A DNA stretch of 64,000 nucleotides, taken from the NCBI GenBank assembly GCA_030913385.1, contig CP133159.1:1944584-2008583 (forward strand), in the 5' to 3' direction. Position numbers and translations under genes: made by a program. Of the stretch, positions 1 through 64,000 are shown one piece after another; within the stretch, counting starts at the first letter, position 1, and every line of letters starts with the position of its first letter. The notes under the pieces were generated by a model. The model saw only the letters and a program-made list of their open reading frames with translations. It ran no database searches and was not told where the DNA came from. This DNA comes from Cytophagaceae bacterium ABcell3 (lineage in GTDB: Bacteria > Bacteroidota > Bacteroidia > Cytophagales > Cytophagaceae).

Positions 1-348
1 ATTTTCTTTTGAGTTGGAAAACTTCATGTTTTTGACATAGTCAGAAGTGTCAGTTTCCAATGAAAAGAACTGGTCATTGATGAGAATTTCGAAGTAGTTT
101 TTGGCAGGAAGTACTACCATATAAATACCGCCAGGCAGTTTCTCTTTTCCTTGAAAAAACATGTTGCCTTTTGAGTCTACTTGTGCCGTGTCCTTTAGGT
201 ACTGCTTATCGCCATAGTGGTAGGCCAGGTAGCAAACGGTATCTTTTAACCCCTTGATACGGGCTTTGATTTTATACCCTTCTTTTTCAGCGGCAGTGGC
301 TTGAAGGATAATTAAAGAGAAGATGAAAGTTGATAAAAATCTTTTCAT
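1..348 (-). CDS. DUF4369-type N-terminal part of a secreted thioredoxin-family protein (partial)
   Basis: The reading frame runs off the left edge of the window; 116 N-terminal residues are visible. It begins MKRFLSTFIFSLIILQATAA, a clean Sec signal peptide with likely cleavage after ATA-A. The rest (GLKDTVCYLAYHYGDKQYL, then a GNMFFQGKE-type strand, GGIYMVVLP, YFEILINDQ) is the beta-sandwich seen at the N-terminus of Bacteroidota periplasmic TlpA-like proteins (DUF4369). The thioredoxin domain with its CxxC would lie outside the window, so redox function is inferred from the family only. It is divergent from menA with 168 bp between them. Confidence 0.75.
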   Translation of the reverse strand, partial: MKRFLSTFIFSLIILQATAAEKEGYKIKARIKGLKDTVCYLAYHYGDKQYLKDTAQVDSKGNMFFQGKEKLPGGIYMVVLPAKNYFEILINDQFFSLETDTSDYVKNMKFSNSKEN

Positions 349-488
349 TGTTAGGATATTTTATTCATAGGGATGCAAAATTAATATACTTTTTTAATGA
401 TTGTTAATCTTATTTCCCCGATATGGGTTAATAACGAAAAAAAATTGTGCTTATTTACTTTTTAGGTAAATCAGGCCTATGTTTTTTG

Positions 489-496
489 TATTTTTG
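489..496 (+). promoter_or_regulatory. Candidate Bacteroidota -7 box upstream of menA
   Basis: TATTTTTG matches the TAnnTTTG consensus recognised by the Bacteroidota primary sigma factor. It lies 20 bases before the menA start codon. No convincing -33 TTG at the usual spacing is seen, so this is only a candidate. Confidence 0.35.
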
Positions 497-516
497 CAAA
501 AAAATAATTTCACGTT

Positions 517-1416
517 TTGAAGGTTAAAGTTTGGATTTCGGCTTTCCGTCTTCGTACCCTGCCTTTGTCTTTGTCCAGCATAGGCATGGGAAGCATACTG
601 GCATGGTTTTACGGTAGTTTTAGCGGAAGTGTTTTTACGTTGGCGCTTTTGACTACGGTTTTTTTGCAAGTTTTGTCTAATCTCGCAAATGACTATGGCG
701 ATTATCAACACGGAGCAGATAATACAAGTAGGGTAGGGCCTGCACGGGCAGTCCAAAGTGGAAGCATCTCGCCAGGCGCTATGAAAAAAGGTATTTTTGT
801 TTTTGCACTTCTGTCTCTTGTTTCAGGTATTTCCTTGTTGCTTGTCAGCCTGTCATTGTCTATATCTTTTTTGATTATGCTAATGATCGGTTTGCTGGCT
901 ATTGCAGCGGCTATTAAGTATACTGCTGGCAAAAAGCCTTATGGGTACGCTGGGCTAGGAGATATCTCTGTATTTTGTTTTTTTGGTATAGCAGGAGTTT
1001 TGGGTACATTTTTCCTTCATTCCGGCTATGTTACATGGCTGATTCTGCTCCCGGCAGCTTCTTGTGGCTTATTTGCTGTAGGGGTGTTGAATTTGAATAA
1101 TATGAGGGATGCAGAGTCTGATGAGCCTGTAGGTAAAAAGACTATTCCTGTGAGGCTGGGGCCTGAAAAATCAGTTGCTTATCATGTTACCCTTATTTCA
1201 CTTGGGGTTATTTTAAGTATTGTTTTTGTTGGAATGGTTGGGTACTCTTATTGGCAATGGCTGTTTGTATTGGCCACGCCTTTGTTTATTAAAAATATTT
1301 TGGCTGCTGTCAAATATAAGAAAGGGGGCAAGCTAGATCCTTATTTGCGCCAGTTAGCAATTTCTACTTTCTTTTTCGTACTTATTTTTAGTGCCGGTTT
1401 TTTGTTTGCTGGCTAA
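517..1416 (+). CDS. menA: 1,4-dihydroxy-2-naphthoate polyprenyltransferase
   Basis: MenA attaches the isoprenoid tail to 1,4-dihydroxy-2-naphthoate in the inner membrane, giving demethylmenaquinone. The 299-residue protein is a UbiA-superfamily integral membrane enzyme with about eight to nine hydrophobic segments. The first Asp-rich site is NDYGD at 58-62, within the typical NLANDYGDYQHGAD stretch; the second is around 193-205 (NNMRDAESDEPVGKKT), which separates MenA from heme- or ubiquinone-type UbiA enzymes. Start is TTG at 517: an in-frame TAA at 505 rules out anything further upstream and the N-terminus VWISAFRLRTLPLS is family-typical. menC lies 4 kb downstream on the same strand. Confidence 0.93.
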   Translation: MKVKVWISAFRLRTLPLSLSSIGMGSILAWFYGSFSGSVFTLALLTTVFLQVLSNLANDYGDYQHGADNTSRVGPARAVQSGSISPGAMKKGIFVFALLSLVSGISLLLVSLSLSISFLIMLMIGLLAIAAAIKYTAGKKPYGYAGLGDISVFCFFGIAGVLGTFFLHSGYVTWLILLPAASCGLFAVGVLNLNNMRDAESDEPVGKKTIPVRLGPEKSVAYHVTLISLGVILSIVFVGMVGYSYWQWLFVLATPLFIKNILAAVKYKKGGKLDPYLRQLAISTFFFVLIFSAGFLFAG

Positions 1417-1489
1417 GATGGCTTCCTAGACAATGGTTTTTTATTTAATTTTTCTTTATTTAGTATAAGTAAAATAGTTATTGGGTAAT

Positions 1490-2239
1490 ATGTCCGCAGA
1501 TTTGAAAAACTTAGCTGGAAAGATTGCAATAGTTACCGGTGGGGCTGATGGTATTGGTAAAAAAGCTGTTGAGTTTCTTGCCGGAAGCTGTGATAAAGTA
1601 GTGATTTGGGACATAGATGAGGAAAAAGGCCAAAAACTTGCCGAAGAGCTGGGAAAGGATAATGTGATGTTTTGTCATGTTGATACGACTAAATATGTTT
1701 CGGTGGAGGAAGCCGCCAAGGTGGTCTTTGGTAAGTTTGGTCGCATAGATGTTTTGATAAACAATGCGGGCATTACACGTTGTGCTACATTGACAAAAAT
1801 GACTACTGAACAGTGGCAGCAAATCATCGATGTCAATTTAACAGGCGTGTTCAATTGTACCAAAGTGGTTGCTTCTTATATGGTTCAAGGTGAATTTGGA
1901 AGGATTATCAATGTTTGTTCTTTGGCTGGGATATATGGAAGTGTGGGACAAACAAATTACTCTGCCACGAAATCAGGAGTTATAGGAATTACAAAAGTGT
2001 GGGCTAGAGAACTTAGCAAGCATAATATTACTGTAAATGTAATTGCGCCCGGCTTTATAGAAACCAAAGACATGCATCAGGTGCCTGAGAAAAGCCTAAA
2101 AACAATTAAAAACAAAATTCCGGTGGGGCGACTGGGAAAACCGGAGGATGTTGCCAATGCTTACCTGTTTCTTATTTCTGACTTAGCCTCCTATATAACA
2201 GGATCTGTTATCAATGTGGATGGAGGATACGTTTTGTAA
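1490..2239 (+). CDS. SDR-family 3-oxoacyl-(ACP) reductase-like enzyme
   Basis: A classical short-chain dehydrogenase of 249 residues. The cofactor loop TGGADGIG is at 16-23, NNAG follows the fourth strand, and the catalytic Ser144, Tyr157 and Lys161 (NYSATK) are all present, so it should be active. The closest families are FabG and acetoacetyl-CoA reductases (PhaB); the C-terminal NVDGGYVL is typical of FabG. The substrate cannot be decided from sequence. ATG at 1490 is chosen; a TTG three codons earlier (1481) is in frame but less likely. It follows menA by 73 bp on the same strand and may share its transcript. Confidence 0.85.
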   Translation: MSADLKNLAGKIAIVTGGADGIGKKAVEFLAGSCDKVVIWDIDEEKGQKLAEELGKDNVMFCHVDTTKYVSVEEAAKVVFGKFGRIDVLINNAGITRCATLTKMTTEQWQQIIDVNLTGVFNCTKVVASYMVQGEFGRIINVCSLAGIYGSVGQTNYSATKSGVIGITKVWARELSKHNITVNVIAPGFIETKDMHQVPEKSLKTIKNKIPVGRLGKPEDVANAYLFLISDLASYITGSVINVDGGYVL

Positions 2240-2291
2240 AGCCTTATAGCAAATTAGTTTTTAACTTTGGAAAACTTCATAACAAACTGTT

Positions 2292-2630
2292 TTAATTGCG
2301 TTGTAAGGCACGTAGATAGGCGGAAATATTTCGTAGTTCTTCTCTGGAAATTTTTTCAGTGTCAAAAGATGGCATGACACCTAAGCCGTGTCTGACCTGA
2401 AACCTTTTCATAAATTGCGGTGATGGGTTGTTGTTTATGGCAGTACCTAACCCAGCTTCTCCATGAGGGTGGCACTTATGGCAATAGTGCATAAAAAGCT
2501 TTTGCCCTTCCAGAACTTCTTCTGATTTTATCTCCAATGGGCTTGCAATAGGCTCACTTTTTCTGGGCGCACATGCTTGCCAGAGCCCTATGACAGTAAA
2601 TAGGATCAAGGCTTTCTTGAAACTTTCCAT
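2292..2630 (-). CDS. Mono-heme c-type cytochrome lipoprotein
   Basis: A 112-residue lipoprotein with cytochrome c fold. Signal peptide with lipobox ending at Cys20 (GLWQAC), heme-binding CHKCH at 50-54, and Met86 in GVMPSF as probable sixth ligand; the C-terminal helix ISAYLRAL is the usual cytochrome c end. It overlaps by 25 bp the 3' end of the upstream gene at 2606-4060 on the same strand, a beta-propeller dehydrogenase-like lipoprotein. The pair suggests a periplasmic or outer-surface oxidation step whose electrons are passed to this cytochrome; that partnership is inferred from the overlap. Confidence 0.88.
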   Translation of the reverse strand: MESFKKALILFTVIGLWQACAPRKSEPIASPLEIKSEEVLEGQKLFMHYCHKCHPHGEAGLGTAINNNPSPQFMKRFQVRHGLGVMPSFDTEKISREELRNISAYLRALQRN

Positions 2631-4060
2631 ATTACTCCTGTTTCTTTTTGAGGTTCAGGGCCGTCGTCTGTCGTTTTTACTATCCCAAAATCTACAATAT
2701 ACATGGCTTGGCCATCTGCACTGAACAGAATGTCATTTGGCCGTTCTATGCCTCCATGCTCTTGCCAAGAGGCAGGGCCGTTTTTTCTACCTTTATTCAC
2801 AACAAAGTCTGAAACCTGGCCTGTCCCGGGGTCTACTCTTACTACTTTAAAACCCACCGGAGCCATTACCTTGCCTACTTGAGGTGCCATGTCCCCAAAT
2901 TGGGCTATAAAAGCTTGTCCTTTATACCCAAACTCATCATTTTTGGAAAAGTCTAACCCATTCGAAGACGAGTGGACGCCCAATATAGCGGTCGGTTGTG
3001 GAATGATCGTGGGCACTTCTTGTAGAAGTGGTGCAGGTGCAGGTTCTCCCGGAGCTTTAAATTCATCATCATCTATGGGCTTTCCTGCAGAAAAATCCGG
3101 GAATCCATACCAGTGGTCATCAATTATTTCCCACAATACATCACCAGCGCCCCAAACTGGCCTACTGCCTCTGTTGTCATACGCATTTTCGGTAGCATAT
3201 AATTGGCCGTTGTCAGTAAATGCCATGCCATAAGCATTCCTAAGTCCCCAGGCTACTAGCTCTGGCTCGCCTCCTTCTAAGGGCATTCTTAAAATAGCAC
3301 CTGTGCACGGTATGCTTCCTTCTATTACTTCACCAGGGGAGGTGGTGGTGTTAAACGGGACAAAGGCTCCTGTACGTGCGCGGTCATCTTCATTGGCGGA
3401 CAATACATAATCCGTTTCAAAGTTTTGACCTGTTAGGGTAATGTCTTTACATGGAATGTCGTGAAAGTGTGGCTGTCGGTCTAGCCACCCAAATTCTTGG
3501 TTGTCTTTTCCTACTATGGCCGAATTTGTAGCTGTTCCTTGCGAGAAATATATATAGCCATCGTGGACTTTTGGGCCATTGGTGTGGTGGTCGCCTACAC
3601 TTGGTAAATCTGACAATAATGTATCTATCATTCCTTCATAGTCTACTCTTAGTATTTTTCCGCCTCCGAGTTGACCACCCTCTGCTATATAAAATTGGCC
3701 ATTATAATAATCTATGCCATTCCAAGGGCCATTGTCATTACCTGTTACCATTACTGTTTTTTCTCCGTCAGGAGTTACTCTCAAAAGCCTAGGTTCTGTC
3801 CATACTTCGCCATAAGCATATCCTGACTCTACCACATATAAAAGCCCTTGTTCGTCTTGGGCAATACCTGTAGGAAAGGTTAATCCAGTGGCTACTGCTT
3901 CAATTTGGTAACCTTCTGGTAGTGCAATGTCTTCGGTATTAATTGTTCTTTCTTTGACCTTGCTAATATTTCCGCCTCCATCAGACGATTTGGTCCTATA
4001 GCAGGAAAAAATGGTAAAGGAAAAAATCAATAAAAAGAAAAATGATAATACTCCTCTCAT
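2606..4060 (-). CDS. Secreted beta-propeller lipoprotein, sorbosone/glucose dehydrogenase-like (ScyD/ScyE-like)
   Basis: 484 residues starting MRGVLSFFFLLIFSF and a lipobox ending at Cys20 (TIFSC). The remainder has beta-propeller features: LPEGYQIEAVATGLTFPTGI, repeated blades with GLLYVVESG, GQFYIAEGG, NGLDFSK and a C-terminal RPNDILFSADGQAMYIVDFG. This resembles PQQ-dependent sugar dehydrogenase-like and ScyD/ScyE families; cofactor binding cannot be shown. The frame is open 98 codons further upstream but that part overlaps the SDR gene on the opposite strand and has no signal sequence, so the internal Met at 4060 is chosen. It overlaps the downstream cytochrome c gene by 25 bp, consistent with translational coupling. 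Confidence 0.8.
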   Translation of the reverse strand: MRGVLSFFFLLIFSFTIFSCYRTKSSDGGGNISKVKERTINTEDIALPEGYQIEAVATGLTFPTGIAQDEQGLLYVVESGYAYGEVWTEPRLLRVTPDGEKTVMVTGNDNGPWNGIDYYNGQFYIAEGGQLGGGKILRVDYEGMIDTLLSDLPSVGDHHTNGPKVHDGYIYFSQGTATNSAIVGKDNQEFGWLDRQPHFHDIPCKDITLTGQNFETDYVLSANEDDRARTGAFVPFNTTTSPGEVIEGSIPCTGAILRMPLEGGEPELVAWGLRNAYGMAFTDNGQLYATENAYDNRGSRPVWGAGDVLWEIIDDHWYGFPDFSAGKPIDDDEFKAPGEPAPAPLLQEVPTIIPQPTAILGVHSSSNGLDFSKNDEFGYKGQAFIAQFGDMAPQVGKVMAPVGFKVVRVDPGTGQVSDFVVNKGRKNGPASWQEHGGIERPNDILFSADGQAMYIVDFGIVKTTDDGPEPQKETGVIWKVSRKP

Positions 4061-4130
4061 ATTTTTAATGAACCAGAATTTATGATGAATGTTTGAAATG
4101 GCTAAATTGCAAGTGTAAAATATAAGAATC

Positions 4131-4922
4131 ATGAATCTTAGTCTATCGGGAAAAAGAGCCATGGTATGCGGCAGTACCAGTGGCATAGGAAAGGCTGCTG
4201 CAGTAGAGCTGGCTTTGTTGGGAGCAGAAATTGTGCTTGTAGCCAGAAATGAAAGCAAACTTCGTTTGTTTGCGGAGGAACTTAAAGACCTGACGGGTCG
4301 AAAACATAAGTACCTTGTGGCCGATTTCAACGATCCGGCAGGAGTTAAAAACACAGTGGATGATTTTTTGGCAGATGAGGCTTGTCAAATAGAAATTCTT
4401 GTGAACAATACTGGCGGCCCAGCAGGAGGGCCTATTTTTGAGGCTGCTACTCAGGAGTTTGAGAATGCTTTTTCCGCTCATTTAATATGCAATCATTTGC
4501 TTGTTCAAGCTTTAGTGCCAAGCATGAGGAGCGCAGGGTATGGGAGGGTAATTAATATTGTTTCTACTTCAGTTAAAGAGCCGCTTCCTAATTTGGGGGT
4601 TTCCAATACCATCCGTGCAGCAGTGGCTGGATGGGCCAAAACTTTATCTGGAGAACTTGCGACAGATGGCATTACTGTCAATAATGTTTTGCCTGGCTAT
4701 ACTTTTACCCCTAGGTTACAGTCCCTGATCAAGGCAAAAGCTGATAAAACCGGGAAAAGCATAGAAGAGGTTAAGACAGAAATGAAGGGGGAAACACCTG
4801 CCAATCGTTTTGCTGACCCTGAAGAGGTGGCAGCGCTTGTGGCCTTTTTAGCAACACCTGCTGCTGCATACGTAAACGGAACCAGTATTCCTGTAGATGG
4901 TGGTAGGGTTAAATCTTTTTAA
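4131..4922 (+). CDS. Atypical SDR-family protein lacking catalytic Tyr and Lys
   Basis: 263 residues with a Rossmann SDR fold: CGSTSGIG at 13-20 in place of TGxxxGIG, NNTGG in place of NNAG, and a C-terminal IPVDGGRVKSF. Ser145 aligns with the catalytic Ser, but the positions of Tyr and Lys in YxxxK are Ser158 and Arg162. This corresponds to the known group of 3-oxoacyl-ACP reductase-like SDRs without a perfect catalytic tetrad, so it may bind nucleotide but use other chemistry. Its TAA stop abuts the inserted element at 4923; without that element menC would begin 9 bp after this stop, so the two genes were probably once one transcription unit. Confidence 0.82.
   Translation: MNLSLSGKRAMVCGSTSGIGKAAAVELALLGAEIVLVARNESKLRLFAEELKDLTGRKHKYLVADFNDPAGVKNTVDDFLADEACQIEILVNNTGGPAGGPIFEAATQEFENAFSAHLICNHLLVQALVPSMRSAGYGRVINIVSTSVKEPLPNLGVSNTIRAAVAGWAKTLSGELATDGITVNNVLPGYTFTPRLQSLIKAKADKTGKSIEEVKTEMKGETPANRFADPEEVAALVAFLATPAAAYVNGTSIPVDGGRVKSF
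4913..4922. repeat. Left copy of 10-bp target-site duplication
   Basis: ATCTTTTTAA, which includes the stop codon of the SDR gene. An identical copy lies at 5320-5329, immediately outside the other end of the inserted element. Confidence 0.85.
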
Positions 4923-5319
4923 AGGGTTACCCATTTAAGTCTCCAGGAAGTAATGTTTTTTTGTACGACACAATAAATGCCTTAAACTGCTTTTTTAAAT
5001 GGCGATATGTGCCATTGTTAGAAAATAAGGCGGCCATTGATGAAATTGCGCCTGCCTGCCGAAGGCAGGTTAAGAACTTAATAAGCATGAAGCGGCCAAA
5101 AAATTTGCTGTTTGAGCCCGACGCAAGGAGGGTGAGTTTCATTCCGATAGTTATCGGAATAGCGTAATGGTTATAAAGTTTAGCAAATTTCAGGGCCTTG
5201 ACTTTTTTGCTTACTTTTTTTGTCTAAGAAAAAAAGTAAGGCCCTGCCGGCGAGGCAAAAAGTAACTTAGCGAGCCTAAATAAGCTAATAACACATAAGA
5301 TATTTAAGTGGGTAACCCT
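4923..5319. mobile_element. 397-bp non-autonomous element (MITE-like) with terminal inverted repeats
   Basis: Both ends read AGGGTTACCCA inward; over 16 positions (AGGGTTACCCATTTAA against AGGGTTACCCACTTAA) 15 are identical. The element is bordered by a perfect 10-bp direct repeat. It carries no credible transposase. Inside are several stems: CCTGCC-GAA-GGCAGG at 5055-5069, ATTCCGATA-GT-TATCGGAAT at 5141-5160, and a long one built from CAGGGCC...TTACTTTTTTT and AAAAAAAGTAAGGCCCTG around 5191-5245. Insertion occurred exactly at the SDR stop codon, which was restored by the duplication. A 10-bp duplication is compatible with IS4-type transposases, but the mobilising family is not known. Confidence 0.8.
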
Positions 5320-5329
5320 ATCTTTTTAA
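5320..5329. repeat. Right copy of 10-bp target-site duplication
   Basis: ATCTTTTTAA, identical to 4913-4922. It ends two bases before the ATG of menC at 5332. Confidence 0.85.
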
Positions 5330-5331
5330 CT

Positions 5332-6438
5332 ATGAAATTACGAGCTTCTTACCAGAAATATAATCTAAAGTTTAAATTTGATGCAGGTACCTCAAGAGGG
5401 GTCTTGAAGGATAAAAATACTTGGTTTGTTAAACTGTACCATCCTGAAAACCCCGAGGTGTTTGGGTTCGGAGAGGCTGGACCATTGAAGGGGTTGAGTG
5501 TAGATGATAGGCCAGACTTTGAGACGCAGTTGTCAACTATTTGCCAGTTGATTAACGAAGGCCAACCTTTGCCATCTATTAATTTCAATGAGTTCCCTTC
5601 TATCGCATTTGCTTTGGAAACAGCCCTTGCTGATTTGGAAAACGGAGGTAAGAAAACGATTGTTGATACTTCTTTTTCTCAAGGGAAAGAAGGTATACCT
5701 ATCAATGGCCTGATATGGATGGGGGCGGAGGAGTTTATGGCTGAACAGCTAAAGGACAAGCTGGCACAGGGGTATGCATGTATAAAAATTAAAATTGGGG
5801 CTATTGATTTTGAAGCTGAATGCCGCCTTCTTCAGTTTATACGATCTCAGTATTCTGCCCGTGAGATGGAAATTCGAGTTGATGCCAATGGAGCCTTTGA
5901 TCCGGATGATGCATTGAAAAAGCTGGATCGACTGGCTGTCTATGACCTCCACTCTATAGAACAGCCTATCAAGCAAGGACAGTTTGAGAAAATGCACGAA
6001 GTGTGTAAACATTCACCTGTGCCCGTAGCGCTTGACGAGGAACTTATAGGCATGGCTGGGAGGGAGGAAGAGGTGTTGGATAGAATAAGGCCTCAGTTTA
6101 TTATTCTTAAACCTACCTTGTTAGGAGGAATGCAGGCATCTGAAACTTGGATCAGTTGCGCCGAGAAATTCGGTATAGGTTGGTGGATTACTTCTGCTTT
6201 AGAGTCCAATATTGGCTTAAATGCCATTGCTCAATTTACTTCTCAGTTTAATGTGGAAATGCCTCAGGGCCTTGGGACGGGGCAACTTTATCACAACAAT
6301 ATTCCTTCTCCACTGGTTATTCAAACAGGGAAGCTTCTTTACAAAGCTAACCACATGTGGGATGTTGGATTTTTAAAGAAAGGGTGGTGTTGTGATGAAG
6401 TACACGTTGATAACCGGAGCGAGCAGAGGGATAGGTGA
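5332..6438 (+). CDS. menC: o-Succinylbenzoate synthase
   Basis: MenC dehydrates SHCHC to o-succinylbenzoate in menaquinone synthesis. The 368-residue protein has the enolase-superfamily layout: an N-terminal capping domain (FGFGEAGPLKG), then a barrel with KIKIG (Lys152, Lys154), metal ligands Asp184 (VDANG), Glu210 (IEQPI) and Asp235 (LDEEL), and the second base Lys260 (LKPTLLGG), followed by TSALESNIGLNA. ATG at 5332 is preferred over an in-frame GTG at 5308, because that GTG lies inside the inserted element's terminal repeat. The 3' end overlaps the next SDR gene by 44 bp, which extends MenC by about 20 residues past the usual end. Confidence 0.92.
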   Translation: MKLRASYQKYNLKFKFDAGTSRGVLKDKNTWFVKLYHPENPEVFGFGEAGPLKGLSVDDRPDFETQLSTICQLINEGQPLPSINFNEFPSIAFALETALADLENGGKKTIVDTSFSQGKEGIPINGLIWMGAEEFMAEQLKDKLAQGYACIKIKIGAIDFEAECRLLQFIRSQYSAREMEIRVDANGAFDPDDALKKLDRLAVYDLHSIEQPIKQGQFEKMHEVCKHSPVPVALDEELIGMAGREEEVLDRIRPQFIILKPTLLGGMQASETWISCAEKFGIGWWITSALESNIGLNAIAQFTSQFNVEMPQGLGTGQLYHNNIPSPLVIQTGKLLYKANHMWDVGFLKKGWCCDEVHVDNRSEQRDR

Positions 6439-7183
6439 GGCAATAGCAAGATATTGTGCATCGGCAAATATGAATCTCATATTGGTGGCAAGGTCGGCAG
6501 AGGCTCTGGAAAAAGTGTCCAAGGAAATTGTGGATGAACACCAGGTTGATATTAAAACTTTTGCCGCAGACCTTACCTCCCCAGGACGTGTAAAAGACCT
6601 ATTCCATTGGTGCAAAGCTCAGGATTATGATGTGAATATGCTGGTCAACAATGCAGGTGTAGCCTGTTATGGTAAATTTGATGACCTTTCATACGATGAA
6701 CAAATGTCTGTGGTAAACCTAAACATCAATACCACAGTAAATCTCACCTATACGTTCCTGCCAATGCTTAAAGAACAGGGTCGGGCTTATATTTTAAATA
6801 TGGCTAGTACGGCATGTTACCAAGCAATTCCTTATATGAGCGTTTATGCGGCTACTCAGGCCTTTCTGCAGTCTTTTAGTTTAGGTATTCGTAATGAGTT
6901 AAAAGGGGAAAATGTATATGTTTCTTGTGTTTGCCCTGGGCCTACAGCAACCGATTTTTTCGAAAAATCTGGATTAGCTGGTTTGCCGGTTAACTCTAAG
7001 GAGGTTAAAATGTCGCCAGAAGAAGTCGCAGAAACTGCCATTCAAGGAACCTTAGAGAAAGTTGCTGAAATTGTTCCCGGTACTAGTAATACGCTTGGAG
7101 CTTATTTTAGTAAGCTATTTCCAAATAAATGGGTGGTAAAAATGGTAGAAAACTATTTTCACCCAAAGGTTTCTACGGTTTAA
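6395..7183 (+). CDS. SDR-family protein (YqjQ/DltE-like) with Lys-to-Gln change in YxxxK
   Basis: 262 residues: LITGASRGIG near the N-terminus, LVNNAGVA, NMASTA with the catalytic Ser, then YAATQ where Tyr151 is present but the catalytic Lys is Gln155. The closest relatives by pattern are the DltE/YqjQ group (VSCVCPGPTATDFF, C-terminal amphipathic tail FPNKWVVKMVENYF). Loss of the Lys would be expected to lower classical reductase activity. ATG 6395 lies within the menC 3' end (44-bp overlap), so the two are translated from one message. Downstream the gene is followed directly by a hairpin repeat (7184) and a strong terminator (7268). Confidence 0.82.
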   Translation: MKYTLITGASRGIGEAIARYCASANMNLILVARSAEALEKVSKEIVDEHQVDIKTFAADLTSPGRVKDLFHWCKAQDYDVNMLVNNAGVACYGKFDDLSYDEQMSVVNLNINTTVNLTYTFLPMLKEQGRAYILNMASTACYQAIPYMSVYAATQAFLQSFSLGIRNELKGENVYVSCVCPGPTATDFFEKSGLAGLPVNSKEVKMSPEEVAETAIQGTLEKVAEIVPGTSNTLGAYFSKLFPNKWVVKMVENYFHPKVSTV

Positions 7184-7247
7184 CCTAAAATTATGCGATG
7201 GATTTCATCACTTAATAGAAAGTTCTAATGCATATTTCAGGTTTAGG
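7184..7247 (-). repeat. Dispersed hairpin repeat, short copy (R1)
   Basis: Starts right after the SDR stop codon and is bounded by CCTAAA and TTTAGG. Read on the minus strand it contains CTGAAATATGCATTAGAAC followed by TTTCTATT and ends with ATCGCATAATTTTAGG, the two ends of the longer copies at 21769 and 22660 joined without most of the interior. It can fold on itself, TATGC pairing with GCATA. Confidence 0.7.
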
Positions 7248-7267
7248 AAGATTGATGTGAACGTAAA

Positions 7268-7305
7268 TAAAAAAGTCCTAAGAACTAAGATTCTTAGGAC
7301 TTTTT
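7268..7305. terminator. Bidirectional intrinsic terminator
   Basis: AAAAAAGTCCTAAGAA and TTCTTAGGACTTTTT form a near-perfect stem with a short loop and T-runs on both strands. It serves the plus-strand SDR and the minus-strand response regulator, which converge here. Confidence 0.9.
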
Positions 7306-7312
7306 ACTGTGC

Positions 7313-8476
7313 CTATCTGTTAAACGCAGTATATGCCTTTGCGTCACTTAGGGTAATGGTTTTGTCGCTCATGATTACCAAGCGCTCTACCACATTCTTT
7401 AATTCCCTGATATTGCCAGGCCAGTTTAGCCCTTGCAGGTATTTTACTGCATCAGGCTCTATTTCCTTGACTGGTTTGCCATATTCTCCAGCAATATCAG
7501 TCAAAAACTTATCAATAAGTGATGGAATATCGTCTCTTCTTTCGTTGAGCGGAGGTACGTGAATAAGAATCACCCCAATCCGGTGAAAAAGGTCTTCTCT
7601 GAACCTGTTTTCCTTAATTTCCTCTTTAATGTCTTTATTGGTAGCCGCTACAATTCGCACATCAACTTTTATGTCCTTGTCGCCACCAACCCTTGTTATT
7701 TTATTTTCTTGTAAGGCCCTGAGGACTTTTGCCTGGGCAGAAAGGCTCATGTCACCGATTTCATCAAGAAAAAGGGTTCCGCCATTGGCTTGCTCAAACT
7801 TCCCTATACGTTGCTTAACCGCAGAGGTAAAAGCGCCTTTTTCATGTCCAAATAGCTCACTCTCTATAAGCTCTGAAGGAATGGCTGCACAGTTTACCTC
7901 TATTAAAGGACCGTTAGCACGTTCGCTTTTGTAATGTAGCCATCTTGCGACCAGTTCCTTACCAGAACCATTGGGGCCGGTAATGAAAACCCTTGCGTCT
8001 GTAGGAGCAACTTTATCAATAGTTTTTAGTACTTGTTTTATGGCGTCAGATTCGCCTAGTATATCACTGGTTTTGTTGATTTTCTTTTTTAGTGTCTTTG
8101 TTTCTGTTACTAGCGAAGATTTGTCCAGTGCATTTTTTACGGTAAGCAAAAGTCTGTTTAAGTCTGGTGGCTTTTGTAGAAAATCATAAGCTCCTTTTTT
8201 GGTAGCATCTACAGCAGTGTCAATGGTGCCATGGGCAGAAATCATAATGAACTGTACATCTTTTCCGAGTTCTTGAGCTTTGTCAAGTACTTCAATACCA
8301 TCCATTTTGGGCATTTTAACATCACACAAAACAACGTCGTAATCGTTTTTCTTTAACATGCCCAAGCCTTCCTCTCCGTCTTTTGCTTCTTCTACCTGAT
8401 AGCTTTCGTATTCAAGAATTTCTTTTAAAGTACTTCTGATGCTTTTTTCGTCATCAATAATGAGGATTTTTGACAT
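7313..8476 (-). CDS. NtrC-type sigma-54 response regulator without a visible HTH domain
   Basis: 387 residues. Receiver domain at 1-120 with acidic pocket Asp8/Asp9 and phospho-acceptor Asp52 (LCDVKMPKMDG). AAA+ sigma-54 interaction domain from about 145 to 370: Walker A GPNGSGKE, GAFTSA loop in place of the usual GAFTGA, Walker B TLFLDEIGD, arginine motif FREDLFHRIGV, and WPGNIRELKNVVERL. The protein stops at about residue 387 with no Fis-type helix-turn-helix. Such proteins usually act with a sensor histidine kinase; none is in the window. The rnpB gene lies just upstream on the same strand. Confidence 0.88.
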   Translation of the reverse strand: MSKILIIDDEKSIRSTLKEILEYESYQVEEAKDGEEGLGMLKKNDYDVVLCDVKMPKMDGIEVLDKAQELGKDVQFIMISAHGTIDTAVDATKKGAYDFLQKPPDLNRLLLTVKNALDKSSLVTETKTLKKKINKTSDILGESDAIKQVLKTIDKVAPTDARVFITGPNGSGKELVARWLHYKSERANGPLIEVNCAAIPSELIESELFGHEKGAFTSAVKQRIGKFEQANGGTLFLDEIGDMSLSAQAKVLRALQENKITRVGGDKDIKVDVRIVAATNKDIKEEIKENRFREDLFHRIGVILIHVPPLNERRDDIPSLIDKFLTDIAGEYGKPVKEIEPDAVKYLQGLNWPGNIRELKNVVERLVIMSDKTITLSDAKAYTAFNR

Positions 8477-8507
8477 ATAGCGGTTAATTTAAAAATAAAT
8501 AAAAAAA

Positions 8508-8924
8508 CGAATGCAGGCCTATAAGCCGGGTTCTGTCTGCCGCCGAAGCGGAAGTCTTATCATTTATCTAGCCCCCGAATCACTTCGGGGTTCTAACGAC
8601 CTACCCTCCCCACTATTTCATTGAAGAACTCAGGACGAGCAGCCCTGTCTACACCGGCAAAACCGGTCGAAAGTGGGGTTTATTTGGTCTTTCAACCCAT
8701 AAGGTTTACCCCAATGGCCCGTCACCGGGACCACGAGTGAGCTCTTACCTCACTTTTTCACCCTTACCTCCTCATTGCTGAGGGTGGCGGTTATTTTCTG
8801 TGGCACTGGCTGTATCCCGTTAAAAACGGAACCCTTCCCGTTAGGAAGTATGGTGCTCTGCGTTGCCCGGACTTTCCTCTCCGGCAAATATTATGCCGCA
8901 GCGATAAGACGGCCTGCATTCGTT
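8508..8924 (-). ncRNA. rnpB: RNase P RNA, bacterial class A
   Basis: Read on the minus strand, the 5' end CGAATGCAGGCC pairs with the 3' end GGCCTGCATTCG (helix P1). Shortly after the start comes the universal GAGGAAAGTCCGGGC block, and near the 3' end the ATAGAACCCGGCTTATAG-type segment is seen, both diagnostic of bacterial RNase P RNA. The length of about 417 nt fits class A. A TATATTTA box, one base off TAnnTTTG, lies just upstream at 8928-8935. A T-rich tract follows the 3' end and precedes the response regulator gene. Confidence 0.95.
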
Positions 8925-8971
8925 GCTTTAAATATAAACCTTTATTTTAACATTTCATCGTTTCGTCAGGT

Positions 8972-9907
8972 TCAGTAAAATATAACCAATGTGGCTCCAT
9001 ACCCAAATTTGTCAGGGCGGGCTTCTGAAAAAGACTTTACCTGCTTATGTTTTTTTAAATGATTATGGATCTTGTTTTTTAGGGTTCCATTGCCAACTCC
9101 ATGGATAAAAGTGATTTGCTTCATTTCTGATGCGATAGCATTTTCAAGGTACTTTTCGAACTCCCGCAATTGGATGTCAAGAATACTGACTCCGGTAGTT
9201 ACGCCCGGTTTTTTTAACAGTTGGTCAATATGAAGGTCTACTTCTGAGGGAGGACGCTCTGTTCTGATCTTTTCCTGTTGCTGTTTTTCAGAGAGTGCTT
9301 CTTTTAATTTGTTTGGATCAACCTCTTTAACCGATTCGTCTATTTGGAATACATGTCCTTCCTTGTTTAAGATAGGCGATAGCCTTTTATGCTTATAAAA
9401 TGATTTGGCTGTTGGTTGAAGTTTCTTGACCAGTGGCTCATTGACAATGCCTGGTTTTACATTATAAAACAACGCTTGGAAAATCATAGTTGGCCATTCA
9501 TCAAAGCGGCTAACATCTCTTTCACCGGTTTTTATAGAAGACTTTCTGCTTATTAGTCCTGAGTAGCTTCCATTAAACTTGAACCCGTTTTGCTCATGAA
9601 GCGTAAACAGAATTTCATGTCCTGTATTGTTGATAATGTATTGATGGAAAACTCTATCATTGAAAGGGATATATGCCAAGTATATACCTTCGTCATGTCC
9701 ACTTGGGGTATCAGGTATCGTTACGTCTTCGTCTCTTGCCGAAAAAGAAACTGACTCTTCTTCAGAAACAACGACGAGCTCTTTTTTCATTACAGGGATA
9801 ATGAAGCCATCCTCAATTTCTACTTCGACCAAGTTGCCTTCTTTTATGTTTCTGACAATCCCTTGTTCTTTTCCATGTAATAATCTTACTTTAGTTCCAG
9901 GTCTCAT
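8972..9907 (-). CDS. DUF2027 / Smr-domain protein
   Basis: 311 residues in two parts. The N-terminus (MRPGTKVRLLHGKEQGIV) is a small SH3-like barrel and is followed by the DUF2027 region found with Smr domains in Bacteroidota. From about 225 comes the Smr domain: EVDLHIDQL, ITFIHGVGNGTLK and the C-terminal FGYGATLVIFY. Smr domains of MutS2-type proteins have nuclease or nucleic-acid-binding activity, so this protein likely acts on DNA or RNA; the exact substrate is unknown. The BamA-like gene ends 13 bp upstream of it on the same strand, so the two probably share a transcript. Confidence 0.85.
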   Translation of the reverse strand: MRPGTKVRLLHGKEQGIVRNIKEGNLVEVEIEDGFIIPVMKKELVVVSEEESVSFSARDEDVTIPDTPSGHDEGIYLAYIPFNDRVFHQYIINNTGHEILFTLHEQNGFKFNGSYSGLISRKSSIKTGERDVSRFDEWPTMIFQALFYNVKPGIVNEPLVKKLQPTAKSFYKHKRLSPILNKEGHVFQIDESVKEVDPNKLKEALSEKQQQEKIRTERPPSEVDLHIDQLLKKPGVTTGVSILDIQLREFEKYLENAIASEMKQITFIHGVGNGTLKNKIHNHLKKHKQVKSFSEARPDKFGYGATLVIFY

Positions 9908-9919
9908 TATATAGCTTTA

Positions 9920-11314
9920 TCAGATTGATGCCTTGAAATGTACAAAAAATCCGCTTTCCATCATACGGTTTAGAGAATATTCGAGCCGAACGACTATGTC
10001 ATAGTAAGTTACAAAGTCCAATCCCATGCCGGCACCGTAGAGTAAAGTATTGGTCAAACGGAGGTTGTCAGGTTCGGGAAAAGGGTGGTGGACATAACCT
10101 GCGTCTGCATGGGCTTTAAGATATAGGCCAATAGGGATAGATTTAAATTTCTGGTTGGGCATTGCATTGACCTTTTTTTCTGTGTAAAAAATCCGCTTTT
10201 TTAGGTTTATTTTACCTAAAGAGTAATGCTGCCCATCTATCACATATAGTTCATAGCCGCTTACGACATCGGTCAGGTAGCCTAAGCCCCTTATGTTGAA
10301 GTAAGGCTGGCGGCCAGGAAAGGATAGCTTTTGCCTAATAGTACCAGCCCAAAACCAGTTTTTCCCTAATGGCCTATATAAGGAAAATTCTCCACGTAGG
10401 TCTAGCTGGTTAATGTCGTTGAACAAACCTAGCCCAAGTTTTTCAGCCTCTGCCATCATTAGGTGCCCCTTTAATGGGTAGTAAACAATATCTCTTCGGT
10501 CGTTTATCCATGCGTACTTCAGGGCCAACATGGTTTGTGATGTTCGGCCATCGAGAAAGTAGTCAGGGTTAAGGACTGCAACAGTGTCTCCTACGGAAGA
10601 GTGATAGAAGGAAAGCCCTAATTGGTGGGTTTCGTAGAACTTTCTTCTATAGGTAAACATAAATCCTGTGCTGAAACGGTGCTTTATAAAGCGTTCGTCT
10701 TCATGAAAGGCCAGCATATGGTTGGTAGTACGGTAGGCAATTTGCTTGTTGGTTATATAAGAGACGTACATGTTTAAGCCAAACTGCTGGGCACTGTCCA
10801 AATATGGGATGACATAAAACATTTCGGCTTTATTGTCAAAACCTCCTTGCAGTTTAATCTTGAGGGTCTCATTCATTCCTCGCATATTTTTCTGCCGGAA
10901 ATCAATGCCTAGGTTTGTCCTTCTAATATCTCTGTCTCGAACTTCCCACCATTCATTGAAGTTTCTGTCGGCTAGTTCGAGAATGGGGATAGGGTATGTA
11001 TACCAACGCTCTTTTACCTCTACCACCAGCGCTTTTTCAATGGGAGATTTCCCTCGCATATAAACTTCCACTTCTAAAAATAAACCGGTGTTGAATACAC
11101 GGTTTTTGTTGGTTAAAAAGTGTTGGTGGATATGTTGGGCTTGAATGGTGTCCCCAACACTAATATCCAGCTCCCGTCTTATGATTTTGTCTCTTGTCCT
11201 TTTGTTACCTTCAATGACAATTTCTTGTATGACGATATATGGTCCCTCTTCTGCAGTGCCCCCTGATACTGCTGGAAATGATAGGAAAAGTAATAAAATA
11301 ATTAAAAGGGGCAT
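9920..11314 (-). CDS. BamA/TamA-like outer membrane protein with one POTRA domain
   Basis: 464 residues. A signal peptide (PLLIILLLFLSFPAVSGG) leads into one POTRA domain (VIQEIVIEGNKRTRDKIIRR ... FNTGLFLEVEVY) and a C-terminal Omp85-type beta-barrel of alternating aromatic strands, with GAGMGLDFVTYYDIVVRLEY and an end in GFFVHFKASI. It is much shorter than BamA (five POTRA, about 800 residues), so it is not the main assembly factor; a specialised secretion or insertion role is inferred. The Smr gene follows 13 bp downstream. Confidence 0.8.
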   Translation of the reverse strand: MPLLIILLLFLSFPAVSGGTAEEGPYIVIQEIVIEGNKRTRDKIIRRELDISVGDTIQAQHIHQHFLTNKNRVFNTGLFLEVEVYMRGKSPIEKALVVEVKERWYTYPIPILELADRNFNEWWEVRDRDIRRTNLGIDFRQKNMRGMNETLKIKLQGGFDNKAEMFYVIPYLDSAQQFGLNMYVSYITNKQIAYRTTNHMLAFHEDERFIKHRFSTGFMFTYRRKFYETHQLGLSFYHSSVGDTVAVLNPDYFLDGRTSQTMLALKYAWINDRRDIVYYPLKGHLMMAEAEKLGLGLFNDINQLDLRGEFSLYRPLGKNWFWAGTIRQKLSFPGRQPYFNIRGLGYLTDVVSGYELYVIDGQHYSLGKINLKKRIFYTEKKVNAMPNQKFKSIPIGLYLKAHADAGYVHHPFPEPDNLRLTNTLLYGAGMGLDFVTYYDIVVRLEYSLNRMMESGFFVHFKASI

Positions 11315-11594
11315 GCTTCGTTTTTAAAAGAAAGTGTTTTTTATGTAGATTTAAACCTAACTTTTTGTGGCTATAGAATCATCAATCAACTGTACGAATG
11401 TTTAAACAGTATTTGCATACAGTATCAGGTGCTTCTTTTGCCATTGATGAAGAACTTATGGAAAGTCCGGGTTTTTAATTATTAAACAATAATATAAACT
11501 TAATACAGCCTACCATGGTATATTTTAGTTTAAATAATAGCCAAATGTAGGCATATGTTTTTTCATTCTAATTAATTTTTAAAGTTGTAACGCT

Positions 11595-13490
11595 ATGCCA
11601 TATAAAATTTCCAGTTTTCAAGAGTATCAAGAGGAATATAATAAAAGCATAAATAACCCAGAACAGTTTTGGGATGAAAAGGCCTCTCATTTTTTATGGC
11701 GCCACAAGTGGGACAAAGTGCTGGAGTGGGATTTTGAAACGCCTGATGTCCGCTGGTTTTTGAATGGTAAATTGAATATAACCGAAAACTGTCTGGAACG
11801 TCACCTGCATAAGAGAGCAGATAAGCCAGCTATAATATGGGAAGCAAACAATCCAAAGGAAGCTTCTCGAACTTTGACATACAAAGAGCTGCTTTTTGAA
11901 GTTTCCAAGTTTTCTAATGTATTGATAAAAAATGGCATTGGAAAAGGGGACAGGGTTTGCTTGTACATGCCTATGGTGCCTGAGTTGGCCATTGCTGTAT
12001 TGGCTTGTGCCAGGGTAGGGGCTATACATTCAGTTGTTTTTGCTGGGTTTTCTGCCAATGCGCTTGCCGAACGGATCAATGATGCTTCTGCTAAAATGGT
12101 TATAACCACCGATGGTGGCTATAGAGGCGCAAAAAACCTTCCTGTAAAAGAAGTAGTAGACCAAGCCTTGGAAAAATGCCAATGTACATCAAGTGTTGTG
12201 GTATACCAGAGGACTGGTGAGAAGGTAGAAATGAAGCCGGGAAGGGATATGTGGTGGCATGAGGAGATGTCTTCTGTGTCTGAGGAGAACTTTGCCGTTG
12301 AAATGGATGCTGAAAACCCACTGTTTATCCTATACACCTCTGGCTCTACCGGCAAACCCAAAGGGGTTGTTCATTCTTGTGGGGGGTATATGGTTTATGC
12401 CGGTTATACTTTTCAAAATGTTTTTCAGTACGAGGAGGGTGATATCTACTGGTGTACTGCTGATATTGGCTGGATTACAGGGCATACCTATTTAATTTAT
12501 GGGCCATTACTGTCAGGTGCCACTACTGTTATGTTTGAAGGGGTACCTACCTATCCGGACGCAGGTAGGTTCTGGCAAGTGGTAGACAAACATAAAGTTA
12601 ATATTTTCTATACAGCCCCAACAGCTATACGGGCATTGATGGGAAGTGGCCTTGACTTTGTAAAGCCTTATAAATTGGACTCCTTAAAAGTACTTGGTTC
12701 TGTAGGAGAACCTATTAATGAGGAGGCTTGGCACTGGTATCATAAAAACATAGGTAAGGAGAAATGCCCTGTAGTGGATACCTGGTGGCAAACTGAAACT
12801 GCTGGAATCATGATAGCACCACTTGCTGGTATAACGCCTGCCAAACCTTCTTTTGCCACTCTACCTTTGCCGGGTATCCAACCTATTTTGGTTGATAATG
12901 AAGGAAATGAAATTACAGAAAATGGGGTGGAAGGGAATCTTTGTATTAAATTTCCATGGCCTTCTATCATCAGGACTATTTGGGGAGACCATGAAAGGTG
13001 TAAAAATACCTATTTTTCGACCTATAAAAATAAGTACTTTACCGGCGATGGTTGTAAACGTGATGATAAAGGCAATTATAGGATTTTAGGTAGGGTAGAC
13101 GATGTACTAAATGTTTCTGGACATAGAATGGGTACAGCTGAAATTGAGAATGCCATAGATGAGCACCCGCAAGTAATGGAATCTGCTGTAGTAGGATACC
13201 CGCATGACATAAAAGGGCAAGGAATTTATGCTTATGTTATTTGCGACCGGAAGATTGAAGATGAAGATTTTCTTAGAAATGAAATATTAGGGTTGATAAC
13301 AAAACTGATTGGCCCTATTGCAAAACCTGATAAAATCCAGATTGTAAGTGGACTGCCAAAGACTAGGTCTGGTAAAATCATGAGAAGGGTACTGAGGAAA
13401 ATTGCAGAAGGAGATACCTCTAACTTAGGAGATACTTCTACTTTGGTAGATCCAGGGGTTGTAGATGAGATTAAAGCAGGAAGGTTATAA
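11595..13490 (+). CDS. acs: Acetyl-CoA synthetase (AMP-forming)
   Basis: Activates acetate to acetyl-CoA through an acetyl-AMP intermediate in the cytosol. At 631 residues it is the usual length. The N-terminal ACAS_N region ([19 protein letters not shown]) is followed by the adenylate motif [23 protein letters not shown], the hinge [20 protein letters not shown] and the C-terminal [11 protein letters not shown], whose Lys is the residue acetylated in other Acs enzymes. The stop codon overlaps the yidD start by one base. The preceding 280 bp contain no supported gene. Confidence 0.97.
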
Positions 13491-13711
13491 TGCGTAAAGT
13501 TTTTAAGTTTCTATTTCTAGTGCCTGTATATTTTTATAAATATGCCATATCGCCCATATTGCCAGCTTCTTGCCGGTATACACCTACTTGCTCAACATAT
13601 TTTATAGGTGCGGTGCATAAGCATGGTATATTTAAAGGGGGATGGCTAGGTATAAAAAGGATAGCTCGGTGCCATCCATGGGGTGGGTGTGGGCATGATC
13701 CAGTACCTTAA
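13490..13711 (+). CDS. yidD: Membrane protein insertion efficiency factor YidD
   Basis: 73 residues, the normal length. It shows the family pattern: an N-terminal hydrophobic/amphipathic helix ([16 protein letters not shown]), then [20 protein letters not shown], and [17 protein letters not shown] at the end, with all conserved cysteines. YidD assists YidC-dependent insertion of inner membrane proteins. The usual neighbours are rpmH/rnpA/yidC; here it is instead coupled to acs by a one-base overlap (TAATG), so its expression follows acetate activation, which is unusual. Confidence 0.92.
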
Positions 13712-13747
13712 TTTTGCAGGTTGTTAAGGATGTAGCTTGGATAAGCT

Positions 13748-13822
13748 ATTTATGCAATAGAACTTTCTATTTTGTAGCAAAGAAATAAAAATAAGTCGCT
13801 AAGCACCCACGCATTTGATAGA
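13748..13822 (+). repeat. Dispersed repeat, degenerate partial copy (R2)
   Basis: The stretch TATGCAATAGAACTTTCTAT, then GTAGCAAAG, AAGTCGCTAAGC and CGCATTTG, follows the order of the left half of the copies at 21769 and 22660. The right end is not recognisable. It lies 36 bp behind the yidD stop codon. Confidence 0.55.
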
Positions 13823-13842
13823 TGAGAATTTTTTATTTAAGC

Positions 13843-13887
13843 ACAAAAAAAGGGAAGAACGCGATTATGCCGTTCCTCCCCTTTTTG
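13843..13887. terminator. Bidirectional intrinsic terminator
   Basis: A stem between AAAAAAAGGGAAGAACG and CGTTCCTCCCCTTTTT with A- and T-runs on both sides. It lies between convergent yidD and lgt and can end both transcripts. Confidence 0.85.
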
Positions 13888-13904
13888 CATTTAGTTGTTT
13901 CTAG

Positions 13905-15014
13905 CTAGTTTATTTCATTCTTTTTTCTGAAAGAACGTAAGAAAATAAACAGGCCTATAATTACTAAAGGAATACTCAGTATTTGCCCCATGTTAAACAT
14001 CATATCTTCCTCAAAAGGTACTTGTGCTTCTTTAAAGAACTCGTATAAGAACCTCAGAGAGAATATGACTATGATGAACAAGCCTAGCAAACGGCCTTCT
14101 GGGGTTTTCCCTTTCTTTCTACTATACATCCACAGCAAGGCCAAAAAGAGTATAAAACTGGATAGGGCTTCATATAACTGCGCTGGATGTCGGGGAATGC
14201 CAAAGATGTTGAGCGTTACCAAGGTGCCATGTTCTGTTTCTCTGGCAGTATATTGAACTTCTGTCAAAGGGAAGACTAAATGTTCCCTCACACTCGTGTA
14301 ATCGTAGAAAACCCTTCGCAGGTCTTGGTTAAGCAGTTGAGGAAGTTCTTCATCTGAGACTTGCCTGTTAAACTGAATGTCCATTTCTAATCCAGCCAAC
14401 AGAATGTCATGGTGGTGCGAAGTTGTATCTCGGTGCCTAAAATCTAAGTCAATAGCAGAGGCAGTCCACCTGCTGTTTGGCCTACCTTCCTGCGCTACGG
14501 CAAGAATGGTGTTTTTAGGTTCTTCCGTAAAAATGAAAGCCCAAGGAACATCTGTTTCCCGGCCAATGATTTCATGGTTCATCAGGTTTCCTGTACGGAT
14601 CAAAGCTCCTGCAAGTGCAATAACAATCACCAATCTGTCCAGCACATAAAAATAGCTTTGTCCGACTTCCCTTCTGGAATAAAGCCAAATTGCTATTAAT
14701 ATGCCCAAGGCCGCACCATGGCTAGCTAGTCCTCCTTCCCAAATTTTGAGAATATCAATAGGGTTTCTTAGGTAGTGGTCAGGTTCATAAAATAAGCAAT
14801 GGCCTAAACGTGCTCCTATGACGGTAGCAATAACCATATAGACTGTAAGCGTCTCTACATGTTTTTCAGATTTTCCCTCACCTTTGTATATTCTGATGAG
14901 AATTTGTTGTCCCAGAAGAAAACCGGTAGCAAAAAGTAGCCCGTACCATCTAATGGGAAGCCAACCGTCAGGAAAGAGCTCAGGAGAAACCTCCCAAAGT
15001 ATAAAGTTTAACAT
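13905..15014 (-). CDS. lgt: Prolipoprotein diacylglyceryl transferase with a long internal insertion
   Basis: Transfers diacylglycerol to the lipobox Cys of prolipoproteins in the inner membrane, the first lipoprotein maturation step. Signature features are HGAALGI-like loop (GGLASHGAALG), the arginine/asparagine motif RTGNLMNHEIIGRETDVPWAF and IPRHPAQLYEA, with seven membrane helices. At 369 residues it is about 80-100 longer than E. coli Lgt. The extra part is a soluble block (FTEEPKNTILAV to LVTLNIFG) between the GNLMN and HPAQLYE motifs, expected on the periplasmic face. The lipoproteins at 2292, 2606 and 22114 are likely substrates. Confidence 0.95.
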   Translation of the reverse strand: MLNFILWEVSPELFPDGWLPIRWYGLLFATGFLLGQQILIRIYKGEGKSEKHVETLTVYMVIATVIGARLGHCLFYEPDHYLRNPIDILKIWEGGLASHGAALGILIAIWLYSRREVGQSYFYVLDRLVIVIALAGALIRTGNLMNHEIIGRETDVPWAFIFTEEPKNTILAVAQEGRPNSRWTASAIDLDFRHRDTTSHHHDILLAGLEMDIQFNRQVSDEELPQLLNQDLRRVFYDYTSVREHLVFPLTEVQYTARETEHGTLVTLNIFGIPRHPAQLYEALSSFILFLALLWMYSRKKGKTPEGRLLGLFIIVIFSLRFLYEFFKEAQVPFEEDMMFNMGQILSIPLVIIGLFIFLRSFRKKNEIN

Positions 15015-15035
15015 GAATTCTTTTTAATTATTTTT

Positions 15036-15043
15036 CAAAGATA
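15036..15043 (-). promoter_or_regulatory. Candidate -7 box upstream of lgt
   Basis: On the minus strand TATCTTTG matches TAnnTTTG, 21 bases before the lgt ATG. A -33 element is not obvious. Confidence 0.35.
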
Positions 15044-15257
15044 TAAAAGAGGAGACAAAAAGCTAAACTCTATTGCAGGTAATAAAGTTTCTATTGTTTA
15101 GGACGCAATGAAAATACTGAAATATTCATTTTGATATATTTTCATAAGGTACAGATTGAAGAGGACAGGTTGTGGCCTCACATTCGAAGTATTTTCAGTA
15201 CATCTTTATGTGAATCTGTTTTGATTGACTTTTTGTGCTGACCCTATTTCTTCCACA

Positions 15258-17156
15258 TTAATGTACTTTATTGGTAATGTATTTTTTCTTTAGCTGTTCC
15301 AATTCTTCTGAAAAACCTCCATTTAATATAGGAAATCGACACCATGAACGAGGGTCTATATTAAATGCGTCGATGTGAAAAGATGGTGCTGTACGCTCTC
15401 TTTTCCACTGATTGATGGACCAAAGCTTGAAAAACTTTATGATGTATTTTGCCAACAACGAGTCTTCTATGTCAAGTTTTTCTTTAAGTCTTTGGTGTAC
15501 TTCTAGGGGCGAATGTTTTTCTGCAATTCCTAAAACCTCAATTTCTCTTAAAATAGGGTAGGGCATTAAATCAGCTTCGTCTGTTTGGGTTTCTTCAGGT
15601 GGACGTAGTTCTGCTGTTGGTGCCAAGCTATTGACATACTTAAGTCCAGGATAATGTAAATTCCTTTCGGCCCACGATAGCCAGCTTCTTATAAAAGGTT
15701 TGTCCACACCGGCAATAGGTGCTATACTCCCTGCCGTGTCTCCGTCCATGGTCGCATAGCCAACATCTCCTTCACTTCTGTTGGAGGTAGTAATCAATAA
15801 AGCCCGTTTGATGTTTGCTAACATCCAGATGCCAGGCGCACGTGTTCTGGCTTGTATATTTTGTAAGGCCAAATCATCTGTTTCCCAAGACAAGCTTCTC
15901 CCTAGGGCGATTTCAGTTTTTTTCTTATATCCTTCTACTTCTTCGTCAACACTCCAATGATGAAACACAGCACCAATAGAAAGTGCCAGTTCTTTGGCTG
16001 CCTCCAAAGTTTCCTCTCCTGAATTTCTTGTACTTTGATAAACACAAGTCAGAAAGTGAGCAGTGATCAATTGTAGCTGTTTATCTTTAGGTTCGTTTTT
16101 TACCTGCGCATATAAGTTCTGTTTCCCTGTTTTAATAAGGAATTTTTCTGTTCCCAGTTCTTTGCAGCCTTTCCTGATCATTTCAGCTACGGCCACTGCA
16201 CAGGCAGAAGAATCGGCTCCACCACTTAATGATAAAACAAAACCCTGGCTTTTGCTTTTCCTCAGATAGTCAAATAGTGCCAATGTAATAGCTTCTCTAA
16301 ACTCAAACTCTTTTTCTCTATAATCTGGGTTTAGGGCATTTTCTTTGACCTTTCCTGTTTGGAAGTCGATTTCGCAACTGACCAGGTCTACATTGTTGAA
16401 AGAAAAGCGATTGTTTCTTTGTAACAGTTTCCCATCTTTTGCAATGAGTACTTCGCCGTCATATATCATTCTTCCGGCTTCATTTCCTAGAAGGTTTGAA
16501 TATAAGTATGTGCAATTAAATGTTTTTGAGCTAGAACTTATTAGGTGGTAACGAAAATCAGATTTTCCCAATGCAAAATGGCTTGCACTTGGGTTAAGTA
16601 TTAGGTCGGTATTTTTAAGAACATGTCTGCATGCAGGTCTTTCTGTGTCACAGCGCCAGGCATCCTCGCATATTTCATAGGCCAGCGTTATTCCATGGGT
16701 TTTGTATACTAAATCCCCAAATTCGCATGAAATAGTTTTATAGTTGAAATGGGTTGTTTTTCCTGCCTCCCACTCCGTAAACCAACGAGGTTCATAGTGG
16801 ACACCATCATTTGCCAGAAACTGTTTCGCAGATATCCCTAAAATTTTTCCGTTACTTAATAAGCAGGCTGCATTATATAAGTTGTTTTTTATTTTTACTG
16901 GTAAACCTACGCTTACTGTAATGTTTTCTGTATGAGGTATAATAGATATAAGTATGTCAAGTGCTTTTTCGGGGACCCATTCGCTGAGGAACATGTCTTC
17001 ACATCCGTATCCTGTAATGCATAGCTCTGGTAGGCACAGAATTTCTACATGCTTATTTTTTGCTTCATCAATAGCTGTAAGAATATTCTTGGTGTTGTTT
17101 TCCCAATCCAGGGGAGTTTGGTTCAAAGCTGCGCCTGCTATTTTTAAATATGCCAT
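15258..17156 (-). CDS. nadE: Glutamine-dependent NAD+ synthetase
   Basis: Makes NAD+ from deamido-NAD+, using ammonia released from glutamine. The 632-residue protein has an N-terminal nitrilase/glutaminase domain (catalytic Glu in LCLPELCITGYG, Lys region, and the nucleophile Cys in YEICEDAWR) and a C-terminal NAD synthetase domain with the P-loop LSLSGGADSSACAV, TSNRSEGDVGYATMDGD, and LAPTAELRP. It therefore belongs to the two-domain glutamine-using class rather than the short ammonia-only NadE. A gap of 43 bp separates it from the upstream AI-2E-family gene on the same strand. Confidence 0.95.
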   Translation of the reverse strand: MAYLKIAGAALNQTPLDWENNTKNILTAIDEAKNKHVEILCLPELCITGYGCEDMFLSEWVPEKALDILISIIPHTENITVSVGLPVKIKNNLYNAACLLSNGKILGISAKQFLANDGVHYEPRWFTEWEAGKTTHFNYKTISCEFGDLVYKTHGITLAYEICEDAWRCDTERPACRHVLKNTDLILNPSASHFALGKSDFRYHLISSSSKTFNCTYLYSNLLGNEAGRMIYDGEVLIAKDGKLLQRNNRFSFNNVDLVSCEIDFQTGKVKENALNPDYREKEFEFREAITLALFDYLRKSKSQGFVLSLSGGADSSACAVAVAEMIRKGCKELGTEKFLIKTGKQNLYAQVKNEPKDKQLQLITAHFLTCVYQSTRNSGEETLEAAKELALSIGAVFHHWSVDEEVEGYKKKTEIALGRSLSWETDDLALQNIQARTRAPGIWMLANIKRALLITTSNRSEGDVGYATMDGDTAGSIAPIAGVDKPFIRSWLSWAERNLHYPGLKYVNSLAPTAELRPPEETQTDEADLMPYPILREIEVLGIAEKHSPLEVHQRLKEKLDIEDSLLAKYIIKFFKLWSINQWKRERTAPSFHIDAFNIDPRSWCRFPILNGGFSEELEQLKKKYITNKVH

Positions 17157-17199
17157 CCCAATAAAATCTTAAAAAAACTAAAACTCAATATACAATTAA

Positions 17200-18321
17200 T
17201 TATTTTGAGGAACTGTCTTTTTGCTTTTTGGATTTAAAAACTTGCTTTAACTTTTTTATAGTTATCGCATGCTTTTCTGTACCTTGCGAGCTGAGCAAAA
17301 AAGAATATGGCTTGAGAGATTCCATGTTGTCGCAAAATATTTTGAACATTCCGACAAATGGTACGGAAACTATCATGCCAGGTAAGCCCCATATAACCCC
17401 TCCTATAACAATAGTTAATATAATGAAGAGCGGGTTTATATTAAGTTTCCCTCCTACGATATTGGGGGTAAGGATATTGTTTTCGGTAAACTGTATTATA
17501 AGGAACAGTATCACTACGCCTAATGCATAACCCGGTGACTCTTCGGTCAATAAGGCAAACAAGAATGGAATAGCTCCGCCAATCAGTGTTCCGAAATATG
17601 GAATAAAATTCATGAGTGCCGAAAGGATTCCAAAAAGAATAGGGTACTGGATGCCCACTATCATTAATCCAATACTATTGAGTATACATAGCAGCAATAC
17701 AACAATGACTATCCCACCCATGTACCTTTTTGTCACATTGCTTATTTCCCGTATTACAGTCTGCATTCTCACATGCTTTTCCGATGGGGTCACCAATAAA
17801 ATAAAATCATGAAATTTGTTTCTGTAATAAAGCATGAAAAAAACATAGACAGGGACCAAAGCTAATTTGGCAATTGTGCCAGCAGTGGCAGTTAAAGCTG
17901 TTTCCAGAAAATATCCACTGGCTTCTAGAAAACCTAGTAAGTGTTTCTTAAGTAGGCCTTCTTCAGGCCGGTGTTCCATATTTAGAAGTTCTATTGCTGT
18001 TTCTTCTATTCGGTTTATATTGTTTATCGCCTGTTCTCGAAAAGTAGGAATATCTTCCGCAAATACGATAAGCTGTTGATATAGTAAATAAAACCCTGCA
18101 AAAATCACCCCGAAAGCTAGTATAATGCTGATAAAGTTCGCCAGTATACGGGGTATCTTAAGCCTTTCTAGCCGTTTAGCTATAGGGAACAATAAATATG
18201 CAACTAAAATGGCTATAAATATTGGATATAGAAAGTTTCTTGCCTGTATAAGTGCAAAAATGGCCAGTATGACAAATAATAGATATACTGTAATTTTTAT
18301 AGAGAATGGGTATGATTTCAT
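17200..18321 (-). CDS. AI-2E family (PerM/TqsA-type) transporter
   Basis: 373 residues with the eight-helix layout of the family: paired N-terminal helices (FALIQARNFLYPIFIAILVAYLLFP), a soluble middle region around 65-150, and a C-terminal membrane half with the family-typical IPYFGTLIGGAIP and GGVIWGLPGMIVSVPFVGMFK. Members export small molecules or act as Na+/H+ antiporters; involvement in AI-2 is not implied. A lysine-rich tail follows. A paralogue lies at 55758-56867. nadE follows 43 bp downstream. Confidence 0.88.
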   Translation of the reverse strand: MKSYPFSIKITVYLLFVILAIFALIQARNFLYPIFIAILVAYLLFPIAKRLERLKIPRILANFISIILAFGVIFAGFYLLYQQLIVFAEDIPTFREQAINNINRIEETAIELLNMEHRPEEGLLKKHLLGFLEASGYFLETALTATAGTIAKLALVPVYVFFMLYYRNKFHDFILLVTPSEKHVRMQTVIREISNVTKRYMGGIVIVVLLLCILNSIGLMIVGIQYPILFGILSALMNFIPYFGTLIGGAIPFLFALLTEESPGYALGVVILFLIIQFTENNILTPNIVGGKLNINPLFIILTIVIGGVIWGLPGMIVSVPFVGMFKIFCDNMESLKPYSFLLSSQGTEKHAITIKKLKQVFKSKKQKDSSSK

Positions 18322-18392
18322 TTAGTCCAAAAAAAAAGCGTCTTCTTATAAATTAACTCGACTTGTTCCTTATGGTTTTTAGAATGTGCGAA

Positions 18393-18400
18393 CAAAGCTA
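18393..18400 (-). promoter_or_regulatory. Candidate -7 box upstream of the AI-2E-family gene
   Basis: TAGCTTTG on the minus strand matches TAnnTTTG, 71 bases upstream of the 18321 start codon. It lies in the divergent region shared with the YihY-family gene. Confidence 0.3.
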
Positions 18401-18433
18401 ATACTAAAAAGTTTTTATTGGAAACGAATTTAA

Positions 18434-19339
18434 ATGGCCAATCAAATTATTATTTTTGGGCGCTTGTTGAAAGGTAGCTTTCAAGATCTGAAAGAAAATG
18501 ATCCTTTGAGGCTTGCGGCTGCTACCGCTTTTATTGCTACGTTTTCTCTGACTCCTGCTATTGTTTTATTAATCAACTTGCTTGGGCTTATCCTTGATGA
18601 GGAAATGGTGACAGGAGAGTTATTTGAAGCCTTAGAAAGTATGGTAGGGGGAGATACTGCAGAGCAAATCCAAAATATTCTGATGAACATACAAGAGCTT
18701 AAAGCTGAAACGGTCGTAACGATAGGTTTTTTTATATTTTTAATGTTTATTGCTTCTACTTTATTTATTGTCGTCTTAAATTCTTTCAATCAAATATGGA
18801 AAATTAAACCCAAAGAGTCTCGTCGTTTTAAATTTGTTCTAAAAAGCAGGGGGATAGCTTTGGTCATTATTCTTTTGACGGGCATTTTATTTCTTTTGGC
18901 TCTTTTGTCTGATATTGTTATGGCTTTTATAGGAAGTGAACTTGTAGAAGGTTTGCCAACAGTAGGAGTATGGGCTTTGAGGATATTTAATCAAGTTATT
19001 TCCTTGGGTATATTTACTGTATGGTTTGCTTGCGTCTACAAATTCTTGCCCGATATAGCTATTCCCTGGAAACCAGTATGGGTTGGGGCTTTTTTAGCGG
19101 CTGTTTTGTTTTCTATCGGTCAATTTATTTTAGGACAACTTTTAATTGATAGTCAGATTGATGACATATATGGTGCTTCAAGTTCATTGGCTTTACTGTT
19201 TCTCTTTATATTCTACTGCTCATTTATTTTATATTATGGGATTTGCTTTATTAAAAATTACATTCAATATTTCCATTATGAGGCGCACCCAAAAAAGTTT
19301 ACGGTTAGGTATGAGATTCGTGAGGTCGAAGAAGGATAA
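18434..19339 (+). CDS. YihY/BrkB-family inner membrane protein
   Basis: 301 residues with six predicted membrane segments. The first segment follows the family-typical DPLRLAAATAFIATFSLTPAIV stretch; later ones include VWFACVYKFLPDIAIPWKPVWVGAFLAAVLF and IDDIYGASSSLALLFLFIFYCS, both highly characteristic of the family. The biochemical role is unresolved even in model organisms (despite the older 'ribonuclease BN' label). It is divergent from the AI-2E-family gene, with 112 bp between their starts. Confidence 0.88.
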   Translation: MANQIIIFGRLLKGSFQDLKENDPLRLAAATAFIATFSLTPAIVLLINLLGLILDEEMVTGELFEALESMVGGDTAEQIQNILMNIQELKAETVVTIGFFIFLMFIASTLFIVVLNSFNQIWKIKPKESRRFKFVLKSRGIALVIILLTGILFLLALLSDIVMAFIGSELVEGLPTVGVWALRIFNQVISLGIFTVWFACVYKFLPDIAIPWKPVWVGAFLAAVLFSIGQFILGQLLIDSQIDDIYGASSSLALLFLFIFYCSFILYYGICFIKNYIQYFHYEAHPKKFTVRYEIREVEEG

Positions 19340-19470
19340 TGTAGTCTCAGAGAGGCAATAGAAAAATAGGTTTGTTTTAACCTGCCTGGTAATGAACACA
19401 ATGTTTCTATCTCTTATAAGAGTAAATATGAATCAATGTTTTGGGTGTTTTTCAGATACCTTAAATAGGT

Positions 19471-19513
19471 AATCCAGCATAGCAAGCGGTTTTACCTACT
19501 TCTATGCCGGATT
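19471..19513. terminator. Hairpin between convergent genes, possible terminator
   Basis: AATCCAGCATAG pairs with CTATGCCGGATT with one mismatch around a 19-base loop. It lies between the convergent yihY-family and yceI genes. A T-run is weak, so it may be a terminator or an RNA-stabilising stem. Confidence 0.5.
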
Positions 19514-19523
19514 ATTTGAGTAC

Positions 19524-20132
19524 TTATTTTGTGGTAGCTACAAGGTTAAGGTCTAATTCAAAATCATCATAGATCATTTTGTCCCCCAGCCCGTCAAAAA
19601 AGCTGCCAGAACCATACTTAATATCAAATTTGGTACGGTTTACTTTAACTTTGGCAGTTGCGGTTAACTGTTTCCCGTCTATTTTTACTGTTGCAGGAAA
19701 AGTAATGGTCTGCTTTATCCCTTTTATGGTTAAATCGCCTGTAACTTCATGTTGGTTGTTCTTGGCAGGTTTTACAGATTTGATGATAAACTCCGCATGT
19801 TTGTGTTTGTCACTGCTGAAAAAGTCATCTGACTTTAGGTGCCCTATTAATTTCGCGTTATACTTTTCATCTTCTAGGTCTGTACAGGTGATAGAGTTCA
19901 TGTCTATTTTGAATGAACCGGCAGTAAGTTTTCCTCCATTAGCATGCACGTTGCCTTCTGCTAATTTAATGTTACCTGTATGTTCCCCGGTAACTTTTTT
20001 GCCCAACCAGGTTATTCGACTCTTTTCAGTGTCAAATTGATAGTTGGTAGTTTTTTCCTTGTCACTGTTTACTCTGAAAGATAGCATGGCTATGGCCGCT
20101 GCGATTACATAAACAAATGATAACTTTTTCAT
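19524..20132 (-). CDS. YceI-family periplasmic lipid-binding protein
   Basis: 202 residues. A signal peptide (MKKLSFVYVIAAAIAMLSFRV) leads to a YceI lipocalin-like barrel: YQFDTEKSRITWLGKKVTG, GSFKIDMNSITCTDLED, HLKSDDFFSSDKHKHAEF, and the ending IYDDFELDLNLVA. Family members bind polyprenyl chains in a hydrophobic tube; the ligand here is unknown. A palindrome TGTACGTACA lies 40-49 bp upstream of the start codon and recurs upstream of the pirin gene at 28199, pointing to shared control. Confidence 0.9.
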   Translation of the reverse strand: MKKLSFVYVIAAAIAMLSFRVNSDKEKTTNYQFDTEKSRITWLGKKVTGEHTGNIKLAEGNVHANGGKLTAGSFKIDMNSITCTDLEDEKYNAKLIGHLKSDDFFSSDKHKHAEFIIKSVKPAKNNQHEVTGDLTIKGIKQTITFPATVKIDGKQLTATAKVKVNRTKFDIKYGSGSFFDGLGDKMIYDDFELDLNLVATTK

Positions 20133-20171
20133 GATTTTTAATTTTTGCTAATTTGGTGTATAAACAACTAA

Positions 20172-20181
20172 TGTACGTACA
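20172..20181. promoter_or_regulatory. Palindrome upstream of yceI, candidate operator
   Basis: TGTACGTACA is a perfect 10-bp palindrome. The extended text ATGTACGTACA followed by ATTGT is matched by ATGTATGTACA, TTA, ATTGT upstream of the pirin gene (28095). Confidence 0.45.
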
Positions 20182-20345
20182 ATTGTTTTCTTTTATTGTA
20201 GTTTTTCTAAAAAAAATAAAAATAATTTCAAATAGGAGGATGGCAATGATTTTAATCAGTTTTTAAAGCTTTAATAGTCATTTGGATGGCGCTTTCCTTT
20301 TTTCATATTTGTAAACAGACTTAACTCATTAAAAAAGGTAATACT

Positions 20346-20735
20346 ATGAAAAACGTAGCAGAAATACACGTTGAAAATCTCGAGCTTACTTCAGAGAGTA
20401 AGTTTTTGATGCAAGAGATTGATTTCTTTCTTAAACTTCTAAAGAAGAGTTATTTACATACTAAGGATAGAGATAGGATAAAAATCCTTGATGCTTATTG
20501 GAAAGAGTTTGAAGCGTATAAAGGGATTTTAGGTGGTCTTGTGGCCAAAGTGAATACCAGAGAGCGGGATATCTCTATTCTCTTAAGGGATGACTTGGCA
20601 GATATAGAAGAAACTAAGCTTAAGGAAGGAGACGAGAACACTATATTTTATCAAGTACTAAGAGGTATTAGGGTGTTGAAAGAAAGCTTCTACACTTATA
20701 TGAGTGAAAATTCTGAAGAGTGCAGTTGCTCTTAA
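20346..20735 (+). CDS. Small cytosolic helical protein of unknown function
   Basis: 129 residues, no signal peptide or membrane segment. It is strongly helical, with a charged pattern (FLMQEIDFFLKLLKKSYLH, YWKEFEAYKGILGGLV, EERKLKEG-like stretch) and ends in CSCS. No known family is recognised. It stands alone: a 213-bp gap precedes it and a GC-rich hairpin at 20776 follows. A universal stress protein gene comes next on the same strand. A stress or regulatory role could be guessed from that neighbour, but nothing in the sequence shows it. Confidence 0.7.
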   Translation: MKNVAEIHVENLELTSESKFLMQEIDFFLKLLKKSYLHTKDRDRIKILDAYWKEFEAYKGILGGLVAKVNTRERDISILLRDDLADIEETKLKEGDENTIFYQVLRGIRVLKESFYTYMSENSEECSCS

Positions 20736-20775
20736 GTTTATCGGAGATGGTATTTGATAATAAACCTGTGTGCAA

Positions 20776-20803
20776 ATGACCGCAATGGAAGAAATGCGGT
20801 CAT
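20776..20803 (+). terminator. Hairpin terminator after the 129-residue gene
   Basis: ATGACCGCA pairs perfectly with TGCGGTCAT around a 10-base loop, 41 bp behind the stop codon. It is followed by a short T-rich stretch. Confidence 0.65.
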
Positions 20804-20898
20804 TTGACTCATTGCTTTATGTGATGGTCTTTAAAGCGGAAAGGTACGTTTATGAAAAACATTTTCGATTTGTAAAAAGTTATTATGTGTAGACAATC

Positions 20899-21768
20899 AT
20901 GCTGCTTATGAACCAAACCATCCTATGTACCGCCGATTTTACTGACTACTCATCTAAAGTTGTACAGTATGCAAGTGATTTAGCTTTGTCATTAAATGCA
21001 GATTTATTGCTATATCACAGTTCCTATGTGCCCGTTACTGTTTCTGGTGCAGAATTTCCAGATGGAAAAAAGAAGGCATTTAAAGGGAGCCATGAGATAC
21101 AGGAACAGTTAATCGACTTGTGTAACAGCCTTAAGGCTGAGGCAAAACGGAAAGGAAAATCCAGTAAATGTGATTATATAAAAGATGAGGGTTTTAATAT
21201 AGGGGGTATTAATGAGGTTGTTCAGCAGAGGCGGGTGAGCTTGATTATTACAGGAGCGCCTTCAGCAAATACATCTGCTGGAGAAGGGGTTTTTTCTGGC
21301 GATACTGTTTTGTCTCTTTTGGAAAATTCTGAATGCCCTGTGTTGGTCTTACCTGTTGATAGTACTTTGCCAAAAGTAAACAAAGTTGTTTATTCGATTG
21401 ATATTTCTGGATTTAAATTCCAAACTATTAATCAAACCTTGGACTTGTTAAAACCCCTTAGACCTGATATTTCTTTCTTGTATTTTACCGAAGAGGCTGA
21501 TTCTAAAGAAATAGCTAAATTTGATGCTGCAAAGACGGCTATTTTGGAAAATATATATTATGAAAATACGCAGTTTAGGCTTATTACGGCTTCTAACCTG
21601 ATAAAAGGCCTTAATGAGTATGCCGATAAAAACCAGGCAGACATGGTGGTAATGGCTACTTATAAGCGGAACTTGTTGGATAAACTGGTTATCAATAAAA
21701 GTCATACCAAAAAGATGGTACAGTCTTTAAGAGTGCCTGTACTTATTATGAAGGGGCAGCATTATTAA
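20899..21768 (+). CDS. Universal stress protein with two Usp domains
   Basis: 289 residues made of two UspA-like domains in tandem. The first spans about 1-150 (QTILCTADFTDYSSKVVQYASDLA; ending in LLENSECPVLVLPVD), the second about 155-289 (VVYSIDISGFKFQTI; ADMVVMATYKRNLLDKLVINKSHTKKMV; RVPVLIMKG). Tandem Usp proteins are common in Bacteroidota. The ATP-binding GxxGx(9)GS motif is only weakly kept, so nucleotide binding is uncertain. A second Met four codons in (20908) is an alternative start. A dispersed repeat begins right behind the stop codon. Confidence 0.88.
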   Translation: MLLMNQTILCTADFTDYSSKVVQYASDLALSLNADLLLYHSSYVPVTVSGAEFPDGKKKAFKGSHEIQEQLIDLCNSLKAEAKRKGKSSKCDYIKDEGFNIGGINEVVQQRRVSLIITGAPSANTSAGEGVFSGDTVLSLLENSECPVLVLPVDSTLPKVNKVVYSIDISGFKFQTINQTLDLLKPLRPDISFLYFTEEADSKEIAKFDAAKTAILENIYYENTQFRLITASNLIKGLNEYADKNQADMVVMATYKRNLLDKLVINKSHTKKMVQSLRVPVLIMKGQHY

Positions 21769-21934
21769 ACCTGAAATATTCATTAGAACTTTCTATTGTG
21801 TGGCAAAATAACTTCAAATCAGACGCTTCGCTCGCATTTGGCTTTAACCATAGAACCACTATTTTTTGCAAGCCAATACGCTGATCTTTTGTTCCTTTGC
21901 CCCTCATAACGAAATCTAATGCATAATCCTGGTT
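21769..21934 (+). repeat. Dispersed repeat, long copy (R3)
   Basis: Begins one base behind the usp stop codon. Outer ends are imperfect inverted repeats: AACCTGAAATATTCATTAGA on the left and, read inward, AACCAGGATTATGCATTAGA on the right (16 of 20 identical). The interior holds ACTTTCTATT, AAAATAACTTCAAATCAG, CGCTTCGCTC and TTTGTTCCTTTG, shared in order with the copy at 22660. No reading frame is present. Confidence 0.75.
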
Positions 21935-21977
21935 AAAGCCTTATATTTACAGTTCGGTTCTATTACTTTTTCATATT

Positions 21978-22009
21978 GACAGTGTCATTTTTGGTGCTGT
22001 CTTTTTTTT
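21978..22009 (+). terminator. Intrinsic terminator after usp and repeat R3
   Basis: GACAG and CTGTC form a short stem around a 14-base loop followed by eight T. The rest of the 345-bp gap from 21769 to 22113 holds only this and the repeat. Confidence 0.6.
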
Positions 22010-22113
22010 GTTATATTTTTCATTAGTTTTGTTATAGGAAAATACCTCGCAATCTTGTGGTAGCTTTTTCGTATCTTTAATTATATTTCCTGTTTAATTG
22101 TAAATGTTTTATT

Positions 22114-22653
22114 ATGAGTAAATTAAGATTGATTGTTTTTTGTTTAGCCGCTTCACTGATGATTTTTTCATGTAAAAAAGATGAAGAGGAACCTGAGGAC
22201 AAGCCGGCAACAGAGGAAGAAAATGGAAATGGGGGAGAGAACGGTGAAGGTAATGGTGAGAACGGTGATGACAATGGCGAAAATGGAGAAAGCTCTATAT
22301 CCAGCAAAGAGCAAATCTATGGTCGGTGGGTATATGAGGAAGTGAAAATTGATGGAGAAGATCAGAATGTGCCTGAAGACGAGCCTGGTCGAATTCATTT
22401 TAAAGATGATATGACTGTAGAGGTTGAAAACTATTATTATATGGGCAATACAGTAGACGCAGATGGTACCTGGTCTTTTGATGAGGGGAGTTCAGCTATT
22501 ACAGTGGTAGCAACAGTTGAAAACCCCCAATTTGGGTCAATGGATGTTACTCTGGTGTTTTCTATAGTTGATTCTGGTGCTGATTTTATGTTGCTTGAAC
22601 ACAGAAATCCAGAAGGTCATGATATGGAAATTCGCATGGTGCGTGCAGATTGA
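22114..22653 (+). CDS. Lipoprotein with Gly/Glu/Asn linker and lipocalin-like C-terminal domain
   Basis: 179 residues. The signal peptide ends in the lipobox SLMIFSCKK with Cys20. Residues about 23-65 are a low-complexity acidic linker (repeats of NGEN, GENG, DNGE), which would hold the globular part away from the membrane. The C-terminal 110 residues (IYGRWVYEEVKIDGE, IHFKDDMTVEVE, GTWSFDEGSSAITVV) resemble the short lipocalin-like domains of Bacteroidota surface lipoproteins. Function unknown. It is flanked on both sides by copies of the same dispersed repeat (21769 and 22660). Confidence 0.8.
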   Translation: MSKLRLIVFCLAASLMIFSCKKDEEEPEDKPATEEENGNGGENGEGNGENGDDNGENGESSISSKEQIYGRWVYEEVKIDGEDQNVPEDEPGRIHFKDDMTVEVENYYYMGNTVDADGTWSFDEGSSAITVVATVENPQFGSMDVTLVFSIVDSGADFMLLEHRNPEGHDMEIRMVRAD

Positions 22654-22659
22654 TACTTT

Positions 22660-22807
22660 AAACTGAAATATGCAATAGGACTTTCTATTAGGTAGGAAAA
22701 TAACTTTAAATCAGTCGCTTCGCTCATATTGGTGTCTTAACCATAGGAAAAAGCCGATTTATTGTCATTTTGTTCCTTGTGACAAAATCTATCGCATAAT
22801 TTAGCTT
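22660..22807 (+). repeat. Dispersed repeat, long copy (R4)
   Basis: Begins seven bases behind the lipoprotein stop codon. It matches R3 along its length: CTGAAATATGCAATAGGAC, TTTCTATT, AAAATAACTTTAAATCAG, CGCTTCGCTC, CTTAACCATAG, TTTGTTCCTTGTG and the end AAATCTATCGCATAATTT. The ends are again imperfect inverted repeats. Confidence 0.75.
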
Positions 22808-22812
22808 TACTG

Positions 22813-22842
22813 AAAACGGAGGTTTGTTAACTTCCGTTTTTA
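22813..22842 (+). terminator. Intrinsic terminator after the lipoprotein gene
   Basis: AAAACGGAGG and CTTCCGTTTT form a stem with a short loop and a following T-rich run. The remaining gap up to 22981 shows nothing further. Confidence 0.7.
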
Positions 22843-22981
22843 GTTTTTTCCCCTTCCTTTCTAAAACTATCTGATAATAAAAATATCTTCAGGCTGCTGT
22901 TCGGGTTTCTCTGCTGCTTCCTTGTTTAATCAGTTTCTACGCTACTTCATGACAGATATGTAAGGTAAAACTATTAATGTT

Positions 22982-25603
22982 TTAGTGCATTGCTCCAAAT
23001 GCTCCTGGGCTTCTCTTGTTAAGTTTGAGGTCTTGTAGGATAGAAGCTTTTGCTACCAATGTAAAGTGGTAGGACCGCCTAAAGCCAAATGGAATCACGG
23101 TAAATGACATTTGCCAGCAGTGCAAGTCTCTATCTACAGTTACATTGGTCATTGTAATTTGACCATTTAGTAAGTCATATCCCGTCATTACTCTGACTTT
23201 CCAATTTTCGGTTAGGTTAAGATCTCCATTAAATGTTATGGAATTTGCCGTAGGCGTTCTTTGATATTCATGAAACTGACTGAAACTATAGTTGTAAGCC
23301 ACATTTAAGTTCCATGGTATATTAAAGTCTACATACATGGCTGAATTTCCAGTGATATGGGCCATTTGCTCAGGAGTGGCATTAGGTGGCGGCTGGGGTC
23401 GTTGTCTGGCCCTAGGGTTCAAACTAGTCCCTATGGAAATGTTTGATGTTACTATCTGCCCAATACCTCTACCTTCTCTAATTGCTAACCTGTTCACCCT
23501 GGTGTTCCCTACGTAAATATAAGGGTCTAACTGTGCCAAAAAGTTGATATCTATCCTGTTCAACAACCTAGTACGTCCATTGATGTTGATCATAGATAGG
23601 TTTAAGGAATCAGCCGCAAAGTTATAATCTCCGGTAATGCTCAGGTTGTCTAGTATAGGAATCTTTTGAATGGGATTTGTTGTATCTTGTGTCCTAACTT
23701 TAGCTTCTAATGTATTGGTAATATTAAAAGAAAGTGCATTTCTCAGCCCTCGTGAAGGGGCACCCATTACAAAGCCTGTGTATCGGTTAACATATTCTGT
23801 ATGTCCATTCCCATTTCTCTCTACCAATTGGTGGCTTGTTCCCTGTACCCCAAAATCTGGCATATATTGGTAGGTAAGTGTAGGAATTATAACATGTCGC
23901 ATGGCCTGAAAAGTCCTACTCCTAAATTCATAGAAACCATTAATTTTAGTCGTTAGGTTGGCGTTCATACTATATTCGCTACTTCTAAAGAAACCACTCA
24001 CCGTGTCTCTTTGAAATTGGTTAAGGTCTTCATCAAATTCTCCAAATTCCAGCCTTTCAGGATACCAGTAGTCTGTAAAGTTAAATGAAGGGTTGATGTT
24101 GAAAAATTGGAGGAATGTCCTTCTAGGCTTAATGGTGGTACCCACGTTGGCTGCATGGGTCATACCATATTGGCCTCTGTCGAGCAGGTCAGGTATGTTG
24201 TCAAATGTTAACACAAAACCTGTGTCCGCGGCAGCGCCCACCCTGTTGTTGGTCTGAAACTGAGTGTTCATCTGGTAATCAGTAAATATTTGTTCATACC
24301 AGCGGCCACGCGCTACAGCTCCTTTAAAAGGGTAGACACGGCTCATGCCTAAATTTACGGAAGGCAGGACGAAGGTTGCTACATTGTTTACTGTATTCTG
24401 GTCTTGCCTTAGAGAGACACCTAGTGTAAAAGGGGTATTGGCAAAGGTTTTAAAATAGGTTATGGTCGAATTTAATGTTCCCATTTGGGCAGCCATAGGA
24501 TCCATCACGTTTCTTCTGAAGTAGTTACTGGAACCAAAGTTGACACTTGCAGAAAACTGGCTTGTCCCTTGACTCTGGGATTTATGTGACCAAGTAAAGT
24601 TATAATCTCTTGCAATATCAGGGTCATCATCAAACCCTTCGTGCAAGCGGCTATAATTAAAGTGGAAATTACCTGCAAACGAGTACCTTTTTACATAATC
24701 AGCACCAACATGTCCCCTCCAGCTACCGTTTGAAAAAATATCACCAGTAAATGTAACCCCAACATAGTCTGCGATGGCCCAATAAAAACCACCTTCCCTT
24801 AAGTTGAAACCAAAGCTGGCATCTTCACCGAAAGCCGGAAAAATAATACCGGATCGTCTTGTTTTGGGCACAGGGAAGTAGCCGAGAAAGAAACCTATAG
24901 GGGTTGGAATATCTCCTATGACCACATTAAATGGACCAGATATAATTTTATCTTCTGGAATAACCTTAAGCCTATGGGCGTCAATATAAAAGTGCGGGTG
25001 TGCTAAATTACAGGTCGTGTACTTGCCATGGTTTATATAGAGATTGCCCTGGGCACTTCTTTTTATCCGTTCGCCATGCAGGTACCCTTCTCCCTGTTCC
25101 GTTACCATTCCATGTATTATACCTTTTTGGGTCTGAAAGTTGTACCTGATGGAGTCGGCATTATACATGTCGTCTTGGTCTCGAAAAACAGGTATTCCGA
25201 TATATTTTCCTGCTGTATCTATTATTCCAGTGGCATACACTGTATTGTTTTCGTAATCTATCTCAATATATTCGGCCTCCATCGTTATATTTCCATACTG
25301 AATGCTTGCTTCTCCGTATAGAAAAACAGTCATGGTGACAACATCTAGCATGATAGAGTCCCTGGCATGGTATAAAATTGTAGTTTCTATATCACCTTCT
25401 TGTTGTGGAGGAACCGTTAGAGTATCTCTAACTGGCAGCGTGTCAGTAGGTTCGGTAGGTTCTTCAAGTCCAGGCTCAGGTGAAACAATATTGGGTATTT
25501 CGGTGTTAGGAATAGTATCCCCGTCTGGAACCTGTGCATAGGAACAAGTAAGGGTTAGGCCTAAAATCGGCACTAGGAGTAAAATATGTAATAGTTTTTT
25601 CAG
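22982..25603 (-). CDS. lptD: LPS-assembly protein LptD-like outer membrane protein
   Basis: LptD places LPS in the outer leaflet of the outer membrane. The N-terminal part has the OstA/LptA-like beta-jellyroll repeats (VFLYGEASIQYGNITMEAEY, IEIDYENNTVYATG), then a large barrel domain with RRSGIIFPAFGEDASFGF typical of LptD. Start choice is difficult: the first ordinary start is GTG at 25573, which would begin in the middle of a signal peptide. Extending to a CTG at 25603 gives (M)KKLLHILLLVPILGLTLT and cleavage after SYA, about 873 residues. It is divergent from the amidase gene with 63 bp between them. Confidence 0.85.
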   Translation of the reverse strand: MKKLLHILLLVPILGLTLTCSYAQVPDGDTIPNTEIPNIVSPEPGLEEPTEPTDTLPVRDTLTVPPQQEGDIETTILYHARDSIMLDVVTMTVFLYGEASIQYGNITMEAEYIEIDYENNTVYATGIIDTAGKYIGIPVFRDQDDMYNADSIRYNFQTQKGIIHGMVTEQGEGYLHGERIKRSAQGNLYINHGKYTTCNLAHPHFYIDAHRLKVIPEDKIISGPFNVVIGDIPTPIGFFLGYFPVPKTRRSGIIFPAFGEDASFGFNLREGGFYWAIADYVGVTFTGDIFSNGSWRGHVGADYVKRYSFAGNFHFNYSRLHEGFDDDPDIARDYNFTWSHKSQSQGTSQFSASVNFGSSNYFRRNVMDPMAAQMGTLNSTITYFKTFANTPFTLGVSLRQDQNTVNNVATFVLPSVNLGMSRVYPFKGAVARGRWYEQIFTDYQMNTQFQTNNRVGAAADTGFVLTFDNIPDLLDRGQYGMTHAANVGTTIKPRRTFLQFFNINPSFNFTDYWYPERLEFGEFDEDLNQFQRDTVSGFFRSSEYSMNANLTTKINGFYEFRSRTFQAMRHVIIPTLTYQYMPDFGVQGTSHQLVERNGNGHTEYVNRYTGFVMGAPSRGLRNALSFNITNTLEAKVRTQDTTNPIQKIPILDNLSITGDYNFAADSLNLSMININGRTRLLNRIDINFLAQLDPYIYVGNTRVNRLAIREGRGIGQIVTSNISIGTSLNPRARQRPQPPPNATPEQMAHITGNSAMYVDFNIPWNLNVAYNYSFSQFHEYQRTPTANSITFNGDLNLTENWKVRVMTGYDLLNGQITMTNVTVDRDLHCWQMSFTVIPFGFRRSYHFTLVAKASILQDLKLNKRSPGAFGAMH

Positions 25604-25666
25604 TTTAGAAAAAAATTTACAATTTTGTGGTAAAGTTATTGCGAATAACTTGTAAAAAACAAAAAA

Positions 25667-26446
25667 GTGAAAAAAATTATCTTCATAACTTTTGCGTCTA
25701 TTGTTTTATTGTTGTCTGCGTTCACTCCAGTGGAAATAAAACAGTATAAAGTAAAAACTGTTGTCATTGACCCCGGTCATGGTGGAAAAGACCCAGGGTG
25801 TATCGGCAGCTTCTCTCGAGAGTCCGATGTGTCATTAAAAGTAGCATTGGAATTGGGGCGGATTATTCGGGAAAATATTCCAGATGTGAAGGTTGTGTAT
25901 ACAAGAGAGACCAATAAGTTCGTTGAGCTTCATGATAGAGCAGGTGTTGCTAATAAAAACAATGCAGATCTGTTTATTTCTATCCATTGTAACTCAGGGC
26001 CAAAACATGTAAAAGGTACCGAAACTTATACAATGGGGCTTCACTCGTCTGAAGGCAACCTTGAGGTGGCCAAAAGAGAGAATTCTGTTATATTGCAAGA
26101 ACGGGACTACAAAAAAAATTATGACGGCTTTGACCCGACTAGTCCAATGTCGCATATTTTGCTGGCTAATTACCAGCAGGCCCATATTGGCAATAGTTTG
26201 AAGTTTGCCGATAAAGTAGAGAACCAGTTTAAGGAAAGAGTAGGGAGGCCTAGCAGAGGGGTGAAACAGGCGGGACTACTGGTGTTATGGAAAACTACTA
26301 TGCCAGGTGCATTAATAGAAATAGGCTTTCTTTCTAATGCTGAAGATGAAAAATACCTTAACGATAAAACGAATCAGGTATATGTCGCCTCGGGTATATA
26401 TAGGGCCTTTAAAGAATATAAGGAAGAACTTGAATCAATGAACTAA
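25667..26446 (+). CDS. N-acetylmuramoyl-L-alanine amidase (Amidase_3)
   Basis: Cleaves the amide bond between N-acetylmuramic acid and the peptide stem during wall remodelling and cell separation. 259 residues with a signal peptide (IIFITFASIVLLLSAFTPV). The zinc amidase motifs are all there: DPGHGGKDPG (first His), ES in SRESDVSLKVALEL (Glu), FISIHCNSG (second His), and the catalytic Glu in GALIEIGFLSN. Start is GTG at 25667. It overlaps the MCE gene by one base (TAATG) and is divergent from lptD, so envelope synthesis and remodelling genes are grouped here. Confidence 0.93.
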   Translation: MKKIIFITFASIVLLLSAFTPVEIKQYKVKTVVIDPGHGGKDPGCIGSFSRESDVSLKVALELGRIIRENIPDVKVVYTRETNKFVELHDRAGVANKNNADLFISIHCNSGPKHVKGTETYTMGLHSSEGNLEVAKRENSVILQERDYKKNYDGFDPTSPMSHILLANYQQAHIGNSLKFADKVENQFKERVGRPSRGVKQAGLLVLWKTTMPGALIEIGFLSNAEDEKYLNDKTNQVYVASGIYRAFKEYKEELESMN

Positions 26447-27462
26447 TGTCTAAAGAATTTAAAGTAGGTTTACTGGCTCTGACTGCTGGTGTGATTTTAT
26501 ATATCGGGTTTAACTTTTTGAAAGGAATGGATTTCCTTTCGCCGACCAACAAGTTTCATGTGGTTTATGATAACATAGATGGACTGACGGCTTCTAACCC
26601 GGTTCTTATCAATGGGTTTAATGTAGGAAGGGTAAACAACATAAAGTTTCAGCCAGCAAGTAACGATTTGCTAGTAACATTAGATGTTGATAAGAATATA
26701 CCGCTTACCGATTCTACCTATGCTAGGCTTACCAGTTCTGACATCTTGGGTGGCAAAAGCATTGAGCTGTTTATTAATAATGGAACTAGGGTATTGAAAA
26801 ATGGTGACACACTGATTGCTCAAAAAGATCATAATATTACTCAGCAACTTAGCGAAAAGGCTATGCCTCTTTTGAGCAATATCGACTCCACGATCATAAA
26901 AGTCAATCAAATGTTTGGGCGGGATATGGAGAACTCTATTCAAGGTACAATGGGCAGTATCCAAAATGCTTCCAAGGACTTAGAAGAGATCCTATCCAAC
27001 AATAAATATAAGATCAATAGCATTTCGACCAATCTGGCTAATCTTACAAACTCATTAAAAGAAACCGAAAGATCTATCAAGCCTGTAATATCTAAACTTA
27101 ATGCCATTGCTGATTCCCTGGATGATGCAGATATTAAAAGAGTGGTGGATAATGCTAACCAATCTTTGAGTAACCTTGAGCAAATTACAGCTAAAATTGA
27201 TCGTGGTGAAGGTAATTTGGGTAAACTGGTGCATGACTCTACTTTATACAATAACCTTAGCAGTTCATTGTATGACCTGGATAATCTGCTTATAGATTTT
27301 CAGGAGAATCCTAAAAGGTATGTTAATTTTTCTTTAATTTCTATCGGCAGTGGCGACAGAAAGAGAAAGAAAGAGCAAGAAAAGGCTGCGAAGGAAAACA
27401 AAGATGTTGACGCCGATATCAAAGAAGTAGGTAAAGGCAATAAAGTTCAGACAGGCCAATAG
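26446..27462 (+). CDS. MCE (MlaD-type) domain protein
   Basis: 338 residues. One N-terminal membrane anchor (LLALTAGVILYIGFNFLKG) is followed by an MCE domain (FHVVYDNIDGLTASNPVLINGFNVGRVNNI ... LGGKSIELF) and a long helical region to about 290 with heptad-like spacing, ending in a charged Lys/Glu tail. MCE proteins form rings carrying lipids between membranes (Mla-type transport). The permease and ATPase genes are not nearby in this window. Its start codon overlaps the amidase stop by one base. Confidence 0.9.
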   Translation: MSKEFKVGLLALTAGVILYIGFNFLKGMDFLSPTNKFHVVYDNIDGLTASNPVLINGFNVGRVNNIKFQPASNDLLVTLDVDKNIPLTDSTYARLTSSDILGGKSIELFINNGTRVLKNGDTLIAQKDHNITQQLSEKAMPLLSNIDSTIIKVNQMFGRDMENSIQGTMGSIQNASKDLEEILSNNKYKINSISTNLANLTNSLKETERSIKPVISKLNAIADSLDDADIKRVVDNANQSLSNLEQITAKIDRGEGNLGKLVHDSTLYNNLSSSLYDLDNLLIDFQENPKRYVNFSLISIGSGDRKRKKEQEKAAKENKDVDADIKEVGKGNKVQTGQ

Positions 27463-27573
27463 ATTTATTAGATTTAATTGTTTTTCCTTGCTTGTCTCTT
27501 AAAAGCATTTTAAGTTTAGTTCTTGAAATCTATTAGGTTTTGCAAATCTTATCTATTTAGGTTTTTTTATGTT

Positions 27574-27594
27574 TATGGTTATAGTATAGCCATA
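27574..27594. promoter_or_regulatory. 21-bp near-palindrome upstream of marR, candidate operator
   Basis: Half-sites TATGGTTATA and TATAGCCATA are arranged around a central G; nine of ten pairs are complementary. It lies 30 bases before the marR start codon, a position expected for autorepression. Confidence 0.5.
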
Positions 27595-27623
27595 ATACCT
27601 GTGTGACGGTTATTTGATTATAT

Positions 27624-28073
27624 ATGGAACTTGAGAAAGAAATCAATCAATCTAAATTTCAAAGCCAGTATCAAAAGCTTGGAATAAATATTATTTATAC
27701 AGCCAGTTGGCTTCGCAATTTTACCCTTCAAAGGCTGAAGCCTTATAATATTTCGCCGGAACAATTTAACATCTTACGAATTTTGCGTGGAAGGTATCCT
27801 AAACCAAGTACTATTATGTTACTTACCGAAAGGATGCTTGATAAATCCTCCAATGCTTCAAGAATTGTAGAAAAGCTTAGGCAAAAAGGTTATGTGGAAC
27901 GTAAAGAATGTTCTAAAGATAGGAGGCAGGTGGATATATTGATTACTGACGCTGGAAGGGAGGTCTTGGCAAAACTGGACGAAAGCGAAGATGATTGGTA
28001 CCAAATTATGGGCGGCCTTACTGAAGAGGAAGCAAAGCTTGTAAATAACTTGTTGGATAAATTAAGAGGGTAA
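27624..28073 (+). CDS. MarR-family transcriptional regulator
   Basis: 149 residues with the winged-helix layout of MarR: N-terminal dimer helix (NIIYTASWLRNFTLQRLKPYNIS), recognition region (TIMLLTERMLDKSSNASRIVEKLRQKGYVER), wing with KDRRQVDILITDAG, and C-terminal dimer helix (EEEAKLVNNLLDKLRG). The DKSSNASRIVEKL stretch is typical of Bacteroidota homologues found with yceI and pirin genes. The only Cys (ECSKDRR) lies in the wing, so OhrR-type N-terminal Cys sensing is not expected. The pirin gene follows 125 bp downstream. Confidence 0.92.
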   Translation: MELEKEINQSKFQSQYQKLGINIIYTASWLRNFTLQRLKPYNISPEQFNILRILRGRYPKPSTIMLLTERMLDKSSNASRIVEKLRQKGYVERKECSKDRRQVDILITDAGREVLAKLDESEDDWYQIMGGLTEEEAKLVNNLLDKLRG

Positions 28074-28094
28074 AATATTTTTTTGCTTAAAACT

Positions 28095-28106
28095 ATGTAT
28101 GTACAT
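28095..28106. promoter_or_regulatory. Palindrome upstream of pirin, candidate MarR operator
   Basis: ATGTA-TG-TACAT is a palindrome with a two-base centre. Ten bases (TGTATGTACA) match the palindrome upstream of yceI except at one position, and both are followed by ATTGT. Confidence 0.45.
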
Positions 28107-28198
28107 TAATTGTTTGGATGTTTATGTTAGCCAATTTAATAAACATTTGCCCCTTATTTGTTCTATTTATGTTTACAACTATTTCAGACCAAACGAAT

Positions 28199-28909
28199 AT
28201 GGATAAAGTTATTCACAGATCCGGAGAAAGAGGATATGCAGACCATGGTTGGTTAAAATCTTATCACTCATTTTCTTTTGCAGGATATTATGACCCAGAA
28301 AAGGTAAACTTTGGTGCCTTACGGGTACTTAATGATGACTCAGTGGCACCAGGAAAAGGCTTTGGAATGCACCCTCATGAAAATATGGAGATTATTAGCA
28401 TTCCTTTGTCTGGAGAGTTGGAACATAAAGATAATATGGGCAATGCTACAGTAATTCGGACTGGAGATGTCCAAATTATGTCTGCTGGCACGGGTGTTAA
28501 GCACAGTGAATTTAACCATTCGAAATCAGAACCTGTAAAGTTTTTTCAAATATGGGTATTCCCCAAAGAAAAGAACATACAACCTCGGTATGACCAAAGG
28601 ACCTTTGACATTGCAGGTAGGATCAATCAGTGGCAACTGGTAGTTGCGCCAGGGCCATCGGAGCAAACAGTTACGATCAACCAAGATGCTTGGTTTTCTT
28701 TAGGAAACCCTCAAAAAGGAACGGCGCTGGATTACAAATTAAATAAGCCTGGCAATGGAGTTTATTTATTTGTCATTGAAGGATCGGTGGAAGTAACTGG
28801 TGAAACACTTCAAAGGAGGGACGCTATCGGCTTAGATAACCTTAGTGAGGTAAAAGTTAACGCCACAAGTGACAGTCAATTATTGTTGATGGAAATACCA
28901 ATGAAGTAA
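28199..28909 (+). CDS. Pirin-family bicupin
   Basis: 236 residues from the ATG at 28199 (MDKVIHRSGERGYADHGWLK), which is the conserved pirin start; the frame is open 27 codons further but that part is hydrophobic, unlike pirins. The N-terminal cupin keeps the metal ligands: GMHPHENMEIIS, and later the HSEFNHS stretch after SAGTGVK. The C-terminal cupin ends SQLLLMEIP. Bacterial pirins such as YhaK and YhhW bind iron, and some have quercetinase activity. It follows a MarR gene, so redox- or quinone-linked control is likely by analogy. Confidence 0.9.
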   Translation: MDKVIHRSGERGYADHGWLKSYHSFSFAGYYDPEKVNFGALRVLNDDSVAPGKGFGMHPHENMEIISIPLSGELEHKDNMGNATVIRTGDVQIMSAGTGVKHSEFNHSKSEPVKFFQIWVFPKEKNIQPRYDQRTFDIAGRINQWQLVVAPGPSEQTVTINQDAWFSLGNPQKGTALDYKLNKPGNGVYLFVIEGSVEVTGETLQRRDAIGLDNLSEVKVNATSDSQLLLMEIPMK

Positions 28910-29011
28910 TGATTTTATTGGATGTAAATAGGAGATTGTTGTATGTGAACAGTTAAATATAAGTTCTTTTTCTATCAATTGAAGTTTTTATTTTTTCACC
29001 CTTTGTTTTTT

Positions 29012-29046
29012 AAAAAAGCCCCTGACGAATCGTTTTGGGCTTTTTT
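29012..29046 (+). terminator. Intrinsic terminator after pirin
   Basis: AAAAAAGCCC pairs with GGGCTTTTTT around a 15-base loop. It separates the marR-pirin unit from the carboxylase gene. Confidence 0.85.
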
Positions 29047-29053
29047 ATTTTTG
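29046..29053 (+). promoter_or_regulatory. Candidate -7 box upstream of the acyl-CoA carboxylase gene
   Basis: TATTTTTG matches TAnnTTTG and directly follows the preceding terminator. It lies 84 bases before the chosen ATG at 29137. Confidence 0.35.
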
Positions 29054-29136
29054 GTCAGAACTTAAGGTATAATATTTCAGTATATTCTTCTAAGATTATT
29101 GATCTATTTCTTAATTTAGAAGCAAAGTTCAGAGGT

Positions 29137-30765
29137 ATGAGCATCGAATTTGATAAAAACGAAGATCATAATAAGCAAGAAGTTTGGCGATTGAAAACCA
29201 AACTTGAAAAAGTAAAGTTGGGAGGCGGGGAAAAGAAAATCCAGAGCCAACACGATAAAGGCAAGCTGACCGCTCGTGAGCGAGTTGAAAAGCTCATTGA
29301 CAAAGACAGTTGGTTTATGGAAATCTGTGCCTTTGCAGGAGAAGGGATGTATGAAGAATACGGCGGCTGCCCTTCAGGAGGGGTTGTGGCAGGTATAGGT
29401 TATGTAAGTGGGAGGCAGTGCGTTATTGTAGCCAATGATGCCACTGTGAAAGCAGGTGCATGGTTTCCTATTACTGCTAAGAAAAATCTACGTGCCCAAG
29501 AAATTTCTATTGAAAACAGATTGCCGATCATTTACTTGGTAGACAGTGCTGGTGTTTTTCTGCCATTGCAAGAGGAAGTTTTCCCTGACAAAGAGCATTT
29601 CGGGCGCATGTTCCGCAACAATGCCCAAATGTCTGCTATGGGAATAGTTCAGATCGCTGCAATTATGGGGAGCTGTGTGGCTGGTGGCGCTTATTTGCCC
29701 ATTATGTCTGACGAGGCTATGATTGTGGAAGGAACAGGAAGTATTTATTTGGCAGGGCCATATTTGGTAAAAGCTGCCATTGGAGAGGACGTAGACAATG
29801 AAACCTTAGGCGGGGCATCAACACATTGTGAGATATCGGGCGTTACCGACAATAAATTTCCAGACGATGAAAGCTGCCTGGAATATATCAGGCGCCTTAT
29901 GTCTCGGGTAGGCGCGGCCATAAAAGCTGGTTATGATCGGATAGCTCCTCAGCCGCCAGCATTAGAGCCAAAAGATATTTATGGAATTTTACCTTCAGAT
30001 AGGGTAAAGCCTTATGATATGAAGGAAATTATTTTAAGACTGGTAGATAATTCTGAAATCGACGAATATAAAGCCCTGTATGGGCAAACCTTAATTTGCT
30101 GTTATGCCCGTATAGATGGCTGGGCGGTTGGGATCGTGGCCAACCAGCGTAAAATTGTAAAAAGCAAAAAGGACGAAATGCAAATGGGCGGGGTTATTTA
30201 TTCTGACTCTGCAGATAAGGCTGCCCGCTTTATAATGAACTGTAACCAAAAGAAAATTCCCCTTGTTTTTCTGCAGGATGTAACGGGCTTTATGGTAGGT
30301 AGTCGGTCTGAACATGGTGGGATTATTAAAGACGGCGCAAAAATGGTCAATGCCATGGCCAACTCTGTGGTTCCAAAATTTACTTTTATTATTGGAAATT
30401 CTTACGGTGCTGGTAATTATGCCATGTGCGGAAAAGCGTACGATCCACGGCTTATTTTTGCTTGGCCATCTGCCCAATTGGCTGTTATGAGTGGCGCCGC
30501 AGCGGCTAAAACACTTTTGCAGATTAAAATTGCTTCATTAAAAGCAAAAGGGGAAAAAGTTACCCCTGAAGATGAGAAAAAATTGCAAGAAGAGGTAACA
30601 ACCAAGTACAATGAACAGTTATCTCCTTACTATGCAGCATCAAGGTTGTGGATAGATGGTATTATTGATCCATTAGAAACAAGAAGGGTTATATCAGTGG
30701 GGATAGAGGCTGCCAACAATGCACCTCCGGAAAAACCTTTTAATGTAGGTGTGATTCAGACTTAA
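29137..30765 (+). CDS. Acyl-CoA carboxylase beta subunit (methylcrotonyl-CoA carboxylase-like)
   Basis: Carboxyltransferase half of a biotin-dependent acyl-CoA carboxylase. 542 residues from MSIEFDKNE; an in-frame extension from 29035 overlaps the promoter region and is not used. The crotonase-like fold shows both oxyanion-hole regions: GSCVAGGAYLPIMSDE and GNSYGAGNYAMCGKAYDPR. The stretch LPLQEEVFPDKEHFGRMFRN and GGASTHCEISGV favour the methylcrotonyl-type over propionyl-CoA carboxylase. The biotin carboxylase/BCCP subunit is not in the window, so the substrate is inferred. A SirB1-like gene follows 23 bp downstream. Confidence 0.9.
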   Translation: MSIEFDKNEDHNKQEVWRLKTKLEKVKLGGGEKKIQSQHDKGKLTARERVEKLIDKDSWFMEICAFAGEGMYEEYGGCPSGGVVAGIGYVSGRQCVIVANDATVKAGAWFPITAKKNLRAQEISIENRLPIIYLVDSAGVFLPLQEEVFPDKEHFGRMFRNNAQMSAMGIVQIAAIMGSCVAGGAYLPIMSDEAMIVEGTGSIYLAGPYLVKAAIGEDVDNETLGGASTHCEISGVTDNKFPDDESCLEYIRRLMSRVGAAIKAGYDRIAPQPPALEPKDIYGILPSDRVKPYDMKEIILRLVDNSEIDEYKALYGQTLICCYARIDGWAVGIVANQRKIVKSKKDEMQMGGVIYSDSADKAARFIMNCNQKKIPLVFLQDVTGFMVGSRSEHGGIIKDGAKMVNAMANSVVPKFTFIIGNSYGAGNYAMCGKAYDPRLIFAWPSAQLAVMSGAAAAKTLLQIKIASLKAKGEKVTPEDEKKLQEEVTTKYNEQLSPYYAASRLWIDGIIDPLETRRVISVGIEAANNAPPEKPFNVGVIQT

Positions 30766-30788
30766 TTTTTAATTGTTTAATTTTGTGA

Positions 30789-31640
30789 ATGGACAATAAT
30801 AAAATAAAAGCGCTAATTTCATTGCTTGATGACGAGGACACAGAAGTAGTCTCTCAGGTAGAGAGGGAGATAATTTCTTTAGGTGAAGGGATTATTCCTT
30901 TTCTTGAAAGTGAATGGGAAAAAAACTTCAATCCTGTAGTACAAAGGAGGATTGAGGAACTTATCCATACCGTTCATTTTGACCTTCTGCGAGAAAGGCT
31001 ACATGTCTGGAAAGAACAAGGTGCAAAAGATTTGTTAGAAGGCATGTGGTTGGTTGCTACTTATCAGTATCCCGACCTAGAGCTTGAAAAAATACGGAAA
31101 GACTTGGAGCAGATTTATTATGAGGCATGGTTGGAGATGAAAAACGATATCCAACCTTTTGAGCAAGTTAGGATTATAAATGGAGTTTTATTTAATAAAC
31201 TTAAATTTAGTGCCAATACCAAGAACTTTCACTCGCCGTCTAACTCCATGATTAATGTGGTGTTGGAAAGCAAAAAAGGGAATCCCATTTCTCTTTGTGT
31301 GATATATATGTTGGTGGCGCAAAAGCTGAAACTTCCTGTTTATGGAGTAAACTTGCCAAATCTATTTATACTGACTTATAAAACCGCAGACACACAATTT
31401 TACATTAATGTATTTAACAAAGGGTTAATATTTTCAAAAGGTGATATAGATAACTATATTTCTCATTTGAACTTGACACCCATGGATATTTTTTACGAGC
31501 CTTGCTCAAATGTAGATATTGTCAAAAGGGTATTGCGAAACCTGAAGGTCTCTTTTGAAAAAGTTGGAGACACTTCAAAAATAGAGGAAGTACAGTTGTT
31601 ATTGGCAACCATAGCCGATGAAAACGAGAATATCGACTAA
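30789..31640 (+). CDS. SirB1/transglutaminase-like family protein
   Basis: 283 residues. The N-terminal half is helical (HEAT-like, SLLDDEDTEVVSQVEREIISLG) and the C-terminal half carries the SirB1 transglutaminase-like core: FHSPSNSMINVVLESKKGNPISLCVIYMLVAQKL, then LPVYGVNLPNLFIL. In most relatives the last motif reads LPxHFIL; here the His position is Leu. The family's activity is unknown; a role in protein degradation or cell-cycle control has been suggested for relatives. It follows the carboxylase gene closely and is probably cotranscribed. Confidence 0.85.
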   Translation: MDNNKIKALISLLDDEDTEVVSQVEREIISLGEGIIPFLESEWEKNFNPVVQRRIEELIHTVHFDLLRERLHVWKEQGAKDLLEGMWLVATYQYPDLELEKIRKDLEQIYYEAWLEMKNDIQPFEQVRIINGVLFNKLKFSANTKNFHSPSNSMINVVLESKKGNPISLCVIYMLVAQKLKLPVYGVNLPNLFILTYKTADTQFYINVFNKGLIFSKGDIDNYISHLNLTPMDIFYEPCSNVDIVKRVLRNLKVSFEKVGDTSKIEEVQLLLATIADENENID

Positions 31641-31734
31641 GTCTGTTTACTTTTTACTTTGCAAGTGTATAGAATTCTTGGATGGTGCTATGGTAGAAAA
31701 ACTCGCTGAAATTGATGATGCGCCAATAGGTGCC

Positions 31735-32343
31735 TTAGAGTTTTTTTACGATACACCCAACTGCTTTTTTATCAGAAATTTTTACCACTTTGTTGTTTAC
31801 CAGACAGTTTAATGCATCTCTTAAAAAGTGCTGGCTTGCTTGTGTGGCTACTTGTGGGTTGTTGTCTATGGCACCTTTGTAAAACAAGATAAGGTTGTCG
31901 TTGATGTTTTTCATGACAAAAACCTCTGGCGTTTTTGTTGCCCCAAATTGGTTGCAAACTTTTTGATCGCTATCAATTAGATAGGGGATAGGGTACTCTT
32001 TTTCTTGTGCCCACTGAGCCATTAAGTTAGGGGCGTCTTCATTACTTACTGAGGGATCATTAGGGTTTATAAGTAAAAACTGAATGTCTTTGTCGTTAAA
32101 CTCATTAGCAAGTTTTAAAATTCTCTCTTCGTAAATTTTATTGTAAGGGCAACTATGGCTGGTGAATATAATAACTATGCCTTTTTTGTCACTAAAATCA
32201 AAAAGGCTTACATGTGTATTGTCAATACTGTTCAGCAGTGTGAAATTATGAACCTTGTCTCCTGGTTTATAATCCGGCTGATCTGACTTGAAGGCACTTA
32301 AAATGATAAGTACAGGCGCTAGTATAAGTAATATACTTCTCAT
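31735..32343 (-). CDS. Secreted redoxin (AhpC/TSA-like) with a single active-site Cys
   Basis: 202 residues. A signal peptide or anchor (MRSILLILAPVLIILSAFKS) leads to a peroxiredoxin/redoxin fold: VHNFTLLNSIDNTHVSLFDF, VIIFTSHSCPYNKIYEERI, ending in VATQASQHFLRDALNCLV. The first Cys of the CxxC site is present (SCPYN) but the second is Asn, so a peroxiredoxin-like or thioltransferase role is more likely than disulfide exchange by CxxC. The C-terminal ALNCLVNNKVV segment is shared by the Bacteroidota redoxin group. It converges on the SirB1-like gene. Confidence 0.82.
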   Translation of the reverse strand: MRSILLILAPVLIILSAFKSDQPDYKPGDKVHNFTLLNSIDNTHVSLFDFSDKKGIVIIFTSHSCPYNKIYEERILKLANEFNDKDIQFLLINPNDPSVSNEDAPNLMAQWAQEKEYPIPYLIDSDQKVCNQFGATKTPEVFVMKNINDNLILFYKGAIDNNPQVATQASQHFLRDALNCLVNNKVVKISDKKAVGCIVKKL

Positions 32344-32537
32344 AATCTGGATTATATTTTTATAAAGATACTAAAAATAGTATTTATTTAAAGTGCCTTT
32401 GGGAATATGTACGTTATTCTTATTGCCAACGTTTTACCTTTAAGTAGTTTCTTGCCTTGTAAAAGTATTGCAATTAATTCACTGCTATTTTCCAAGATTT
32501 AATAATTTCTTTAAATTTAGGCAAGCAAAGGAAAACA

Positions 32538-33455
32538 ATGGGTGCAATTACCGTAAAAAAATCAGCAACATATTCTGGGCATCGCGACTGTGTATACACC
32601 TTGGAAAAAGATTGTGAAAGCCGTTTTTTCTCAGGGGCGGGAGACGGTATGGTGGTAAATTGGGATTTAAATGAACCTGATAAAGGTACTTTGATAGCCA
32701 AAGTTAAAAATTCGGTATATAGCCTCCACTTTAGTCCAGAAAAGAAATACCTTTATATCGGTCACAATTTTGAGGGCATTCATATGGTAGACCCTCATTC
32801 TAAAGCGGAGGTGCAGTCCGCCTCTATTACTAAAGCTGCTATTTTTGATATAAAATCTTACCAAGATTGGCTTTTTGTAGGTACTGGAGATGGTTTTTTG
32901 ATTATTTTGTCTCTTGAAGACTTATCAACCATAGCAAAGTTTAAAGTTTCTGACAAAAGTTTGAGAACCTTTGCTGTCGACCCTTTGGGAAGGTTTCTGG
33001 CAGCAGGTTTTAGTGATAATAGCTTTAGGGTGTTTGACCTTCAGGATAATTTTAAGAAGGTATATGAGGTGACAGCACATGAAAACTCCATCTTTACTTT
33101 GCGGTTTTCTCCAGATGGGAAATTTTTGCTTAGTGGCAGCAGGGATGCCCATCTGAAAGTATGGTCGTGTGAACAAAATTTCAAACTGCATAGTTCTATT
33201 GTTGCTCACATGTATGCTATTAATAGTATAGACTATAACAGCAATGGGAATCTTTTTGCTACATGTAGTATGGATAAGTCTATAAAAATATGGGATGCCG
33301 AAAGGTTTGCCCTACTTAAAGTAATTGACAAAGCCAGACATGCCGGGCACGGTACCTCAGTAAATAAACTATATTGGTCTTCTTATAACAACCAATTGGT
33401 TTCGTGCAGTGATGACCGTTCTATATCTGTTTGGGATTTAAAAGAAAGTATATAA
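32538..33455 (+). CDS. WD40-repeat protein
   Basis: 305 residues forming a seven-bladed WD40 propeller; blades end in variants of WD (VVNWDLNEP, FRVFDLQ, LKVWSCEQ, IKIWDAERF, ISVWDLKE), and several begin with GH-like dipeptides (SGHRDCVYTLE, TAHENSIFTLRF, VAHMYAINSIDY). No signal peptide, so it is cytosolic. It is probably a protein-interaction scaffold. Its stop codon overlaps the start of the DivIVA-domain gene by one base, so it likely serves the same process, possibly growth or division; this is inferred from context. Confidence 0.9.
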   Translation: MGAITVKKSATYSGHRDCVYTLEKDCESRFFSGAGDGMVVNWDLNEPDKGTLIAKVKNSVYSLHFSPEKKYLYIGHNFEGIHMVDPHSKAEVQSASITKAAIFDIKSYQDWLFVGTGDGFLIILSLEDLSTIAKFKVSDKSLRTFAVDPLGRFLAAGFSDNSFRVFDLQDNFKKVYEVTAHENSIFTLRFSPDGKFLLSGSRDAHLKVWSCEQNFKLHSSIVAHMYAINSIDYNSNGNLFATCSMDKSIKIWDAERFALLKVIDKARHAGHGTSVNKLYWSSYNNQLVSCSDDRSISVWDLKESI

Positions 33456-34207
33456 TGAAGATAACTCCTATTGAAATTAGGCAGAAAGAGTTTGAAAAAG
33501 CTTTTAGAGGGTATGAAAAAGATGAAGTAGATGCTTTTTTAACTTCCCTATCCCAGGAATGGGAAAAGATGATTGATGAAAACAAAGAGCTGAAAAGACG
33601 CTTGGAGTCATCTGAAAAGGAGGTTGGTAAGCTTAGAGAAGTAGAGCATAGCTTGTATAAAGCATTGAAAACCGCCGAAGATACTGGTTCTAACATGATA
33701 GAACAAGCCAATAAGAGTGCTGAACTTCACCTGAGAGAGGCTCATCTTAAAGCGGAAGCTATTCTAAATGACGCAAAATCACGTGCCAGAAACCTTTTGG
33801 AAGATGCTGAGGATAAAGCACGGGATATTATTGAGCAGCTTCAGGATGAGATCAACATGGTCGAACGGGATTATAGCTTTCTTGAAAATCAAAGAGATAA
33901 TTTTTTGGGTGAAATGAAAAGCTTAGCCAATGACCTTCTGGAGAAGATTTCAAGAAACCAAGGACGGGGTAGCCGGCAGGATGTGCTCAATAAGTTTCGT
34001 GAATTAAAAAACATGAACATTGAGCGGAAGCTACAATTAAGCTCTGATATGGATCATTCTGCTCATGAAGTTGAGCAGGAGTCAAAATTAGACAAGGAGA
34101 ATAAGCCTAAGGCTGAACCTCAACAAAAGACTTCTCCTGTTCAGGAGAATAAAAGCAAACCAGGCAGCGCTTCTGATGAACAAGGATCGTTTTTTGATAA
34201 GTTGTAG
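33455..34207 (+). CDS. DivIVA-domain coiled-coil protein
   Basis: 250 residues starting MKITPIEIRQKEFEKAFRGY; an in-frame upstream start at 33431 lies inside the WD40 gene and is rejected. The first 60 residues are a DivIVA domain (GYEKDEVDAFLTSLSQEW), and 40-190 is a long coiled coil rich in Glu, Lys and Arg. The C-terminal 45 residues are a disordered Lys/Pro/Gln tail. DivIVA-like proteins sense curved membrane and recruit wall or division proteins in Gram-positives; the role in Bacteroidota is not established. folB begins 3 bp after the stop. Confidence 0.9.
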   Translation: MKITPIEIRQKEFEKAFRGYEKDEVDAFLTSLSQEWEKMIDENKELKRRLESSEKEVGKLREVEHSLYKALKTAEDTGSNMIEQANKSAELHLREAHLKAEAILNDAKSRARNLLEDAEDKARDIIEQLQDEINMVERDYSFLENQRDNFLGEMKSLANDLLEKISRNQGRGSRQDVLNKFRELKNMNIERKLQLSSDMDHSAHEVEQESKLDKENKPKAEPQQKTSPVQENKSKPGSASDEQGSFFDKL

Positions 34208-34209
34208 TT

Positions 34210-34566
34210 ATGCTCGAAATTTCACTCAATGGCCTAGAATTTATTGCTCACCATGGTTATTTTAAAGATGAGCGGGTAAAAGGTAATCGCTTTCTTTTAG
34301 ATATTACCGTTTTCCTTAAGCCTCCTGATAATATCTTGAATGATGAATTGGAAAGCACGGTTGACTATTGCGCATTGTATAATATCGCCGATGAAATAAT
34401 GAAACAGCCTTCTAAACTATTGGAGACTGTTGTGGAAAAGATTGCAGGCAAGGTTTTGCAAGATTTTACTGTTGTTGAATCTGTTGAGGTTGCTCTGCAA
34501 AAGATGAACCCGCCTATAGGTGGTGTTTGTAGTAGTTCTCGGGTAAAATTAACAAAGAAAAGATGA
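34210..34566 (+). CDS. folB: Dihydroneopterin aldolase
   Basis: Converts 7,8-dihydroneopterin to 6-hydroxymethyl-dihydropterin in folate synthesis. 118 residues, family length. It shows the conserved start of the T-fold (ISLNGLEFIAHHGYFKDERVKGNRFLLDI, with the active-site Glu and Tyr/His neighbourhood), DYCALYNIADEIM, LLETVVEKIAGKVL and the catalytic-end VALQKMNPPIGG. It lies 3 bp behind the DivIVA gene and overlaps the ChaN-like gene by 4 bp, so the four genes form one compact transcript. The combination is odd for a folate gene. Confidence 0.93.
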   Translation: MLEISLNGLEFIAHHGYFKDERVKGNRFLLDITVFLKPPDNILNDELESTVDYCALYNIADEIMKQPSKLLETVVEKIAGKVLQDFTVVESVEVALQKMNPPIGGVCSSSRVKLTKKR

Positions 34567-35420
34567 ACAGACGTTTATTGTTCTTTATAGCCTTAATATG
34601 TGTACCTATGTTGGTCGCCGCTCAAAAGCCTGCTTATGTGCTTTATAATAAAAAGGGTAAGCAGGTAAAGTATAACAACTTGGTAAAAGATATGAGCAAA
34701 AACGATGTGGTTCTTTTCGGAGAATTGCATGATAATCCCATTGCTCACTGGTTGCAACTAGAAACTTTGAAGGAGGTGGCCAATAAAGCAGATGTTATTT
34801 TAGGAGGAGAGTTTTTTGAGGCAGATGTCCAAGTTGTGATAGATGAATATATGGCAGGGTTGATTCCAATGGCTCATTTAGAACGTGAAGCACGGGTGTG
34901 GCCAAATTTCTCTACCGACTACCGTCCCCTGTTGTCATTTGCTCAGGAAAATAATGTCCCTTTTGTGGCTACTAATATTCCAAGGAGGTATGCAGGCTTT
35001 GCTGCTAAACATGGCAAGGATTCCTTGGAAAAGTTTTCAGAACAGGCCAAAGGATATATGGTGCCGCTCCCATTTACCTACGATGAGGAACTTAAGAGCT
35101 ATAAGCAAATGAAAGACATGGCAGCTCATGCCCATGGTATGAAACATATGGTCGATGCCCAAGCTGTTAAAGATGCTACTATGGCCCACCGTATTATGAA
35201 ACATCGTGAAGAAGGAAAAGTGTTTTTCCATATCAATGGTGCATACCACTCCGATTATTATGAAGGTATATACTGGTTTTTGAACCAAGAAAATCCAGAG
35301 ATGAGTATTCTTACCATTACTACTGTAGAGGCAGAAAATCCAGAGAAATTAGAGGAAGAGGTATTCGAAAAGGCCGACTATATAATTGCTGTTCCTAAAA
35401 CCATGACATCTACGCATTAG
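34563..35420 (+). CDS. ChaN-family (DUF399) heme-binding-like exported protein
   Basis: 285 residues. A signal peptide (LLFFIALICVPMLVAAQ) ends near residue 21; there is no lipobox Cys in place, unlike ChaN lipoproteins. The mature part starts with PAYVLYNKKGKQVKYNNLVK, then the family motif VVLFGELHDNPIAHWLQLETL, and FVATNIPRRYAGFAAKHG. ChaN of Campylobacter binds heme for uptake. The His in GELHDN and several later His (AHAHGMKH) could be ligands, which is not shown. It overlaps folB by 4 bp (ATGA) and converges with the IscA-like gene, 3' ends overlapping by 4 bp. Confidence 0.88.
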   Translation: MNRRLLFFIALICVPMLVAAQKPAYVLYNKKGKQVKYNNLVKDMSKNDVVLFGELHDNPIAHWLQLETLKEVANKADVILGGEFFEADVQVVIDEYMAGLIPMAHLEREARVWPNFSTDYRPLLSFAQENNVPFVATNIPRRYAGFAAKHGKDSLEKFSEQAKGYMVPLPFTYDEELKSYKQMKDMAAHAHGMKHMVDAQAVKDATMAHRIMKHREEGKVFFHINGAYHSDYYEGIYWFLNQENPEMSILTITTVEAENPEKLEEEVFEKADYIIAVPKTMTSTH

Positions 35421-35710
35421 TCTTTAAAAATAAAACCTCTTGCATTGATGCCATCTTCAAAATCAATGGTTTTGCCTATGATGTACATGGCATGTTTTTT
35501 CTCTAAGAAAATCTTTATTTCACCTTGGAAGTAAACAAGATCTTGGTCGCTTTGTTGGTCAAAGCCGAGCAAGTATGACATACCTGAGCAACCTCCACCA
35601 CGTATACCTACCCTGAGGCCGTAATCAAGGGGCACGTTCTTATGGTTTATTATGTTTTTTATTTCTTTTAAAGCGGCTTCAGTGAACGAAAATGGTAAAT
35701 CCTTTGTCAT
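35417..35710 (-). CDS. HesB/IscA-family protein lacking the C-terminal CxC motif
   Basis: 97 residues with the A-type carrier fold: FTEAALKEIKNIINHK, GLRVGIRGGGCSGMSYLLGFD with the first conserved Cys, and DGINARGFIFKD at the end. Normal IscA proteins continue about ten residues beyond this point to a CGCG(S/E)SF motif supplying the other two cysteines; this one stops before it. Iron-sulfur or iron binding would need a different arrangement. Its 3' end overlaps the ChaN-like gene by 4 bp, so the shortened C-terminus may be linked to that overlap. Confidence 0.85.
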   Translation of the reverse strand: MTKDLPFSFTEAALKEIKNIINHKNVPLDYGLRVGIRGGGCSGMSYLLGFDQQSDQDLVYFQGEIKIFLEKKHAMYIIGKTIDFEDGINARGFIFKD

Positions 35711-35781
35711 AATTTTTTAGAATACTATAAAGTACGAAATTGTTCTGAAACTTTATATTTTTGCGCTAAATATACATAAAT

Positions 35782-36303
35782 ATGGAAATTTTAAATGATC
35801 TAATTAAAATTTTGCTTCCTGCAGGTGTTGCACTTTTGGCTATTTACTTTACTGTAAAAGCTTTTTTGACCAAAGAGTTTGAAAAAAAACTTTTGGACCT
35901 CAAAATGAACAACAGCAATACCATTTTGCCCAATAGGCTTCAGGCTTACGAGCGGATATGTCTTCTGCTTGAGCGGATTTCCCCTCATAATATTTTATTA
36001 AGGGTCAATGACGGTTCTCTTAATGCTGGTCAGCTTCATCAAGTTCTTTTGCATGAAATAAGAGAAGAGTTTAACCATAATTTGTCCCAGCAAGTGTATA
36101 TGTCTGATAGGGCTTGGCAAGTAGTGAGAAACACCAAGGATGAAATAGTAGGCGTGGTCAATACGGCAGCAAACAATATTCCTAAAGATGCTAAAGGCAT
36201 TGAGCTGGCAAAAAAAATTATAGAGGTGTACACGAGCAAAGAACATGACCCTGTAGCGGGGGCATTGAGTTTTGTGAAAGATGAAGTGCGTAAAATCTTT
36301 TAA
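35782..36303 (+). CDS. Single-pass membrane protein of unknown function, conserved type
   Basis: 173 residues. One N-terminal membrane anchor (IKILLPAGVALLAIYFTVKAFL) followed by a soluble helical domain (ILPNRLQAYERICLLLERISPHNILLRV, LHQVLLHEIREEFNHNLSQQVYMSDRAWQVVRN). I recognise it as a pattern recurring in Bacteroidota, but no characterised family is known to me. No catalytic motif is visible. It is a single-gene unit ended by a strong terminator at 36328. Confidence 0.75.
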   Translation: MEILNDLIKILLPAGVALLAIYFTVKAFLTKEFEKKLLDLKMNNSNTILPNRLQAYERICLLLERISPHNILLRVNDGSLNAGQLHQVLLHEIREEFNHNLSQQVYMSDRAWQVVRNTKDEIVGVVNTAANNIPKDAKGIELAKKIIEVYTSKEHDPVAGALSFVKDEVRKIF

Positions 36304-36327
36304 AGACACCTACACACTGTGATCGAG

Positions 36328-36359
36328 ATGCCGGGAATATTTTCTTCCGGCATTTTTTT
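36328..36359 (+). terminator. Intrinsic terminator
   Basis: ATGCCGGGAA pairs with TTCCGGCAT around a short AT loop, followed by seven T. Confidence 0.9.
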
Positions 36360-36463
36360 GGTCCCGGATTTTATAAACATTTTTATTAATCATAAAAAAA
36401 ATTGGTATGTGTGCCTGTTTTTCGCTTTTTTTGTAGAATTTACTTCACTTGTGAAACGGGAAA

Positions 36464-37312
36464 ATGAAGATAGCCATTCAGGGAGGACAAGCCTCTTTTC
36501 ATGATATTGCAGCCAGATTATATTTTGGGAATCATATTGAAAGTGTGCCCTGTAATTCATTTAAGGAACTAAGTGAAGTATTGGCCAAAGGGGATGCTGA
36601 TTTTGCAGTGATGGCTATTGAAAATGCCATTGCAGGCAGCATACTTCATAATTATGCCCTGATTAGGGAGTATGATTTTGGTATTATAGGTGAAATACAG
36701 CTTCGGATTGAAATGAACCTGATGGCACTTCCTGGCATTAAGTTGGAAGATTTAAAAATAGTCAGGTCACATTATATGGCTTTGCTCCAGTGTGAGGAGT
36801 TTTTTTCTCGTTACCCGCACCTTAAACTGGAAGAGTATCATGACACAGCAGATAGTGCTCGTGATATTAGGAAAAACAATCGGACAAAGATCGGGGCTGT
36901 GGCAGGTAGAATGGCCGCAAGCCTCTATAACCTTGAAATCCTTGCTGAAGGTATTGAGACAGAGAAAAGAAACTTTACCAGGTTTTACATTTTAAGTAGG
37001 GATAAGAAATTTAAAATTGATGGGGAGGGCAAGGCGACTATCAGTTTTCAGCTATCTAATGAAGTAGGGGCATTGGCCAATATGCTAAGTATTATTGTGA
37101 ACAATAATATTAACTTGACCAAAATCCAGTCACTGCCTATTTTGGGTAAACCCAATGAATATACTTTTTACGTAGATTGTGAGTGGAGCGACTACGAAGA
37201 TTTCAGACGAAGTATAGAAGTTAAAAATAAAGTTAAGAACCTAAAGATCCTTGGAGAGTATAAAAAAGGAGAAACAATTCATGATTATTCCAAAAGCTTC
37301 CCGTCTAAATAA
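36464..37312 (+). CDS. pheA: Prephenate dehydratase with ACT domain
   Basis: Converts prephenate to phenylpyruvate in phenylalanine synthesis. 282 residues: type-2 periplasmic-binding-like catalytic lobes (IAIQGGQASFHDIAARLYFG, AVMAIENAIAGSI with the conserved N/S region, and IGAVAGRMAASLYNLEIL), the TRF-type motif RNFTRFYILSRD, and a C-terminal ACT domain (ATISFQLSNEVGALANMLSI, NLTKIQSLPILGKPNEYTFYVD) that should give phenylalanine feedback control. No chorismate mutase domain is fused. Its 3' end overlaps the aminotransferase start by 32 bp, so the two are coupled. Confidence 0.95.
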   Translation: MKIAIQGGQASFHDIAARLYFGNHIESVPCNSFKELSEVLAKGDADFAVMAIENAIAGSILHNYALIREYDFGIIGEIQLRIEMNLMALPGIKLEDLKIVRSHYMALLQCEEFFSRYPHLKLEEYHDTADSARDIRKNNRTKIGAVAGRMAASLYNLEILAEGIETEKRNFTRFYILSRDKKFKIDGEGKATISFQLSNEVGALANMLSIIVNNNINLTKIQSLPILGKPNEYTFYVDCEWSDYEDFRRSIEVKNKVKNLKILGEYKKGETIHDYSKSFPSK

Positions 37313-38462
37313 TGTTAGGGAATATTATTTTGTAAAAAAGTTAGAAGAAATTGCCCGCTTAAATAAAGAAGGAAAAGATATTATCAGTTTTGGAATAGGA
37401 AGCCCTGATATGGCGCCTGACGAATCTGTTATCCAAACCCTATATGATACTGCTTCTAAGAAAAATACCCATGGATATCAGCCCTACCGTGGGATTCCTG
37501 AACTTCGAGAGGGGATAGCTTCTTTTTATAAAAATACCTACGGGGTTGCCTTAGATCCCCATAAAGAGGTATTGCCGCTGATGGGCTCTAAAGAAGGAAT
37601 CTTACATGTGTCGATGGCTTTTTTGAACCCTGGCGATGAAGTGTTGGTGCCTAATCCGGGTTACCCAACTTACTCTTCACTTTCTAACCTTACAGGGGCA
37701 AAGGTTAGGTATTATGACCTAACTGAAAGCTCAGGTTGGCAGCCGGACCTAGATGCTTTGGAAAGCAGTGATTTGTCTTCAGTAAAAATTATGTGGCTTA
37801 ACTACCCTCACATGCCTACAGGTACTCCAGGCAGGATGGATGTTCTTCAGAAACTGGTGGACTTTGCCAGGAAAAATAATATTTTATTGTGTTATGACAA
37901 CCCATATAGTCTAGTGTTGAATGAAGATAAGCCTGTAAGTATTTTGGCGGTTCCAGGTGCAAAAGATGTGGCTGTAGAGTTTAACTCGCTTAGCAAGTCT
38001 CATAATATGGCTGGGTGGCGATTGGGTATGGTTTTAGGTGCAGAGGATTACCTCAGCACTATCTTAACAGTCAAAAGTAATATTGACTCTGGGATGTTTT
38101 TAGGCCTTCAGAAAGCAGCGATTACTGCCTTAGGGTTGGGTGAACAGTGGCACAAAGAAAGAAACGAATCATATAAAGCTAGGAGAGAAGTTGTTTTTAA
38201 GATCCTTGACTTACTAGGGTTTGAATATGATACTTCACAGGTAGGTATGTTTATTTGGTGTAAACCAAGTCCTGAAAAAGGTATAGATGATATAGCACAG
38301 TACATTGATAAGGTCCTGTATGAAGCTAATGTGTTTTTTACTCCAGGGTTTATTTTTGGAAGTAATGGTGATGGATATATGAGGGCTTCACTATGTGTGC
38401 CTTTGGAAAGAATGAACCAGGCCTATGACCGTTTGGTAGCATGGAAGAAAAAAGATGGGTGA
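37281..38462 (+). CDS. Class I/II PLP aminotransferase, probably aromatic
   Basis: 393 residues beginning MIIPKASRLNNVREYYFVKK; an earlier in-frame Met at 37251 lies deeper in pheA and is less likely. PLP features: FGIGSPDMAPDE, GSKEGILHVSMAFLNPGDEVLVPNPGYPTY, MWLNYPHMPTG (Asn), the Schiff-base Lys in SLSKSHNMAGWR, and R in YMRASLCVP. It overlaps pheA, which supplies phenylpyruvate, so it is likely the last step to phenylalanine and possibly tyrosine. Relatives include LL-diaminopimelate aminotransferases, which cannot be excluded. A terminator follows. Confidence 0.9.
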   Translation: MIIPKASRLNNVREYYFVKKLEEIARLNKEGKDIISFGIGSPDMAPDESVIQTLYDTASKKNTHGYQPYRGIPELREGIASFYKNTYGVALDPHKEVLPLMGSKEGILHVSMAFLNPGDEVLVPNPGYPTYSSLSNLTGAKVRYYDLTESSGWQPDLDALESSDLSSVKIMWLNYPHMPTGTPGRMDVLQKLVDFARKNNILLCYDNPYSLVLNEDKPVSILAVPGAKDVAVEFNSLSKSHNMAGWRLGMVLGAEDYLSTILTVKSNIDSGMFLGLQKAAITALGLGEQWHKERNESYKARREVVFKILDLLGFEYDTSQVGMFIWCKPSPEKGIDDIAQYIDKVLYEANVFFTPGFIFGSNGDGYMRASLCVPLERMNQAYDRLVAWKKKDG

Positions 38463-38493
38463 TTTGAATTTAGCTTGTGTATAAGTATATAAT

Positions 38494-38527
38494 AAAAAAA
38501 AGTCCGGTTTACCGGACTCTTTTTTAT
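38494..38527 (+). terminator. Intrinsic terminator after the pheA unit
   Basis: AGTCCGG-TT-TA-CCGGACT stem with A-run before and T-run after; also usable by the convergent DUF4168 gene. Confidence 0.92.
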
Positions 38528-38548
38528 TCCTGTATTATCTAGTAAGGT

Positions 38549-39043
38549 TTACATGTCCATTTTCTCATCCACTCTTTGTCTCAGCTCAGGATCTTGGTGG
38601 TATGCTGAAATAATTTCTTGGAATTCTTCAAGTGAAAGCCCCTCATCGTTTAAAGTTTCTCTGATTTCAGCTTCTGCTTCAGCTTGAATTTCAGTTACAC
38701 GGGCAGTAGCAGCTTCAAAAGCTTCTTCTTCCTCTTCAGAAATCTGGCCTTCCATGCCTAACTGTTGCATGGTCGCAATTTCATTATAGCGCTCTACGGT
38801 AAGTCCTTCTTCTTCTACTATTTCAGTCATTTTTTCCTGCGCAGCCATCTCAATTGGCATTACTTTCTCTGTAGCCTCTACAAACTGCTCAATCTCTTCT
38901 TCACTAAAATCAGTCCTTACTTCTTGTTGTTCTTGGTCTGGCTGCATTCCTGGTTCTTGGGCAAAACCATTAAAGCCAACCAACATCATAAGTGAAAAAG
39001 CCATTGTTGCTCGAAATACCTTCTCTACAATATCCTTTACCAT
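38549..39043 (-). CDS. DUF4168-type secreted acidic protein
   Basis: 164 residues with signal peptide (MAFSLMMLVGFNGFAQ) and a highly acidic helical body. The DUF4168 signature is visible: DFSEEEIEQFVEATEKVMPIE and, near the end, LNDEGLSLEEFQEIISAYHQDPELRQRVDEKM. Related proteins occur in periplasm of many Gram-negatives; function unknown. Convergent with the pheA unit, separated by a terminator. Confidence 0.85.
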   Translation of the reverse strand: MVKDIVEKVFRATMAFSLMMLVGFNGFAQEPGMQPDQEQQEVRTDFSEEEIEQFVEATEKVMPIEMAAQEKMTEIVEEEGLTVERYNEIATMQQLGMEGQISEEEEEAFEAATARVTEIQAEAEAEIRETLNDEGLSLEEFQEIISAYHQDPELRQRVDEKMDM

Positions 39044-39280
39044 TTCTAAACAATTTAATTTATATAAAATATAGTCATTTAATTATAGAACCGGCCTGCT
39101 CACATGTTTGTTAAAAAAACTTGAATGATTTTCTAAAAAAGTGCGAATGCTTTAATTTTAACAATGTTTTTTTCTAAAGAATATAATTATCGTTCACATG
39201 TTTCCCTTTCGTTTTCGAGTGGTTTAAACTCTGTTGTGAGGTAAGGGGGGTAAGTTTTAGGAAGGCCTTTGGTTAATTGA

Positions 39281-39322
39281 AAAAAAAGAGGCTTCTCTAT
39301 TATAGAAAAACCTCTTTTTTTT
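39281..39322 (-). terminator. Intrinsic terminator of the sugar transporter gene
   Basis: AAAAAAAGAGG and CCTCTTTTTTTT form a stem with a T-run on the minus strand, starting 14 bp behind the stop codon. Confidence 0.85.
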
Positions 39323-39335
39323 GAATCTTATAATT

Positions 39336-40850
39336 TTAAGCGTCTGCTGTTGATAGCTTTTCAGTATTTTTGGGCTTTTCTGCATTGTCTGGAGCGTCAA
39401 CTACCTGATCTGCCCTTAACTTGACTTTGTATCCTGCAAAACCATAATATACTATGTATAGGTAACAAATAACAGGGATAATATAAGCGAACTGATAGTT
39501 GTATAAATCTGCAAACTTACCCACAATAGGAGTTACAATCGCACCTCCAACGATACCAATCATTAACAAGGAAGAGCCTTGCGAGGTGTACTTTCCAAGA
39601 CCTTCGATGGCCAATGTAAATATTGTAGGGAACATGATAGAGTTAAACAACCCTACTGCAATTAATGACCACATAGACACTGCACCGCTGGTAGAGGTTG
39701 ACAATATAAGTAGCCCTGCATTAAAGATGGCAAATATACCTAAAGTCCTTGATGGGATGGTAGCGCCAATTTGGAATGCGATGATATTTAAAGCTATTAA
39801 CCCTAATACGATGAGGGCAGTTTGACCTGGAGATATGAAAGTAAGTCCGAATTCTTCGACTACATCTACCATAAAGAAATACACTATGGTAGTTGCCACT
39901 ACAGTTATTAGGGCTATTAGACCGTACCTTTTCAACTTTTCCATTGAGTTTGATAGTGATAGGGCGCCCATAAAACGACCAATCATGGCTCCGCCCCAGA
40001 AAAAGGCAATGAATTTACTTGCAACTTCTTCATTGAACCCGCGAATTTCTCCAAAGTAATTAGCCATAAAGCTACCTAAAGCAACTTCTGCACCCACATA
40101 CATGAATAGTGCTACAATACCTAAAGTTAGATGGCTGAATCTAAGTACACCAAGACCTTTTTCTATTTTTTCTCCTGTAAATCTAGGAAGTTTAAAAGCG
40201 CTGATGAAAACAGCAAGGGCAAATAAAGTCCCCGCTAATACCAAATAAGGCATTTTTACAACATCTAAAGAGTGTACTTCAGCTGCTAAGTCCATGTTTC
40301 CGAAAATAACTTTACTACCAATGATCGGTGCAACTGTCGTACCAAGGGAGTTGAAGGCCTGTGTCATATTAAGCCTGCTTGAAGAAGTCTTAGGGCTACC
40401 TAGTAAGGCCACATAAGGGTTGGCAGCCATTTGCAGCAATACAACACCAGCGGCAAGTACAAAGAAAGCAAATAAGAAAGCAGGGTAGCTTTTCATTTCG
40501 GCTGCTGGGAAAAACAGGCAGCTTCCTATACCTGCAGTAATTAAACCTGCTATAATACCGTTTTTATAACCAATTTTTGATATCGGGTCTCCGAACCTGG
40601 AGGATATTATAAAGTAGACGAGCGAAATGGAGAAATAGGCAAAGAAAAAGAAAAACTGCACAAGACCTGCTTCGAAGTTTTCCAGCTTGAAAGCAATTTT
40701 GAAGAAAGGAATCATTATGTCGTTCATGCAGGTGATAAAACCCCACATAAAAAACAAAACTGTCAAAGCCAGTAACGGGATGGTATAATTTTTACCTGAT
40801 TCGTCACCCTGGTGCAGGTTGCCTGCAGTTGAAGTAGATATTCCAGCCAT
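39336..40850 (-). CDS. MFS sugar:proton symporter, FucP/GluP family
   Basis: 504 residues, twelve membrane segments. Features of the FucP group: FFMWGFITCMNDIMIPFFK in helix 1, FEAGLVQFFFFFAYFSISL, NPYVALLGSPKTSSSRLNMTQAFNSLGTT (the family-typical loop after helix 4) and GASTSG-like IVGGAIVTPIVG late in the protein. Imports fucose, galactose or glucose; the sugar cannot be chosen. A 731-bp gene-free region precedes it, with a palindrome AATACTTAGTATT at 40986 that could bind a regulator. Confidence 0.92.
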   Translation of the reverse strand: MAGISTSTAGNLHQGDESGKNYTIPLLALTVLFFMWGFITCMNDIMIPFFKIAFKLENFEAGLVQFFFFFAYFSISLVYFIISSRFGDPISKIGYKNGIIAGLITAGIGSCLFFPAAEMKSYPAFLFAFFVLAAGVVLLQMAANPYVALLGSPKTSSSRLNMTQAFNSLGTTVAPIIGSKVIFGNMDLAAEVHSLDVVKMPYLVLAGTLFALAVFISAFKLPRFTGEKIEKGLGVLRFSHLTLGIVALFMYVGAEVALGSFMANYFGEIRGFNEEVASKFIAFFWGGAMIGRFMGALSLSNSMEKLKRYGLIALITVVATTIVYFFMVDVVEEFGLTFISPGQTALIVLGLIALNIIAFQIGATIPSRTLGIFAIFNAGLLILSTSTSGAVSMWSLIAVGLFNSIMFPTIFTLAIEGLGKYTSQGSSLLMIGIVGGAIVTPIVGKFADLYNYQFAYIIPVICYLYIVYYGFAGYKVKLRADQVVDAPDNAEKPKNTEKLSTADA

Positions 40851-41581
40851 TTGTTAAAGTATTAGATAATCGTTTTTATCTGATTTGTTTTTAATAAACT
40901 AATGTTAAAACTACGCTTTTTTCTGTTAAAACAAAAGAATTAATTGCGTTTTGTGCTTATAAAGTAAATATAATATTGAAATATTAATACTTAGTATTTT
41001 TTAAATTCTTTTTATTTGATAATTAGGTGTTTGTATTAGGTTGTTTGGATAATTTCTTATGCATTAACCCTTTAAGTATAGTTGTCAAAAATTTTCTAGT
41101 TCAGGTGCGCAATAATGATGCCAGTTGGTTTGTTTTATTTCGTTAAGTACAATAAATCCGAACATTTTTTTCTAGCACCATTGTATCACCCGAATTGTGT
41201 TTGAATGTTTTTTCTTTACTTCTCTTAAGTGATGTTTGTGGCTTATAAACCCTATAATTGTTTTTTTGTTTTAAAGGAGTTCTGAAAAATAAGACTTATG
41301 CAAAATATAGCGAATAAATTTGATTGTATATTGGAATCATTTTCAATTAACTCTCATAAAACAATCTAGGCAAATCTCATGAAAAAAATATTGATTCGGA
41401 TATGTTGGGAACATAAAATGCTATATATCTCTACCACTTATGATAAAAATTGTTGTTGGGTAATGGAGAAAACCGTTTTTTTGTCAGGAATTATGAATTT
41501 AGGAAAACAATATACTCTTAAATGAGATAATTCATGTAAAAAAATGCTAATCGACTTCTAAATATCACTTATCTTTGCCAC
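40851..41581. other. 731-bp gene-free AT-rich region between divergent sugar transporter and hemE
   Basis: No supported gene, RNA or repeat-family member is seen. It holds a TAATATT-GAA-ATATTA inverted repeat (about 40971-40986) next to AATACTTAGTATT (40986-40998), 120-150 bp upstream of the transporter start, which could be operator sites. A 48-codon frame at 41379 is not supported. The hemE -7 box is at the right end. Confidence 0.6.
41570..41577 (+). promoter_or_regulatory. Candidate -7 box of hemE
   Basis: TATCTTTG matches TAnnTTTG. Its last base is only five bases before the ATG, which would put the transcription start at or next to the start codon. Confidence 0.45.
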
Positions 41582-42610
41582 ATGCAATATAAAAATGACC
41601 TTATATTACGCGCCGCTAAAGGAATGAAAACCGAAAGGCCCCCTGTATGGCTTATGCGGCAGGCAGGAAGAATCCTGCCAGAATACAGAGCTGTTAGAGC
41701 AAGTGTTAGCGGGTTCAAAGAACTGGCTACTACCCCTCATTTAGCTGCCGAAGTTACAGTACAACCGGTAGATATTTTAGGTGTAGATGCTGCTATTATT
41801 TTTTCAGACATACTTGTTGTGCCAGAAGCAATGGGATTGACTTATGAGATGTATGAAAAAAAAGGGCCTGTATTTCCTGAAGTGGTTAAAAATGCCGCTG
41901 ATATAGACAAGCTCTTGGGTGTTGAAGCTTCTGATGAACTGGAATATGTTTATGAAGCAATTAGGCTTACCAAAAAGGAATTAGACGGCAGGGTGCCTTT
42001 GTTGGGTTTTGCCGGTGCTCCTTGGACGATACTTGCTTATATGGTAGAAGGTAGTGGCTCTAAAACTTTTTCTAAAGCACGGAGAATGCTTTATGAAGAG
42101 CCTGAGTTGTCTCATAAATTGCTTAAGAAAATTACCGAAGTAACCATAGATTATCTTAAGAAGCAGGTTGAAGCAGGTGCCGATATGATTCAGATTTTTG
42201 ATTCTTGGGCAGGTATTTTACCTCCATATCATTATCGTGAGTTTTCATTAAGCTACATTTCTGATATATGTAATGCTATCCGTAATGTGCCTGTTACCGT
42301 TTTTGCAAAAGGTGCTTTTTTTGCCAGAGAAGATATGGGAAGGCTTAACTGCGAGACCATCGGACTTGACTGGAATATGGGAATTAAAGAGTCCCGGAAA
42401 CTTATAGGAGAACACAAAACTTTGCAAGGAAACTTAGACCCTTGTTTGTTATACTCTTCTTTTTCTGAAATTAAGCGCTTTACAGTACAGATGCTTGAGT
42501 CGTTTGGAAATCACAGGCATATTGCCAACCTTGGGCATGGTGTATATCCTGATACCGACAAGGATAAGGTGAAATGCTTCGTGGACACCGTAAAGGAATT
42601 TAGGCTTTAG
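41582..42610 (+). CDS. hemE: Uroporphyrinogen decarboxylase
   Basis: Removes four carboxyl groups from uroporphyrinogen III to give coproporphyrinogen III in heme synthesis. 342 residues, family length. Conserved blocks are [21 protein letters not shown] (substrate-binding Arg), [17 protein letters not shown] (Asp), [31 protein letters not shown] and [18 protein letters not shown]. It stands alone as a gene. A terminator follows at 42633 and a group IIC intron is inserted right behind that terminator. The promoter box is unusually close to the start codon. Confidence 0.97.
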
Positions 42611-42632
42611 GTAGGTTTTGCTACATGATAGT

Positions 42633-42671
42633 AAAAGCGATAAGGTTTTTCTGGCTTTATCGCTTTTTTTT
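42633..42671 (+). terminator. hemE intrinsic terminator, target of the group IIC intron
   Basis: AAAGCGATAA pairs with TTATCGCTTT around a 13-base loop, followed by eight T. The intron starts two bases after the T-run. Confidence 0.9.
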
Positions 42672-42672
42672 G

Positions 42673-44582
42673 GTGTGCCGTGCATGGTAACTAACTAGGT
42701 GGTGAAAGTCCACTGTGGGGGTTTGTAATCGCCAACCACTAGCCAATAGCAAGGGTGTCCACTGTGAAGTGGAATCTGAAGGAAGCTGGCGGCAAAACTC
42801 TGCCCCGAGGAACACGAACCTTATCAGGCATAACCGGTGGGATGAGACTACCAAACAAGTCGAAGTCCAAAGATTACACGGACATCGGAATGTAAATGAG
42901 GCGGGGACATGGAGAGAAAGTGAGTTGCCTTACCACGGGAGGTCTCATGGACGTGCGGAAACAGAGTAAGAAGCACGGAGTAAAGCTTGCCATGAGAAGT
43001 CAGCCGAAGCCATAGTACCAGATAACGACTAGATCTGGGAAGGGCTGAACTTTAAGGAGTGAGAAGTGAATGAATGTTACCGCATGAAAGGAAGAAAGCA
43101 GAATATCTTTGAAGAAAAGACCTGCCCACAAAAGAATAGGACGGCATCCGAAGGATATGTGGGAGGGCAGACTTTCATGTGGATAACTGAAAACAACCTC
43201 ACGGATACTAATCGATTAGGGTATGGACTGTTAGAGTTTGTTCTGTCGCCATCCAACCTGAACGCAGCCTATAAACAGGTAAAGCGCAACAAAGGAGCAG
43301 GAGGTGTTGATGAGATGGAAGTCGAATCCCTCAAAGGTTATCTTGTCGCAAACAAGGACGAACTGGTAACATCCATATTGCAGGGCAAGTACCGCCCCAA
43401 TCCTGTCCGCAGGGTAGAAATACCTAAGGACAACGGACAAAAGCGACAATTGGGCATACCCACGGTAGTGGACAGAGTAATTCAACAAGCAATTGCCCAG
43501 TCACTTATCCCCCTCTACGAACCCCAATTCAGCGACCACAGTTATGGGTTTAGGCCAAAGCGCAACGCCCACCAGGCTCTAGAAAAGTGTAGAAGCTATA
43601 TCACAGAGGGCTACGTTTACGCAGTCGATTTGGACTTGGAGAAGTTCTTCGATAAGGTGAACCATAGCAAACTGATAGAAGTACTTTCGCGCACAATCAA
43701 GGACGGACGGGTAGTATCGCTGATACACAAATACCTGAACGCCGGAGTGCAGGTAGGGGGAAGCTTTGAGACCAGTGAAATGGGAGTGCCTCAAGGAGGC
43801 CCTCTAAGCCCCTTGTTGAGTAATATTATGCTCAATGAGCTGGACGGTGAGCTGGAACGAAGGGGGCACAAGTTTGTACGTTACGCAGATGACATGGTTA
43901 TCTGGTGCAGGAGCAAGCGAAGTGCAGAACGTGTAAAGAGGTCGCTAATCTGCTTCATAGAAGATAAGCTGTTCCTGAAAGTGAACAAGGAGAAAAGCCA
44001 AACCGTTCCTATATCCAAGGTCAAATTCCTTGGCTATTCGTTTTATAAAACGAAGGGGGTAGGTCGGTTGCGTATACACCCAAAAAGTGTATTGAAGATG
44101 AAAGTGAAACTAAAAGAACTGACATCACGCAGCAACGGCTGGGGAAATGCACGTAGGAAGGAAAAGCTTCGCCAATACATTGTCGGCTGGGTGGGCTACT
44201 TTAAACTGGCAGATATGCAAAGCCTGTTACTAAGGATAGATGAATGGTACAGGAGGAGAATCAGAATGGTTATCTGGAAACAGTGGAAACGGGTGAAAAC
44301 CAAACTGAGGAATCTTGTTAAGCTTGGTGTTAATAAATTCAAAGCTTTAGAGTGGGCAAACACGAGGAAAGGCTATTGGCATATAGCCAATAGCTTTATC
44401 CTTAATACCACTATCACCATAGATAGACTTAGACAGGCAGGCTATATATTCCTGTCAGACTACTACCAAAAGGTTAGGGTCAAAACTTAAGGAACCGCCC
44501 TGTACCGAACGGTACGCAAGGTGGTGTGAGAGGTCGGAAAATAAAATAGGAGGAAAACTATTTTATTTTCCTCCTACTCGAT
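42673..44582 (+). mobile_element. Complete group IIC intron
   Basis: The 5' end GTGTGCCGTGCATGG and internal GGAATCTGAAGGAAGC and GAGGAACACGAAC blocks follow the known group IIC RNA (as in the Oceanobacillus intron). The 3' part has domain V (ACCGCC ... GTACC-GAAC-GGTAC ... GGTGGT, about 44492-44527) and GTGAGAGGTC. Domain VI has a 14-bp stem of GGAAAATAAAATAG and CTATTTTATTTTCC and ends ...CTACTCGAT, with a candidate bulged branch-point A seven bases from the end. Domain IV encodes the maturase at 43066-44490. All parts look intact. Exact ends are estimated to within a few bases. Confidence 0.92.
43066..44490 (+). CDS. ltrA: Group IIC intron-encoded reverse transcriptase/maturase
   Basis: 474 residues. 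Reverse transcriptase blocks: RNKGAGGVDEM, KRQLGIPTVVDRVIQQAIAQ, SYGFRPKRNAHQAL, DLDLEKFFDKVNH, GVPQGGPLSPLLSNIMLNELD, and the catalytic FVRYADDM with Tyr273-Ala-Asp275-Asp276. The maturase X domain follows (LRQYIVGWVGYFKLADMQ) and the C-terminus IWKQWKRVKTKLRNLVKLG, WANTRKGYWHIANS is typical of class C proteins. There is no HNH endonuclease domain. It helps its intron splice and copies it at new sites. The first 40 residues are less conserved, so a later start (for example Met 41, MWITENN) is possible. Confidence 0.95.
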   Translation: MNECYRMKGRKQNIFEEKTCPQKNRTASEGYVGGQTFMWITENNLTDTNRLGYGLLEFVLSPSNLNAAYKQVKRNKGAGGVDEMEVESLKGYLVANKDELVTSILQGKYRPNPVRRVEIPKDNGQKRQLGIPTVVDRVIQQAIAQSLIPLYEPQFSDHSYGFRPKRNAHQALEKCRSYITEGYVYAVDLDLEKFFDKVNHSKLIEVLSRTIKDGRVVSLIHKYLNAGVQVGGSFETSEMGVPQGGPLSPLLSNIMLNELDGELERRGHKFVRYADDMVIWCRSKRSAERVKRSLICFIEDKLFLKVNKEKSQTVPISKVKFLGYSFYKTKGVGRLRIHPKSVLKMKVKLKELTSRSNGWGNARRKEKLRQYIVGWVGYFKLADMQSLLLRIDEWYRRRIRMVIWKQWKRVKTKLRNLVKLGVNKFKALEWANTRKGYWHIANSFILNTTITIDRLRQAGYIFLSDYYQKVRVKT

Positions 44583-44660
44583 TCCTAATGAGTGGTTGCT
44601 GCTAACTGTTTCGCTAGCAATAAAAGTTTTAGTAAGGGTATCGCACTTTAAGTGTTTTTG

Positions 44661-46427
44661 TTATCCTATCATTATATGAGTGTCTGGGTATCGGTAGGAG
44701 GTAGTGCTTACCTTTCTGCTCAAAGCTAGGGCAACTGTTAAAATTCCCACCCTTCCTGAAAACATGGAAATAATAATCATTAGTTTGCCAGGGGGTGTTA
44801 ATTCTGGGGTAAGTCCTGCACTGAGCCCTGTAGTTGTAAAAGCCGAAATCTGCTCAAATATAACCGTCATAAGGCTGGCTCCTTGTTCTGTAAAAGATAG
44901 GACAAGGATTCCTATGAAATTAAATGCCACTGCAAAAGTAAATAGAGAAAAAGCCTTGGATATTAGTTCGTTTGGTATGGTTCGCTTGCCTATTTCTATG
45001 TGGGTACTTTCTTTAATAGTAGCTAAAGACGAAACTACGATTAGTAGAAATGTAGTAGTTTTTATACCTCCACCTGTCGAGGCGGGCGATGCTCCTACGA
45101 ACATTAAAAATATAAGAATCAGATGTGTTTGAACCTGTAAGGCAGAGGTGTCAATGGTATTGAACCCTGCACTCCTAGCCGTGACTGATTGAAAAAAAGA
45201 GGCTATGAAAGCCTGCATTAGGTTCATTTCTTTAAGGGTATTGTTTGATTCTATCAACCAAACGGTAGCTGTTCCAAAAATCAATAGTGCAATGGATGTA
45301 TAAATGGCTACTTTTGAGCCTGTTGTCCAGTCTTTCCATGGGTATTTTAGCCTTTCCCTCATTTTCTTAATGGAAAGGACATCTTGGATAACCGGAAAAC
45401 CAATACCTCCAAAAATAATAGCTAAGGCTATTACTATGTGCAATATGTAGGCATCTCTTATAAATTCCGTATATAAACCATCGGTATATAGGCTAAAACC
45501 TGAATTGCAAAAAGCGGCTACTGCATGAAACAACGAATAGAATATTTTTTGCCCTGTTCCTTTAAACTCTACTTCTGGCCCCCATGTGAAAAAAATAGCT
45601 GCTGTAATTAAAGCTTCTATAAAGATTGTAATCAAAACAATCTGCTTAAATAACTTTTGGGCAGATACGAGAGACTCACTGCTATAGATGTTTTTGATGA
45701 TTGACTGATGTTTAATGCCAACACTTTTGGGAAAGAGGGTACTAAAAAAAGTCGCAAAGGAAATAATACTTAGTCCTCCTAACTGAAACAATATCAGTAA
45801 TAGAATATGGCCTTTTAACGTAAAGTAAGTTCCTGTATCTACTACAATAAGACCCGTTACGCAACTGGCACTTACTGCGGTAAAAAGGGCGTCTATAAAT
45901 GGCATGCTCCCTTCGACGGTGGTAACCGTAGGCAACATCAGAATACAAGTCCCTACCGTAATCAGCAATAAGAAACTGGCAATGAATATGGTAGTAGGCT
46001 GTATTTTTATCAGGTTAATCCTTGGACTGATTTTTACAAACTCAAATACAGATAAAAATATAATAAACAGTGCTACATAGCTTTCTAAACCTTTGTCTAT
46101 CAAATTGAAGCCAAGTAAGAGAAGTATAAAATAGGCGAGGTTTGTCAACATGAGCGATCCCTCAAACCAGGTTCTTCGTAAAAAATCCCGTCGGTGAAAA
46201 GAGTATAGTATTCGGAAGAGGTATGCAAATAGGAAGCATAGCAATAAAATAATCCAAGCCGTATGTATAAGACTTACCTCGTCTTCAGAGAGATAAAAAC
46301 CATAGCGTGTCATGGTCAAAGCAAATGCGATGACAGAGATAATTACGCTGAATACTCTCAGGATGTAGTAAACGTCCCTTTTGCTTTCGTATAGTTGGGT
46401 ATTTAGATTTTCTTTCCAGTTTGCCAT
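44661..46427 (-). CDS. trkH: TrkH/KtrB-type potassium transporter
   Basis: 588 residues, strongly hydrophobic with about ten to eleven helices; the N-terminal 130 residues add extra helices. The four pore-loop selectivity motifs are recognisable: SASCVTGL, FCNSGFSL, ARSAGFNT and FTTTGLSA, each with the key Gly. K+ enters through this subunit; the regulatory TrkA/KtrA partner is not in this window. It is the last gene of the minus-strand group and starts 9 bp after hldA-like kinase ends. The group IIC intron ends 78 bp past its stop codon. Confidence 0.93.
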   Translation of the reverse strand: MANWKENLNTQLYESKRDVYYILRVFSVIISVIAFALTMTRYGFYLSEDEVSLIHTAWIILLLCFLFAYLFRILYSFHRRDFLRRTWFEGSLMLTNLAYFILLLLGFNLIDKGLESYVALFIIFLSVFEFVKISPRINLIKIQPTTIFIASFLLLITVGTCILMLPTVTTVEGSMPFIDALFTAVSASCVTGLIVVDTGTYFTLKGHILLLILFQLGGLSIISFATFFSTLFPKSVGIKHQSIIKNIYSSESLVSAQKLFKQIVLITIFIEALITAAIFFTWGPEVEFKGTGQKIFYSLFHAVAAFCNSGFSLYTDGLYTEFIRDAYILHIVIALAIIFGGIGFPVIQDVLSIKKMRERLKYPWKDWTTGSKVAIYTSIALLIFGTATVWLIESNNTLKEMNLMQAFIASFFQSVTARSAGFNTIDTSALQVQTHLILIFLMFVGASPASTGGGIKTTTFLLIVVSSLATIKESTHIEIGKRTIPNELISKAFSLFTFAVAFNFIGILVLSFTEQGASLMTVIFEQISAFTTTGLSAGLTPELTPPGKLMIIISMFSGRVGILTVALALSRKVSTTSYRYPDTHIMIG

Positions 46428-46436
46428 AAATGCTGG

Positions 46437-47450
46437 CTAAAAGAGCTGAAGTTTTTGTGCTTCTTTTACAAACTTTTCTTTATTGACAGGTACCACACCG
46501 ACTTGTTCACACACAATACCTCCTGCCAAATTGGAAAGAGAGGCTAAAGCATGGGGTGGAAGTTGCAGCGCTTTGCACAATGCCGCTACACTTATAACAG
46601 TATCTCCGGCACCTGAAACATCACATATTTCTCTTAAATGTGCAGGGATCCAATGTTTTTGGTTTTCTGAATCTATAAAAATACCTTTCTCCGATAATGT
46701 TATGAGTACAGTTTCCGTGTTTAACTGTTTCTTGAGTTGAAGGACAGCTTCTTCTACTTCCTTAATTTCTGAAAGGGGCGAATCGAGCTTGAGGCCTTCT
46801 TTTAGCTCTTTTCTGTTAGGCTTGAAGAGCGATACCTGGTTATAGCTTAAGAAGTTTCGCTTCTTAGGGTCTGTAACTGTCGGTATATTGAGTTTTTGTG
46901 CGGATTTGACACTTTCCCTAATGACCTTCTCGGTAATTACACCTTTGTCATAGTCTTGAAAGATGATCACATCTGCAACACTTGCCAGCTTTTCAATTTG
47001 GTGAAGCACTAAGTCTTCATCGCTGTTTGACAATGGAGTGTCCATTTCAGAATCTACCCGTAGCATGTGCTGAGAGCCTGAGATAATTCTGTGTTTGATA
47101 GAAGTGATTCGTTGAGCACTTCTTATGACACCCTTGTCAGAAATGCCATTTTTTTGGAGAATTGATACAAAATCATCTCCGTCAGGGTCATTTCCTATGA
47201 CAGTACAAAGAAGGGGGGTAGCCCCAAGTGCCTGAATATTCAGCGCAACATTGGCAGCACCCCCTAATCTTTTGTCCTTTTGTTGAACATTGACGATAGG
47301 CACAGGAGCTTCAGGAGAAATCCTATCGACTTTTCCCCACAGGTACGAGTCGATCATAACATCTCCAATGATCAGGACTTTTAATCCTTCAAAAGCTCTG
47401 AAGACCCCGTCAATTGTATCAGGTATATTTACTGTAGTTTTGCCAGGCAT
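46437..47450 (-). CDS. hldA: D-glycero-beta-D-manno-heptose-7-phosphate kinase-like (RfaE domain I)
   Basis: 337 residues of the PfkB ribokinase superfamily. RfaE domain I features: LIIGDVMIDSYLWGKVDRISPEAPVPIV, RLGGAANVALNIQALG, IISGSQHMLRVDSE, and the anion hole/catalytic base DVSGAGDTVISVAAL. It phosphorylates sedoheptulose-derived heptose-7-P in ADP-heptose synthesis for LPS. The second (nucleotidyltransferase) domain of HldE is absent, so a separate HldC is expected elsewhere. Its start overlaps aspC by 22 bp and trkH follows 9 bp behind. Confidence 0.88.
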   Translation of the reverse strand: MPGKTTVNIPDTIDGVFRAFEGLKVLIIGDVMIDSYLWGKVDRISPEAPVPIVNVQQKDKRLGGAANVALNIQALGATPLLCTVIGNDPDGDDFVSILQKNGISDKGVIRSAQRITSIKHRIISGSQHMLRVDSEMDTPLSNSDEDLVLHQIEKLASVADVIIFQDYDKGVITEKVIRESVKSAQKLNIPTVTDPKKRNFLSYNQVSLFKPNRKELKEGLKLDSPLSEIKEVEEAVLQLKKQLNTETVLITLSEKGIFIDSENQKHWIPAHLREICDVSGAGDTVISVAALCKALQLPPHALASLSNLAGGIVCEQVGVVPVNKEKFVKEAQKLQLF

Positions 47451-48640
47451 TCTTTAATTCTTCTCATTGCTTCTTTAAGGTTATCATCAGAAGCGGCAAA
47501 AGAAATCCTTAAGTTTTTAGGCGCACCAAAAGCATCACCACCTACACATGAAACATGGGCTTCATTGAGGATGAACATAGCCAAATCGCTAGCTTTTTCA
47601 ATTTTAGTACCATTGTAGCTCTTGCCTATGTATTCGCTGATATCAGGGAATATGTAAAAAGCACCTTGAGGTACATTTATTTTTACACCAGGAATTTCTT
47701 TTAATAGAGAAATAACCAAGTCTCTTCTTCTTTTGTAAGCATCGGCCATATCTTTTGCAAAACCTAGATCGCCAGTGATGCCTGCAAAAGCAGCTTTTTG
47801 TGCAATAGAGCATGTGCCTGAAGTTACCTGCCCTTGTATTTTGTCACAAGCAGCAGCTATCCATTTAGGAGCTCCTATATATCCAACTCTCCATCCGGTC
47901 ATAGCATAACCTTTAGAGAATCCATTGACAGTGACAACTCTTTCTTTAATAGAAGGAATGCTGCCTATACTGAAGTGTGTACCTTCAAAATTGATATATT
48001 CGTATATTTCGTCAGCGATAACAGTAATCCTTTCATTTTTTGCTACCACTTCGCCAATAGCCCTTAACTCTTGTTCGCTAAAGACAGATCCTGTAGGATT
48101 GCTAGGCGTTGAGAAAAGGATTGCTTTTGTTTTATCTGTAATAGCTTCTTCAATTTGCTTTGCAGTGGCTTTGAAGTCAGCTTCGATAGTGCCGGTTACG
48201 ACGACAGGAGTACCTTCTGCAAGTTTCACCATTTCAATATAGCTTACCCAATAAGGCGCAAGGATGATTACTTCATCACCTGGGTCTATGATACTTAGTA
48301 AGACATTGGCTATTGATTGCTTAGCACCAGTAGATACAACGATGTTTTCTGCAGCCCAGTCCAGGTTATTGTCTTTCTGAAGTTTCTCAGCAATAGCTTT
48401 TCTTAATTCAGGATATCCTGGAACAGGAGAGTAAAAAGTGTAACCGTCATCTATGGCTTTCTTGGCAGCGTCCTTTATGTGCTGAGGAGTCTGGAAGTCA
48501 GGCTCACCCACACTCAGGCTTATTACACTGTGTCCCTGAGCAGCTAATTCTCTTGCCTTTTTTGTCATGGCAAGTGTCTCTGATTCAGAGAGCGCATTCA
48601 GTCTTGCAGAAAGCATGTTTTGATCGGTAATTGTTGTCAT
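47429..48640 (-). CDS. aspC: Aspartate aminotransferase (class I)
   Basis: 403 residues from MTTITDQNMLSARLNAL; thirteen more in-frame codons upstream (to 48679) lack support. PLP site: ISLSVGEPDFQTPQHIKDAA, STGAKQSIANVLLSIIDPGDEVIILAPYWVSY, STPSNPTGSVFSE, DEIYEYINF, and the Schiff-base Lys in VNGFSKGYAMTGWRVGY; Arg in LRISFAAS. It is of the thermophilic subgroup Ib type. It moves amino groups between aspartate and 2-oxoglutarate. The 3' end overlaps the hldA-like gene by 22 bp. Confidence 0.93.
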   Translation of the reverse strand: MTTITDQNMLSARLNALSESETLAMTKKARELAAQGHSVISLSVGEPDFQTPQHIKDAAKKAIDDGYTFYSPVPGYPELRKAIAEKLQKDNNLDWAAENIVVSTGAKQSIANVLLSIIDPGDEVIILAPYWVSYIEMVKLAEGTPVVVTGTIEADFKATAKQIEEAITDKTKAILFSTPSNPTGSVFSEQELRAIGEVVAKNERITVIADEIYEYINFEGTHFSIGSIPSIKERVVTVNGFSKGYAMTGWRVGYIGAPKWIAAACDKIQGQVTSGTCSIAQKAAFAGITGDLGFAKDMADAYKRRRDLVISLLKEIPGVKINVPQGAFYIFPDISEYIGKSYNGTKIEKASDLAMFILNEAHVSCVGGDAFGAPKNLRISFAASDDNLKEAMRRIKECLAKLQ

Positions 48641-48720
48641 TTCTGTATGTTGGTTTTTTTTGCGGGTAAAATTAGGCATAATAAGCTAATCTTTCCAGAG
48701 AAATTTGATTTTTAGCAAGC

Positions 48721-50673
48721 TCAGACACCTAATTTCCAAAATGATTTTATGATTAATAGTAAATCGGTTAAAGGATTGTAGTTCCTTGCGTAATCAAAAT
48801 TGACATTTCCTATAGTGTTCAGGTCCCGTTTATGTGGAGGAAGGACACTTGCAGGTGAAATAATTCCTTTTTTTATCGTAGGCAATGTTCTGTCGCCGGT
48901 TCCCTCATAACCGACCCATGAATATTTGCCGCTGAACACGGAGAATATATTGCCTATAAACTTTAAAGGCTTATTGAAAAACCACATTATTATAGGAGAA
49001 AAAACTAATAAAACACAGCTTATGCCCAAGTCCAAGAAACGCTTTTTTCTGAGGTTTACCTTGCTTGAAATGTTTAGTTCAAGGTTTAGGGTAAAGAAAT
49101 CTCCTTGCGTGTCGCGCGAGCTGCTGCCTATAATATAGTTGCTTTCTCCAGGTATAATTTTAAACTGAAGGTTGCGGACATCAATGCCAGACATCAGTTC
49201 AATGATTTGGTGGGCCGGTAAGTCTTTGCTGCAAAAGAGGATTTCATTGATTTTATGAATATCAATAATTTCTTCTATTTGCTGAACCGTGCCTAAGCAT
49301 AAGTCATTTTTTACATCTTCCGGGCCTGGGCTTATAAAACCGGTAATATTCCATGCTGGACGTGTTTCCTTAATGCGCTCGATAATACGAATGCTTTCTG
49401 TTTCGCTACCTATGAGCAAAATGTTCTTGCCTGTTTCCCCAATCCTGAAGTTTCTATATGTTTTGTAGTGGGCTAGCATTCTTATTCCTGCCATGGCTGC
49501 AAAGCCCCAAACACTGCCTAAAAGGATCAAAGCCCTGGAAAATCTATAGCTGTCAAAGAAGTTTGAAAAAGCAGAAATAATGATAGTCCCGATAATTACC
49601 CCTTGAAATATCTTGAAGAGGCTGCTCCCGCGTTTATACCCTCCTGTGAAATAAGTCGACCCTTGCCAAATAAGGCAGTATAGCGGGGCCGCATACAGCA
49701 TCAGTTCTTCCGGAAAATAGTTGGGCTGCTGTTTATAGTTAATTTCCCAAAAGTTTTTAAGTAGATAAAAACCACCTAAAGTAACGGTGAAATCTGCTAT
49801 GGGAATGATAGTTTTGTCTATAAACCTTTTTATTATGGACAAGGACGCACGGAAGTAGATGGCCGAGTGTATAAGAAAAGAAAATAGTTTGGCATTTCTG
49901 CTAGAAAAATATTTGCTGGCAAAAATGATCATTGCCTTATAAAAAATAAAGACGTAGTTGATACTGGTCTTTTTGGTGCTTTCTCCTTTATAGTGGATAA
50001 TCCTGGTTTCAGGAAAATAGTAGTTTTTATAACCACCTAAAATTATTCTCCAAGAGAGGTCTATGTCTTCGCCATACATGAAGTACTCTTCTTCCAACAG
50101 GCCTATCTTGTCTAAGGTTTCCTTTCTTAAGAACATGTATGCGCCAGAAAGTATGTCTACCTCATGCGTTTGGTTTTCGTCAAGGTATCCTAAGTGGTAT
50201 TTTCCAAAACGTTTAGATTTTGGAAAAAGGGCTGCTAAACCGAATATTTTATAGAAGGCAACTTCTGGAGAGGGAAGCCCCCTTTTGGATTCAGGCAAAA
50301 ATCTGCCTTGGCCGTCGAGCATTTTTACCCCTAGTCCGCCACCTTCCGGGTGGGCGTCCATAAAGTCTATACACTTCCTGAAAGTGTCTTCCTGAACTAT
50401 TGTGTCAGGGTTAAGCAAAAGTATATACTCTCCAGTAGCCTGGCGAATGGCTTGATTGTTAGCCTTTGAAAATCCAGAATTATGCTTGTTTGCTATTAAT
50501 TTGACTTGTGGGAAAAGCTTGCGGACCATATCCACAGATCCATCAACAGAGTTATTGTCGACGACAAATACCTCTGCATCAATATTGTGCAAGGCGTTAA
50601 ATACAGAATGTAACGTCTGTTCTAAAAAGTGACGTACATTGTAGTTGACGATGACAATGCTAAGTTTCTTCAA
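48721..50673 (-). CDS. GT2 glycosyltransferase fused to a WcaJ-like membrane/nucleotide-sugar domain
   Basis: 650 residues in two halves. Residues 1-270 are a GT2 glycosyltransferase (SIVIVNYNVRHFLEQTL, VFVVDNNSVDGSVDMV, GEYILLLNPDTIV with the DxD-like site, and FMYGEDIDLSWRII) of rhamnosyltransferase type. From 290 on there are four membrane segments and a CoA-binding-like Rossmann part (KNILLIGSETESIRIIERIK, GFISPG) as in the N-terminal half of undecaprenyl-phosphate sugar transferases. The C-terminal transferase block seems degenerate: LRKKRFLDLGISCVLLVFSPI is present but its catalytic core is shortened. recR overlaps its start by 4 bp. Confidence 0.82.
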   Translation of the reverse strand: MKKLSIVIVNYNVRHFLEQTLHSVFNALHNIDAEVFVVDNNSVDGSVDMVRKLFPQVKLIANKHNSGFSKANNQAIRQATGEYILLLNPDTIVQEDTFRKCIDFMDAHPEGGGLGVKMLDGQGRFLPESKRGLPSPEVAFYKIFGLAALFPKSKRFGKYHLGYLDENQTHEVDILSGAYMFLRKETLDKIGLLEEEYFMYGEDIDLSWRIILGGYKNYYFPETRIIHYKGESTKKTSINYVFIFYKAMIIFASKYFSSRNAKLFSFLIHSAIYFRASLSIIKRFIDKTIIPIADFTVTLGGFYLLKNFWEINYKQQPNYFPEELMLYAAPLYCLIWQGSTYFTGGYKRGSSLFKIFQGVIIGTIIISAFSNFFDSYRFSRALILLGSVWGFAAMAGIRMLAHYKTYRNFRIGETGKNILLIGSETESIRIIERIKETRPAWNITGFISPGPEDVKNDLCLGTVQQIEEIIDIHKINEILFCSKDLPAHQIIELMSGIDVRNLQFKIIPGESNYIIGSSSRDTQGDFFTLNLELNISSKVNLRKKRFLDLGISCVLLVFSPIIMWFFNKPLKFIGNIFSVFSGKYSWVGYEGTGDRTLPTIKKGIISPASVLPPHKRDLNTIGNVNFDYARNYNPLTDLLLIIKSFWKLGV

Positions 50674-51290
50674 TGGCTGTCCGTTTGTCCGAAGCTTGTA
50701 CGGCTTATGATACTTCTTCCTAATGTAACCTCATCTGTAAATTCTAGTTCCCCGCCGACAGGGATACCTCTGGCTATTGTCGAAACTTTTATGTTTAAGC
50801 CCTTAAGCCTTTTGGTGATATAAAAAGCAGTCGTATCACCTTCCATGGTTGGGCTCAGGGCAAGGATGATCTCTTTCAGTTCAGAAGACTGATTTACACG
50901 TCCGAGAAGAGACTCCAAATGCAAGTCCGAAGGGCCAATACCTTCTATAGGTGATATGACGCCTCCTAGAATATGGTAAAGACCATGGTATTGCGATGTG
51001 TTTTCAATGGCCAATACATCGCGTGTATCTTCAACCACACATATAGTACTCCGGTCTCTTCGGGTACTTGCGCACACATTGCATAGCTCTGCATCAGAGA
51101 TATTATGGCACGCTCGGCAATATTGCGTTTTTGTCCGCAAGTCTGTTATTGCCGAGGCTAGGGCAATAGATTTTTCTTCATTTTCCTTCAGTAAATGCAA
51201 AGCCAGTCTCAATGCTGTTTTTTTGCCGATACCCGGCAGTTTTGAGATTTCGTTGACCGCATTTTCTATAAGCCGGGAAGGAAAATTCAT
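50670..51290 (-). CDS. recR: Recombination mediator RecR
   Basis: 206 residues. Helix-hairpin-helix (SKLPGIGKKTALRLALHLL), zinc finger CRACHNISDAELCNVC, and Toprim domain (ICVVEDTRDVLAIENTSQYHGLYHILGGVISPIEGIGPSDL). Works with RecO and RecF in loading RecA at gaps. It overlaps the following glycosyltransferase by 4 bp, an unrelated but tightly coupled gene. clpS lies 63 bp upstream. Confidence 0.97.
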   Translation of the reverse strand: MNFPSRLIENAVNEISKLPGIGKKTALRLALHLLKENEEKSIALASAITDLRTKTQYCRACHNISDAELCNVCASTRRDRSTICVVEDTRDVLAIENTSQYHGLYHILGGVISPIEGIGPSDLHLESLLGRVNQSSELKEIILALSPTMEGDTTAFYITKRLKGLNIKVSTIARGIPVGGELEFTDEVTLGRSIISRTSFGQTDSH

Positions 51291-51353
51291 ATATTTTGCC
51301 AGAAAATTTGTTTGTACCCCATGTATAACGGGGAAAATGCTGTTTGGTATATG

Positions 51354-51647
51354 TTAGACGATTTCCGCAGAAATGCCTTTGTCACATATGCCTTGACGCA
51401 TAGGGGTTAGCTCTTCGAAGGTTCCGATTTTTACTGAACATTTGCCTTTGTAATGAATGATCATTGTACACTGCTCAGCTTGTTCTCTTGTATGTTTGCA
51501 AACTTTAATCAGCGTTTCAATAACATGGTCAAAAGTATTGACATCGTCATTGAAAACCACCAGTTCAAAGTGTTCTGAAGAGTTTACTTCTTCCAACACA
51601 TCTGAATCTTCCTGATGAAATGGGTTGACGCTATAAAATTTATTCAT
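51354..51647 (-). CDS. clpS: ClpS adaptor of the Clp protease
   Basis: 97 residues. After a flexible N-terminus comes the ClpS core with FELVVFNDDVNTFDHVIETLIKVC (N-degron-binding Asn/Asp patch) and TREQAEQCTMIIHYKGKCSVKIG. Directs N-end-rule substrates to ClpAP or the local Clp ATPase. It is divergent from the sodium symporter. A TAAATTTG box on its strand lies at 51680-51687. Confidence 0.95.
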   Translation of the reverse strand: MNKFYSVNPFHQEDSDVLEEVNSSEHFELVVFNDDVNTFDHVIETLIKVCKHTREQAEQCTMIIHYKGKCSVKIGTFEELTPMRQGICDKGISAEIV

Positions 51648-51679
51648 ACTATTTCGTTGTTAGTAAAATATCCTTTTAG

Positions 51680-51687
51680 CAAATTTA
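51680..51687 (-). promoter_or_regulatory. Candidate -7 box upstream of clpS
   Basis: TAAATTTG on the minus strand fits TAnnTTTG, 32 bases before the clpS ATG. Confidence 0.4.
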
Positions 51688-51728
51688 ACGAATTTTAATC
51701 AATTTTGGGATTATTTCTTAAATAATTT

Positions 51729-53234
51729 ATGTCATCAGGCCTTATATTATCTGTCATATTTATATACTTTGCCGTTCTTTTGGCGATCTCCTGGATTACC
51801 AGCAGAAATGCAGACTCCGAATCTTTTTTTGTTGCTAACCGGCAGGCACCTTGGTATCTAGTGGCTTTTGGTATGATTGGTACTTCGCTTTCTGGAGTAA
51901 CCTTTATATCTGTGCCAGGTGCCGTAGGGGCTATGGCAGGTGATGAGATTAAAGGTTTTGCATACTTTCAGCTTGTCCTTGGCTATGTGGTGGGGTATTT
52001 CGTTATTGCTACTGTTTTGATGCCTTTGTATTATCGCTTAAACCTTATTTCCATATACTCTTACCTGGAAGACCGTTTTGGGTATTGGGCATATAAAACC
52101 GGATCTTTTTTCTTTTTGGTTTCTAGGGCTGTAGGTTCTTCGCTTCGACTTTATTTAGCGGCAATGGTACTTCACTTATTCCTTTTCGAAGCATGGGGAG
52201 TCCCTTTTGTTGTTACTGTGGCTATTACTATTCTTCTTATTTGGCTGTATACTTTTAAAGGGGGCATCAAAACGATTGTATGGACGGATACTTTTCAAAC
52301 TTTCTTTTTGGTAACGGCCGTACTGATAAGTGTTTATATGATATCTGACCACTTGGGGTGGTCGCTCTTTGAAATGGTAAAGCAGGTAGGGGAAAGTGCT
52401 TACTCCAAAACCTTTTTCACGGAAAGCATTTGGGAAAGCAATAATTTTTTTAAACAGTTTCTGTCTGGGGCGTTTATTGCCTTGGTAATGACTGGACTGG
52501 ACCAGGATCTTATGCAAAAGAACCTTTCTTGCCGTAACCTAAAAGATGCGCAGAAGAATATGTTGTGGTTTACCGTATGTATGGTTTTTGTAAACCTGCT
52601 GTTCTTGACCCTAGGTGCTATGTTGTATATTTACGCTACGAGCCAGAACATTGCCATTCCTGCTGATACCGATGAATTATACCCAATGTTGGCCTTAAAT
52701 CACTTTGGCATTGTCGTGGGTATTTTCTTTTTGTTGGGTATAACAGCCTCTACTTATGCAAGCTCTGATTCTGCGCTTGCGGCACTAACGACTTCTTTCT
52801 GCATAGATTTTCTAAACTTTAAAAGTAAGCCTGAAAGTGTCAAGCAGAAGCAAAAAACCTTAGTCCATATTGGTTTTTCGCTGTTATTCTTGCTTATTAT
52901 TGTGGTCGTTTATGAAATAGGGGAGAAGTCCGTCATCCATATGGTGCTTAAAGCCGCTAGCTATACTTATGGCCCTTTGCTTGGTTTATTTGCTTTTGGC
53001 GTCCTTTCCAAACGTAAAGTTCGTGACAAGTTTATTCCACTTGTCTGTGTTTTAGCGCCTTTAGCGACATTTTTCCTGACTATGGCTATTGAAAGCAATA
53101 CACGTTACCAGTTTGCTTACGAAAACCTTATCATTAATGGATTTATTTGCTTTTTAGGATTATTGGCATGCTCTTATTCTCCTAATACCAAGGTTGATGA
53201 AAAGGTAGACACAGTTAAGGAAAAGTTAGTTTAG
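51729..53234 (+). CDS. Sodium:solute symporter (SSS family)
   Basis: 501 residues and thirteen likely membrane helices. Family marks: ESFFVANRQAPWYLVAFGMIGTSLSGVTFISVPG (the unwound helix 1 that holds Na+), WTDTFQTFFLVTAVL, FIALVMTGLDQDLMQKNLSCRNLKDAQKNM, and the second Na+ site near GITASTYASSDSALAALTTSFC. Substrate is unknown; similar proteins carry sugars, sialic acid or proline. Divergent from clpS with 81 bp between start codons. Confidence 0.92.
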   Translation: MSSGLILSVIFIYFAVLLAISWITSRNADSESFFVANRQAPWYLVAFGMIGTSLSGVTFISVPGAVGAMAGDEIKGFAYFQLVLGYVVGYFVIATVLMPLYYRLNLISIYSYLEDRFGYWAYKTGSFFFLVSRAVGSSLRLYLAAMVLHLFLFEAWGVPFVVTVAITILLIWLYTFKGGIKTIVWTDTFQTFFLVTAVLISVYMISDHLGWSLFEMVKQVGESAYSKTFFTESIWESNNFFKQFLSGAFIALVMTGLDQDLMQKNLSCRNLKDAQKNMLWFTVCMVFVNLLFLTLGAMLYIYATSQNIAIPADTDELYPMLALNHFGIVVGIFFLLGITASTYASSDSALAALTTSFCIDFLNFKSKPESVKQKQKTLVHIGFSLLFLLIIVVVYEIGEKSVIHMVLKAASYTYGPLLGLFAFGVLSKRKVRDKFIPLVCVLAPLATFFLTMAIESNTRYQFAYENLIINGFICFLGLLACSYSPNTKVDEKVDTVKEKLV

Positions 53235-53250
53235 CAGATTTGATAAATGG

Positions 53251-53592
53251 TCACAATAGCTCTTTTGCCGGATCCCAAAAGACGCTGTCAAAATCCATGA
53301 TTTGGCTATTTTTGACCTTTATCCCTTCTTGTTCCAGTTTTTCCTGCATTTCGTTTGGTGTAGAAAAGTGCATTTTGCCGGATAGTAATCCTTGCCTATT
53401 GACAACGCGGTGCGCAGGGACTTCTTCCATGCTCGATGCGGCATTCATAGCCCACCCTACGATTCTGGCACTTTTTACTGCGCCTAAATATTTGGCTATG
53501 GAACCGTAGGAGGTGACCCGTCCAGGTGGTATAAGTTTCACGACTTCATATACCTGCTCAAAAAAGTCAGCAGTCTTTATAGATACTCCCAT
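53251..53592 (-). CDS. Alkyltransferase-like protein (ATL), MGMT fold without the acceptor Cys
   Basis: 113 residues with the DNA-binding half of O6-alkylguanine-DNA alkyltransferase: FFEQVYEVVKLIPPGRVTSYGSIAKYLG, ARIVGWAMNAA, then VPAHRVVN. The acceptor Cys of PCHRV is replaced by Ala60, so it cannot take up the alkyl group itself. ATL proteins bind alkylated bases and flag them for nucleotide excision repair. It overlaps the preceding MEKHLA-domain gene by 16 bp on the same strand. Confidence 0.92.
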   Translation of the reverse strand: MGVSIKTADFFEQVYEVVKLIPPGRVTSYGSIAKYLGAVKSARIVGWAMNAASSMEEVPAHRVVNRQGLLSGKMHFSTPNEMQEKLEQEGIKVKNSQIMDFDSVFWDPAKELL

Positions 53593-54032
53593 TGGTTAAA
53601 TGTGGCTGCCTGCCCTTTGAAGTTACTTTCATCGTCGTGCAAGTTCCAGATAATGGCATCTGAAATTCTAAACCTTTTACCGTCTTTGGCAATTCTGATA
53701 CCAGAATATTGATCTACATACCCTTTCTCTTGGGCTTGTTTCAAGAATGCTTCTCTTTGCCCTCTTTCCATAGCTTCGGCCGAATACCTTGACGGTAAGC
53801 TAGTAAATTCTTCCCAATTCATCTTCCAGAGATTTAGTGCGCAGTGGTTCGCAAAATTAAATATGGGATCATTTTCGGTATTGTGAGAAACAATCACAAA
53901 AGGTGCATTAAGCATTTGATTTACCAATGATCCCGATGTCGTATCCTCTACTAAAGGGCGGCCTAACAGTTTAGTAAAACTAGTGTTCAGTAAGTTGCAA
54001 TGAGCGTGTAAAACTTCTGGGTCAGGAATCAT
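53577..54032 (-). CDS. MEKHLA-domain (PAS-like) protein
   Basis: 151 residues spanning one MEKHLA domain: PDPEVLHAHCNLLNTSFTKLLGRPL, VIVSHNTENDPIFNFANHCALNLWKMNWEEF, LPSRYSAEAMERGQREAFLKQAQEKGYVDQYSGIRIA, and GKRFRISDAIIWNL. The domain is PAS-related and is known as a C-terminal module in plant HD-ZIP proteins and as a stand-alone bacterial protein. The ligand is unknown. It precedes and overlaps the ATL gene by 16 bp, suggesting that the pair is translated together. Confidence 0.9.
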   Translation of the reverse strand: MIPDPEVLHAHCNLLNTSFTKLLGRPLVEDTTSGSLVNQMLNAPFVIVSHNTENDPIFNFANHCALNLWKMNWEEFTSLPSRYSAEAMERGQREAFLKQAQEKGYVDQYSGIRIAKDGKRFRISDAIIWNLHDDESNFKGQAATFNQWEYL

Positions 54033-54325
54033 TTTTTTGTTTTTTTAGCAATAGAACCAAAACTATGCATGGAAAAGCATGCATGCTCTTGACTTCAAAT
54101 ATACTAATGTTTAGGCTTCCTTGTTTGATTTGACAATGAATATTCATTGCCGTTTTTGCTTTCTGTTGTTTGTCTCAGTGAGTTAATGTTATAGGTTTAA
54201 ATGTATTTTTATATTGATTAGCAGTAGCTTGTGGTCTGATCTGAGGGTTTTCCCTTCGAACTATAGTTATCAACACTATGTTTTTTTATTAGAGGTATAT
54301 ATGTGGAACTAAAAAAGTTGGTATT

Positions 54326-54718
54326 ATGAGATTCATATCCACGCGTGCACACGCTTATATGGACTATATAATCGGTGCATTGTTAATTATAGCGCCTTGG
54401 CTGTTGGGATTTGCAGCAGGTGGCGCTGAAACTATTATTCCAGTAGTTTTAGGTATTGGTACGATTTTATATAGTATGTTTTCAGACCATGAAATGTCCG
54501 CTTCGAGAAAATTGCCTATGAATACCCATCTTTCTATAGATATAGTGGCTGGTATATTCTTGGCCGTTTCTCCTTGGCTGTTTGGGTTTAGCGGACTGGT
54601 TTGGCTGCCACATTTGCTTGTTGGTATTGTTATGCTGCTGGGAGGTATTTTTACTTCTAAAGTGGCTGAGAGTTGCCCAGAGGGGACTCCATGCTATAAT
54701 TATTCGCACTCGCGGTAG
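54326..54718 (+). CDS. SPW-repeat membrane protein
   Basis: 130 residues, four membrane segments in two repeats: ALLIIAPWLLGFAAG and IFLAVSPWLFGFSGL carry the (S/A)PW motif that defines the family. Between them is a charged loop with DHEMSASRKLPMNTHLSID. The C-terminus has two Cys (SCPEGTPC). Function unknown. The 293-bp gap before it holds only a 10-bp palindrome, AACTATAGTT, at 54259. Confidence 0.88.
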   Translation: MRFISTRAHAYMDYIIGALLIIAPWLLGFAAGGAETIIPVVLGIGTILYSMFSDHEMSASRKLPMNTHLSIDIVAGIFLAVSPWLFGFSGLVWLPHLLVGIVMLLGGIFTSKVAESCPEGTPCYNYSHSR

Positions 54719-54855
54719 GTGCGTGCGGCTTATCGCAATGTAGGAGTTTTATGACCTGTTTTGCTTGAGAGAATATGGGGGCTAATGGCTCCCTTTTTTT
54801 ATAACCTTTGCTCTTACACGCTAGTTAATTCTAAAAAAGGCAAAGCAATTTTTAG

Positions 54856-55734
54856 ATGGTTACATATAAGAGAATAAATGAGCTGAGGAGGATTGAGAAA
54901 AAGCGTATATTGTTTTTTTGTTTGCAGTTAGTCCTTTTTGTTGGGTTGGTTTACTTGGAATATGCCCAACCTGGTTTGATAAGATCGGAGTCTTTTCGGC
55001 TAGCTTCTAGTCTAATGTTTTTAATTACCACCTTGTTGCTTGTCTCTATCATACGTATGGTGGTTGTGTATTTTTATGTTAAAAGGAAAAGGCGACATAT
55101 TTCTTATAAGGATAACTTTATAATCGGGATCAATCAAATTGCTTCGCTTTTGTACTTTTTTACAGGTGTTGTCGCTGTTTTTATCTTTTTCAGGATACAT
55201 CCGGGAGAGATTTTTACCTCCTTAAGTATTTTTGCCGTAGCTCTTACCTTGATATTCAAAGACTATATTTCGAATATGATCAATGGTATGGTGGTAATGT
55301 TTTCGAATCAGCTTGCACTGAATGATTTTGTGAGGATTTCTAATCATACAGGAAAAATTATTGATATTACACTCAAAAATATAATACTGAAAAGTGAAGA
55401 TGAGAACCTGGTATATATTCCCAATAATACCATTTTTGTTTCAGACGTAGTTAACTTTAGCAAAGGCCGAAATGAAAAAGTGGGGGTTGAGTTTGAGCTA
55501 CCGGCAAATTCCACTAATAATCCAGACGAAATTAATAGCTACCTCCAAGAGAAAGTTTCTAAATATGCAAGCTTTATAAAAGGAGGAAGTGCTTTGCTTA
55601 GGGTGTTGAGAATTAGTAAAGAGTCAATTTGTTTTCGGTTTGAGTTTGTATTGGTTAGGAAAAACCCCCAACTGGAGAGTGAGATGAAAAGTTATATTAA
55701 TGAACAGGTGGTGTACTATATTCAAAAAAAATAA
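54856..55734 (+). CDS. MscS-family mechanosensitive channel
   Basis: 292 residues. Three to four hydrophobic N-terminal helices (FCLQLVLFVGLVYLEYAQPG, ASSLMFLITTLLLVSIIRMVVVYFYV, and SLLYFFTGVVAVFIFF) are followed by the pore-lining helix (SIFAVALTLIFKDYISNMINGMVVMFSNQLALNDFVRI) and a beta-domain (NHTGKIIDITLKNIILKSEDENLVYIPNN). It would release solutes under hypo-osmotic stress. Convergent with the AI-2E-family gene. Confidence 0.92.
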   Translation: MVTYKRINELRRIEKKRILFFCLQLVLFVGLVYLEYAQPGLIRSESFRLASSLMFLITTLLLVSIIRMVVVYFYVKRKRRHISYKDNFIIGINQIASLLYFFTGVVAVFIFFRIHPGEIFTSLSIFAVALTLIFKDYISNMINGMVVMFSNQLALNDFVRISNHTGKIIDITLKNIILKSEDENLVYIPNNTIFVSDVVNFSKGRNEKVGVEFELPANSTNNPDEINSYLQEKVSKYASFIKGGSALLRVLRISKESICFRFEFVLVRKNPQLESEMKSYINEQVVYYIQKK

Positions 55735-55757
55735 TACACCACCCAAAGGGGAGAATG

Positions 55758-56867
55758 TTAACCCTCTGACACTGGTTCGCCGTCAACAAACTCCTTTACT
55801 TCATCAAATACTTTTCTGTCATCATTTTTGCTGAGATTGGTGCTTCCCATAAGTTTGACAATAATTCTTGCATCAGGAAATTGAGCAAGTACTACTTTCA
55901 TTAAAACAAGAAGCGGTACAGATAAAATCATGCCTATAGCTCCCCATAAATAACCCCAAAACATAAGTCCTGCGAGTACTGTGATAGTGTTTAGGGAAAG
56001 ACTGCTGCCTAGTAAACGGGGTTCAAGGATGTTGCCAAACGACATCTGTATAGTAAGAAGGCAAGTAGACAAAAACATGATGCTTAAAGGGTCTAGCTGA
56101 ACCACACTCAAAAGCAGTGGTGGTATAGTGGCTATTATGGATCCAAATGTGGGGATAAAGTTTAATACAAAAGCTAAGAACCCCCAGAAAAAGTAAAAGT
56201 CAAGACCAAAAACCCAGCACACAAACCCATAGCCTAAACCAGTTAAAAGGCTAACGGCAACTTTAACCTTCATATAAGTGGCAATAGAGTTTTTGACCTC
56301 TTCGAAACCGCTAAGAATTTTGCCTGTTTGTGGCCCTCCTTCTTCCAGATAGCGGATAAACTGCTCATATTTCAAGATACCTCCCATAAATACGATGAGG
56401 TATAAACTGGTCATAAATAGCAAGTTGGTGACGTTTCCTAAAATGACGCCGGTAGACTTTAGAAATGAGCTAAGGGAGAAATATTGGTAGACATAATTGA
56501 TAGCATCTTTATGCTCTATGGTTAAGTTAAACTTGTTGTTGGCCCAGGTTAGGATATCGGTGAGGCTTTCTCTGATCTGTAGAGATAGGTGTGCTTTTTC
56601 CGACATCATCTCGATACCTGTTTGATAGATGACCAACCCAATCAATGCCAAACAAGTCAAGCTTCCTAATGAGATTACTGATAAGCTTAAACCATAAGGC
56701 CAATTTTTTTTTTCAAACCATGCCAGGGCAGGCTGCAAAAGCATAGCCATAAAAAGTGCAAGAAGCAGAGGGATCACAAGTGTGGAAAAGACATTAAGAA
56801 GGTATATGAAAAGAAAGCCTAACAATGCAGTAAGGATATTTTTTATGGTCTTAATGTCGTTTTCCAT
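55758..56867 (-). CDS. AI-2E family transporter (second copy)
   Basis: 369 residues with the family layout: N-terminal helix pair (LTALLGFLFIYLLNVFSTLVIPLLLALFMAMLLQP), a soluble middle (about 70-145), and a membrane half with GFVCWVFGLDFYFFWGFLAFVLNFIPTFGSIIATIPP and MFWGYLWGAIGMILSVPLLVLMK. Substrate unknown. It differs clearly from the paralogue at 17200 and stands as a single gene. Confidence 0.88.
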   Translation of the reverse strand: MENDIKTIKNILTALLGFLFIYLLNVFSTLVIPLLLALFMAMLLQPALAWFEKKNWPYGLSLSVISLGSLTCLALIGLVIYQTGIEMMSEKAHLSLQIRESLTDILTWANNKFNLTIEHKDAINYVYQYFSLSSFLKSTGVILGNVTNLLFMTSLYLIVFMGGILKYEQFIRYLEEGGPQTGKILSGFEEVKNSIATYMKVKVAVSLLTGLGYGFVCWVFGLDFYFFWGFLAFVLNFIPTFGSIIATIPPLLLSVVQLDPLSIMFLSTCLLTIQMSFGNILEPRLLGSSLSLNTITVLAGLMFWGYLWGAIGMILSVPLLVLMKVVLAQFPDARIIVKLMGSTNLSKNDDRKVFDEVKEFVDGEPVSEG

Positions 56868-56989
56868 TTAGAAAAAAGTTTTGGGTTTCTAATCTAACAA
56901 AAAAATAATCATAAAATATTAAATTTTATAAGGAAAACGCTTTTCGTTCAGCTTTTATGATTAATTCGGGAAAAATCCGGCAACTATGT

Positions 56990-56997
56990 TATATTTG
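56990..56997 (+). promoter_or_regulatory. Candidate -7 box
   Basis: TATATTTG matches TAnnTTTG. It overlaps an upstream in-frame ATG at 56986, which argues that the downstream ATG at 57028 is the true start of the next gene. Confidence 0.4.
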
Positions 56998-57027
56998 CGT
57001 CTATCTGAAATTAATAAATCTGGTCAT

Positions 57028-57240
57028 ATGATACCTGTTGAAAAACATACTATTATTAAGCCTGGCGATGTGCTTGTCCAGCCTAAGAGCAACGAAAAAT
57101 GGAAAGTCACTAAAGTAGAGGGCCAGAAGTTTTTTGTGACTAACCTTCAGTCTCAAAAAGAAGGTTTTGTGGAAAAGAATGAAATATGCATTGATCCACG
57201 CTGGCATATGGAAATAGGCGATGGTAGGGGATATTGGTAA
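57028..57240 (+). CDS. Small protein of unknown function
   Basis: 70 residues from ATG at 57028 (MIPVEKHTIIKPGDVLVQPK). The stretch KWKVTKVEGQKFFVTNLQSQKEGFVEKNEI has the alternating hydrophobic pattern of a small SH3-like or KOW-like barrel. No family is recognised. The in-frame ATG at 56986 would lie on top of a promoter-like box. addA follows 78 bp downstream on its own promoter candidate. Confidence 0.65.
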   Translation: MIPVEKHTIIKPGDVLVQPKSNEKWKVTKVEGQKFFVTNLQSQKEGFVEKNEICIDPRWHMEIGDGRGYW

Positions 57241-57305
57241 TCCCCTGCTTTTACTTATTCTTATAAACCCTCTTTACTTCGCAGATAGGCTGCGTTCTTT
57301 CCTTT

Positions 57306-57313
57306 TACCTTTG
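57306..57313 (+). promoter_or_regulatory. Candidate -7 box of addA
   Basis: TACCTTTG matches TAnnTTTG. Only five bases separate it from the ATG at 57319. Confidence 0.4.
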
Positions 57314-57318
57314 TCAGC

Positions 57319-60300
57319 ATGTCGCTTACTATTTATAAATCTTCTGCCGGCAGTGGCAAAACTTATAATTTGGCTAGGGAGTATCTGCAAATAGTTATTG
57401 CCAACCCTCGCGCTTATAAAAATGTTCTTGCCATAACCTTTACCAACAAAGCTACCGCTGAGATGAAAAGCCGGATTATTCGCTTTTTATCAGGACTGGC
57501 TGATGGAAAAGAAGAGGTTTTGCCCCTTTCTGAGGCTTTGCAAAAAGCTACTGGCCTTTCTGAAAAAGTGGTGGCTGGTCGGGCGCAAGAGGTCCTTACC
57601 AATATTCTTCACGATTATGGGCGGTTTTCCGCAACCACCATTGACTCGTTTTTTCAATTTGTATTAAAGTCCTTCAGTGCTGAACTCGGGCTTTATATGC
57701 AGTACGATATGGAGTTGGACAATAGCAGAATGATCGAATGGATGGTCGATAACATGCTGTTGTGTACTGAGGACGATAAAGAGCTTGAAGATTGGCTCAA
57801 AAAGTATGTGTATAGGCAAATTGCAGAGGGAAAATCTGTTCCTGGCATTAAACAGTCTTTCGCAAAACTTGCTGGGGAATTGTTCTCTGAAAATTTTTTC
57901 CGCATCACTTCTGCTGTTTCCTTTCAGGAAAACCTGGATTTATCTTTTTTCAATCAAGTAATTGCACGTTTAAATGCCTACAGGAGTGAAATTAAAACTC
58001 AATTTAGACAATGTGGCAAAGAGGCTTTGGATACTTGTCTCCAACATAACTTATGTGCCAAAGATTTTTTTCAGTCCTCAAGGGGCGTGTATAAGTTCTT
58101 TGAAAACTTACAGAATTTTGAAGATGCCATAGGTATGAACAGTTATGTTCAGCAATGTCTTGAAGATCCAGAAAAATGGGTTGGCGCGAAGCACAAAAGC
58201 CGCAATCTAATCATGCCATTGGTTTATGAGCAATTATACCCTAAACTTCAAGAGGCCAATGAGCTGATGCAAGAGTTTTACCAGCATTTCCTTACTGCCG
58301 GTGAAATTTTAAAGAATATTTATGTCTTTGGGGTGTTGAATTACCTCGATGAAATGAAGAAGGAGTATATCGCTGAGTTCAGGCAAATTACGCCTTGGGA
58401 AACCTTGGGTTACATCAACGATATCATTAAAGATGCCGAGGATGCTCCTTTTGTTTTTGAGAAAACCGGCACTTATATCAAGCATATGCTGATTGATGAA
58501 GCGCAAGACACTTCTATGGTGCAATGGGCAAGCTTAAGGCCATTGGTAGAAAATGTATTGGCAGGAAATGGAAGGGTGGTTATTGTAGGAGATGTGAAGC
58601 AGTCCATTTATCGTTGGCGTGGTGGGGACTTAAGTCTTCTTATGAACCAGATTGAAGATGAACTGGTCGTTTTTAATCCTGAAAGTCAGGTTTTAAATAC
58701 GAATTGGAGAAGTTGTAAAAATATAATAGAATTTAATAACAGCCTTTATGACCAGTTGGGAATGTTTTCATCTTACCCATGGAAAAAACTTGCCAAGGTT
58801 TATGAAGGGCATAGGCAATATTGCAAGCCAGGTGCTCCAGATAAGGGATATGTGGAAGTAGGTTTTCTTGACGATGATAAAGAAAATGGTGGATGGAAGG
58901 CAAAGGCGGCTGAATTGACTATAGAAACCATCGATGATTTAAGGAACCGTAATTTTAGATTTAAAGATATAGGCATCGTTATTCGTAAAAATAGCGAAGG
59001 GGTGCTGCTGGCATCTATTTTAAAAGAGGCTGGCATTCCTTTTATTTCATCAGAAAGTCTTTTTGTTCAAAATGCACCTGTAGTACAGTTTATAGTGGCG
59101 ATTTTGAAACTTTCGGCAGATAACAACGACGGTGTTTCGGCAAATTTAGCTGCAAAATTTTCTGCCGAGCTCAAAGGGGTAGGTATTTATGATGGTATAG
59201 GCTTGGTAGGAATAGAAGTCGTTAGTGGCCAAGTATTTAAGGTTGCTGAACATATACGGCCTATGAATATTTATGAGGCTGTAGAATATCTTATTAAAAT
59301 ATTTGCACTTGAACATGAAGCACCCGCTTACTTACAGCGTTTTCAAGATTTAGCGCTTGAGTATCTCAACAAACAGGGGACAGATATATATGGCTTTGTA
59401 AAATGGTGGGACGAGGAAATTGAAAGTGGTAAATATTCCGTGATTGTTCCAGAGGGAGAAGATGCTGTTCAAATTGTCACGATACATAAATCTAAAGGGC
59501 TCGAGTACCCGGTAGTCATTCTGCCATTTGCCTGCTGGCCCACCCAGCCTAAGTCAGGATCTGTATTTTGGACCGTGGTGCCAGAACCTGAAAGGTATGG
59601 CATACCTTATGTGCCACTTTCTGCCGGAAAAGAGCTAATGAACAGTGCTTTTGCGGAACAATACGGGCAAGAGTGGGAGAATAACTTTACAGACGAAGTC
59701 AATAGCCTCTATGTGGCTACAACCAGAGCTGAAAAGGAACTATACCTTTTTACATTAAAACCCAACAAGGAAGGGCTGCCTGAATATGATACGTTCAATG
59801 ATTTGAATGTTTTTCTGTACCAAGCATGCAAAAATTTTGAAGTGGGAGAATTTGTTGACGATTTTTATAGCAGAGGGGAGAAATTGGAAGAGGAAGCACA
59901 GGTTACTACGGAAGATTCTGCGCAAGCAAAACTTAATAGTTATCCCGCAAAAGGTTTAATGCCACTTTCTGTGGCTGAAAGTGAAAAAGCTGTTTCGGCA
60001 GCGGTTGCCAAAGGCCTTTTGCTTCATAAGGTCCTCGAAAATATAAACAGCCATGCAGATATCAATCGCGCCGTACGTTCTGCTGTCGACGAAGGACTTT
60101 TTCAGTTGGAAGAGCAGGAGGCCTTTGTTGCCCATCTTGATGAACTATTAAATGCTGACAGCCATTTGCAAGAATGGTTTTCTGACGATCAGCAGTGGCG
60201 CAACTATCGGGAGCGAGAACTATACGATGCCCAAAATGACAAGATATACCGACCAGATAGAATTATGACTAGAGGTAACAAGGTTGTGGTACTGGATTAT

Positions 60301-60471
60301 AAAGTAAGTTTTATGGATGAAGAGGGGGGAGATGAAGGAGTAGAGAGCTTGTTGTTGGATAGGTATAAGCGGCAGATGGACAAATATGCTGGCTTGTTGC
60401 AACGTTGTGGGTTTGCCCATGTGGAAACATACTTGTTGTTTACTGAAGATAAAAAACTTCTGAAGGTTTAA
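57319..60471 (+). CDS. addA: AddA-like helicase-nuclease (UvrD/RecB family)
   Basis: 1050 residues. SF1A helicase motifs: Walker A SSAGSGKT with Lys14, LAITFTNKATAEMKSR, DEAQD at 393-397, VGDVKQSIYRWRGGD, IVTIHKSKGLEYPVV, LYVATTRAEKELYLF. The C-terminal 130 residues form a RecB-type nuclease (GLLLHKVLENINS; PDRIM; LDYKVS with Asp993 and Lys995; KRQMDKYAGLL). Together with AddB it resects double-strand breaks for RecA. Nine bp separate it from addB. The candidate promoter is close enough to the ATG for a leaderless message. Confidence 0.94.
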   Translation: MSLTIYKSSAGSGKTYNLAREYLQIVIANPRAYKNVLAITFTNKATAEMKSRIIRFLSGLADGKEEVLPLSEALQKATGLSEKVVAGRAQEVLTNILHDYGRFSATTIDSFFQFVLKSFSAELGLYMQYDMELDNSRMIEWMVDNMLLCTEDDKELEDWLKKYVYRQIAEGKSVPGIKQSFAKLAGELFSENFFRITSAVSFQENLDLSFFNQVIARLNAYRSEIKTQFRQCGKEALDTCLQHNLCAKDFFQSSRGVYKFFENLQNFEDAIGMNSYVQQCLEDPEKWVGAKHKSRNLIMPLVYEQLYPKLQEANELMQEFYQHFLTAGEILKNIYVFGVLNYLDEMKKEYIAEFRQITPWETLGYINDIIKDAEDAPFVFEKTGTYIKHMLIDEAQDTSMVQWASLRPLVENVLAGNGRVVIVGDVKQSIYRWRGGDLSLLMNQIEDELVVFNPESQVLNTNWRSCKNIIEFNNSLYDQLGMFSSYPWKKLAKVYEGHRQYCKPGAPDKGYVEVGFLDDDKENGGWKAKAAELTIETIDDLRNRNFRFKDIGIVIRKNSEGVLLASILKEAGIPFISSESLFVQNAPVVQFIVAILKLSADNNDGVSANLAAKFSAELKGVGIYDGIGLVGIEVVSGQVFKVAEHIRPMNIYEAVEYLIKIFALEHEAPAYLQRFQDLALEYLNKQGTDIYGFVKWWDEEIESGKYSVIVPEGEDAVQIVTIHKSKGLEYPVVILPFACWPTQPKSGSVFWTVVPEPERYGIPYVPLSAGKELMNSAFAEQYGQEWENNFTDEVNSLYVATTRAEKELYLFTLKPNKEGLPEYDTFNDLNVFLYQACKNFEVGEFVDDFYSRGEKLEEEAQVTTEDSAQAKLNSYPAKGLMPLSVAESEKAVSAAVAKGLLLHKVLENINSHADINRAVRSAVDEGLFQLEEQEAFVAHLDELLNADSHLQEWFSDDQQWRNYRERELYDAQNDKIYRPDRIMTRGNKVVVLDYKVSFMDEEGGDEGVESLLLDRYKRQMDKYAGLLQRCGFAHVETYLLFTEDKKLLKV

Positions 60472-60480
60472 TGTAGCGTT

Positions 60481-63336
60481 ATGAAGAAGAAATTTTTGCA
60501 AATAGTAGCAGAACAGACTTGGGACAAATCAGCTTCTGATTACTGCTATGTTTTTCCTTCTAGAAGGGCAGGAGTCTATTTCAGAGACCATTTGAAAGCC
60601 TTTATTCGGGCGCGTGGAGAAGATGGTGTTGTGATGATGCCACAAGTGGCTACATTCAGTGAGTTTGTCAAAGCCCAATCACCCTACCTGTCAGCAGACC
60701 CACTTGATTTGTCTGTGCGCATGTACCGAATTTACTGTTCCCTTGTAAAAGAAGGAACCGCCATGGACTTTGACCGTTTTTACCCCTTGTCAGTAACCAT
60801 GCTGCGGGATTTTAATGAGATGGATTTCGCTTTGGCGGATATTGATCAGTTGTTTAGCGATATGTCTTTGTTGAAGGAATATGAGTTTTCTGATATGGAA
60901 AGCTTGTTTTCCTATGAAGGCGTTAAGCAATTTTTTCAGGCTTTTAGATCTTATGGAAATAACAAGATAAGGGAGCAATATTTGTGGCTATGGAAGTTGG
61001 CTTCAGATCTATATAAAAATTTGAAAGCCGAGGTTATTAGCGAAGGGCTTGCATGGGATGGCCTAAACTATCGAATGCTTTCTGAAGGGAAAATAGCAGT
61101 GCCTGGGAAAAAAGCCATTTTTGCAGGTTTTAATGCCCTTAATAAATCTGAGGCTGCTATTGTTGAAAAGCTTCTTGTCGGTAAGCAGGCTGCCATCTTT
61201 TGGGATGGCGATGATTACTATGTCAACAATCCTATGCAGGAGGCAGGCATGTTTATTAGAAAATATGCTAAACGGTGGGAGGCTTATGAATCTATAGTGG
61301 TTTCTGCCGGACTTCAATCAGATAAAAAGAATATATATACTTATGGTAATGCATTGCAAGCAGGGCAGGTAAAAGCATTGCATTATGTATTGAATCAGTT
61401 ATTGGATGAAGGACTTAACCCTGCAGAGACTATGGTGGTGCTGCCCGATCAAAATATGTTGCAGCCCTTGTTGTTTTCTTTGCCTGAGCGCTTGGAAAAC
61501 ATTAATGTGACCATGGGTATAAACTTGCGGAGGTCACATTTGCTGACATTGTATGAATACCTATACCAAACCTATAGGGAGGGTAAACAAGAAGAGGCTG
61601 CTTTCCTTGTAAGCATAAACAACCTGACGCGGATTTTACGCCACCCACTGATCTACCCATTAGCATCTGGCGCTATTGAAAGATTTACCGAAGCTTTAAA
61701 TACGCAAAACCTTCTTTTGGCTAGTCATGAAAACCTGAAACTTGTGGCAGAAAGTTGTAAAACATTGCCTGCTTTGCAACAATTGCTGGACTTGATTTTT
61801 TCTTATGACCGCCGTAAGGGGAAAGCATTCTTTCAGCTTTTGATACAAATGAACCGCTATTTGCAAAAAGCACCTATGGCTATGTCTGCCATAGATAAAG
61901 AGTCCTTAGTTTTTGCAAATGCCGTACTTGATAAAATTATCAGTAACGCTTATTTGAAAACAGAAGCATTTTCACTGTCTTTTCATACAGCTTGGAAGCT
62001 GCTTCGTGAAGTGTTTGCTTCGGCCACGCTCCCTTTAGAAGGAAATGCTTCAGGAAGTTTGCAGGTAATGGGGCCTATGGAAACACGTTGTCTGGATTTT
62101 AAAAATATATTTATCTTATCAGCGAATGAAGGGATTTATCCCGCAAAACCTTCTTCAGACACGCTTTTGCCATACCAGGTTCGGAAAGCTTATGGGTTGC
62201 CTGATTATGAAACGCACGATGCAAATTACTCTTACCAGTTTTATAACCTGATTCAACGGGCAGAAAATGTTTATTGTTTTTACAATACGGAAGCTTCTGG
62301 AGCAGGAAAAGGCGAAATAAGCCGGTATTTTCAGCAACTTAAATATGAGCTCTCGGGCCAAAAAGGGGCTTTTGATTTTTCCAGTCGTATTTTTTCCTTT
62401 GACCTTGGTAAAAGTGTAGAGCCTAAGCCTATTTCTATACCTAAAGACGCAAATGTCCTTCGTGAAATATTAAATTATACCGAAGGGAGCGGAAAGGGAT
62501 TTTACTTGTCTCCCTCGGCCCTTAGTGTTTACCTTAACTGCCCACTTCAGTTTTACTTTACCTATATCAAAAAAGTAAAAGTCCCTGAAGAGGGAACTGA
62601 AGATCTTGAGGCATGGGCTATGGGTAATATTGTTCACCGGACTATGGAACTGTTGTATGAGGCACATGTAGAAAGTGGACAGCCTGTTACTGCCAGCGAT
62701 ATTAAAGAATTGCAGAAAAAGGCCAATGCTGTCATGGACAAAGTGTTGGATGAGGAAATGATTAGCCAATATAGGAGGAAGGGGTTTAATAACTTATTGC
62801 TTGCGGCACTACGGAAATATGTCCTGAATATTTTGCTAAATGACTTGGAGTCCGTTCCCTTCAAAGTGCTCTCTTCGGAAGAAAAAATTCGGACAGGCAT
62901 AAAAGTAGGTGGCCATGTTTTTGAATTAGGAGGGAAAATTGATCAAGTGAGAGAAAGGGCAGGGGAGGTTTGTTTGGTAGATTATAAAACCGGAAAAAGC
63001 CAAAAAGAACCTGTGAAGTTACTCGCTGAACCTGAACTTTATGTGGAAGAGGTTATTGGAAACCAGCAAAAGTTTAGGTATATATTTCAAATGGCAATGT
63101 ATGGATGGCTTTATCAAAACGTTAAATCGGTGCCATTCCCGTCCCTGCAACTTCATTTTCTTCGTGATAACCATATTCTCCAGCTTCAGTATCCTTCGGG
63201 ATCAGACCCTTGCTGGTTTGGCGATAAACTTGCTGAAAAGCTCCAAGAACTAAGTGACGCTGACGTACCTTTTTTGCAGACCGAAGATGAGAAAAGCTGC
63301 ACTTACTGTGCGTTTAAAAAAATATGCCAAAGGTAG
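60481..63336 (+). CDS. addB: AddB-like PD-(D/E)XK nuclease with iron-sulfur cysteines
   Basis: 951 residues. The N-terminal part keeps a helicase-like fold without a Walker A Lys (YVFPSRRAGVYFRDHL), the centre has GSLQVMGPMETRCLDFKNIFIL, and the C-terminal third is a PD-(D/E)XK nuclease: LSPSALSVYLNCPLQFYF, GNIVHRTMELLYEA, VCLVDYKTGKSQ, FQMAMYGWLY. Cys687 and Cys940, 943, 949 (CTYCAFKKIC) match the 4Fe-4S cluster site of AddB. It should cut the strand opposite to AddA. The gene follows addA by 9 bp. Confidence 0.93.
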   Translation: MKKKFLQIVAEQTWDKSASDYCYVFPSRRAGVYFRDHLKAFIRARGEDGVVMMPQVATFSEFVKAQSPYLSADPLDLSVRMYRIYCSLVKEGTAMDFDRFYPLSVTMLRDFNEMDFALADIDQLFSDMSLLKEYEFSDMESLFSYEGVKQFFQAFRSYGNNKIREQYLWLWKLASDLYKNLKAEVISEGLAWDGLNYRMLSEGKIAVPGKKAIFAGFNALNKSEAAIVEKLLVGKQAAIFWDGDDYYVNNPMQEAGMFIRKYAKRWEAYESIVVSAGLQSDKKNIYTYGNALQAGQVKALHYVLNQLLDEGLNPAETMVVLPDQNMLQPLLFSLPERLENINVTMGINLRRSHLLTLYEYLYQTYREGKQEEAAFLVSINNLTRILRHPLIYPLASGAIERFTEALNTQNLLLASHENLKLVAESCKTLPALQQLLDLIFSYDRRKGKAFFQLLIQMNRYLQKAPMAMSAIDKESLVFANAVLDKIISNAYLKTEAFSLSFHTAWKLLREVFASATLPLEGNASGSLQVMGPMETRCLDFKNIFILSANEGIYPAKPSSDTLLPYQVRKAYGLPDYETHDANYSYQFYNLIQRAENVYCFYNTEASGAGKGEISRYFQQLKYELSGQKGAFDFSSRIFSFDLGKSVEPKPISIPKDANVLREILNYTEGSGKGFYLSPSALSVYLNCPLQFYFTYIKKVKVPEEGTEDLEAWAMGNIVHRTMELLYEAHVESGQPVTASDIKELQKKANAVMDKVLDEEMISQYRRKGFNNLLLAALRKYVLNILLNDLESVPFKVLSSEEKIRTGIKVGGHVFELGGKIDQVRERAGEVCLVDYKTGKSQKEPVKLLAEPELYVEEVIGNQQKFRYIFQMAMYGWLYQNVKSVPFPSLQLHFLRDNHILQLQYPSGSDPCWFGDKLAEKLQELSDADVPFLQTEDEKSCTYCAFKKICQR

Positions 63337-63624
63337 TAGTAGCGCTTGTATTTCCAGGGAATTTTAAGAAATAATTATTTTTTTGCGGAGTTTTTTTGAA
63401 GGTGTTTTTTGAGTTTTTTGATACAATTGTAAGAAAAGTCCCTTAAATTTTAAGGGTGTTCTGTTAAACAATACCATGATTGTTATAATAGCGTCATGAT
63501 TTAAGGGTGTGTTTTCTAAATTATTGAAAAATAGTGTTTTGTAAATGTTTGCTAAGTGCTGTATTTTAGGATAACAATTGCAAGATTGCACTTGTTGGTA
63601 TGTAAATTCTAAAAAAACTTAGCC

Positions 63625-63975
63625 ATGAAAAAAATCGAAGCTATTATAAGAACGTCCATGTTCAATACAGTAAAAGAAGCCCTTCATGCTATAGGTGTAG
63701 ACTTTTTTACTTTTGCAGACGTGAAAGGCGTAGGCAACCAAAAAAGTGAGCGGGGAACTTATAGGGGGGTAGAGTATGATTTAGGTTCTATTGCCCGGAC
63801 ACAATTGAATATTGTTGTTCCTGAAGATATTGCAGATGACGTTATTCAAGCCATCCTTGCTCATGGTGCTACTGGAGAAATAGGTGATGGAAAGATTTTT
63901 GTAACCGATGTAGCCCAAGTCATTCGCATTAGAGATGGAAAAGTTGACGATGCAGCATTGCAGCCCGTTGGCTAA
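63625..63975 (+). CDS. glnK: P-II family nitrogen regulatory protein
   Basis: 116 residues, P-II length. Core: KKIEAIIRTSMFNTVKEALHAIGV, T-loop with conserved Tyr51 in YRGVEY, and GEIGDGKIFVTDVAQVIRIRDGK (the second P-II signature and ATP/2-oxoglutarate site). The T-loop continues DLGSIARTQL rather than the enterobacterial VVDFLPK form, which is usual in Bacteroidota-type GlnK/NifI-like proteins. It senses carbon/nitrogen status and usually gates an ammonium transporter; that gene may lie just outside the window. The 288-bp gap after addB holds no supported gene. Confidence 0.93.
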   Translation: MKKIEAIIRTSMFNTVKEALHAIGVDFFTFADVKGVGNQKSERGTYRGVEYDLGSIARTQLNIVVPEDIADDVIQAILAHGATGEIGDGKIFVTDVAQVIRIRDGKVDDAALQPVG

Positions 63976-64000
63976 ACGGAGCTGTTAAAGCGGTGCTTGT

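Follow-up and report, generated by a model that had tools for sequence, protein, structure and literature searches.

A palindromic miniature element of Bacteroidota linked by its ends to IS1380 insertion sequences

The repeats dispersed through the chromosome of Cytophagaceae bacterium ABcell3, hereafter the host, are best explained as copies of a miniature element (MITE) that lacks a transposase gene, measures about 167-170 bp, forms a palindrome over its whole length, and is moved now or was formerly moved in trans by IS1380-family transposases. We put the probability of this reading at roughly 85%. Judging from the shared ends and flanks, an IS1380 transposase would bind the ends common to its own insertion sequence and the MITE, mobilise the MITE and join it to TTNAA targets, and where such a target bears a stop codon, the interrupted gene would still end in an intact stop. 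The long palindrome would be kept by selection on moving copies, with no job at resident sites, and would aid synapsis either by forming a hairpin or cruciform or by offering paired sub-terminal transposase sites. In the host, the helper has apparently been lost and the copies are now decaying.

The window, by which we mean the whole stretch of 64,000 nucleotides that was analysed, contains four copies of the element, R1 to R4, listed here with the target copies that border them:

7179-7183: left target of R1, TTTAA, containing the stop TAA (7181-7183) of ORF 6392-7183
7184-7241 (core, by eye), minus strand: R1, internally deleted, both ends kept (model match 7098-7243 minus, E 2.4e-5)
7242-7246: right target of R1, TTTAG, 4/5 identical to the left copy
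13743-13900, plus strand: R2, decayed, with a clear left arm only (about 13749-13800; model match E 1.1e-4)
21765-21769: left target copy of R3, TTAAA, holding the stop TAA (21766-21768) of ORF 20899-21768 (sequence and ORF list)
21768-21934, plus strand: R3, full-length element, subtype B, AACCTGAAATATTCATTAG ... TAATGCATAATCCTGGTT (model match E 9.2e-35; alignment A1)
21933-21937: right target copy of R3, TTAAA, 5/5 identical to the left (sequence)
22657-22661 and 22806-22810: target copies of R4, TTTAA and TTTAC (4/5; sequence)
22660-22807, plus strand: R4, subtype A, part of the centre deleted (model match E 3e-29)

The original prediction had described these repeats as one dispersed family, and all four do match a single family model; moreover, a 23-mer common to them occurs four times at up to 3 mismatches, against 0.01 expected. 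R1 had been read as two ends joined without the centre and R2 as a decayed left half, which agrees with what the model finds. R3 and R4 had been said to share their whole length: both indeed run end to end on the model, but R4 has lost part of its centre. Similarly, the claim that copies begin just after a stop codon holds for R4, whose left target starts 4 bases past a TGA stop (22651-22653), but R1 and R3 differ in having the stop within the duplicated target itself.

A profile search over the genome had been set beforehand as the test of the family, and it returned further copies with conserved ends and non-random placement. With a model derived from an alignment of 29 host copies (A1), the host chromosome (5.115 Mb) contains at least 150 copies, every one of the 150 candidates scored, of 2816, being a match. 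The left end alone gives 188 host matches at up to 3 mismatches, compared with 0 for a reversed-pattern control. Full copies start with AACCTGAA and finish with TTCAGGTT, and they form two host subtypes, A (CAATAG) and B (CATTAG), with 13-15% and 6-7% substitution from consensus, respectively. From the 150 matches, 147 were fetched, and 33 of these were without a clear end, leaving 114 copies for use; the decay tests rely on the 95 that passed a length limit (41 of subtype A, 46 of subtype B and 8 of neither). Three copies of equal score are found inside 13 kb of the chromosome (4722504, 4726843 and 4735240; L161, L064), which suggests that they are part of a larger duplicated unit.

The flanks of the copies follow the pattern TTWAA/CC...GG/TTWAA, with slashes marking the borders of the element. 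A 5-bp TTNAA duplication matches on both sides of 49 of the 114 host copies, whereas 22.5 would be expected and 2000 re-pairings reached 36 at most. Among copies from contigs of named genomes, a set that overlaps in part with the copies of our order-wide search, 44 of 67 have matching 5-bp flanks (22.5 expected, maximum 33). The order-wide search itself supplied 70 foreign copies, one of them without a flank, and in the remaining 69 the inner 3 bp match in 53 cases compared with 27.2 expected. When the 114 host and 69 foreign copies are pooled, 88 of 183 match over 5 bp (40.7 expected) and 111 of 183 over the inner 3 bp (58.6 expected). Variant flanks are also found, and since they occur as matching pairs (TTGAA/TTGAA, TTCAA/TTCAA, CTAAA/CTAAA), they argue for a true duplication and not for a motif alone. 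The higher match rate over the inner 3 bp is expected if each base decays; alternatively, the duplication may be a 3-bp TNA within a TTNAA target.

The proposed source of transposase is IS1380, as insertion sequences of this family have the ends and the 5-bp target duplication seen in the MITE; 5-bp direct repeats are described for its member IS1247 (PMC3281130), and the family has been described as distantly related to piggyBac (PMC10140906). Unlike the MITE, these elements are autonomous, 1.4-1.7 kb long and equipped with one transposase gene, and only the outer 20 bp are common to both. Within the order, genome G300, attributed to Algoriphagus algorifonticola hg1, carries a 1407-bp insertion sequence, complete at four contig ends, in an assembly whose contigs break at the element ends. 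Two of these contig ends show the left flanks TTAAA and TTGAA and two show the right flanks TTAAA and TTGAA, so that at least two copies must be present; the target duplications TTAAA and TTGAA rest on the pairing of separate contigs. The insertion sequence has the ends AACCTTGATTATGCAATAGG and AACCCGAATTATGCATTAG, and its 440-aa frame, intact at all four contig ends, encodes an IS1380-family transposase (NF033539 transpos_IS1380, 260 bits with a cut-off of 180; PF13701). When it is compared with the MITE, the outer 20 bp alone align above chance, at 90-95% identity. The same genome gives 52 end matches (25 + 27, MITE and insertion sequence ends pooled), the control giving 1 and 0, and its MITE copies have a median identity of 0.959 (n = 7 sampled, minimum 0.734) compared with 0.778 for the 95 host copies. 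Thus, most of the sampled copies are recent, which fits the presence of a helper.

A second IS1380, with the target duplication TTTAA, was found by protein similarity in a genome of the host's own family (G018); its ends have 4/19 and 2/19 mismatches to the nearest motif used. In addition, G115 contains remnants that also carry the end. Five genomes exceed the IS1380 cut-off, and matching ends are clear in G300 and G018 and partial in G052; G224 and G270, with transposases over the cut-off, show no such ends. In the host genome we found no IS1380 transposase. Helper and MITE do not co-occur above expectation among the 390 genomes of the order, of which 5 are over the IS1380 cut-off and 34 have the MITE, G300 alone having both; with a weak IS1380 threshold, 63 of the 390 genomes qualify, and 4 of these are among the 34.

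The 34 genomes with homologous elements, the host counted, belong to 15 of 129 genera, and because at most 7 candidates were scored per genome in this order-wide model search, copy numbers outside the host are lower bounds. Among 29 copies measured, 25 are 167-170 bp long. No match came from any of the other 18 genomes in the host's family; the genomes searched included no second one from the host's genus, and no relative was seen with an empty site. An exact end, ACCCGAAATATGCATTAGA, is present in 81 stretches of named genomes, with the right end lying 50-260 bp from the end match in 67 of 82 cases. The genera involved (80 of the 81 stretches) are Algoriphagus, Cecembia, Cyclobacterium, Rhodonellum, Labilibacter, Draconibacterium, Carboxylicivirga, Galbibacter, Maribacter, Aureispira and others, and the end is also found in Saprospiraceae. 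It therefore spans four orders, represented by Algoriphagus (Cytophagales), Labilibacter (Marinilabiliales), Galbibacter (Flavobacteriales) and Aureispira (Saprospirales). One exact-end match, in a Nitratifractor MAG, is perhaps a binning error. The exact 27-mer of the host subtypes has no match in the contigs of named genomes, where the host's own records may have been left out; the end pattern has none in viral contigs, and one Algoriphagus copy used as query has none in plasmids. Two genomes, G339 and G065 (L195, L199), share a copy with near-identical 12-bp flanks, and this insertion may predate their split. In several foreign copies (L341, L355, L384, L395, L399 and others) the hairpin is interrupted at recurring spots by palindromes that are short and GC-rich (CCGCCGCGGCGGAC or CCTGCCGGCTGGCAGG, for example), suggesting that another small family of repeats may land in the MITE.

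The interior hairpin covaries between lineages while the resident host copies decay almost neutrally. Our alignment of divergent elements (A2) comprises 43 copies, of which 36 come from 38 non-redundant foreign copies (drawn from the 70) and 7 from the host. Its structure has 46 pairs in five helices, with 87.0% of cells paired compared with 75.4% after shuffling, and the outermost helix, which pairs columns 1-20 with 166-185 in 88.7% of cells, bears out the terminal inverted repeats noticed at the outset. Changes on both sides affect 36 of the 46 pairs (20.9 shuffled) and 241 cells (85.2 +/- 8.0 shuffled); none of 500 shuffles reaches the observed values, and sliding the structure by 1-3 columns lowers the paired cells to 28-40%. 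As the structure was derived from the same sequences, it is favoured in this test. A partial check on copies of other orders gave 84.8% of cells paired, against 76.5% shuffled (maximum 78.4%); the 19 copies used were those assigned to other orders, from record titles, among the 43 of 67 named-genome copies within 165-175 nt. In these other-order copies, several pairs in helices 2, 3 and 4 are swapped for other Watson-Crick pairs.

Within the host, the substitution rates at paired and unpaired positions are 0.128 and 0.153 for subtype A and 0.060 and 0.069 for subtype B, and RNAalifold recovers only 4 pairs from the 29 host copies of A1. Complementary double changes are not in clear excess in subtype B (5, with 3.2 expected; P 0.2). 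Subtype A does have an excess, 29 compared with 17.1 expected (P 0.0015), of which 16 fall into four recurrent states, probably reflecting subfamily history, and 13 are single. These observations bear on the strongest of the rival explanations, in which the two arms are kept complementary by template-switch correction during replication, a mutational process rather than selection on moving copies. In its favour, nearly all compensated pairs are of the Watson-Crick type and few are wobble pairs, and the excess in subtype A also points in this direction; against this, subtype B shows little of it. We consider this explanation unlikely, and in any case it would account for the hairpin alone and leave the identity of the element as a MITE untouched. 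It is tempting to speculate further, with the odds against us, that transposition makes functional use of the whole 170-bp hairpin and not of the ends alone. The folded interior would then be recognised by, or would help, IS1380 transposases, with covariation arising on passage between lineages and decay setting in once copies are stranded; combined with preferential landing on stop codons, this would make the MITE a phylum-wide element specialised for harmless insertion. The comparison of covariation between lineages with decay at resident sites distinguishes selection on movement from selection for a benefit to the host, which is in question for many palindromic repeats.

The placement of the copies was analysed on empty sites made in silico by removing the element, with TTNAA sites of the same regions as controls. 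Stop codons had been singled out in the original prediction, and a genuine excess exists there: in the host, overlap with a native stop codon is seen at 16 of 97 intergenic-or-stop sites compared with 37 of 713 controls (P 1.9e-4), and in other genomes 28 of 100 sites do so compared with 44 of 744 controls (P 4e-10). When the other genomes were re-run in element orientation, 26 of 96 intergenic-or-stop sites were at a stop (112 contexts in all), while a distance measure places 18 of 112 host copies at stops compared with 30 of 1280 control sites. Gene interiors are depleted, with 17 of 114 host sites in predicted ORFs against 2305 of 3024 controls, and 14 of 114 sites against 1819 of 2566 controls in other genomes. 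Within 10 bp of a start codon we found 2 of 114 copies and 110 of 1980 controls (P 0.09). There is a simple reason for repeats to sit on stop codons: the targets TTAAA, TTTAA and TTGAA contain TAA or TGA, so the duplication restores the stop and the gene stays intact. The cause of the excess may be either this tolerance alone or tolerance together with a target preference. The prediction had offered two roles for this placement, and the second, insertion of a miniature element at such places, is the one favoured by the terminal inverted repeats, the target duplication, the insertion sequence sharing the ends and the stop-codon excess itself.

The first role, at mRNA 3' ends, is not borne out. 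Here the element would be a functional RNA whose transcribed hairpin stabilises or terminates mRNAs and is for that reason kept at stops. Strong folds (in a single Algoriphagus copy, z scores of -7.1 for one strand and -7.8 for the other), the covariation across lineages and the excess at stop codons would all fit, but the copies show no consistent orientation bias relative to neighbouring genes. Between co-directional genes 31 have the same and 32 the opposite orientation, between convergent genes the counts are 14 and 11, and the copies at stop codons are oriented with and against the gene in 4 and 12 cases in the host and in 16 and 10 elsewhere. Nor do the host copies conserve their pairing, and copies at stop codons have no clearly better folds than other intergenic copies, being slightly worse in the host (P 0.2) and slightly better elsewhere (P 0.065). 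On the plus strand, changes to G.T are no commoner than changes to A.C, with 159 and 182 single changes in the host and 44 and 92 mismatch cells in A2. The preponderance of A.C over G.T in A2, a twofold bias of a kind absent among host copies, implies that the minus strand makes the better RNA fold, and in the one copy folded it reaches -63.3 compared with -53.1 kcal/mol. Finally, Rfam 15 has no relevant match to the window at the gathering threshold, nor to any of six foreign loci with an E limit of 1. We therefore regard an RNA role as the reason for these repeats as improbable; an effect on mRNA after insertion is possible.

Other enzymes could in principle have moved the MITE. One candidate is a different DDE family, either IS982 or an IS5/IS1031-type group, the latter following a 3-bp TNA duplication rule. 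The more frequent matching of the inner 3 bp would suit that rule, and the sole IS982-type match of the host starts with ACCTGA, as the MITE does:

L169:1421-2450, about 3521814-3522843: single IS982-type element of the host, with a transposase spread over two ORFs, ends ACCTGAGTTCGA and flanking duplication TTCTA

The ends of this element diverge from those of the MITE beyond the 6 bp ACCTGA and its duplication is TTCTA, and we reject IS982 as the helper. IS982-derived MITEs are described from the same phylum (PMC9769881), but the ends of IS1380 share about 20 bp as well as TTNAA with the MITE, making another DDE family a very improbable source. Of 22 DDE_Tnp_1 loci in the host, 12 were checked (an 8-copy group of 526-aa frames lies outside these), and none is bracketed by element ends. 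Least credible, to the point that we give it almost no weight, is the idea that the repeats are REP/BIME-like and owe their movement to a REP-associated tyrosine (Y1) transposase: the host has 6 Y1_Tnp matches and the element is palindromic and mostly intergenic, but it has a target duplication, which to our knowledge Y1 enzymes do not make, it measures about 170 bp compared with 20-40 bp for REP, and none of the 6 Y1 loci (3.2-3.3 kb each) is bracketed by its ends. An ordinary copy of the element lies about 1.1 kb from one Y1 gene.

Bacterial MITEs, as far as we know, have mostly been reported from single species, genera or families, and in this one length, ends and interior fold are conserved over several Bacteroidota orders. 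The bcr1 repeat of Bacillus cereus is mobile, and we know of no helper that it has in common with the MITE. It is described as 147-167 bp long (PMC2267715), and is a similar-sized repeat with a conserved fold in another phylum. MITEAba12, described from Acinetobacter and other Moraxellaceae (PMC6382973), spans a whole family and resembles our element in its wide spread, but it also belongs to another phylum. Compared by description, YPAL or RU-2 of Yersinia, a palindrome of about 168 bp (PMC2229807), is like the MITE in its near-equal length, palindromic and intergenic nature, target duplications and link to upstream genes; unlike it, YPAL has no terminal inverted repeat at the very termini and makes 3-26 bp duplications at dyad targets. 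Within the phylum, MITECca01 of Cardinium, IS982-derived and about 240 bp long with 169 copies, is presented in its description as coming from one strain only (PMC9769881). It is likewise short, high-copy and mostly intergenic, with ends copied from a parental insertion sequence; in contrast, the parent proposed here is IS1380, the interior is palindromic and several orders are involved.

MITEs and IS1380 were known already, as were IS982-type MITEs in this phylum, and what appears to be new is a palindromic repeat family tied to IS1380. Neither this element nor a bacterial IS1380 MITE is among the literature matches listed, which is weak evidence of novelty since most subscription journals lie outside the search, and the main text of a 2024 review of prokaryotic MITEs contains neither IS1380 nor words beginning 'Bacteroid' (PMC10969869). 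As for the rest of the window, a bacterial class A RNase P RNA lies at 8506-8920 (minus strand; Rfam search), and group II intron domains (Rfam RF02001 and RF01998) are found at 42758-43045, upstream of ORF 43066-44490.
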